From positions 1-31,813 of the IMG/VR virus record IMGVR_UViG_3300036766_000156: 31,813 nucleotides of DNA, one strand, 5' to 3'. The position numbers were made by a program, and so were the translations under genes. The stretch's first letter is position 1; every line of letters starts with the position of its first letter. Positions 1 through 31,813 of the stretch are shown here, in pieces. The stretch is from a virus. Below the pieces are notes generated by a model, which ran no database searches, was not told the origin of the DNA, and worked only from the letters and a program-made list of their open reading frames with translations.

Positions 1-1601
1 GTCCTGTTATTTTAGAACGAGACGGTCTTTCTCCTTTGGTAACGAAGGACGGGGTAACAGTTGCTAAGACATTAGGATTAGCGAACGCGGAAGCTAACAT
101 CATCATTGAATCTGCTAAGGAAATCTGTCTTAGGACAGCAAAGCAAGCTGGCGACGGTACTACAACGGCGATTATTCTTGCTAGTTCTCTTACTAAACAC
201 GGTCTTGATTTTCTTGAGAAGAATCCAAAATACAATCCTCAGCGCATGGTGAATGAACTTAATAATTGCTACTCAAACGTAGTTGTTTCGTTTTTGAAGC
301 AACATGCAAGATCGGTGAAGGAGCGTCATGAGCTTATTAATGTGGCTACTATTTCTGCAAACGGAGACACCGTTATTGCTACCGCAGCTGTCGATGCGGT
401 TATCGCTGCTGGCGAAGATGGTCAGGTTCTCATTGAAGAGGCAGACGACACAGGCATAAGGGTAGAGACGATCGACGGGTGCATCGTAACGACTGGGCTT
501 AAAGATATAGGTTCCATCGGTCTGGCATTCATCAATGATCGCTCTGGTCAGCAAGCTAAGATGGACAACGGTCTTGTGTTTCTATATGATGGAACGATGA
601 ACGATCTGAAGGTTCCAGCTGCCATACAGCAGGCAGTCGAGGGCACGGAGCTTTACGGAAAGCCTATCATCGTGTTTGCTCATGGCTTTTCGGATGTCGT
701 TCTGGATAGATTTGCCAAAACTACTAAGGGTGGTTATATGGTAATTCCAGTTAAGACGCCGCTTGGTGGAGTTGCCAATTCCCGCTCAATGTTCCTATAT
801 GATATGGCTGCATATACGGGAGCAACTGTTATTGATCCAGGTACTATTGACCAGTTCATTAAGGATGAAACTGACGAAGGATTTGGTGAGTTCGAGACTG
901 CTAAGGTAAACATGTTCGAGACGTTTGTAACTAGTAATGTGGATCACGAGAAGATTGAAGCTCGCATCGCGGAGTTAAAATCCATAATGCAGATTGCGCC
1001 TAGTGATCGTGAGAAGATGTTTGCTAGAGCCGCCATTAGTAAACTTACCGGTGGCGTTTCAACTATTTGGGTTGGCGGTGGATCAGAACTTGAGTCTCGT
1101 GAGAAAAAGGCTCGAGTTGAGGATGCTGTTGAGGCTGTTCGTTCCGCTATTGCTGAGGGTGTAATTCCTGGGGGGTGTGGCGTACATCTAGTCTTGTCGG
1201 ACATTATCGCTCGCCATCCAGACTATGTACCGTCATGGGACATAATGATTAAGGCACTTAGGTCTCCGTTTGAGATGCTTTTATCAAACTGTGGAGAGGA
1301 CTTTGCAGACATATGGAATGCCTTAGAACCTTTCATAGTTAATCAGCAGGAACCACCAAAGAAGATCTTTGACGCGGACGCACATCGTATAGTAGATCCA
1401 GAAGAGGCAGGCATCATCGAACCTGCTAAGGTGTGTAGGGTAAGTTTGGGCAACGCTCTATCAGTCGCTTCACTCCTTATAACCTTAGGAGGCATAGTTG
1501 TCGTACCTCGTGACTTTGGCCTTGAGAGTCAACTTGCGCTCAGTAAGCAGGCATTCAAGGACATGATGAGTCCAGAGAGTGGATTGGTTGGTCAGGAGTA
1601 A
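1..1601 (+). CDS. groEL: GroEL-type chaperonin (HSP60), 5'-partial
   Basis: ATP-driven protein-folding chaperonin subunit, expected to form a ring in the cytoplasm. The reading frame is open from nucleotide 3, and the residues before the first TTG (PVILERDGLSP) match the GroEL segment preceding TKDG, so the gene starts upstream of the window and about 35-40 N-terminal residues are missing. Conserved ATPase elements are visible: TKDGVTVA, AGDGTTTA (39 residues further on), and KKARVEDA with VIPGGCG near the C-terminal third; the aspartates corresponding to E. coli D52, D87 and D398 are all present. The apical domain is divergent. The usual Gly-Gly-Met tail is absent; the protein ends in GLVGQE. 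Phage GroELs are known in some large phages and are thought to fold virion proteins. No GroES is visible in this window. Identity is secure; client and need for a host co-chaperonin are unknown. Confidence 0.93.
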   Translation, partial: PVILERDGLSPLVTKDGVTVAKTLGLANAEANIIIESAKEICLRTAKQAGDGTTTAIILASSLTKHGLDFLEKNPKYNPQRMVNELNNCYSNVVVSFLKQHARSVKERHELINVATISANGDTVIATAAVDAVIAAGEDGQVLIEEADDTGIRVETIDGCIVTTGLKDIGSIGLAFINDRSGQQAKMDNGLVFLYDGTMNDLKVPAAIQQAVEGTELYGKPIIVFAHGFSDVVLDRFAKTTKGGYMVIPVKTPLGGVANSRSMFLYDMAAYTGATVIDPGTIDQFIKDETDEGFGEFETAKVNMFETFVTSNVDHEKIEARIAELKSIMQIAPSDREKMFARAAISKLTGGVSTIWVGGGSELESREKKARVEDAVEAVRSAIAEGVIPGGCGVHLVLSDIIARHPDYVPSWDIMIKALRSPFEMLLSNCGEDFADIWNALEPFIVNQQEPPKKIFDADAHRIVDPEEAGIIEPAKVCRVSLGNALSVASLLITLGGIVVVPRDFGLESQLALSKQAFKDMMSPESGLVGQE

Positions 1602-1603
1602 GG

Positions 1604-1795
1604 ATGAACCGCAAGAGAGAGATCGCTAACGATCTGTGGGACATAATGCGGAAGGTGTACAACATCAACGAGTTGTCTCCTCAGTCAGATAAGCAAGAAG
1701 AGTTGCTTACTACCATTGTTGAGTATATAGATACTAATTTATCGACACGTAGGAAGCGTCAAGATAACAAGGAGAAAGAATGTTTGAAAGAGTAA
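1604..1795 (+). CDS. Small hypothetical protein (63 aa)
   Basis: Short charged, probably helical protein with a lysine/arginine/glutamate-rich C-terminus and no recognised family. It begins 2 nt after the chaperonin stop; an AGGAG Shine-Dalgarno site lies in the last codons of that gene, and its 3' end overlaps the next gene by 16 nt. This arrangement suggests a translationally coupled operon member. The spacing, good RBS and lack of a competing frame support it as real; function is unknown. Confidence 0.7.
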   Translation: MNRKREIANDLWDIMRKVYNINELSPQSDKQEELLTTIVEYIDTNLSTRRKRQDNKEKECLKE

Positions 1796-2490
1796 TTGAT
1801 TTTGTAAAAGCAAGTAGAACAGCGCAATTCGCTCTAGTATTTATTGCTGGTGGTATCGTTGCAAGTGTTCTCTATCCAACTAAGCGCATAGAAGAAAAGC
1901 TTAAGCAAACATTTGAGCAACAAATAACTGTAATTAAGGAACAACACTCTAAAGAGTTAACACAGGAACGTGAGACATCTGCTAAGATTACTAAAACGTA
2001 TCGTACTTACCGCAAAACGTCTGAGGCAAAGATATCATCGTTGACTACTCAAGTAAGTTCGTTAAAACTTCATCAAAAGAAAACTTTTTATAAGATTGTG
2101 CGTCCCGATGGCACAATCATTGAGCGTGAGTCGACTACTACTGATTCCGAAGAAGAGCAACAACTTAGTCAACAGGTACAGCAAGAATACAAGCAGAAGT
2201 TTGAGGAGCAGGTTGCCAAACTTGAGCAGGTACAGATCGAAAAGGTCACCTCGATGCAGAAGCAATGGGATTCTAAGGAACAGGATTATCAGAAGCAGAT
2301 ATCTACTCTAGAGCAAAGTAAGGTAATAGATATTAATCCTAAGAACTTCACCTTAGATGTTGGTATGCTTACCAATCTGGATTACTATGGACATGTTACA
2401 TATAGTATCTGGGGACCTTTTTTGTTTGGACTACAGGGACAATTTGGGGCATCTCCAGCTGCAGGAGCAGGCCTCGGCTTGAAGTTCTAA
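1780..2490 (+). CDS. Membrane-anchored coiled-coil protein with hydrophobic beta-like C-terminus
   Basis: 236 aa. A single hydrophobic helix at about residues 16-32 (rich in Ala, Val, Ile, Gly) follows a short basic N-terminus, so it looks like an N-in membrane anchor. Residues about 37-185 are a long Gln/Glu/Lys-rich heptad-like stretch, a probable coiled coil. The last ~45 residues change character: alternating hydrophobic and aromatic residues, a Gly/Ala-rich turn and a terminal Phe (LGLKF), like a short beta-hairpin or an outer-membrane C-terminal strand. An AAGGAG site lies 12 nt before the ATG. The layout resembles an envelope-spanning protein such as an inner-membrane spanin, but gene position and family are not those of a known spanin. 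Function is unassigned. Confidence 0.75.
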   Translation: MFERVIDFVKASRTAQFALVFIAGGIVASVLYPTKRIEEKLKQTFEQQITVIKEQHSKELTQERETSAKITKTYRTYRKTSEAKISSLTTQVSSLKLHQKKTFYKIVRPDGTIIERESTTTDSEEEQQLSQQVQQEYKQKFEEQVAKLEQVQIEKVTSMQKQWDSKEQDYQKQISTLEQSKVIDINPKNFTLDVGMLTNLDYYGHVTYSIWGPFLFGLQGQFGASPAAGAGLGLKF

Positions 2491-2834
2491 TGCCTAAGTT
2501 TCGCTTCTTATGTGAAGTATGTAAGGCAGAAGTAGAGCGCTTCGCATCCCCAAAGGTAGAAGAAACTGATTGTGAATGCGGCGCTAAGATGAAGCGCCAG
2601 TTTCCAGGTAGTGGTTCTCAAACCGTCCGCGAACTCATTGATCCTTTTACTAATGTTAGAACTGTCCCAGATGAGAAGCAGCAGAATCTAGCTCGCAAGA
2701 CTGAGCACTTTTGGGATGTTGAGGTTCCCAGACTCATTCAAACGTACTCGCTGGAGACGTGTCTCCAGGAACAATGGTTAGTTTATAATGATAAGGGTGA
2801 ATTAGTAATTAATAAACCACCGAGCAAGAGATGA
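2490..2834 (+). CDS. FmdB-like zinc-ribbon protein
   Basis: 114 aa. The N-terminal ~40 residues form a zinc ribbon: FLCEVCKAEVE (Cys-x2-Cys) followed by DCECGAKMKRQFPG (Cys-x-Cys), the spacing of FmdB/CxxC regulatory zinc ribbons. The remainder is charged and without a recognised domain. The start overlaps the upstream stop in a TAATG junction and the stop overlaps the next start in ATGA, so it is translated as part of a tight unit with the membrane protein before it and gp46 after it. The binding partner is unknown; such ribbons are usually protein- or nucleic-acid-binding accessories. Confidence 0.75.
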   Translation: MPKFRFLCEVCKAEVERFASPKVEETDCECGAKMKRQFPGSGSQTVRELIDPFTNVRTVPDEKQQNLARKTEHFWDVEVPRLIQTYSLETCLQEQWLVYNDKGELVINKPPSKR

Positions 2835-4561
2835 AGATAAAATCAGTTAAGATCAACAACATTCTTAGTATAGAAGACGCGTTCATTGAGTTTGACGACA
2901 ATGGACTTATGTTAGTTCAGGGGTGGAATCATGATGTCGGTAGAGCTAATGGAGCAGGAAAAACAGCGATATTTAACGCAATTACATTCGCTCTCTTTGA
3001 TAAGCTTCCTAGAAAAATTACTGCAACGGAAATTCTACGCAGGGGATCTAAAGCAGGATATGTGGAGTTGTGCCTCGAAGTTGGTACAGATCAATACGTG
3101 GTTCGAAGATCCCGTCCTAAGGGCGTCACTTTCCAGAAAGCAGTGGAACCTCTTACAATAACTCAAGAGGGCTGGGAACGGATTTTAGGTCTTAACTATG
3201 ATCAGTTTGTTATTTCTATGTATGCCGCACAAGGTGCGGCTACCAGATTCTTGTCAATCAACGACTCAGAGAAGAAGCAGTTCTTATTACAACTCTTGAA
3301 TCTTGAGGAATTTTCCTCTTGCAAGATTATAGCTGATAGGAAGGTGAAACTGTTAGAGGATGAGTTCACCGCTTCTCAATCAAGGATAGACACCATCGAT
3401 TCTAAAGTGGATGCGTACGGTGAATCGTTGGTTGACGAGAACAACATTAACCACTTTATCTCCTTAGGAAACCAGGCGATAGTAGATCTTACTGCTAAGA
3501 TTGTCGAAGCTAAGCGAGTAGTAAAACCAGATCTAAGTAAGTTTCAAAAGTTAGAAGACGACATCGCTGCAAAGAAAACTGAGTTCACAAAAATTAAGAC
3601 AAGAAGAGAGATGCTACATGAGCAATACAAAAAGGTTAAAGCTAAGCAACATACATTCTCTGGATCGGACAGATGCGCTGCCTGTGGAACTTCGCTTGAT
3701 ATATCTGCTGCTAAAGCTGCTCACGAAAGAGAACTGGCAGAACGATGTACTGAGATGGCTCAAATCAAACAGCAAATCGACTCCTGCGATGATGCCCTTA
3801 CCAATGAGAAGTCAATTGCAGATCTATCTATACGAGTCAGAGAGAAGAAGGCTGAGGAGTCGAGGGATTTCGACACTGCTTTGTCGACAATCTCCGAGTT
3901 ACAGACCAAGATAACTTTAAAGCATAGAGAGCTTAAAGAACTCAATCTAAAACTTCAAAATAACTCTGAATTGCAGAGTAAGATCAAAGATCTACTCACT
4001 ATGCGTGACAAAATCGTTGACAATAGGGCCAGCATATTACGCAATATTGAGCTTTATAAAACGGTTTCGGCCATGTATTCGCCCACTGGTGCCCAGGCTT
4101 ATATCCTTGATTCTGTTATAGAATCCTTCAACGAGCGTGTTGCGGATTATGTAAAACTTTTGTGGTCAAATATGACGTACGAATTGAAGTCTTACAAGGA
4201 AACCGTTAAGGGCGATGTCACAGCAAAGTTCTCCGAGCATCTCATCATGGATGGTAAGTCGATATCTATGGGTAGTCTTTCCGGCGGAGAATTTAGAGCT
4301 CTATCTCTGTGCGTAGATTTCGCCCTCATAGAGGTGATGGAACGCCAGTTTGGTCTCTCGCTGTCCCCGATCATCCTAGATGAACCGTTTGACGGATTGG
4401 ATGGCTCGGGTCGAGAATTGATAATTGAGCTCCTAGAGGAGATGGCTGTCAATCGTCAAGTAGTAATAATTGATCATGCGAGCGAAGTGGCTGCGTCTTT
4501 TAGCAATGTATTGATGGTAGAAAAAAGAGATGGTATTTCTACTATTTGTAAGTCCACTTAA
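2831..4561 (+). CDS. Rad50/SbcC-like recombination endonuclease subunit (T4 gp46-like)
   Basis: 576 aa ATPase subunit of an Mre11-Rad50-type nuclease that processes double-strand ends for recombination-dependent replication and degradation of host DNA. Seen in order: Walker A GRANGAGKT at about residues 37-45, Q-loop region (MYAAQG), a coiled-coil arm, a zinc hook CAAC at residues 282-285, the returning coil, the ABC signature LSGGE, Walker B IILDEPFDGLDG with the D-loop, and a switch histidine (IIDHAS). Length is close to T4 gp46 (about 560 aa) and far shorter than cellular SbcC. The start codon overlaps the previous stop (ATGA). Its nuclease partner is encoded 12 kb downstream at 16658. The last 20 nt overlap the convergent GIY-YIG gene. 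Confidence 0.93.
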   Translation: MKIKSVKINNILSIEDAFIEFDDNGLMLVQGWNHDVGRANGAGKTAIFNAITFALFDKLPRKITATEILRRGSKAGYVELCLEVGTDQYVVRRSRPKGVTFQKAVEPLTITQEGWERILGLNYDQFVISMYAAQGAATRFLSINDSEKKQFLLQLLNLEEFSSCKIIADRKVKLLEDEFTASQSRIDTIDSKVDAYGESLVDENNINHFISLGNQAIVDLTAKIVEAKRVVKPDLSKFQKLEDDIAAKKTEFTKIKTRREMLHEQYKKVKAKQHTFSGSDRCAACGTSLDISAAKAAHERELAERCTEMAQIKQQIDSCDDALTNEKSIADLSIRVREKKAEESRDFDTALSTISELQTKITLKHRELKELNLKLQNNSELQSKIKDLLTMRDKIVDNRASILRNIELYKTVSAMYSPTGAQAYILDSVIESFNERVADYVKLLWSNMTYELKSYKETVKGDVTAKFSEHLIMDGKSISMGSLSGGEFRALSLCVDFALIEVMERQFGLSLSPIILDEPFDGLDGSGRELIIELLEEMAVNRQVVIIDHASEVAASFSNVLMVEKRDGISTICKST

Positions 4562-5174
4562 ATCCCTTATAGTGCTGGATTTTCCCGCGACAACACATGT
4601 TGATACCGCCCTTTGAAAAGCGGGTATCAGCCCCCATATGACTCAGTTCTATTGTTTCACCAGTAGTTAAACTAGTTCCTATAACGGCCTTACGCTTACT
4701 TGTGTTTAATTTTATTAATCTATTTTGTGTTTTAATACTATTCTTTTGCGCAACCGCCATGTTCCTAATGGCTTGCCTAGACATCTTTTTACCTTTGTTA
4801 TGGGGAGTTCCATATTCTCTATTTTGCGCTATCTTTTTGCGAGTTTCTAAACTATGATGCTTACCTAGAGTATTTCCAGCGGTTGAACATAGGTTGTATC
4901 CAATTGAAGCATCATAGCTTTTATATAAATCCAAGTAATGTTGTTCGCGTTCCAGACATTTTGTTGGTAAACATTCTTCCAGCGTTTCATAGGTAAAAGC
5001 TTCAGATCCATGTTTATTATAGGCTTTTTGTAGATAGTTGTTGGCGTGCCTGTTGTGCTTTAGAGCACTTTTGTGGTGGCGCAGACGTTCTTTAATTCCG
5101 CCTTTGCTGGCCGAACTTCCAATGTAAATCTTATTAGTGACTGTGTTTTTAATTATATACACACCGTTTGCCAT
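4542..5174 (-). CDS. GIY-YIG homing endonuclease with NUMOD-type DNA-binding modules
   Basis: 210 aa site-specific selfish endonuclease and the only minus-strand gene here. The GIY-YIG nuclease fold is at the N-terminus: GVYIIKN, KIYIGSS and a downstream arginine region (KERLRHH), then the catalytic-Glu region near residue 60. A NUMOD3-like segment follows (GKHHSLETRKKIAQ and NKGKKMSRQAIRNMA). The C-terminus has a NUMOD1/IENR-like pattern ending in GFKWTYK. It lies in the gap after gp46 and its stop overlaps the last codons of gp46, so the insertion did not interrupt an obvious gene. Its own leaderless-type promoter sits immediately upstream at 5181-5189. It is a likely freestanding homing element. 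Confidence 0.92.
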   Translation of the reverse strand: MANGVYIIKNTVTNKIYIGSSASKGGIKERLRHHKSALKHNRHANNYLQKAYNKHGSEAFTYETLEECLPTKCLEREQHYLDLYKSYDASIGYNLCSTAGNTLGKHHSLETRKKIAQNREYGTPHNKGKKMSRQAIRNMAVAQKNSIKTQNRLIKLNTSKRKAVIGTSLTTGETIELSHMGADTRFSKGGINMCCRGKIQHYKGFKWTYK

Positions 5175-5180
5175 AGTGTA

Positions 5181-5189
5181 ATTTTACCA
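5181..5189 (-). promoter_or_regulatory. Extended -10 promoter for the GIY-YIG gene (leaderless spacing)
   Basis: On the minus strand TGGTAAAAT is followed by exactly six bases (TACACT) and then the ATG. A -35-like TTGAAT (complement of 5205-5210) is 18 bp upstream. With normal sigma70 geometry the transcript would begin at the start codon. Confidence 0.6.
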
Positions 5190-5220
5190 CGCATCTGATG
5201 TTAAATTCAACTAAGTTTTA

Positions 5221-5229
5221 TGGTATGAT
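5221..5229 (+). promoter_or_regulatory. Extended -10 promoter (TGGTATGAT), leaderless spacing
   Basis: TGGTATGAT is followed by six bases (TGATAG) and the ATG at 5236. There is no Shine-Dalgarno site. It is divergent with the minus-strand promoter at 5181-5189 within a 61-bp intergenic region. Confidence 0.6.
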
Positions 5230-5235
5230 TGATAG

Positions 5236-5538
5236 ATGCAGGACCTAATCTCTAAGATAGAAGAGCTAAGAAAAAACTTAGCTGCCATGAAACCCAAAGA
5301 GAACTCCTTGGTTCCTGCCCTTCAGATGCCCACAGTTAAGCCACTCTCGATATCTGCCCCTAGTGCCACCAAGCAACCTAAATTACCTGGTGTTGCCCCA
5401 CCGTCAAATAAGGATCCCAGAAAGATGGCCGAACAACTTAAGAATCCTAGACCTAAGAAACCTAAGATAGAGATGCTTAAGTTTGAAAAAAACGGACAGT
5501 GGTCACTTGATAAATCAAACGAATCTGACGCAGTATAA
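5236..5538 (+). CDS. Proline/lysine-rich hypothetical protein (100 aa)
   Basis: A short helical N-terminus (about residues 1-20) is followed by a long low-complexity, Pro/Lys/Ser-rich segment (about 20-85) that is probably disordered, then a short acidic tail. No domain is recognised. The ATG sits 6 nt after an extended -10 element and has no Shine-Dalgarno site. It is first in a rightward group leading to the HNH gene. Function is unknown. Confidence 0.7.
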   Translation: MQDLISKIEELRKNLAAMKPKENSLVPALQMPTVKPLSISAPSATKQPKLPGVAPPSNKDPRKMAEQLKNPRPKKPKIEMLKFEKNGQWSLDKSNESDAV

Positions 5539-5546
5539 CCCTATAC

Positions 5547-6137
5547 GTGAAGAAGAAACCTCCATACAACCAAAATGCTGCAATTCGCGGCGCACTCAGA
5601 CGCCAGTTTTCAAGGTCCCCTATTGTTCGCGAAGTCTTAATGAAGGTACGTCGTGAAGTACCTAGATTCTGCAAAGATGGAAGTAGAGCTAAGAAAGATG
5701 CTGTCCAGTATCTCTGTAGCGTGTGTGGCCAATGGACTAAGTCCACAGCAGTCGCGGTCGACCACATCACTCCTGTTATTGATGTTCAAGTTGGGTTTGT
5801 GGACTGGAATCAGTTTATCGCTCGTCTCTTCTGCGGATCCGAAAACCTCCAAGTCATATGCGATACGTGTCACGACACCAAAACGCAATCGGAACGAATA
5901 GCTAGACTAACTATTCAATACACTGAAGAACTTGATGGTTTAGAGTGTGCTATAAACGTAGCAGATAATCATAGAAATCTGTTTGGTGCTGGCAACGGTT
6001 TTAAGTCTATGATTAAGGACTTAAATAAATATATTGCCAAGAAGAAAACTAAGGGTCTTGAGGAAATAGTAGAAAGAGCCAAGAGATTGAAAGAACGTGT
6101 TGTGGCGTATAAGAAAACGTACGACAAAGCCAAATAA
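5547..6137 (+). CDS. HNH endonuclease
   Basis: 196 aa with a zinc-bound HNH (beta-beta-alpha metal) nuclease core: CSVCGQW, then AVDHITPV (the D-H pair), then a W-x2-F-x2-RLFC segment, and ICDTCHDTKT completing the Cys-x2-Cys / Cys-x2-Cys pairs. The C-terminal third is Lys-rich and helical. The start is GTG 8 nt after the preceding stop; no Shine-Dalgarno is apparent and a weak -10-like TATAAC overlaps that stop. It could be a freestanding homing endonuclease or a phage DNA-processing nuclease; sequence alone does not decide. Confidence 0.85.
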   Translation: MKKKPPYNQNAAIRGALRRQFSRSPIVREVLMKVRREVPRFCKDGSRAKKDAVQYLCSVCGQWTKSTAVAVDHITPVIDVQVGFVDWNQFIARLFCGSENLQVICDTCHDTKTQSERIARLTIQYTEELDGLECAINVADNHRNLFGAGNGFKSMIKDLNKYIAKKKTKGLEEIVERAKRLKERVVAYKKTYDKAK

Positions 6138-6146
6138 GGAGTTTAG

Positions 6147-6446
6147 ATGTCGAATCTTGAATCTGTTAAGAAGGTACTTAGTAAGTCATTTGTTGATAAC
6201 CATGAGAACGTCACTGAGGACGTGGCTGCTGACCTAATTGTTAGGGCTGAGCAGAAGGTGAAGGGCATTAAGGAAGAGAGAGCTGCCGATGAGAAACTAG
6301 CTCAGGCTAAGCAGATCGTTAAGGATCTTAACTCTGCTTATACCAGTGCTATTAAGTATGAACAGGCTAAGATAGACTTCCTTCTGGAGAAGATCGAGGA
6401 GATCCAATCTGGCGACGTTAACCCTGATTCAGGCGCAAACGCCTGA
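6147..6446 (+). CDS. Helical hypothetical protein (99 aa)
   Basis: Highly charged, Lys/Glu/Ala-rich protein predicted to be almost wholly alpha-helical, with heptad-like hydrophobic spacing at about residues 45-90. There is a strong AAGGAG 6 nt before the ATG. No family is recognised. Codons near the stop form a GC-rich hairpin (6429-6446). Confidence 0.75.
   Translation: MSNLESVKKVLSKSFVDNHENVTEDVAADLIVRAEQKVKGIKEERAADEKLAQAKQIVKDLNSAYTSAIKYEQAKIDFLLEKIEEIQSGDVNPDSGANA
6429..6446 (+). other. Stem-loop at the end of the 6147 gene
   Basis: Perfect 7-bp stem (TCAGGCG / CGCCTGA) with a CAAA loop that includes the stop codon. It has no following T-run, so it is not a canonical terminator. It directly abuts the -10 element of the next gene. 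Confidence 0.5.
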
Positions 6447-6452
6447 TACAAT
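6444..6452 (+). promoter_or_regulatory. Extended -10 promoter (TGATACAAT) with short SD leader
   Basis: TG-n-TACAAT is followed by a ~20-nt leader carrying AAGGAG before the ATG at 6479. It contrasts with the leaderless promoters in this window. Confidence 0.5.
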
Positions 6453-6478
6453 AAGGGTTACTTATCTAAGGAGTTTTT

Positions 6479-6880
6479 ATGAGTTTAAGAGATTCGTATT
6501 TTAATGGTGCAACTGGCCTCCAACAGCAGATGGACGGTGCTTTTGATGCCGGTGTAGCCTTTGTTGGTAGTAACCTTACGGCTCTTCAAACCGCTCTTGA
6601 AAGCGCCGCGGCTCAAGGTAAACTTGAGTTTAAGGTCCTAATCCAAGGCACTGGAACAGGTAACGCAGTTTATTTAAGGGGCAACAACGGTTATAACTTA
6701 TATCTTAAGAGTTTTTTCGCAGGCATCATAAATGCGATGGCTGCTCAAGAGATATATGACTACCAAGTAAGATTGCAACTTGATATTAGTACCTCTGCAA
6801 GTACCAATGTCGTTTTTCTCTTTAATTTTGGTACGAATACTAGTACGGCACCCGTGAGCCTTGATCCTATCTCTGTATAA
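6479..6880 (+). CDS. Hypothetical protein, possible virion protein (133 aa)
   Basis: Neutral protein with helical N-terminal half (Ala/Gln-rich) and a Ser/Thr/Asn-rich beta-like C-terminal half, a composition common in phage structural proteins. It has its own promoter and a strong AAGGAG ribosome-binding site, suggesting high expression. No motif allows assignment. Confidence 0.7.
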   Translation: MSLRDSYFNGATGLQQQMDGAFDAGVAFVGSNLTALQTALESAAAQGKLEFKVLIQGTGTGNAVYLRGNNGYNLYLKSFFAGIINAMAAQEIYDYQVRLQLDISTSASTNVVFLFNFGTNTSTAPVSLDPISV

Positions 6881-6883
6881 GTT

Positions 6884-7138
6884 ATGAGCGACGAGACTAA
6901 AGAGCCTAGTATTACGCAGCAAGCTCAGAATCTTGTTGACGATACTGCTAAAGTAATACAAATGGCTATTGACTCAGGTCAAGTGCTTGTATCAGAAGAA
7001 GTTAAGGCCACTCGTTTTGCCATATGCCAACAGTGTGATAAGTTCAACAAGGATAAAAACACCTGTCTACTGTGTGGCTGTCGCATGAAGATTAAGACTG
7101 TTCTTGCCGCCTCATCCTGTCCTATGAAAAAGTGGTAA
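6884..7138 (+). CDS. Small cysteine-rich zinc-binding phage protein
   Basis: 84 aa. The C-terminal half carries ICQQCDKF, CLLCGCRMKIKT and SSCPMKKW: Cys-x2-Cys, Cys-x2-Cys-x-Cys, then Cys-Pro-x3-Trp. This closely resembles short conserved proteins found in many T4-like phages, where the function is unknown. It begins 4 nt after the preceding stop. A structural zinc site is inferred from cysteine spacing. Confidence 0.8.
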   Translation: MSDETKEPSITQQAQNLVDDTAKVIQMAIDSGQVLVSEEVKATRFAICQQCDKFNKDKNTCLLCGCRMKIKTVLAASSCPMKKW

Positions 7139-7156
7139 CCCGCACGCGTTATATTT

Positions 7157-7165
7157 TTGTATAAT
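7157..7165 (+). promoter_or_regulatory. -10 promoter of dnaE (TTGTATAAT), leaderless spacing
   Basis: TATAAT at 7160-7165 is followed by six bases (GTGTGC) and the ATG at 7172. There is no Shine-Dalgarno site. The upstream TTG at 7157 lies inside this element and is not a credible start. Confidence 0.65.
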
Positions 7166-7171
7166 GTGTGC

Positions 7172-10100
7172 ATGCCAAAATTTCGTGAACCAGCGCAACT
7201 TCATAATCATTCAAAGTATTCTTTGCTAGATGCTGTTCCTTCGCCGGAAGAGTGGGTTGGTTGGTGTCTTGAGTCTGGAACACCTGCGCTAGCAGTTACA
7301 GATCATGGAACTGCTATTTCCATGTTTGACGCTCTCAAGACTAAAGATTTCGTAAAAGCATACAATAAAGAGAACAACACAAACCATTCTTTGGATGCTG
7401 TAACTTTAATTCCAGCTGTTGAGTTGTACGTTAAGTTGAATGCCGAGGACAAGAGTCATTATCATATAACAGCGTGGGCTGCCAGTACTGAGGGATATCA
7501 TAACCTCATGAAGTTATCTTCTTTAGCATATGGAGATACTGTCTCTTACTTTGGATCTGTTAAGGCGCGCGTCACGTTTGATCAGATTAATCAATACAAA
7601 AAGGGTATTAAGTTTGGTACTGGCTGTATAGCTGGACCAATCGGTAAGGCATTCTGGGACAGCGATAAGAAGTTGGCAGAAGAACGATACTTAATGTACA
7701 AAGAGACGTTTGGTGACGAGATGTACGTCGAGTTTCATTGCAACGACGTAACGCATAACTTTAATAAGACAACCGGCAGTTTTGATCCTATTCCGGGTGA
7801 CGAATGTTCCTGCGATGGGAATAAGCAGAAGCACTATAATTTGTTTCTTAGGGAGATGGTGGAGAAGCACGGCGGAAAGTGTATTCCTGTTACTGACGCT
7901 CACTTTATTTTGCCAGAGGATAAGGTTATCCAGGATTGTCTTCTTAAGAACGGCAACTCAAATGGTTGGTACTTCTATGAGTCCTACCACCAACTTAGAG
8001 CGGAGCAAATGTATGACAAACTCAGAGCGCATCTTGGCGAATGGCTTAGCGAAGGAAGATTTAGTGAGTGGATCGAGAACACTTTTGAAGTGGCAAATAG
8101 CGCAAAAAATATCAGCGTTTCGTTTAACTACCACCTCCCACGAATCGACATCCCAGACGTGGTCAAAACTAAGACTCCTGATTATGATAGACAAACTTAT
8201 TATTACATGATGGAGCTTATCAAGGAGCACGGTCGTTGGAAAGATGACCAAGTTTACGTTGATAGATTCAAGCGAGAGCTTGACGTTATTATGAAGAATA
8301 AGAAACTTAACTTCATACCGTATTTCTTAGTGTACGAAGATATAGGTAGATTCGCAAGATCGCAGGGCATCTTGCAGAACATCGCTCGTGGTTCGGCTGG
8401 CGGTTCTCTAATAAGCTACTATCTAAAGATCATCCACGTTGATCCTATCAAGGCTAACTTGCCGTTTGAGCGTTTCCTATCTCATGCGCGCATCAATGCT
8501 GGTTCATTTCCAGATATCGATGCTGACATTGGTGATAGAGCTCGTTCGCTAGTTATGGACTATCTGCGTAAGAAGTACAAAGATGGTTTTGCTCAGATTG
8601 CTACGTTCCAGAAGATGAAGACAAAGAATGCTATCAAAGATTCTATGTTTGCTGTTTATGGCCGCAACCGTAACGATCCTGAAGTTAGAGCAATATGTGA
8701 TGCCATTCCAGATTCTCCACAGGGTGTAGATGAACATGATTTTTTGTATGGATATACAGATTCAGAAGGCAATTATAATGCTGGTCAGGTTGAGATAAAT
8801 AAGCAACTTGCTAACTTTTTTGCTACATATCCAGACGTAGAGAAGATGGTAAAGAAACTTATTGGAACTATTAGAGGTTGGTCTAGACACGCCTCTGCGT
8901 TTGTTATATCAACACTTGATTTGGCCGCGGATCGCGTTCCAACTATGGTAATGAAGGATAAAGAATTAGGTAACATAGTTTGTACGCAATATGACGCATC
9001 AATGGTAGAGAAATGTGGCTTGGTTAAAGCTGATATCTTAGGAATTAAGACACTAACTGCTGTATCTGACTGTGTTCAGTTGGTTAAAAACAAGATAGAT
9101 TATTTAGCCGAAGAAGACGGTGTTCCGCTAATATATCGACTTCCTGAAGATAATGGCATTTATACTGATTTTTATAATAAAGATACTGACTCGTCTTTTC
9201 AGTTCAATACAGAACTCATTAAAGGAATGGTGCAGGAGTTTTGCCCTTTAAATAGAAAGCATCTAGCAGACTTTACAGCATTAGCAAGACCTGGTGCTTT
9301 GGATTTTAACGTAGGATCTTTCACTGACGAGTTAGGTAAGCAACGTGAGGATATGTCTGCTGCTAGCTTGTACATGAAGGTTAAGAGCGGCGAGGAGCCA
9401 CCGCGATACATTCATCCTGATTTAAAGCTGATATTGGGCGATACATATTCTGTAGCTGTATATCAAGAACAAATTATGTCTATTCTCAAGGACATTGGTA
9501 ATTTTTCTGGTGAAGAATCAGACATGATTCGTTCTGCCATTGCTAAGAAGAAAAAAGATGTTATTCAGTCTACTTTTTCTAAGTTGAGAGAGAATGCCTT
9601 TGCTAAAGGATGGACTCAAAAACAAGCAGATAGTTTGTGTGAGATGGTTGAAGCTTTTAGTCGTTATAGTTTCAATAGATCTCACTCATATGCATATGCT
9701 GAATTAGGTTACATAACTATGTATCTAAAGCACCATCATCCTTTAGAGTGGTGGGCTAGTACATTGAACGTCCATATTGACGACGAGAATAAGATGCGTC
9801 AATACATGTCTAGACTGGGTAACACTGTTCGTCCTCCATCACTGAAGTATCCTGCGAATAAGTTCGAGGTCAGAGAAATTAATGGTGAGAGGTATATCGT
9901 TACACCTCTTTCTGCTATCAAAGGCGTAGGTCCGGCGGTTGTTAGAGAACTATGTTCCAAGGGACCGTTTCCAACTATAGAGGATTTTGTCAAGAGGATC
10001 GACCATGCAAAGGTGAATTCTGGTGGTATCTCTTACCTCATAAAGGGGAGAGTCGCCGACGACATGATGGATATGTCTATTGCTGACTATGGAGAACGTA

Positions 10101-10639
10101 GAAAGGCTTTCATAGAGACGTACAAGGTTCTTAGGGGTAAAGAGATTAAGCTTCAACCAGATATATTTCAGTTCGATCCACTCTCCATCTTCCTGATGGA
10201 GAAGGAGCACAATCAGGCTTTCAATAAGCATTTACTATCTGATAAGTCTATTGTGGATATCATAAAAAGCAAGTGGCCAGCTCTCACCGATACCGGTAGG
10301 GCTGGAATTCCACTGTTAATGTCTGATGTGCCCGTGTTATCTACTATTAAGGTTGCCGAGGGTTTTATTAAGCAGGGTTTTGAAAAAGAAGTAGGCATGA
10401 TTCTGCTTTACGAATCTTCATCTTTCACTAAAGGAATTTCTAAGAAGAGTGGTAGACCTTGGTCTAAGGTGTCCATATACTTGTCAGATGGTTATTCAAC
10501 TATAGAATGCACTGACTGGAACATGAAGCACGCTCTTGGTTGGGATAAGAATAGCATTGTCTACGTTAGAGGCAAACTAAAGCAAGGTTGGAAGACTCCA
10601 GTTAATCTTCAGATAGAAGAAATCGAAAGGGTGGAATGA
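7172..10639 (+). CDS. dnaE: DNA polymerase III alpha subunit (DnaE-type replicative polymerase)
   Basis: 1155 aa C-family DNA polymerase. The N-terminal PHP domain has LHNHS (H11, H13), VTDHGT, a GCIAG segment and a late DAHF, so most PHP metal-ligand positions look retained and it may be a working PHP nuclease. The palm has RGSAGGS and PDIDADIGD with D448, D450 and D452, and the third catalytic Asp is D621 in KADILGIKTLT. FNRSHSYAYAELGY and HHPLEWWAS are typical DnaE motifs. A helix-hairpin-helix (IKGVGPAVV) and a C-terminal OB-fold-like region (about residues 1075-1145) follow. A Cys-containing insertion (ECSCDG) lies within the PHP region. ATG 7172 is chosen because the upstream in-frame TTG falls in the -10 box. 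The length is typical of DnaE1. Confidence 0.95.
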   Translation: MPKFREPAQLHNHSKYSLLDAVPSPEEWVGWCLESGTPALAVTDHGTAISMFDALKTKDFVKAYNKENNTNHSLDAVTLIPAVELYVKLNAEDKSHYHITAWAASTEGYHNLMKLSSLAYGDTVSYFGSVKARVTFDQINQYKKGIKFGTGCIAGPIGKAFWDSDKKLAEERYLMYKETFGDEMYVEFHCNDVTHNFNKTTGSFDPIPGDECSCDGNKQKHYNLFLREMVEKHGGKCIPVTDAHFILPEDKVIQDCLLKNGNSNGWYFYESYHQLRAEQMYDKLRAHLGEWLSEGRFSEWIENTFEVANSAKNISVSFNYHLPRIDIPDVVKTKTPDYDRQTYYYMMELIKEHGRWKDDQVYVDRFKRELDVIMKNKKLNFIPYFLVYEDIGRFARSQGILQNIARGSAGGSLISYYLKIIHVDPIKANLPFERFLSHARINAGSFPDIDADIGDRARSLVMDYLRKKYKDGFAQIATFQKMKTKNAIKDSMFAVYGRNRNDPEVRAICDAIPDSPQGVDEHDFLYGYTDSEGNYNAGQVEINKQLANFFATYPDVEKMVKKLIGTIRGWSRHASAFVISTLDLAADRVPTMVMKDKELGNIVCTQYDASMVEKCGLVKADILGIKTLTAVSDCVQLVKNKIDYLAEEDGVPLIYRLPEDNGIYTDFYNKDTDSSFQFNTELIKGMVQEFCPLNRKHLADFTALARPGALDFNVGSFTDELGKQREDMSAASLYMKVKSGEEPPRYIHPDLKLILGDTYSVAVYQEQIMSILKDIGNFSGEESDMIRSAIAKKKKDVIQSTFSKLRENAFAKGWTQKQADSLCEMVEAFSRYSFNRSHSYAYAELGYITMYLKHHHPLEWWASTLNVHIDDENKMRQYMSRLGNTVRPPSLKYPANKFEVREINGERYIVTPLSAIKGVGPAVVRELCSKGPFPTIEDFVKRIDHAKVNSGGISYLIKGRVADDMMDMSIADYGERRKAFIETYKVLRGKEIKLQPDIFQFDPLSIFLMEKEHNQAFNKHLLSDKSIVDIIKSKWPALTDTGRAGIPLLMSDVPVLSTIKVAEGFIKQGFEKEVGMILLYESSSFTKGISKKSGRPWSKVSIYLSDGYSTIECTDWNMKHALGWDKNSIVYVRGKLKQGWKTPVNLQIEEIERVE

Positions 10640-10881
10640 TAACCAAAAAAGAGTTAGTGTTTAAAGGACCTAATCTTATAGATACCGAAGTAAAGGACGT
10701 TCCGTGGACGTGCGATGGCTGTCTAGTTCCGTTTGAGAAGTATGAAGATATGAGACATCACAAGCATCCTTGCGGATGCCGTGCAACCTTCTGCCCAACA
10801 TGTTACGACCATGTGGCCCCAAAAACATCAGAGGGTAATATAACGACAGGAGAAAGTAATGGCAAAATTTGTAGTAGTTAA
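10636..10881 (+). CDS. Small zinc-finger-like protein (81 aa)
   Basis: Cysteine pairs WTCDGCLVPF, HPCGCRA and FCPTCYDHV with interspersed histidines suggest one or two structural zinc sites, reminiscent of treble-clef or RING-like minis. It starts in an ATGA overlap with the polymerase stop, so it is probably translationally coupled to dnaE. It overlaps the next gene by 23 nt. No family is recognised. Confidence 0.75.
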   Translation: MITKKELVFKGPNLIDTEVKDVPWTCDGCLVPFEKYEDMRHHKHPCGCRATFCPTCYDHVAPKTSEGNITTGESNGKICSS

Positions 10882-11365
10882 AGAAGTCCCAAAAACCTTA
10901 GATAAAGGTGAGTTCGTTATTACGCAACCAGATTTCCTTGAGCAGATAAGAGCTAACGCTATGAAGGCGCCAAGATTGAAGCAAACTGGAATAAACCATC
11001 TTAGAGAAGTCCTAAACGCTATTGGGGTTAAGTACGACCCCGATATGAACGTTTTTAAGATCAGACTCGTTACCTACGAGGGTCTTCCGTATAAAGATGA
11101 GACTGAGTTTGCCGCTATTGTAGTAAGGATATTGAGGAATGAATATCCTGCTGTTTTTGATAAGGTTTTGGAGCATCAACTTCAAAACCGACCTATGAAT
11201 ACTAAGTTGATCTACTATGTGGGCGACTTTAATGCGACTGGTCCCTTCTACAAGGCCGGTATCGACCATCTTGAAGAAAAGGACATTGCATCCTACATGA
11301 CAGGTAAGCCAAAGAAGACTGTTGGCAAACCTGCAATTACGGCAGAAGAGGCAGAAGAAACATGA
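10859..11365 (+). CDS. Hypothetical protein (168 aa)
   Basis: Mixed alpha/beta protein without a recognisable motif; the C-terminal ~25 residues are Lys/Pro then Glu/Ala-rich and probably disordered. A GGAG site about 8 nt before the ATG supports the start. It sits between DnaE and SSB, so a replication-related role is possible by neighbourhood only. It overlaps the next gene by 4 nt. Confidence 0.75.
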   Translation: MAKFVVVKEVPKTLDKGEFVITQPDFLEQIRANAMKAPRLKQTGINHLREVLNAIGVKYDPDMNVFKIRLVTYEGLPYKDETEFAAIVVRILRNEYPAVFDKVLEHQLQNRPMNTKLIYYVGDFNATGPFYKAGIDHLEEKDIASYMTGKPKKTVGKPAITAEEAEET

Positions 11366-11718
11366 AATACCTACTGTGGCTTCTATTGTTTAGTTTACCA
11401 ACTTACGCAATTGATATAGAGTTCGTTAATCACACTGGCACCGACATGAGGATTGATGGGTTAAGTAATAAGTGCGTCGGTCAAATCATCACTCCTGATA
11501 AGTCTGTTAAACTTAAAAATAATGAAAAGTTTACAGTTAAAAATGTGACGCCAGTAATTCATAGTTACACAATCTGTGGGTCAGGTCTATGTTCTATGAC
11601 TGCTATGGGTATTAAAAGCGCTCCCGTATACGTTTTTGAAGTCATACTCGATGATGGCGTTATCGATGCTAAAATTACTCCAGATGATTGGAGTATTGCT
11701 AATAAAGAGTGTCCATGA
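11362..11718 (+). CDS. Exported protein with Sec signal peptide (118 aa)
   Basis: The N-terminus is a classic short signal peptide: MKYLL, a Leu/Trp/Phe hydrophobic core, and a TYA cleavage motif ending at residue 16. The mature part is about 100 aa, probably beta-rich, with several cysteines including ICGSGLC and a Cys-Pro at the C-terminus that could form disulfides in the periplasm or outside. It starts in an ATGA overlap with the preceding gene. An exported product amid replication genes is unexpected; roles such as superinfection exclusion or envelope modification are guesses. Confidence 0.78.
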   Translation: MKYLLWLLLFSLPTYAIDIEFVNHTGTDMRIDGLSNKCVGQIITPDKSVKLKNNEKFTVKNVTPVIHSYTICGSGLCSMTAMGIKSAPVYVFEVILDDGVIDAKITPDDWSIANKECP

Positions 11719-11864
11719 AACCAACACTTAACGAAGTTGAACCTTGTAGCGAATGTGACAATGATACAAACACAACTTGTGATGTTTGTGGAGACAATAT
11801 TTGTGAAGTCTGTATAGACAATCACATGGAAGAATATCACGGCTCGGGTGGCGACGAGTACTGA
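11715..11864 (+). CDS. 49-aa Cys/His-rich mini protein
   Basis: Short ORF with an ATGA overlap to the preceding stop. The product has CSEC, CDVCG and CEVC followed by two His residues, six cysteines in three Cys-x2-Cys pairs, consistent with a two-zinc cross-brace (B-box or RING-like) module. Such a regular pattern is very unlikely by chance and supports it as a real gene. Function is unknown. Confidence 0.72.
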   Translation: MKPTLNEVEPCSECDNDTNTTCDVCGDNICEVCIDNHMEEYHGSGGDEY

Positions 11865-11868
11865 TTCG

Positions 11869-11877
11869 TGGTATAAT
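11869..11877 (+). promoter_or_regulatory. Extended -10 promoter (TGGTATAAT) for the SSB operon
   Basis: Perfect TGGTATAAT. The predicted start point is near 11884, giving a ~40-nt leader to the SSB start, with GGAGA at 11914-11918. Confidence 0.65.
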
Positions 11878-11922
11878 ATAACTACGCCAATAATGGCTTT
11901 GAATATAACCTATGGAGAAAAT

Positions 11923-12975
11923 ATGGCAAATTCTAAGATCAAATTGAATCTCGATTCCCTCAAATCCCGCAAAGAATGGAAAAGACACAAAGTGAAAGAT
12001 GGTCATAACATCTATCGCATTCTTCCCCCATTCGGCGAAAGCTCAAACGGCTATCCTTATCGTAAGTGGCAGATTATCTGGGGTCTTACCGACCCAGAAT
12101 CTGGGCGTGCTCGCCCCTTTGCTTCCTCAATGGTAGCAGAGAAGCGTTGTCCTGTCTCTGAGTTTGTTAACGAACTCAAGGAACGTGCCGAAGATCTCAG
12201 CGCACAGTTGAAGGCTTCTGGTGCTTCTGAAGAGCAAAGCAAGGAGCGCCTTGCGTGCCTTAATGAACTCATCGGAAATATTGTTCCAAAGACTGTCTAC
12301 ATCTATAACGCAGCCGATCGTGCTGGCGAAGTAGGCTTGCTCGAGTTGAAGGCTACAGCGCACAAGAGCATGAAAGAGCAGATGAATCAGTACATCCAAG
12401 ACTATAACCAGGATCCCACGTCGCTGAACAGCGCTGATGATGATTCTGGCGTGTGGTTCGATGTTATTCGTTCTAATGAAACTGGTAAGTTTCGCGATAC
12501 TAAGTATGAAGTGAAGAAGGTACAGACGAAGGTGAAGGGCGCTAACGGCGTCATGTCTTTCGTCGACGACCGTTCTCCTCTTCCTGACGCTGTCGTGGAG
12601 AACTTTGACAGTCAGGGATACGACTTGTCATCTATCTATCAGGCGAAGACATATGATGAACTCAAGGAAGTTCTTGAGGCAAATATGTCCAACATCATTG
12701 AGATCTGCCCAGACGCCGATCTTAGTGTTGCGCCATCTTTGACTCTTGCAACCGCTGTTCATGAGAAGCCGGCAGTAACAAAGGCTAAAGGAACAGTAAC
12801 TACAAGATTGGATGATGACGATGACACGGATACGAACAGTGCCCCTAATCGTTCAACGTCGGCCAGAACTAATGGTACCGCTGCAGCGGCTACTAGCTTT
12901 GCTAGTAAAGCTACAGGTCCTACGGTAGCTGACGATGACTTCATGACGAAAGCAGACAAGCTTCTCAATTCATAA
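11923..12975 (+). CDS. Single-stranded DNA-binding protein (T4 gp32-like)
   Basis: 350 aa. The N-terminal region matches the gp32 plan: a Lys/Arg-rich start, IYRILPPFGE (as in the gp32 RFLPS region), aromatic strands, and a CPVSEFV segment like the gp32 CPVC region, although most zinc-site cysteines are not evident. The C-terminus is a long Thr/Ala/Ser linker with Asp-rich stretches and a terminal acidic/hydrophobic tail (ADDDFMTKADKLLNS), the usual protein-recruiting tail of SSBs. ATG 11923 is chosen over upstream in-frame starts because those lie in or before the promoter and this one has GGAGA 4 nt away. It heads the operon with the UvsY-position gene and recombinase. Confidence 0.85.
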   Translation: MANSKIKLNLDSLKSRKEWKRHKVKDGHNIYRILPPFGESSNGYPYRKWQIIWGLTDPESGRARPFASSMVAEKRCPVSEFVNELKERAEDLSAQLKASGASEEQSKERLACLNELIGNIVPKTVYIYNAADRAGEVGLLELKATAHKSMKEQMNQYIQDYNQDPTSLNSADDDSGVWFDVIRSNETGKFRDTKYEVKKVQTKVKGANGVMSFVDDRSPLPDAVVENFDSQGYDLSSIYQAKTYDELKEVLEANMSNIIEICPDADLSVAPSLTLATAVHEKPAVTKAKGTVTTRLDDDDDTDTNSAPNRSTSARTNGTAAAATSFASKATGPTVADDDFMTKADKLLNS

Positions 12976-12983
12976 GGGGCATT

Positions 12984-13430
12984 ATGGGTGATCTAACCGA
13001 AAAGGTAGATATCACTCGTCTGGCTTACTATGTAAACAAGATAGAGGAGCTGTCATCTGTAAACAAGATGATGGCTCCTGTCTATCTACAGGATTACATT
13101 ATAGGTCAAGACGTAGCTGCTAATCTACTTGCGAAAGCAATACAAGCAGATTCTAGGGCAAAGGCAAGACTCGACTATGTTGAGTCAATAGCCTACCTTG
13201 AAAAGGCTCGTGAGTATCTTGAAGCGCATAATATCAAGGATACTAGCGAAGCTAGAAAGCAGTACGTCAACATTAATGAGGATGTAGTTGCTGCGAAAGA
13301 CGTCAAGGCTAGTACTGAAGCTTTAGTTGTCTTACTAAAATCAAGATTAAATGAGTTAAGACAGTGCCATGACGACTTAAAGAAGATAGCGTATGGTGAT
13401 CAGAATTTAACTCCGTACGAGGGGATGTAA
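12984..13430 (+). CDS. Helical protein, candidate recombination mediator (UvsY-like by position)
   Basis: 148 aa, nearly all alpha-helical, with long amphipathic segments and no cysteine cluster. It lies between the gp32-like SSB and the UvsX/RecA-like recombinase, 8 nt after one and 1 nt before the other. T4 UvsY is a 137-aa helical mediator that loads UvsX onto gp32-coated ssDNA, so size, fold class and context agree, but no diagnostic UvsY residues can be claimed by eye. A structural alternative is a small head or accessory protein. Confidence 0.7.
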   Translation: MGDLTEKVDITRLAYYVNKIEELSSVNKMMAPVYLQDYIIGQDVAANLLAKAIQADSRAKARLDYVESIAYLEKAREYLEAHNIKDTSEARKQYVNINEDVVAAKDVKASTEALVVLLKSRLNELRQCHDDLKKIAYGDQNLTPYEGM

Positions 13431-13431
13431 T

Positions 13432-14544
13432 ATGAGCAAATGGCTTAGTAGAATGACAAGTGAGTTTGGTGTGGTCGCCGCAGAGTTGAGTAAGACTACG
13501 CTTCCGCCAGTACCAACCCGCTCTCCATCTCTCAATTGGGCGACACAGCTTGGTGGATTTAAACCAGGCAAGATCTCAGTACTTTATGGTCCTGAGCAGG
13601 CAGGTAAAAGCTTGCTGGCCATGATGGCTATCGCTGATGAGCAGAAGAGAGACGCAGAGGCTATCTTCGTGTGGTTTGATGCTGAGTTCTCTTTTAACTT
13701 AGAACTCTTTGAGAAGATAGGTGGAGATTCTAGTAGACTTATCGTGCGCAAGTCTAACGATCCACTTAAGATATTTGACTATATCGGCGGTGAACTTCTT
13801 GAACTTCTTCAGGAAGGTGCTCCTATCAGGGGGCTGGTTATCGATTCGATCAAGTCTATCAGGTATCCAAAAGAAGCCAACATGAAACAGACCACAGATC
13901 AGAAGATGGGTGGTACTGGAGCTAGCTATCTTCCAACGGCTCTTAAGCTCATAATTCCTGTCATAGCAGAATATAATCTGTTGACCTTCTTCATCCAGCA
14001 GGTTACGATGGAAATTGACCCTATGAAGGCTCTTAGAAATCCATACGTCATCACTGAAGGAAAAGCCTTGAAGCACGCTGCAGATCTCATGCTTGAGATT
14101 GTTAAGCTCGACACAAAGAATGGAATTATTGAGTCTGGTGAGACTATTACCGGTGCTGCGCAGCAGACTGGTCATAAGGTCCGCGTGAAGGTGAAGAAGA
14201 ATCGTCTCGGTATTCCCGCTCGTATGGCTCAGTTTACGTACCATTATGATCACGGTATCATTGATACCGGTGGAGAGATTTTTGAACTAGCTAAGAGTCT
14301 AGGAGTTATCTTTCATCCAGTTAGTGCAACAACCGGTAAAGAGAACACCATGATGTGGGCATTTGGTAACTATGATCCTATCAAGGGCGAAGACAATATG
14401 AAGCAGTTTGTCGTGAACTCAAAGAAGGTTCAAGACGAGATCATGAAAGCTTGCTACAACTTCAAGGATCCTTTGGTTCAACTTGATGCTAGCGGTACGG
14501 TTATTGATGATAACAGTATGGTTGATCTAGATAAGGAGGAATAA
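13432..14544 (+). CDS. UvsX/RecA-like recombinase
   Basis: 370 aa strand-exchange ATPase. Walker A is GPEQAGKS at residues 53-60 after the LGGFKPGKI lead-in; the Glu-containing strand FVWFDAEFSF follows, then Walker B-like GLVIDSIKSI, a TGASYL segment, and FFIQQVTMEID in the motif that contacts DNA. The VKVKKNRLGIP stretch matches the RecA KVVKNK region. Like UvsX it lacks the long RecA C-terminal domain and has an acidic C-terminus. A strong AAGGAGGA lies in its last codons and serves the next gene. Confidence 0.92.
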   Translation: MSKWLSRMTSEFGVVAAELSKTTLPPVPTRSPSLNWATQLGGFKPGKISVLYGPEQAGKSLLAMMAIADEQKRDAEAIFVWFDAEFSFNLELFEKIGGDSSRLIVRKSNDPLKIFDYIGGELLELLQEGAPIRGLVIDSIKSIRYPKEANMKQTTDQKMGGTGASYLPTALKLIIPVIAEYNLLTFFIQQVTMEIDPMKALRNPYVITEGKALKHAADLMLEIVKLDTKNGIIESGETITGAAQQTGHKVRVKVKKNRLGIPARMAQFTYHYDHGIIDTGGEIFELAKSLGVIFHPVSATTGKENTMMWAFGNYDPIKGEDNMKQFVVNSKKVQDEIMKACYNFKDPLVQLDASGTVIDDNSMVDLDKEE

Positions 14545-15290
14545 TTAATACGTTAGGTAGGCCTTTGGCTCTTATTACTGGAGCATCACGTGGAATTGGT
14601 GCCGCCATTGCTTGTCGTCTAGCGAGAGATGGATTTCATGTAATACTTAACTACTCCTCTAATGAAGTCAAGGCTAGAGAAATTCAAGCTAAAATTCAAT
14701 CGGAGGGGGGTAAGGCAGAGCTTTGCCAGTTCGACGTTTCTAATTCAACTCAAGTAGACGAAAAGTTTGATTGGATTGCGAATAACTTAGGAAGAGTTAG
14801 TGTTCTTGTTAATAATGCAGGAATAACTATTGATGGACTTCTTGCCAGATTGAAAGACGAAGATTTAGAGAAAACCCTATCTGTTGATTTAAAAGGTGCG
14901 ATCTATTGTACTCGTGCAGCCAGTAAACACATGATGCATGAGAAAAAGGGAAGCATTATTCAGATTTCGTCAGTTGTTGGAGAATCTGGAAGCATTGGTC
15001 AAAGCGCATATGCGGCTGCTAAGTCTGGACTTGTTGGTTTTTCAAAGAGTGTAGCTAAGGAGTTAGCGAGTCGACAGATTAGAGTTAATGTGGTAGCACC
15101 TGGTTTTATTATTACCGATATGACAGACAGTTTAACGAGTACTCGGAGAGAAGCCATTTTGAGAACTATACCACTCGGTTATCCTGGTACTCCAGAAGAT
15201 GTCGCCTCTTTAGTTTCGTTTTTGGCTTCTTTAGATAGTCGTTACATAACTGGTCAAGTTATTGGTATAAACGGTGGAACATACATGTGA
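14544..15290 (+). CDS. fabG: FabG-like short-chain dehydrogenase/reductase
   Basis: NADPH-dependent classical SDR, closest in motif pattern to 3-oxoacyl-ACP reductase of fatty-acid synthesis. Numbering from the start used here: cofactor motif TGASRGIG at 12-19, NNAG at 90-93, catalytic Ser near 142-143, Y156 and K160 (YAAAK), then VVAPGFI and a C-terminal GINGGTYM. The tetrad Asn position reads VDLKG, giving Asp115. The start is probably ATT overlapping the recombinase stop (TAATT): AAGGAGGA lies just upstream and the resulting INTLGRPLALITG aligns with E. coli FabG. The conservative alternative is TTG at 14565, which has no comparable RBS. A metabolic gene inside a recombination operon suggests lipid or cofactor remodelling; the exact substrate is unproven. 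Confidence 0.88.
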   Translation: MNTLGRPLALITGASRGIGAAIACRLARDGFHVILNYSSNEVKAREIQAKIQSEGGKAELCQFDVSNSTQVDEKFDWIANNLGRVSVLVNNAGITIDGLLARLKDEDLEKTLSVDLKGAIYCTRAASKHMMHEKKGSIIQISSVVGESGSIGQSAYAAAKSGLVGFSKSVAKELASRQIRVNVVAPGFIITDMTDSLTSTRREAILRTIPLGYPGTPEDVASLVSFLASLDSRYITGQVIGINGGTYM

Positions 15291-15874
15291 TTTACTTTAC
15301 ATCAGATCCACACTTTTGGCATGCCAACATCATTAAGTACTCTAAGAGACCATTTGCATCTGTAGAGGAGATGAATGAAGCACTTATCAAAGCCTGGAAT
15401 GAGAGCGTTAAACCGGAAGACGTGGTTTATTGCTTGGGAGATTTTGCTATGGCCTTCCGGCCCATTGAAGCCTATTCCCAGAGACTTAATGGGACTAAGT
15501 TCTTGGTTCCTGGAAACCATGATTTCTGTCACTCCTATCACAAAAAGTCCCGCAACCCAGAAAACCGCAAGATGTGGATCGAGAAGTATGAGGCTTGGGG
15601 ATGGAAAGTGTTGCCTGAGCAAACGACGCTAGATATACCTGGCGTTGCTATAGTGAACATGTGTCATCATCCCTACGTCCTTATAGGTCCAGGTGATGAC
15701 AAGTATGAGAAGTGGCGACCTAAAGACGACGGTAGGTGGCTCCTCTGCGGCCACGTACACGAGAAGTGGAAGGTGGTAGGTAGAATGATCAATGTTGGCG
15801 TAGACCAATGGGATTATAAGCCTGTAGCCATTACGGAGATAGAGAAAATCATATGCTCATCAACTACTTCTTAG
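15287..15874 (+). CDS. Calcineurin-like metallophosphoesterase
   Basis: 195 aa with the complete metallophosphoesterase ligand set: DPHFWH near the N-terminus, CLGDFA, PGNHDF, MCHHPY and CGHVHEKW. This is the compact single-domain form found in phages and mobile elements, with unknown substrate (cyclic nucleotide, nucleotide or RNA/DNA phosphate). The start is GTG overlapping the fabG stop (ATGTGA junction). It is distinct from the Mre11-like protein at 16658, which is larger. Confidence 0.88.
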   Translation: MIYFTSDPHFWHANIIKYSKRPFASVEEMNEALIKAWNESVKPEDVVYCLGDFAMAFRPIEAYSQRLNGTKFLVPGNHDFCHSYHKKSRNPENRKMWIEKYEAWGWKVLPEQTTLDIPGVAIVNMCHHPYVLIGPGDDKYEKWRPKDDGRWLLCGHVHEKWKVVGRMINVGVDQWDYKPVAITEIEKIICSSTTS

Positions 15875-16236
15875 CAGATGGCCAAGAAATCAAGTATGAA
15901 ACAAAATTTGATTGGGTCACCATGGAAGATGTTGATCAACTTGCTCTAAAATACGCCGAACTTAGACCTAACGACTTGCCAGAATCAGTCTTTATAAACA
16001 TTAGACTATTATCGGAATTTTCTAAGATGATGGGAGTAGGTCATTTCATCGGTCCTTATACGCCTGGACCAATGATTGTTAGCTTTATGACTTCTGTAGG
16101 ACCACTTAAGGTAATACCTAAACCTTACGCTTGTGACCAATGCTTACTTCTTGTCGGCAAGGATGAAGATTTTGATAGATATGATTTAGATAAGGTGTTT
16201 GAAGAAGTTGTCCTCAAGGACTGCGAGCGTGAGTAA
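15853..16236 (+). CDS. Hypothetical protein (127 aa)
   Basis: Acidic mixed alpha/beta protein with a single Cys-x2-Cys-like pair (CDQC) in the C-terminal third; no recognised family. It overlaps the metallophosphoesterase by 22 nt and ends in a TAATG junction with endonuclease VII, so it belongs to the same translated chain. Confidence 0.75.
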   Translation: MLINYFLADGQEIKYETKFDWVTMEDVDQLALKYAELRPNDLPESVFINIRLLSEFSKMMGVGHFIGPYTPGPMIVSFMTSVGPLKVIPKPYACDQCLLLVGKDEDFDRYDLDKVFEEVVLKDCERE

Positions 16237-16658
16237 TGCGAAAGATATGTAGTAAGTGTGGAAAAAATAGACAACTTAAATGCTTTAATAAGGCTGCTTG
16301 GTGCGCCAAAGGAAGACGCCCTGAATGTAAGACGTGTGAGAATAACATAAGCACTATTCGCCAAGTTAAGAGGAATAAGAAGTTTCCAGATAGGAGACGA
16401 TCCGTTGTTTTGAAGAACAAATATGGAATTACCTTTGACCAATATAGTGTCTTATTGGGTGCTCAAGGAAACGCTTGCAAGATATGCGGATCTTTTAGTC
16501 CTGGTGCTTCTAAGAAATATTTCAGCATAGATCACGACCACCAGACTGGTAAAATACGTGGAATTTTGTGTCATGGTTGCAATGCCGGTCTTGGCATGTT
16601 TAAGGAAGATACTAAATCGCTCAGACAAGCAGCAATTTATTTAGAGGCAAACATTTAA
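16236..16658 (+). CDS. Recombination endonuclease VII (Holliday-junction resolvase)
   Basis: 140 aa. The C-terminal ~90 residues are a textbook endonuclease VII/HNH core: KYGITFDQYSVLLGAQG, CKICG, SIDHDHQTGKIRGILCHGCN and GLGMFKED. The four zinc cysteines (CKIC, CHGC) and the DHDH nuclease motif are all present. The N-terminus adds a second Cys-x2-Cys / Cys-x2-Cys zinc module (CSKCGKN, CKTCEN). In T4 this enzyme (gp49) resolves branched DNA before packaging. TAATG junctions occur on both sides, and gp47 follows directly. Confidence 0.93.
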   Translation: MRKICSKCGKNRQLKCFNKAAWCAKGRRPECKTCENNISTIRQVKRNKKFPDRRRSVVLKNKYGITFDQYSVLLGAQGNACKICGSFSPGASKKYFSIDHDHQTGKIRGILCHGCNAGLGMFKEDTKSLRQAAIYLEANI

Positions 16659-17692
16659 TGGCACGTGTTTTGTTTGTGGGCGATCCACATCTAAAGATCA
16701 ATAGGTTTGATCTTGCTACTGGCTTTCTAACTTGGCTTAATAAGCTTATAGCTGAACAGAAACCAGATCTTGTTGTCAATCTTGGGGATACATTCGATAC
16801 GCACGCTGTGTTGCGATCAGAAGTTCTCAATGAGTTTATGAAGCATGTTGATCACGTGCTGGCGTTAAATATCCCGTATGTGTATCTGTTGGGCAATCAC
16901 GACATGTACAAACCTAACGATCCTAAGTATCATGCTATGTTGCCATTCAAGGGGAAGATAGCCAATTTTCACGTGATAGATAAAACTACCGATCTGTTCG
17001 ATATGACATTCGTGCCGTACCAGTATTACGGGGCAAATTTTCCCACGAAAACACTACCAATCGTGGTAGCACACCAAACCTTTATAGGAGCAGACTATGG
17101 GCCTATCCGCACAACAGAGGGTGTCGATCCGCGATGCCTTAGCTTTTGCGAACTTGTCATATCAGGGCACATTCACACCAGACAACGCTTGGTGGGTTCA
17201 CAGGGAGGACCTGAAGTATTATATGTCGGTTCTCCATTTAGTCAGTCTGCTTCAGACATTAACCAAATCAAAGGAATCACCCTGCTTGATATGGCTACGT
17301 ACGCAGAGACCTTTATTGCAACTCCGCTACCAACGTGGAGGAGACTTCATGTCTTGGTATCTCAGCACACGACTCTCGAAGTAGTTCACGCCATGGTACA
17401 ACAAGACATATCTGGTAGCAAGGATCATTGGGTTCTTGAACTAGAAGGTCCTCAAGCAGAAATAGTTGGATACTTAGGATCTAAGCAGTACATTGAAGCG
17501 ATCAATGGAGTTGATGTAAAGGTTAAAACGAAATTTACCGATAAAGAGAAAAGGAAGGTCTCGATCGAAGCGAAGTCGATGGAGCATATCATATCAGAAT
17601 ATGTAGTTAAAGTATATGCTGGTTCCATAGATAAAGATGAGCTCGCGAAGTGCGCTAAAGTTATTCTTAGCGAGTCTAGACTTGATGAATGA
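16658..17692 (+). CDS. Mre11/SbcD-like nuclease subunit (T4 gp47-like)
   Basis: 344 aa metallophosphoesterase nuclease that pairs with the Rad50-like protein. All five phosphoesterase motifs are seen: GDPHLK at residues 8-13, NLGDTFD, LGNHDMY, VAHQTF and SGHIHTRQ. The C-terminal ~130 residues are the DNA-binding/Rad50-binding cap region. Length equals T4 gp47 (339 aa). It follows endonuclease VII in a TAATG overlap. Separation of the pair by 12 kb is unlike T4, where genes 46 and 47 are adjacent. Confidence 0.93.
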   Translation: MARVLFVGDPHLKINRFDLATGFLTWLNKLIAEQKPDLVVNLGDTFDTHAVLRSEVLNEFMKHVDHVLALNIPYVYLLGNHDMYKPNDPKYHAMLPFKGKIANFHVIDKTTDLFDMTFVPYQYYGANFPTKTLPIVVAHQTFIGADYGPIRTTEGVDPRCLSFCELVISGHIHTRQRLVGSQGGPEVLYVGSPFSQSASDINQIKGITLLDMATYAETFIATPLPTWRRLHVLVSQHTTLEVVHAMVQQDISGSKDHWVLELEGPQAEIVGYLGSKQYIEAINGVDVKVKTKFTDKEKRKVSIEAKSMEHIISEYVVKVYAGSIDKDELAKCAKVILSESRLDE

Positions 17693-17704
17693 GAGTTGTC
17701 CACC

Positions 17705-17713
17705 TGGTATAAT
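17705..17713 (+). promoter_or_regulatory. Extended -10 promoter (TGGTATAAT), leaderless spacing to a mini-ORF
   Basis: Perfect TGGTATAAT followed by six bases (AGACGT) and ATG at 17720. The downstream annotated gene starts at 17746 with its own AAGGAG. Confidence 0.62.
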
Positions 17714-17719
17714 AGACGT

Positions 17720-17755
17720 ATGGTGGATAGCACCAAGGAGAGAAAGTGGATATAG
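17720..17755 (+). CDS. Possible 11-codon leader peptide
   Basis: ATG placed 6 nt after a perfect extended -10, encoding MVDSTKERKWI then TAG. It covers the AAGGAG site and GTG start of the next gene in another frame and ends 7 nt past that start. Translation of it could couple to or block initiation at 17746. No direct proof of expression; promoter geometry is the evidence. Confidence 0.35.
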   Translation: MVDSTKERKWI

Positions 17756-18195
17756 AGAAGTTAACTGAATTCGTAGATCAGCAAAGATGGTTGATGAACA
17801 ACGGTCTTGTGCCAGATTCTGTGAAAAATCAGCTCTTCTTCTACGGTTCCATTGTCCATCCTGAGGTTCAAGCCGTAGAGGTAAAGATACGTCCTGAGGA
17901 TAAATTTGTTGACTATACAGTATATCTCAACAATGACCTCATTAAGAGGATAAATAAGTATCACAAGCTATCCACTGCCACGTCGTTATTTGGCATGTGG
18001 AGGTTCAAGCGCTTCTTAAAAAAAGAAGGTAGCTTAGATTTTCAAAGTATGCTGGGTGCGTTCGTTAGGGACTTCTGTGGACCAGGTTGGTCTACGAAGG
18101 TGACCGTATCGGACTTCGATGTGTATGTAGATAGCATTGGAGTCGAAAGTGAGCCCGACGGATCAAGTCAGCAACCTAATAAATTGCCTGACTAA
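17746..18195 (+). CDS. Hypothetical protein (149 aa)
   Basis: GTG start with AAGGAG five bases upstream. Mixed alpha/beta sequence, with a basic aromatic stretch (FGMWRFKRFLKK) near residue 85 and a Ser/Gln/Pro-rich C-terminus. No family is recognised. It is first in the transcript leading to the terminase genes and overlaps the HTH gene by about 47 nt. Confidence 0.72.
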   Translation: MDIEKLTEFVDQQRWLMNNGLVPDSVKNQLFFYGSIVHPEVQAVEVKIRPEDKFVDYTVYLNNDLIKRINKYHKLSTATSLFGMWRFKRFLKKEGSLDFQSMLGAFVRDFCGPGWSTKVTVSDFDVYVDSIGVESEPDGSSQQPNKLPD

Positions 18196-18574
18196 TGACG
18201 AAGACCAGCGTCAAGACTTATGGGTGCACTATCTAAGTGGTCACTCTCCCTCGACATTTGCTTCCTATCTAAAGAAAGTTAATGAAGAATTCTCAGTTGA
18301 GACTGACATACAGGAACACGTGTGGCACGTCCTCAATAATCCGCCGTCTGATAAGTTTAACGCCCTATTAAGTTATTTTAGTGAGATAGAACAATCAGTA
18401 GTGTGCCTACTAGCCTTAGGACTAACGGTAAGTCAGATTTCGCAATACAAAGGTATCAGTGAGGTACGTATCAGGCAAGTAATAGAGATTGTAAGGTATA
18501 ATGAGGTGTGGACTACACTTTATGGTATTAACCCAGAAACAACAAAAAGCAAGAGAGTGGTACGCAAAAAATAA
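18149..18574 (+). CDS. Helix-turn-helix DNA-binding protein (sigma region 4-like)
   Basis: 141 aa. Residues about 80-125 read as a helix-turn-helix: EIEQSVVCLLALGLTVSQIS, then ISEVRIRQVIEIVR, the pattern of sigma70 region 4 or LuxR-type HTHs. The N-terminal half is helical with no sigma region 2 signature. GTG 18149 is preferred over TTG 18137 because GGAG lies 6 nt before it. The last ~25 codons overlap the HNH homing endonuclease and end in a basic tail. A role as phage transcription factor or sigma-like protein is inferred; a second packaging-related HTH is the alternative. Confidence 0.7.
   Translation: MSPTDQVSNLINCLTNDEDQRQDLWVHYLSGHSPSTFASYLKKVNEEFSVETDIQEHVWHVLNNPPSDKFNALLSYFSEIEQSVVCLLALGLTVSQISQYKGISEVRIRQVIEIVRYNEVWTTLYGINPETTKSKRVVRKK
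18494..18502 (+). promoter_or_regulatory. Possible -10 element (AGGTATAAT) for the HNH gene
   Basis: AGGTATAAT lies within the HTH coding region, 19 nt before ATG 18522 of the HNH endonuclease. It could give that element an independent transcript with a ~12-nt leader. Confidence 0.4.
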
Positions 18575-19004
18575 GAAGCGACACTTAGCAAAATGTCAGG
18601 CATATAAGACGGCCAATAAGGAAAAAATATCTCAACTTAAGACAGATTGGGTTGAACTTAATAGAGACAAATATAATGAATATTTTGTTCAAAGAAGAAA
18701 AAGAGATATAAACTTTAAATTAGCTCATTATTTAAGAAAAACCATCAATCGTTGTTTACATGGTGGTTCTGCCGTAAATGATTTAGGTTGCTCTATAGAT
18801 GAATTTAAGATCTATATTGAATCTAAATTTACAACCGACATGTCTTGGGATAATTACGGCAAATGGCATATAGATCACATAAAACCATTATCGTTGTTCC
18901 AACTGTCGGATTTTGAGCAATTAAAAATTGCTTGTCACTATACTAATTTGCAACCATTGTGGGCTAAAGATAATTTAATAAAAGGGGCAAAGTATGGCTC
19001 TTAA
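18522..19004 (+). CDS. HNH homing endonuclease
   Basis: 160 aa from the chosen ATG (an in-frame ATG at 18501 overlaps the -10 box). The N-terminus is a Lys/Arg-rich helix (KNKKRHLAK) typical of freestanding phage HNH enzymes. The nuclease core is WHIDHIKPLSLF with NLQPLWAKDNLIKGAK at the C-terminus, the N and H residues of the HNH motif. It overlaps the HTH gene by 53 nt and the putative TerS gene by 11 nt. The sequence is noticeably AT-richer than its neighbours. HNH genes are often found beside terminase genes; this one looks like an inserted homing element. Confidence 0.87.
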   Translation: MVLTQKQQKAREWYAKNKKRHLAKCQAYKTANKEKISQLKTDWVELNRDKYNEYFVQRRKRDINFKLAHYLRKTINRCLHGGSAVNDLGCSIDEFKIYIESKFTTDMSWDNYGKWHIDHIKPLSLFQLSDFEQLKIACHYTNLQPLWAKDNLIKGAKYGS

Positions 19005-19626
19005 GAAACGACTAACAGAGGAAGAGCGATACGGATTAAGTGAAGAGGAAGTAAAACTAGCTGAGAAGTTTCTTAGAAAGTATAAGACTGCTGGCGCACT
19101 TAAAGAACTTGAAGCTGCTAAGTTATTCGAACTCTATCTCTTAGGCGAGTCCCTCTCAAAGATTGCCCAACAATTTCCTCAATACCAACTGGGACAAATT
19201 GCCCTTACAGCCTCTCTACGTGGTTGGGCACACGATCGCGACAAGATGATGCATACGCTGCAGGATCGAGTTCGTGCTAAGGTTGTTAAGTCAGTGCTTG
19301 AACAAGTCGACTTCCTTACGGCAATGATGTCTGTTACGAACGCAGAGCATCTTGAGGTCATGATTAAGTACTGTCAAGATCCGATTAACAACCCAAAACC
19401 TTCTATGCGCGTTACTAACATTAAAGAATACAAAGACGTAGCTGAAACTCTATATAAGATTGTTTCTGGGGCAACACCAAATGGAAGTAAGGACAAGAGA
19501 TCCCCAATGTTTGAAGCCCTATCTCCTCCTTCACAGTTTAAAAAAGAAGAGGAAAAACCTGAAGAAGCGGACGCGGGAACGTTGCTTGCACAGGTAGTAA
19601 GTGACAATGAGCAAGCCGGCAACTAA
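18994..19626 (+). CDS. Putative terminase small subunit
   Basis: 210 aa immediately upstream of TerL. An HTH-like segment at about residues 45-75 (LGESLSKIAQQFPQ, then IALTASLRGW) fits the DNA-recognition domain of small terminases; a helical oligomerisation region follows and the C-terminal ~50 residues are Pro/Lys/Glu-rich and probably disordered, contacting TerL in known systems. It overlaps the TerL start by about 20 nt. The call rests on position plus HTH, not on family-specific residues. Confidence 0.75.
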   Translation: MALKKRLTEEERYGLSEEEVKLAEKFLRKYKTAGALKELEAAKLFELYLLGESLSKIAQQFPQYQLGQIALTASLRGWAHDRDKMMHTLQDRVRAKVVKSVLEQVDFLTAMMSVTNAEHLEVMIKYCQDPINNPKPSMRVTNIKEYKDVAETLYKIVSGATPNGSKDKRSPMFEALSPPSQFKKEEEKPEEADAGTLLAQVVSDNEQAGN

Positions 19627-21544
19627 ACTAACATTTGAGCAGCAGAAGAAGCTGCTCCTAACACCCTGTAAAAACAGGTTAGAAGTAAAGAACTGGATCA
19701 AGTATCATCTAGGTCTTGAACTTCCAGACGTCACTGTTTCTAGATTCTCAGACACTAATCCATTAGACGTAATCTGGGAAGTGTACAGAATCTGCGTCCT
19801 TAGACAGAACCCTGACAACATACAAGAGCTTTTATTTGTTGCCGGTCGAGGTTCTGGTAAGACACTTGGCATGGCTATAGTAGAACTTATGGTTCTAATG
19901 CACGACAAGCGCGGTGTTGTGCACGTGGGTGCTATTCAGAATCAAGCTGATAGATGTTACGCGTATCAGAAGAATTTTCTATATAATCGCAAGTTGAAGC
20001 CTATAGTTACCCCATCTGATCTTCCTGAAGACGAACGTATCCTCGAGAAAGCTAATATGTCTAAGTCTATCTTCAACATAGACCATGAGAAGATTACGTT
20101 AGAAGTTTTACCTTGTACTTTAAAGGCTGTTAACGGTCCGCACGAGCCTCTAGTGGTCGTCGACGAGATTGACACGGTTTCTGGTGAAGGTATCAGGGCA
20201 TTTAAAGATATAGCAGGAATGCTAGACTCAAAGGGCGGTAAGAAGGCTCTTAGGGTTGGTATCTCTACGCGTAAGTCGCGTTACGGTTTGATGAATTCTA
20301 AAATTGAATCCATTGAAGCCGACCCTGATAAGACCCGAGCTGTCCGTAGATGGACCGCATTTGAGTTCACGGAGAAGTGTCCTGATAGTAGATCTGGTAC
20401 TGTTCCAGTTGATCTTTGGGTCAATCAAGACAAGATGGAAGTTCTTACAGAAGAACAGTTTGCCAAGAAGGATAAGAGTAAGCAAAAAGAATATCAATCT
20501 TATAAGGGATTTGAAGGATGCGTTAAGTGTCCACTGTTTGCTATATGTTTAACAGATGCAAAGAAGCAAACATCCACTTCGCCAATGTTAAAGACTCTAG
20601 ACGAGATGGTGCAGAAGGTTCGCGCTGAGGGTGCAGACTGGGCTTTGGCTCAGCTCATGAATCTTAAGCCGTCAGTTGAAGGCATCATATTCAGGGAGTT
20701 CGACGAAAAAGTTCACATTAAGAGTTGGAACGAGATGTGGAAGATCCTAGTCGGCAAAGAGTTTCCAGGTGAGTGTACGCACGACCTATTCGTTAAGAAG
20801 TGCCACGAGATGAAGATACCTTGTTATGCCGGTATCGACTGGGGTTTCTCGGCGCCAAATACCGTAGTATTCTTCTTTGTAGACAATAGAGACAACATCT
20901 ATGTCGTCAAATGTGATGGTATGACCTTTATCAGTCAACCAACTTGGATACATCACATAAAGACTAAGTATCACACCATGTATCGATGTCAACTATATGT
21001 TCCTGATGCCGCTGACCAAGGTGCTATTCAGGAGATGCAGAAGGCTGGCATGCCAGTTGCTAATCAACCCGACAAGGGAGCCGTCAATACCGGCATCCAG
21101 GTTGTCAAGAAGTTTCTTAAGACCCCTGGCTCAACCGAGCCAAAGATGTTCTTAGCTAGAGATTACTGTACTCCCTTAGTGAGAGAGTTCGGTCTATACC
21201 ATTATAAGGTTGATGCTGCTGGTCTTATCACAGACGATCCCGATACTGAGCACGACCACTGGATTGATGCCATCAGATACCCCATGACGTTGCTATTCGG
21301 CAAGTCTCAGATCATCCTCGGCGGCGGTTTAGCTGATCAGGCTGCTGGATTAACAGATGCGCAAGGTAATTTCCACAGGATGCCAACTCCAATGGAATAT
21401 GCCCTTAGCCAGGGCATAAAGATGAACGACCAAGAGCCAGACAGATCTAAGTTGGGTAAGATAGGGAAGGCATCAGACCTTGATGACCCCAACAACGATG
21501 ATGACTCAACTGGTGGAGCTGGTGGCTTCATATGGAGCATCTAG
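19607..21544 (+). CDS. Terminase large subunit (packaging ATPase/nuclease)
   Basis: 645 aa DNA-packaging motor. Walker A GRGSGKT at residues 80-86, Walker B VVVDEID at 183-189, and a coupling region near VGISTRK. The RNase H-like nuclease begins with AGIDWGFSAPN (D411), continues with VPDAADQGA and ends with EHDHWIDAIRYP. An extra cysteine group (C258, then CVKC at 305-308 and C314) lies between the ATPase and nuclease domains. An in-frame GTG six bases upstream is an alternative start; neither has a strong RBS and both overlap the putative TerS gene. Confidence 0.93.
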   Translation: MSKPATKLTFEQQKKLLLTPCKNRLEVKNWIKYHLGLELPDVTVSRFSDTNPLDVIWEVYRICVLRQNPDNIQELLFVAGRGSGKTLGMAIVELMVLMHDKRGVVHVGAIQNQADRCYAYQKNFLYNRKLKPIVTPSDLPEDERILEKANMSKSIFNIDHEKITLEVLPCTLKAVNGPHEPLVVVDEIDTVSGEGIRAFKDIAGMLDSKGGKKALRVGISTRKSRYGLMNSKIESIEADPDKTRAVRRWTAFEFTEKCPDSRSGTVPVDLWVNQDKMEVLTEEQFAKKDKSKQKEYQSYKGFEGCVKCPLFAICLTDAKKQTSTSPMLKTLDEMVQKVRAEGADWALAQLMNLKPSVEGIIFREFDEKVHIKSWNEMWKILVGKEFPGECTHDLFVKKCHEMKIPCYAGIDWGFSAPNTVVFFFVDNRDNIYVVKCDGMTFISQPTWIHHIKTKYHTMYRCQLYVPDAADQGAIQEMQKAGMPVANQPDKGAVNTGIQVVKKFLKTPGSTEPKMFLARDYCTPLVREFGLYHYKVDAAGLITDDPDTEHDHWIDAIRYPMTLLFGKSQIILGGGLADQAAGLTDAQGNFHRMPTPMEYALSQGIKMNDQEPDRSKLGKIGKASDLDDPNNDDDSTGGAGGFIWSI

Positions 21545-21564
21545 GATGCTTTTAGGTTACTAGA

Positions 21565-21573
21565 AGGTATAAT
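21565..21573 (+). promoter_or_regulatory. Extended -10 promoter (AGGTATAAT) of the portal gene, leaderless spacing
   Basis: AGGTATAAT followed by six bases (TACTAA) and ATG 21580. No Shine-Dalgarno site lies in the 35-nt gap after TerL. Confidence 0.62.
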
Positions 21574-21579
21574 TACTAA

Positions 21580-23550
21580 ATGGCGTGGTACGATAATTGG
21601 CTTAAGAAAAGTATTCAAGGCGATATTCAAGAGCTTTTGAAGGCTGACGGTGTTTCTGCGCCTACCTCTGCGCCCACTGCCTCTGAGAATGTCAACGGTG
21701 ATAAGTTACCCGATGTTCCTGAAGATCATGATGCTAGCAAGCAGATAGGTCGCAAGGCGTTCGTTGACGATCCATATTTTGATCTAATCGGTAGTCAAGT
21801 AAACTACAAATTTAAGCTTACGCGCATCTCCAATAAAACCTTGAAAGAGGTCTCTGTAAGAGATTGGCTCATTTCTGCCATCATCCAATGCCGCGTTGAC
21901 ACGTTGTTGAGGTTCTCTAGAATTGAGCACCGTCGCCATGAGATGGGTTTTAGAGTCATCAAGAAAAATAATGAGGCTCACTACACGGATGCTGAGAAGG
22001 AAGAGATAGCAGCAATAGAGGATTTTCTATACAATTGCGGTCGCAAGGAAGGTACTCCTCAGGACGACAAGAAGCTATTCGGTGAGTTCTTAAAACTTGT
22101 TGGTCGTGATGCCCTAACGTTCGGACACGTAGCGATTGAAAAGGTAAAGACGAGAGCCGGCGGACTGCATAGGTTTAGACCTCTACCTGCTGAGTCAATG
22201 TATCTTGTTAATAAGGCTCTATCTAAGGAGCAAGTTAACTCTAATGCGATGAAGAGCTATCAACTCACAAAGCCAAAGAGCAATAACGATCCTAAGGCAG
22301 ATCAAGAAGTTAATGAAGTAAACAACGACTACATTAAGTATGTTCAAGTCTCCTACGATAATAGGCCATTAGCAACGTTTGGCGATGAGGACTGCATATT
22401 CAAGTTGTTTAATCCGCAGAATTTTGCTGACTCGATGGGCTATTGCTACTCTCCTTTAGAGCTAGCTATCATCAATATTACGAATCATTTAAACGTTGAA
22501 AACTACAACGCCAACTTTTTCACGCATGGTTATGCTGCCCGCGGTGTTTTACACCTTAAGGGAACAGTGACGCAGCAGCAGCTAGCTAATTTCCGCAGAA
22601 CCTTTTATAACAGCATCACCGGTCATCAAAACGCTTGGAGAACACCGATCGTTGCAGGTTTAGAAGAAGTTCAGTGGGTTCCAATGTCGGCTAACGCCCG
22701 CGAGATGGAATACCTTAACTACAACAACCACCTCATGCGCATCCTTTGCAGTCAGTTCCAGATCGATCCGATGGAACTTGGACTCGACTATCTCATTTCT
22801 CCTACCGGTCGTGCTCCTATGCAGCAAGCTAGTAATGAGTATAAGATCACGTATTCTCGTGAGCGCGGCCTCGTTCCGCTTCTCATGTTTATCGAAGATC
22901 TTATCAACTGCGATGTTTTGCCAGCTATTGATAAGGGTCTAGCAGAGAAGTATAAGTTTGTTTTCACTGGCATGACCGAAGATACTCCGCAAACTGAGAT
23001 TGCTCAGATGCAGGCAGAGATGACTGTCTGGAAGACGATGAACGATCTTCTCCAGCAGGCACAGAAGGATAAGATTAATGAGAAGGCTGCTGACCTTCCG
23101 CTTAACCAAGCATTCTGGGCACTAGTCGAAAAGAACTACACCAGGGGTGAGATTCGCGAGTTGTTCTTGGGCGATAAGGGTGCTTCGGCCCGCAGAGAGT
23201 TACAGTATATCCCAGGTGATCAAGCATTCTTAGCATGGCAGCAACTACTTCTTACTATCGACAACGTGAAGAAGCAAGAAGCTCAGATGGCATCTCAACA
23301 AGATCAAGCTACACAAGAAGCTCAGATGAAGATGGCTCAAGAACAGCAAAAGCATGAGCACGCTGAAGCTGCTCATGGCCGCGACAAGGAAAAGCACAAT
23401 CTGTCTATGGAAGAGATTAAAGCAAAGGCGGCTTCTGACGCTGTGCAGCACGGACTTAAGGCATCGGCTAAGCAATTTGGCGCTAGCAAGGCTACAAATG
23501 TTGGTGGTACTGTAGTGGCCAATCCGATGAACAAGTCGGAAGATGAATGA
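21580..23550 (+). CDS. Portal protein
   Basis: 656 aa dodecameric portal through which DNA enters and leaves the capsid. It follows TerL directly. Visible features are the KTLKEVSVRDWLISAI helix, a central region with NITNHLNVENYNANFF and GLEEVQWVPM, and the MELGLDYLISPTGRAPM segment, which fit portal wing/stem regions of large myophages. The C-terminal ~100 residues are Gln/Glu/Lys/Met-rich coiled coil ending in a basic/acidic tail. Length is in the range for large phages. Confidence 0.88.
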   Translation: MAWYDNWLKKSIQGDIQELLKADGVSAPTSAPTASENVNGDKLPDVPEDHDASKQIGRKAFVDDPYFDLIGSQVNYKFKLTRISNKTLKEVSVRDWLISAIIQCRVDTLLRFSRIEHRRHEMGFRVIKKNNEAHYTDAEKEEIAAIEDFLYNCGRKEGTPQDDKKLFGEFLKLVGRDALTFGHVAIEKVKTRAGGLHRFRPLPAESMYLVNKALSKEQVNSNAMKSYQLTKPKSNNDPKADQEVNEVNNDYIKYVQVSYDNRPLATFGDEDCIFKLFNPQNFADSMGYCYSPLELAIINITNHLNVENYNANFFTHGYAARGVLHLKGTVTQQQLANFRRTFYNSITGHQNAWRTPIVAGLEEVQWVPMSANAREMEYLNYNNHLMRILCSQFQIDPMELGLDYLISPTGRAPMQQASNEYKITYSRERGLVPLLMFIEDLINCDVLPAIDKGLAEKYKFVFTGMTEDTPQTEIAQMQAEMTVWKTMNDLLQQAQKDKINEKAADLPLNQAFWALVEKNYTRGEIRELFLGDKGASARRELQYIPGDQAFLAWQQLLLTIDNVKKQEAQMASQQDQATQEAQMKMAQEQQKHEHAEAAHGRDKEKHNLSMEEIKAKAASDAVQHGLKASAKQFGASKATNVGGTVVANPMNKSEDE

Positions 23551-23701
23551 GCTATACGTAAGAGTAGATAACGGAGACGTTGTTACTAAAGAGCGCAGAC
23601 ACGCAGTCATGATGCTCACTAAGATACTTTTTAGACTTGATATCATTGACGAAGAGCAAGCTTTAAAGATTGCAACCAAGTTTCAAATACTATTTGTATA
23701 A
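23543..23701 (+). CDS. Small hypothetical protein (52 aa)
   Basis: ATG overlaps the end of the portal gene by 8 nt in another frame. The product is a helical, charged protein with a hydrophobic C-terminal end (FQILFV). Its stop codon lies inside the -10 box of the next gene. It fills what would otherwise be an unexplained 150-nt gap. No family is recognised. Confidence 0.55.
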   Translation: MNELYVRVDNGDVVTKERRHAVMMLTKILFRLDIIDEEQALKIATKFQILFV

Positions 23702-23702
23702 T
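23694..23702 (+). promoter_or_regulatory. -10 promoter (TTGTATAAT), near-leaderless
   Basis: TATAAT 23697-23702 is followed by ten bases and ATG 23713, so the predicted leader is only about 3-4 nt. No Shine-Dalgarno site. Confidence 0.5.
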
Positions 23703-23712
23703 CGTTCTGATT

Positions 23713-24549
23713 ATGGCATTAATAATTTTAGAAGGCCTTGATAGGACTGGTAAGAGCTCTGTTGCTCAGATGTTTGAGAACAAGGGTTTTGAAATCATTC
23801 ACATGTCTGCTCCCGACAAAGCCATGAGTCAACCTGGCTATGTTGGACCAAGTTACCTGGACCAGATGGTTGAGCTGCTTACTAGCATCTCTGGGCGAGA
23901 CGTGGTTCTCGATCGTTCTCACTATGGAGAACTCATCTGGCCGCAGGTTTATGGAAGAAAGCCTCTTCTTTCTGACGAGGATATGGAGATCTTGCAAGAG
24001 ATTGAAGCCACTATGGACACATCTCGTATCCTGATGCACGACACAAACAGTGAAGCGCATTGGCAGAGATGTGTCGATAACAAGGAGCCTCTCACTAAAG
24101 TGCAGTTTGTTAAGGCTAGATCGCTGTACTCTAGCATGGCAGACAAGTATGGGTTTGAGAGAAAAACCTTAAAGGACTTTCCAGATGCAGTACAACCGTT
24201 ACCGGTTAACGCGACCAGTGCACTCGCAGATAATCCACAACGTGCCGACGCGAAGACTGATAATTCTGTTGATAAAACTCAAGGTGATTCTGCCAGTCAA
24301 GCTTTAAATAAGACTAAAGAACAACTCAAACTTGAGCGAGCGAATATCATTAATGAGGTCTTATCTAAACGCATCATTAAGGGTAAGGGACCATCGTATG
24401 ACGAGGTCGAGCGAAGTGTTAGGCACTTCTTGAATACGGAACTGGGTAAAATTCTTGGAACGGCATCTCAAGCGCCCGGATTTTCCAATGAAGAAGTAGA
24501 TTTGTTGAAATTTTTCTGTAAAAGACTCAAAGACAAGGAGAGCGAATGA
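23713..24549 (+). CDS. P-loop nucleotide kinase (dNMP/thymidylate kinase-like) with extra C-terminal domain
   Basis: 278 aa. The N-terminal ~160 residues are a thymidylate/deoxynucleoside-kinase fold: P-loop GLDRTGKS at residues 8-15, DRSHYGE at 67-73 (the DR substrate motif), and a C-terminal KYGFE region. A Ser/Asp/Asn-rich linker (about 165-200) leads to a separate helical domain (about 205-278) with IKGKGPSYDEVERSVRHFL and an FSNEEVDLLKFFCKRL ending, not recognised. It sits among head genes, and a second, conventional thymidylate kinase is encoded at 30865. Substrate is unknown. Confidence 0.8.
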   Translation: MALIILEGLDRTGKSSVAQMFENKGFEIIHMSAPDKAMSQPGYVGPSYLDQMVELLTSISGRDVVLDRSHYGELIWPQVYGRKPLLSDEDMEILQEIEATMDTSRILMHDTNSEAHWQRCVDNKEPLTKVQFVKARSLYSSMADKYGFERKTLKDFPDAVQPLPVNATSALADNPQRADAKTDNSVDKTQGDSASQALNKTKEQLKLERANIINEVLSKRIIKGKGPSYDEVERSVRHFLNTELGKILGTASQAPGFSNEEVDLLKFFCKRLKDKESE

Positions 24550-25169
24550 CGAACGGTTTTAGAACACCCCCAAAGGCAGGTCGTAAAGAGAGACTTCGTA
24601 ATATGGATGCGGAGGTGCAAAACTTAGCGATGGCATCGCGCATCACGCAGATGATGACGCAGCAGCTCATGCAGAACATGAAGGGCATGCACGACGATAT
24701 TAGTAGGGCTCTTGGCATTATCAACGAGTTGCAGTATAAGATTCTGGCCATTCAAAAAGCGTCTGGTTTGGATCTGAATAAGCTTAACGACCTTGCAAAC
24801 GAGCAGCGCCTTAAGGATTTTAACGAGGCTTCTGATAAAGAAGACATTGCTGCAAAGTTTACTGTCGGCACGGTAGTAGACGAGTCAAGTACTGTTATTC
24901 TTACCTCTGAAACTCTTACGGGTGCCGGCATATTCCGTTCAAGAATCAAGCTTGCTGAGTGTGGCGTTCCAGATCTTATAAAAGCCTTCATGGGCCGTGA
25001 GGTTGGAGTTAAGGCAATTGTGAAGCTTAATGAGGTGGATCATGAAGTTGAGTTGCTCGGAATTAGACAACCAGCTCCCGTTGATAACCAAGACGCAGTG
25101 GCTGAGCAGAATGCGTCTGCTGCAGCTCTTACTGAAGCTGCGAGTCCTGAGGTAGTAGGCAACGCTTAA
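24546..25169 (+). CDS. Coiled-coil plus small beta-domain protein (faintly GreA-like)
   Basis: 207 aa. Residues about 19-75 are a Met/Gln-rich helical region; residues 105-174 form a compact beta-rich stretch containing SRIKLAECGVPDLIKAFMG and REVGVKAIVKL, which resembles the FKBP-like C-terminal domain of GreA/GreB factors in layout. The Ala/Glu-rich tail is probably disordered. It starts in an ATGA overlap with the kinase. A virion or head-assembly role is equally plausible from its position between portal and protease; the Gre comparison is tentative. Confidence 0.7.
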   Translation: MTNGFRTPPKAGRKERLRNMDAEVQNLAMASRITQMMTQQLMQNMKGMHDDISRALGIINELQYKILAIQKASGLDLNKLNDLANEQRLKDFNEASDKEDIAAKFTVGTVVDESSTVILTSETLTGAGIFRSRIKLAECGVPDLIKAFMGREVGVKAIVKLNEVDHEVELLGIRQPAPVDNQDAVAEQNASAAALTEAASPEVVGNA

Positions 25170-25582
25170 TGTCCGATCAAGATGACAAGATGGATAAGAG
25201 GTGTCCTCGCGCCCTCGAGTGCCACCCTACGGGATGGTGCCCTCTTGCCGTAATGCGTCTTAGGGCAATAAGAACGGCCGGCAAAGAACTTACTGAGGAA
25301 GAGGAATCTAAACTTCCTGGTTGTCCTTGGGCGGTAAATCATCAGCTTGCTAACTACTGTTTTTTTAAGTACATCCAAGATTATACGGGAGATAAGCCGC
25401 CTTCAGACGTAGAAGTAGCTTCTTTAAACTGTATTTCTGTTGACGCAGTAAAGAAGACCGAAAAAACGGCCTTAAATAAAATCAGAGATACAGAGGAATT
25501 TAGCTCGTTAAAAGAAGCTATGGAAGGTGAAAGCGTAGTTGGAGAAGCACACAGCGATGACGACTACAAAATTTACAGATAA
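25169..25582 (+). CDS. Cys-cluster protein with sigma region 4-like HTH
   Basis: 137 aa. The N-terminal half has cysteines at 12, 18, 24, 52 and 64 (CPRALEC, GWCPLAV, PGCPWAV, NYCFFKY), a spacing suited to an Fe-S cluster or zinc site. Residues 79-106 (PSDVEVASLNCISVDAVKK then EKTALNKIR) read like the HTH of sigma70 region 4. The C-terminus is acidic. TAATG junction with the previous gene. A transcription regulator with a metal-sensing or structural N-terminus is inferred; no family name can be given. Confidence 0.72.
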   Translation: MSDQDDKMDKRCPRALECHPTGWCPLAVMRLRAIRTAGKELTEEEESKLPGCPWAVNHQLANYCFFKYIQDYTGDKPPSDVEVASLNCISVDAVKKTEKTALNKIRDTEEFSSLKEAMEGESVVGEAHSDDDYKIYR

Positions 25583-25706
25583 GCAGAGACGAGCTTATTA
25601 CGATCTTTTAGACTTACTTCATAAGTTGGGTATTAAGACGCGCCCCATACCAAGGTATGAGGTGCTAGATGCCTACTTTAAGAAGGCTAAACTCCCAAAA
25701 TCATAG
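25557..25706 (+). CDS. Small basic hypothetical protein (49 aa)
   Basis: Overlaps the end of the preceding gene by 26 nt in another frame. Basic, Tyr/Leu-rich, probably two helices (KQRRAYYDLLDLLHKLG and YEVLDAYFKKA). GGAG lies about 12 nt before the ATG, a weak placement. It occupies the only coding-length gap before the protease promoter. Confidence 0.5.
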   Translation: MTTTKFTDKQRRAYYDLLDLLHKLGIKTRPIPRYEVLDAYFKKAKLPKS

Positions 25707-25715
25707 TTAGTCCCC

Positions 25716-25724
25716 TGGTATAAT
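25716..25724 (+). promoter_or_regulatory. Extended -10 promoter (TGGTATAAT) of the protease gene, near-leaderless
   Basis: Perfect TGGTATAAT followed by ten bases and ATG 25735; predicted leader about 3-4 nt. Confidence 0.58.
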
Positions 25725-25734
25725 CTAAGGTGGT

Positions 25735-27396
25735 ATGGCCAAGAAACCACTCGAGATTGATGCGTGCGCAGGGTCCCAACTTAGGGATACCCAAGGGGAA
25801 ATGCTTTCCGTAGAGGGGGCCGATATTGCCGAGCTGCAAGCTGGCAAGGGTCGCTGGAACGACAATCACGGCAAGGGTTTCTTTAATTCTGTAGGCCGAA
25901 TAACTCATGCTAAGAAGATATTCAAGGCTGAAGACTGCGACGATGACCGTCAGAAGTACTATTGGGAAAAGGTTAAAGCTCCTTATATATATGTTAAGGG
26001 TTATCTTTACGACGACGAAGATCATCCAAACGCTAAAGCTGCTGCCGCTATCTTAAGAAACGTTCACAAGGCTGACTGCCCATTGAAGCTTAAGGCTTCT
26101 GTTGAAGGTGGCGTTGTCTCGCGCGGCATCTCAGATTCCTCGCTACTAGCAAGAACAAAAATTCATTCTGTGGCACTAACGTTTACTCCAGCAAACGTTT
26201 CTACGCTTGTAGAGCCGTTAAATCTTGATAAATCTCAGTTTGATGAAGTTGCCGACATGGAACTCATTAAGTCTGTTATGCATCTTGTCGAAACTGATGT
26301 ACCTTCTTTCCGTCATATAGCTCGTGATGCTTCTGCCTCTAAGGTAAGAGCGAACATTGAGAAGATAGCAGAACTGATGAAGAATGGTGGCGCTGAAATA
26401 GATATTCCAACAAAGCAAGACATATTGCAATATGCGCTAGAGGCTAAGATACAGGACAACGTTGCGAAGATTCATGACATCATCGAAGAGATGAAAAGTG
26501 AAGAGATAGAGAAAGGTCTGAAAGAAGCTATGCTAGGCGCAGCAATGTCTGGTGCGGCTGCTTTATCGCCGCAAGCTGCAAACGCTCCAACGATGACACC
26601 TACACCCGCGCCCCAACATAAAGTAGATCTTTCTAAGATGCCGCAAGAGCATCAAGATGCGTACAAACAGTTTGCCAAGAAGAATCCACTTTTAGGAGCC
26701 ATAGGTCAAGTGGAATCAAGTGGTGGTCAAAATTATGCGCATCCACTTGTCAATGACGTCAACAGTATGCATCATGGTCATGTGGCAGGCGGCATGTTTG
26801 GCATGATGCCAAATGCTGCCCGGTACATACTTCGTAATGATTCAAAACTAGCTTCTAAGTATCCTAAATTAGCCGAAGCATCTAAGGATGTAGGTAAGAA
26901 TCATAAGACCCTTACTGACACGTTTAACTCTGATCCTCAAGTGGCATTTGACTTTGCTAATGCACTTCTAAAGAGAAATAAAAGCAAAACTAAAGACATG
27001 AACATGTTAATTCATTCGTGGAATCATGGACTTAAGGGCACTTGGAACCGTTACAAAAACGAGGGAGCAGACGCTATTAAGGGTGCTGACTATGTTAAGA
27101 AGGTAGCACAAGCCTATCATAGGTTAAAACCACAGACAAGAAAGCCTGCCAAGAATCTTAAGAAGGCTCTTATGGCTGGTTACGGCAGTTCTGGTGTTCC
27201 TACTAGTAATACTGGTGGTGGAGTTTTACAGGTAGAATCGCTAGATGATGGTAGAGGTAAGTTAAGGTACATAACCTGCGATGATTGTGGTAAAGAACAG
27301 GTCTATTCTAAGTATCAAGTAAAGTGTCGTGAGTGCAATAAGTCCTTCCCTATGGAGAAATTACACAAGTTGTTTTTAGGTGCTATAGCTACATAG
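25735..27396 (+). CDS. Prohead maturation protease fused to lytic transglycosylase and zinc ribbon
   Basis: 553 aa, three parts. Residues ~1-165: prohead protease of the gp21/S78 type, with H45 in NDNHGKGFF, S122 in LKASVEGG, and SVALTFTPANVSTLVEP as in these proteases. Residues ~310-465: lytic transglycosylase/lysozyme-like fold with probable catalytic E327 (GQVESSGG), then GGMFGMMPNAARY (compare GLMQIMPSTA) and IHSWNHG. Residues ~476-553: a segment shared with the capsid N-terminus, then a zinc ribbon with C515, C518, C531 and C534. A Pro/Ala linker at ~265-298 joins the first two. Position before scaffold and capsid matches T4 gene order 21-22-23. Autoprocessing probably separates the parts; that is inference. 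Confidence 0.85.
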   Translation: MAKKPLEIDACAGSQLRDTQGEMLSVEGADIAELQAGKGRWNDNHGKGFFNSVGRITHAKKIFKAEDCDDDRQKYYWEKVKAPYIYVKGYLYDDEDHPNAKAAAAILRNVHKADCPLKLKASVEGGVVSRGISDSSLLARTKIHSVALTFTPANVSTLVEPLNLDKSQFDEVADMELIKSVMHLVETDVPSFRHIARDASASKVRANIEKIAELMKNGGAEIDIPTKQDILQYALEAKIQDNVAKIHDIIEEMKSEEIEKGLKEAMLGAAMSGAAALSPQAANAPTMTPTPAPQHKVDLSKMPQEHQDAYKQFAKKNPLLGAIGQVESSGGQNYAHPLVNDVNSMHHGHVAGGMFGMMPNAARYILRNDSKLASKYPKLAEASKDVGKNHKTLTDTFNSDPQVAFDFANALLKRNKSKTKDMNMLIHSWNHGLKGTWNRYKNEGADAIKGADYVKKVAQAYHRLKPQTRKPAKNLKKALMAGYGSSGVPTSNTGGGVLQVESLDDGRGKLRYITCDDCGKEQVYSKYQVKCRECNKSFPMEKLHKLFLGAIAT

Positions 27397-27438
27397 GGTA
27401 GCTAATGGGTATATATGGCGTGTTCAGGTAACAGGCTG

Positions 27439-27447
27439 TGGTATACT
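27439..27447 (+). promoter_or_regulatory. Extended -10 promoter (TGGTATACT) with structured leader
   Basis: TGG plus TATACT, predicted start near 27454, followed by a leader containing an 18-bp palindrome and AAGGAG. Confidence 0.55.
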
Positions 27448-27462
27448 AAGTATTATCAAGTT

Positions 27463-27480
27463 TTAACTTTCGAAAGTTAA
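27463..27480 (+). repeat. Perfect 18-bp palindrome in the 5' leader
   Basis: TTAACTTTCGAAAGTTAA is a perfect inverted repeat just before the AAGGAG site of the 27491 gene. As RNA it would form a 5' hairpin (7-bp stem, TCGA loop) near the transcript start, possibly a stabiliser; as DNA it could be a dimeric operator. Confidence 0.6.
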
Positions 27481-27490
27481 GGAGAACGAA

Positions 27491-27889
27491 ATGGCAAACT
27501 CAGTATCAATCCTAGCGAAAATCGCTCGTAACGCCGAACAGATCGGACTTACGGTGGTGTCGCAGACAGCTTCAGAAGTTGTTATCGACAATGCGTCAAA
27601 CGATCTTCATATCAGTTATGTTGCGGCTTCGATCGCTTCTCCTCAAGGCGGAGTTGATCCAAGCGTTTCTCCATTCCTTGGAATCGGAATTGGAAACCCT
27701 GGACAGATCAAGATGAAGTCTTCTAGCACGGCTAATGACAATATGACTGACATTGTTGACAGCCAGATTGCTGCTCAAGTTTTAGCGTTACTCGCGGGCT
27801 TTGCAAATGACCTCGTTTTGGAAAATTCTGATGCGTCGTTTTCAGTTCGCCTACGTGGAACTGTTGACATGTTGGGTATGGGTCAGTAA
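27491..27889 (+). CDS. Hypothetical capsid-module protein (132 aa)
   Basis: Neutral, Ala/Ser/Asn-rich protein with alternating beta-like segments and a Gly/Met C-terminus, no cysteines. It lies between the protease and scaffold genes, with its own promoter, hairpin leader and strong RBS, which suggests an abundant product. A head decoration or minor capsid protein is likely by context, not by motif. Confidence 0.72.
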   Translation: MANSVSILAKIARNAEQIGLTVVSQTASEVVIDNASNDLHISYVAASIASPQGGVDPSVSPFLGIGIGNPGQIKMKSSSTANDNMTDIVDSQIAAQVLALLAGFANDLVLENSDASFSVRLRGTVDMLGMGQ

Positions 27890-27918
27890 TCGGTCTTAAT
27901 GATTAACGAGGAGTTAAC

Positions 27919-28722
27919 ATGAAAGAGGAACTAAAGAAAAGCCTCACAGACCTGATCGACGAGACACTACTCGAGCTTGAAGAGCTTAAGAAGTCCCGCT
28001 TCGGCGCTGCTGAGATTGAAATCAAGGGTCCTGGCGAAGGAATCGCAGGCAAGCCTTCTAATGGAGATCTTCATGCTAAGGCTGAAGACGACAAGAAGAA
28101 GGAAGAAGACGACAAGAAAAAGAAAGAAAAGGACGAAGCTGAAAAAGCTGAGGGCCAGAATCGTCAAGCAGACCCAAATGGTGGACATCACCAGGTAGAT
28201 AAGGCTGAAGCTGAAAAAGCTGAGGGCCAGAATCGTCAAGCTGATCCTAACGGCGGACATCACCAGATGGACAAGGCTGAAGACAAGGATAAGAAGGACG
28301 ACAAGAAGGATAAGAAAGAACCTCACGAAGATCCTGAGCACGAAGACAAAGAAAAGAAGATGGCTCAGAAGATGCTTGATATGCATAAGGGTGAAATGAA
28401 GAAGTCTCAGGAAGAAGCTGAGGCCCTCATGAAGAGTTATGTTGATGAGAAGGTAAAGCCTCTCGAAGACAAGCTCTCAACCATCCTAGGTCTAGTGAAT
28501 AAGATCGCTGAACAACCTGTTCCAGCTAAGGGCGTTCCTGCCAATGCTGTTCCTCTCCGCAAGAGCGCTGAGGAAGGTACAGAGTCTTTATCCAAGGGTG
28601 ACGTTGCTTCCAAACTATTCGAATTGAAGAAGTCTGGAACCAAAGTTGATTCCTTAGATATTACTAAGGCTGAAATGGGACAGGATCTTCAAAAGATCGC
28701 TGAGAAATATAAGATTTCGTAA
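27919..28722 (+). CDS. Capsid scaffolding/core protein
   Basis: 267 aa, extremely Lys/Glu/Asp-rich and probably helical, directly before the major capsid gene, as T4 gp22 precedes gp23. The middle (about residues 55-145) is low complexity and includes two exact-length 24-residue repeats. The C-terminal ~60 residues are less charged and helical (ASKLFELKKSG, ITKAEMGQDLQKIAEKY), the part that contacts capsid protein in known scaffolds. GAGGAG lies upstream of the ATG. Confidence 0.82.
   Translation: MKEELKKSLTDLIDETLLELEELKKSRFGAAEIEIKGPGEGIAGKPSNGDLHAKAEDDKKKEEDDKKKKEKDEAEKAEGQNRQADPNGGHHQVDKAEAEKAEGQNRQADPNGGHHQMDKAEDKDKKDDKKDKKEPHEDPEHEDKEKKMAQKMLDMHKGEMKKSQEEAEALMKSYVDEKVKPLEDKLSTILGLVNKIAEQPVPAKGVPANAVPLRKSAEEGTESLSKGDVASKLFELKKSGTKVDSLDITKAEMGQDLQKIAEKYKIS
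28138..28281 (+). repeat. 72-bp tandem duplication in the scaffold gene
   Basis: Two units, 28138-28209 and 28210-28281, each encode a 24-residue block beginning AEKAEGQNRQADPNGGHHQ and ending DKAE. The proteins differ at one residue (Val/Met) while the DNA differs at several silent positions, showing selection to keep the peptide. Confidence 0.88.
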
Positions 28723-28740
28723 TCAAAGGAGAGAACGAAG

Positions 28741-30186
28741 ATGAACGACGCAGTTAATCAAATTTTGCAGGGCCTAGATCAAGGTCTCGTGTCCGCATCG
28801 GACATTGAGTCTCTTAATAAGGCAATTACCGCTGGATACGGCGGGGCTGGTAAGCCTACTGACCTCACCTACGGTGGTGTCCTTCAGGCTGAATCTCTCG
28901 AGGCTACTCTCAAGTCGATCACGTTCGACATGAAGAACCTCAAGTTCTGGCCAGCTGTCAGCGTGGATAAGGCCTATAACTTGTTCGAACAATACAATCG
29001 TTTGATCAGTTATGGTTCTGATTCAGCGCCATACATCGGCGAAGGTGGAGCTCCTCAAGAGGAAGATTCGACCTACGTACGTGACGGTCAAAAGATCGTG
29101 TTCTTCGGAACTCGTCGTAGGGTATCTCACCAGATGACGCTCGTTCGTGTTACTGTTGGTGACATTGTTGCTCAACAGGCAAAAGAAGGAACGATGCATC
29201 TCCTTAAGAACGTTGAGCGCGAACTCTATTGGGGACATGCTCACTTCATGAATCAGGTAACTGGTAGGGAAACAGGCTCTGACGCTGACCTTCCAGCAAA
29301 CAGCATCGCGATGAGCGGTCTGTTGAAGCAACTCCAGAAGGGCGACACGGATGCACAGATGCAGGCCGGTGACTTCTTGGGTTACGGTGACTCTAGCTCG
29401 ATCATGACCGATCTTGCTGGTCAAGTAATGGCTCAGGACGATATCGAACGTCTAGCAGTCGTTGCTCTCGAAAACTTCGGTGCTCCGGACCAGTTGCATA
29501 TCGAACCAGCTGCCTTGTCAGCCTTCGTTAAGCAGTTCTATCCTCAGTTCCGTTCAGCTCCAGGTCTTGCTAACCAAACCGTTGGTTACGACGTGTCAAA
29601 GGTTCAAACGACCGCTGGCGCGATCGACTTGAAGCCAAACCTCTTCCTACGTCCACGCAGCGGAGTTCGCTCCCTTGCTGTGAACGCACAGGCTCCAGCG
29701 TCAACGTTCACTGCAACTGCAACCTCCCTTGGTTCAGGCAGCGGATTCGTTGCTGGCACCTACCAGGTGAAGGTAACAGCTGTTAACGATGCCGGTGAAT
29801 CTTCACCTATCGCATCAGCTCCATGTGTACTCGGTGCTCCTAGCAACATCACTGTTGCTATCGGCTCTGTGCCAGCCGGCGTTAAGTACTTTAAGTTCTA
29901 CGTCTCCGCTCCTGGCGGCGCTGCTGGAACTGAGAAGTTCGCTGGTAACTGGGCAAATGTTGGATCCGCTAGCTATGTTTCTGCTAACGTCCAGCTCCCA
30001 GGTCTTGGCGAAGCATTCTTGCTCGATATGAGTGCAGAATGTATGCGATTCAAGCAACTTGCTCCTCTAAGCAAGATTAACTTCGCTATCGTGACTACCG
30101 CTCTGGAATTCGCGATCGTGATGTACGGAGCGCTGTTCGTCTATACGCCTCGCTTCAACTGCTTGTTCCGTAACATCGGAAAATAA
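28741..30186 (+). CDS. Major capsid protein with inserted Ig/FN3-like domain
   Basis: 481 aa. Position after protease and scaffold, an AAGGAG site and a strong terminator after the gene all fit the major capsid protein. Residues ~1-55 look like a pro-region, with AGYGGAG and GGVLQAESL shared with the maturation protease tail. Residues ~60-315 and ~422-481 form the HK97-type shell; residues ~317-420 are an Ig/fibronectin-III-like insertion (YQVKVTAVNDAGESSPIAS is typical) ahead of the closing EAFLLDMSAECMRFKQLAPLS. The outside-facing domain would act as a built-in decoration. Codon use here is visibly more biased than in neighbours, consistent with high expression. Confidence 0.9.
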   Translation: MNDAVNQILQGLDQGLVSASDIESLNKAITAGYGGAGKPTDLTYGGVLQAESLEATLKSITFDMKNLKFWPAVSVDKAYNLFEQYNRLISYGSDSAPYIGEGGAPQEEDSTYVRDGQKIVFFGTRRRVSHQMTLVRVTVGDIVAQQAKEGTMHLLKNVERELYWGHAHFMNQVTGRETGSDADLPANSIAMSGLLKQLQKGDTDAQMQAGDFLGYGDSSSIMTDLAGQVMAQDDIERLAVVALENFGAPDQLHIEPAALSAFVKQFYPQFRSAPGLANQTVGYDVSKVQTTAGAIDLKPNLFLRPRSGVRSLAVNAQAPASTFTATATSLGSGSGFVAGTYQVKVTAVNDAGESSPIASAPCVLGAPSNITVAIGSVPAGVKYFKFYVSAPGGAAGTEKFAGNWANVGSASYVSANVQLPGLGEAFLLDMSAECMRFKQLAPLSKINFAIVTTALEFAIVMYGALFVYTPRFNCLFRNIGK

Positions 30187-30217
30187 GCTTCCATCCAACG
30201 CACTAAAAGCGTAGTTT

Positions 30218-30260
30218 AAAGGGCTGCAAATCTTTGGATTTGTGGCCCTTTCACTTTTCA
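30218..30260 (+). terminator. Strong intrinsic terminator after the capsid gene
   Basis: A 15-bp stem (30218-30232 with 30237-30251, two G-U wobbles) with a TTTG loop, followed by TCACTTTTC. It closes the head operon. The next promoter begins immediately after it, and a weak -35-like TTGTGG lies in its right arm. Confidence 0.82.
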
Positions 30261-30268
30261 GGTATAAT
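30260..30268 (+). promoter_or_regulatory. Extended -10 promoter (AGGTATAAT), leaderless spacing
   Basis: AGGTATAAT then seven bases (ATCCCTT) and ATG 30276. TTGTGG at 30240-30245 lies 17 bp upstream. Confidence 0.62.
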
Positions 30269-30275
30269 ATCCCTT

Positions 30276-30452
30276 ATGACCAAGTCTGAAAAAGCGCAGT
30301 TTGATTCCATGGTTCGTAGAATTGCTCACGACATTAGGCGTAAATTTGCCACCTTAAGTGATAAATCAGGGACGAATTATGTGATGGTTCCGCTGCAAGA
30401 TGTGCTATCAGAGATTAATACTTTCACTAACTCCATAAAGAGCAAGAAATAA
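30276..30452 (+). CDS. Small basic hypothetical protein (58 aa)
   Basis: Helical, Lys/Arg-rich. ATG 30276 is chosen: the in-frame TTG at 30234 lies inside the terminator hairpin upstream of the promoter and cannot be in the transcript. No Shine-Dalgarno; probable leaderless start. No family is recognised. Confidence 0.68.
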   Translation: MTKSEKAQFDSMVRRIAHDIRRKFATLSDKSGTNYVMVPLQDVLSEINTFTNSIKSKK

Positions 30453-30458
30453 CGACTT

Positions 30459-30848
30459 ATGACTAATGAAGAGATTCTTGATAAGCAGGTTGAAGCCTTA
30501 GAGAAACTTATTCAGCTTAAGCAGGCTGTTATCGAAGAGCTTGAGAACAAGATCTCTAAGATGGAACTCGAAAGATTAACTATCCCTTATCCTCATCAGA
30601 TAAATATTCCATGGATAGGTGGTGGCGTGGGTGGTGCGGGTGGCGCAGGATACACGAACACATGCCCTGACGGATTACATCATCAATACCCATCGATGTG
30701 GGGTGGAACTACTCCACCATCGTGTTCGAGATGCGGTCAGTCACAACCCCAATATGGTTCTGGATGGACTACTGTTTCTAGTACTACGCCCATTGACGCT
30801 ACCGACCCGAACAACGTGGTCACTCTCACGACTGCCGTAAAGAAATAA
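30459..30848 (+). CDS. Coiled-coil, glycine-rich protein with possible zinc site (129 aa)
   Basis: Residues ~1-45 form a Glu/Leu/Lys coiled coil; a Gly-rich hinge (IGGGVGGAGGAG) follows; then NTCPDGLHHQYP and PSCSRCGQS give Cys, His-His and Cys-x2-Cys, a possible zinc knuckle. The Thr/Val-rich tail is probably disordered. Six nt after the preceding stop. Function is unknown. Confidence 0.7.
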   Translation: MTNEEILDKQVEALEKLIQLKQAVIEELENKISKMELERLTIPYPHQINIPWIGGGVGGAGGAGYTNTCPDGLHHQYPSMWGGTTPPSCSRCGQSQPQYGSGWTTVSSTTPIDATDPNNVVTLTTAVKK

Positions 30849-30849
30849 T

Positions 30850-30858
30850 ACGTATAAT
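30850..30858 (+). promoter_or_regulatory. -10 promoter (ACGTATAAT) of thymidylate kinase, leaderless spacing
   Basis: TATAAT at 30853-30858, six bases (ACTTTC), then ATG 30865. No Shine-Dalgarno site. Confidence 0.6.
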
Positions 30859-30864
30859 ACTTTC

Positions 30865-31539
30865 ATGAAGAAAGCAGTGTATATCTGTTTCGAGGGATCT
30901 GAAGGTGTAGGTAAAACTACACAAACTCAGAAGTTGGTAGATTGGCTACGAGCGAAGGGTTACAGAGTCTTACAGACAAAAGAACCCGGAACTTCACATT
31001 TACCTATTACAATGCAGCTCAGGGGCTTAATGCTAGATAAGCAATATGATGCCCAACTCACTCCTACCGCAAGAGAATTTATTAGTCAAGCCATAAGATC
31101 CATTCATATGGAGCATCTCATCCTTCCTGCGCTGTACGAATATGATTACATCGTGCAAGACAGAGGTATCCTGTCAGGTTTGGCCTACGGTACGGCGTGT
31201 GGCAATGATAGGGGTTGGCTGTGGGAGATGGCTGAACAGGTCATACCTATCGATGGCCTTACACAAGAACCTATTGAATATGACAGTATAATCTATCTTA
31301 AGGGAGACACCTTTTCTGGCCTTAAGAAAGCGCTTCAAGCAAAGCAAGAATTCGCCGCTGGCGATGCCATGGAAGCAAAAGGTAACTCCTTCCTGCAAAC
31401 TGCCTCGTCTAACATGGACGAGATGTCACACGCGTTCAATACAAAAATCATCAATGTTGATGGTAAGGGCATCGAAGAGGTGTTCCAAGAAATATTGCAC
31501 ACGCTTAACATTGAGGATCTTATAGATGTCAAGAAGTAA
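30865..31539 (+). CDS. tmk: Thymidylate kinase
   Basis: 224 aa dTMP kinase that makes dTDP for phage DNA synthesis. FEGSEGVGKTTQ is the P-loop at about residues 9-20, KEPGTS is the TMPK EPG motif, and QDRGILSGLAYG matches the DR(Y)xxSxxAYQ substrate loop. A longer than usual region at 130-190 replaces the LID; it has Lys but no clear Arg-rich LID. Length is normal (about 205-220 aa). It overlaps the next gene by 14 nt. Confidence 0.88.
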   Translation: MKKAVYICFEGSEGVGKTTQTQKLVDWLRAKGYRVLQTKEPGTSHLPITMQLRGLMLDKQYDAQLTPTAREFISQAIRSIHMEHLILPALYEYDYIVQDRGILSGLAYGTACGNDRGWLWEMAEQVIPIDGLTQEPIEYDSIIYLKGDTFSGLKKALQAKQEFAAGDAMEAKGNSFLQTASSNMDEMSHAFNTKIINVDGKGIEEVFQEILHTLNIEDLIDVKK

Positions 31540-31813
31540 AAATTTGGTCTTAAAAAGACCTAAGGTTCTCATATTCGACATAGAAACTGCTCCCATCATT
31601 GCCCACGTTTGGGGATTATGGGAAAACAATGTCGGATTGAATCAGGTAGTTTCTGATTGGCACGTTCTAAGCTGGAGTGCAAAGTGGCTCGACGATCCTG
31701 CTACTAAGGTGATGTACGATGACCAGCGCAAAGAAAAAGATATACATAACGACCAGCGCCTTTTACAGGGGATCTGGGATCTTCTTGATGAGGCTGATAT
31801 CGTCATCACGCAG
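31526..31813 (+). CDS. DnaQ-like 3'-5' exonuclease, 3'-partial
   Basis: Open from ATG 31526 to the window edge (96 residues seen). VLIFDIETAPI is the ExoI motif (DxE) of DEDD exonucleases, and DEADIVITQ at the edge is the start of ExoII (normally followed by N-x3-F-D). It overlaps the kinase gene by 14 nt in another frame. A phage replicase using DnaE would need a separate proofreader, and this is a candidate; a RNase H-like domain of another nuclease is the alternative. Confidence 0.78.
   Translation, partial: MSRSKNLVLKRPKVLIFDIETAPIIAHVWGLWENNVGLNQVVSDWHVLSWSAKWLDDPATKVMYDDQRKEKDIHNDQRLLQGIWDLLDEADIVITQ

Follow-up and report, generated by a model that had tools for sequence, protein, structure and literature searches.

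How a head protease enters the prohead and is retained there until assembly ends is poorly known in most tailed phages. The viral DNA analyzed here, a genome fragment of 31,813 nucleotides (IMG/VR record IMGVR_UViG_3300036766_000156; the window), raises this question in a specific form: its predicted head protease carries near the C-terminus a segment that recurs in the N-terminal arm of the capsid protein. An earlier note on this DNA had considered the segment either a maturation cleavage site, cut after E51 of the capsid protein and E501 of the protease, or a docking tag for the protease. In this study, we compared the two copies with each other and with those of related phages.

The protease and capsid genes

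The prohead (head maturation) protease has 553 aa and is encoded at 25735..27396 (+ strand); it matched phrog_1028, head maturation protease, with E 6.6e-10. Its predicted catalytic domain (residues ~1-160; 25735..26214, +) has an assemblin-like fold in which H45 and S122 are candidate catalytic residues, and both were invariant among the aligned homologues. Foldseek with the protease model returned herpesvirus proteases on top, pUL26N among them (best E 9e-4). By the fold of the model, the conserved His and Ser and the profile match, the protein is classed as a herpesvirus-assemblin-like prohead protease with predicted activity. A search of the protease against named phages gave Mx1 as the sole match.

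In the AlphaFold2 model, the assemblin-like domain is followed by helices, a well-predicted region at 303-466 (pLDDT about 85-98), a disordered segment at 471-507 that holds the shared element (pLDDT <50), and a small C-terminal domain. The region at 303-466 (26641..27132, +), which separates the element from the protease domain, is a predicted lysozyme-like/SLT transglycosylase insert; it matched PF01464 SLT with E 1.3e-4 and 21.9 bits, barely over the cut-off of 21.3, and its Foldseek matches were phi6 lysin and lytic transglycosylases (Slt). The C-terminal domain is a putative Cys4 zinc ribbon (C515, C518, C531, C534; 27256..27354, +) whose four cysteines were invariant in the aligned homologues and whose Pfam matches were weak, below cut-off. 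The region between protease domain and element varied among relatives, where it held SLT, HEAT repeats or nearly nothing, and the proteases ranged from 284 to 1007 aa. HEAT repeats were found in the much longer proteases of L046 and L087 and almost no insert in that of L088 (284 aa), and all kept the element. The element was thus kept despite exchange of the insert, as was the zinc ribbon where it was read.

The major capsid protein (481 aa; 28741..30186, +) is of the SPO1 type. It matched phrog_752 with E 8.8e-54, residues 18-480 covering positions 14-469 of the 475 in the profile, and the SPO1 gp6.1 structure (9vel) with E 2.8e-58. The closest named capsids were mostly from Herelleviridae, at ~31% identity. 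The AlphaFold capsid model (mean pLDDT 52) was too poor for placing the arm and was not used. Between the two genes lies a scaffold protein assigned by position and composition (27919..28722, +), for which profile searches gave no family match; it contains two near-identical AEKAEGQNRQADPNGGHHQ copies in tandem.

The two copies of the shared element

An ungapped alignment of protease N474-D505 (NLKKALMAGYGSSGVPTSNTGGGVLQVESLDD) with capsid S24-A55 (SLNKAITAGYGGAGKPTDLTYGGVLQAESLEA) gave 19/32 identities. We delimited the element as L475-D504 in the protease (27157..27246, +) and L25-E54 in the capsid protein (28813..28902, +), in agreement with the earlier placement of protease L475 at 27157. 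When the protease was shuffled 300 times, the best 31-residue ungapped match had 11 identities (mean 9.5). BLASTP of the whole protease against the whole capsid protein returned the element segment with E = 4e-8, and the rest was within noise. These results bear out the gapless alignment with 19 identities that had first been noticed, and the element common to the two proteins is real. On the coding strand of the window, a degenerate A-G-Y-G pattern had two matches only, which were the two copies.

The earlier note had also held that the codons of the copies differ and that the pair is therefore old and conserved. The first point stands in part: the DNA of the copies was identical at only 62/96 positions (~65%), and 11 of the 19 residues in common have the same codon. 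The age of the pair is better seen in its spread over distant phages than in codons.

Spread and co-variation of the element pair

Relatives were gathered from viral contigs, and 53 proteases and 39 capsids were aligned. The element pair was found for all 53 aligned proteases of the window's phage clade. It was also present in Herelleviridae (SPO1, 812/K, A511, and LP65; the SPO1 copies are DKSLEAGYEVDPEKMEGGDVFRKESLD in the protease and NKALEAGHTVNPLDLEGGGAFRVESLE in the capsid protein) and in Mx1, Mecenats66, Touem01, LysYB2, Goe26, and others. The Mx1 protease has 1239 residues, with the element at 242-269. In L016, L019, L020, L022, and L027, the protease and capsid genes are on opposite strands, and the protease still keeps the element. 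No paper stating the pairing was found in the open-licence literature.

When 11 relatives with 115-177 kb records were searched by profile, each had exactly two element copies, and SPO1 also had two. In Mx1 the profile picked up the protease copy alone, and it failed to detect the divergent copies of 812, Mecenats66, and AVP, which were seen by eye and in other comparisons. Small arm-like ORFs 5' of the protease aside, no third element-bearing head protein was found by profile in the 11 large relatives. A search for the element in other head proteins had been suggested; the A-G-Y-G pattern in the window and the profile in the large relatives recovered the two copies and no further bearer.

Across 15 lineages, the mean identity of the two copies from the same phage was 0.54, compared with 0.36 for cross-pairs (permutation P 1e-5, a guide only since the lineages are related by descent). 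The own partner was not ranked first in Lb338, 3-521, LfeInf, and AVP, and missed first rank by one place in SPO1, Mecenats66, and LP65. In two phages the protease had no recognizable element. Bacteroides phage DAC16 has it in the capsid protein only, and in Chryseobacterium phage MA9V-3 (L004:6195-7793) the protease ORF runs on into a KS-rich scaffold-like part. Scans of viral contigs for proteins related to the MA9V-3 protease or to the DAC16 and Mx1 capsids gave no match.

Predicted cleavage sites before each copy

Listeria phage A511 and Staphylococcus phage 812 show where the capsid protein is cut in relatives that share with the window the element pair and the gene order portal-protease-scaffold-capsid. 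In its GenBank record, the A511 capsid protein is annotated with a mature peptide from residue S24 (ALK|SFTTGYG, cut K23|S24). For phage 812, PDB entries 9row, 9rox, and 9roz have deposited residues 25-463, starting SFQTGYG (cut K24|S25), and entry 5lii gives all 463 residues. Propeptides 1-23 (A511) and 1-24 (812) are thus absent from the mature capsids. By this annotation and these deposited structures, the cut in both phages falls just before the element, which remains part of the virion.

The window has a predicted maturation site at the matching position, K27|A28 (L-N-K|A; 28819..28824, +). It is the sole [LM]xK[SA] in the capsid protein, and K27 and A28 were invariant in the 39 aligned capsids. 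From the sequence, use of this A511/812-type site would release a propeptide of residues 1-27 (28741..28821, +), parallel to those of A511 and 812, and would leave most of the capsid copy of the element in place. Retention of capsid residues 1-51 had been named as the result that would speak against cleavage; the actual prediction is that only residues 1-27 are lost. The protease has a predicted self-cleavage site, K477|A478 (L-K-K|A; 27163..27168, +), at the front edge of its copy, the same element position as K23|S24 of A511 and K24|S25 of 812. The column of K477 was K in 53/53 proteases, and the next residue was M in one of them and A in the other 52. A511 and 812/K differ from the window in having K|S rather than K|A, and in lacking the lysozyme-like insert and the zinc ribbon.

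The same motif recurs in other head proteins. In the scaffold genes 5' of the capsid gene in relatives, 527 KS were counted where shuffles predicted 214, and KA was not clearly enriched (274 against 240). Among 392 distinct scaffold KS sites, P3 was L in 62% and M in 12%. In the window, [LM]xK[SA] occurs once in the capsid protein (K27), three times in the protease (K166, K179, and K477), and seven times in the scaffold protein, where 0.68 were expected; L/M-x-K|S stands there at K7, K25, K162, K172, K215, and K238. The other predicted protease sites, K166|S167 (L-D-K|S; 26230..26235, +) and K179|S180 (L-I-K|S; 26269..26274, +), each had KS in 47/53 homologues; with K477, the predicted sites stand on both sides of the insert. 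A portal propeptide site is predicted at K21|A22 (21640..21645, +), a place where LLK|A is found in the majority of related portals whose start is intact, and 32/55 related portal starts had [LMIV]xK[SA] within the first 60 residues. Since motif counts in these lone proteins were not significant (protease P 0.12, portal P 0.08), the protease and portal sites rest on conservation. These results suggest L/M-x-K|S/A as the probable cleavage motif of this protease family, with lysine at P1.

In T4, gp21 cleaves itself, the scaffold, and the gp23 N-terminus, and its short motif has L (or I) as the P3 residue. The predicted cut targets and P3 are alike in the window, whereas P1 is E in T4 and K here. 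No experimental statement of a K|S rule was found in the open-licence literature; the L/M-x-K|S/A rule would allow head maturation to be mapped in a large phage group.

Role of the protease copy

We judge it fairly probable that the N-terminal arm module of the capsid protein has been reused to dock the protease, together with its cargo, and that the protease is then freed by self-cleavage. In this model, the mature capsid protein bears the element as its N-terminal arm module, a second copy stands near the protease C-terminus, and each copy directly follows an L/M-x-K|S/A site (K27|A28 and K477|A478). In the precursor, the arm copy would imitate the capsid arm, so that the protease and its lysozyme-like insert would be docked in the shell or scaffold lattice. 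After assembly, the protease would sever its own tether, as its motif suggests, separate the insert from its catalytic domain at the K166 and K179 sites, remove 27 residues from the capsid protein, and chop the scaffold. The element would remain in the mature capsid. A docking tag, the second of the roles first proposed, fits the data best, though indirectly, and a docking role is suggested by conservation of the element, its disorder in the protease model, its separation from the cut site in some lineages, its co-variation with the capsid copy, and its absence from the scaffold, which is the other presumed substrate.

The arrangement has partial parallels in known systems. In herpesviruses (UL26/UL26.5), the protease enters the procapsid by way of a C-terminal tail that it has in common with another head protein, and it frees itself through two cuts, one at a release site and one at a maturation site, with specificity after A. 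The window protease has the same fold by Foldseek, but its predicted cut is after K, and its tail is shared with the capsid protein itself, from separate genes, rather than with the scaffold; no element-like stretch was found in 74 scaffolds, so a shared protease/scaffold tail of the UL26/UL26.5 type was not observed. By this analogy, a shared tail may recruit the window protease into the procapsid in the herpesvirus manner. In phage lambda, where genes C and Nu3 are nested, the head protease has its C-terminal part in common with another head protein. The window likewise shares the C-terminal part of its protease, but the genes are not nested and the partner is the capsid rather than the scaffold. 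We know of no shared arm on the protease of T4.

The principal alternative is that the element is an extended primed-side recognition signal (K|A followed by AGYG...LQxES), with the protease copy serving either as an autoinhibitory pseudosubstrate or simply for autocleavage. Nearly all copies have K|A or K|S immediately before them, and co-variation of the copies would equally follow from a shared active site. Moreover, capsid and protease sites of the clade are K|A while K|S predominates in the scaffold (404 S against 80 A), and additional contacts might be required at a weaker site. However, the scaffold sites, the commonest presumed substrates, are without the element, and the spacing between site and element varies in some proteases. 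The proteases of Mecenats66 and LfeInf have the element but no K|S/A next to it, which separates it from the cut site. In the model, the element was also disordered rather than docked on the catalytic domain, although a monomer model is weak evidence. Docking is favored because scaffolds carry cut sites without the element and because these two proteases keep the element without a site. Persistence of the element where the insert has been exchanged likewise speaks for docking. We regard a recognition signal as rather unlikely.

A second alternative, which we consider improbable, is that repeated gene conversion between nearby genes or a past duplication keeps the copies alike and the protease copy has no shared function. 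Greater similarity within than across lineages is what conversion would give, but the window copies are just 65% identical in DNA, the protease copy is kept when its gene is on the opposite strand and when the adjoining insert changes, and its key residues are invariant.

Least tenable is a T4-like cut after E51 and E501 that removes the entire element: LQAE|S and LQVE|S resemble T4-type cuts after E, and E51 is invariant, but this cut is very probably wrong because it would remove residues that A511 and 812 virions keep, their mature capsids beginning before the element with the aligned glutamate uncut, and moreover the recurrent motif in scaffold, portal, and protease has K at P1 and the residue aligned to E51 is Q in Mecenats66 and Touem01.

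The docking model must also accommodate the phages in which the protease lacks the element. Docking must come about otherwise in DAC16, which is a point against the model. The protease-scaffold fusion of MA9V-3 would fit an alternative recruitment route, as a single case; DAC16, unlike MA9V-3, has no such fusion.

Protease peptides have been detected in virions of Listeria phage CKA15, which is P100/A511-like, and the authors view this protease as residual (PMC12282133). These peptides show that the protease can remain with virions. A more tentative extension of docking, possible but doubtful, is that the protease gene is a modular loader: the arm copy would anchor the protease in the shell, and whatever domain is inserted ahead of the arm, lysozyme-like or HEAT repeats, would be carried into the head, released by self-cleavage at K166/K179 and K477, and perhaps injected with the DNA. 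Such a loader might be a means, already present in nature, of bringing cargo enzymes into phage heads. More generally, proteases with a copy of the capsid arm occur in phages as far apart as Herelleviridae and Myxococcus phages, and such a copy would be a simple and testable answer to how the protease enters.

Neighboring open reading frames

Small ORFs resembling the later capsid N-arm (e.g. IKSADRFMGTVRVESLDLVLDNVTFDVKDLKLWSPIKK) were seen just 5' of the protease gene in several relatives (L092:7727-7972, L093:7742-7972, L013:4540-4770, L014/L091, and L085/L090). They may encode a stand-alone arm protein or be remnants of a capsid gene. The window has a 49-codon ORF 5' of the protease (25557-25706, +) that matches the first part of these ORFs; it looks decayed, since a stop interrupts its arm-like part. 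Two further ORFs of the window, 23713-24549 and 30865-31539, flank the head genes, and their N-termini resemble nucleotide (thymidylate-type) kinases, as judged by eye only.
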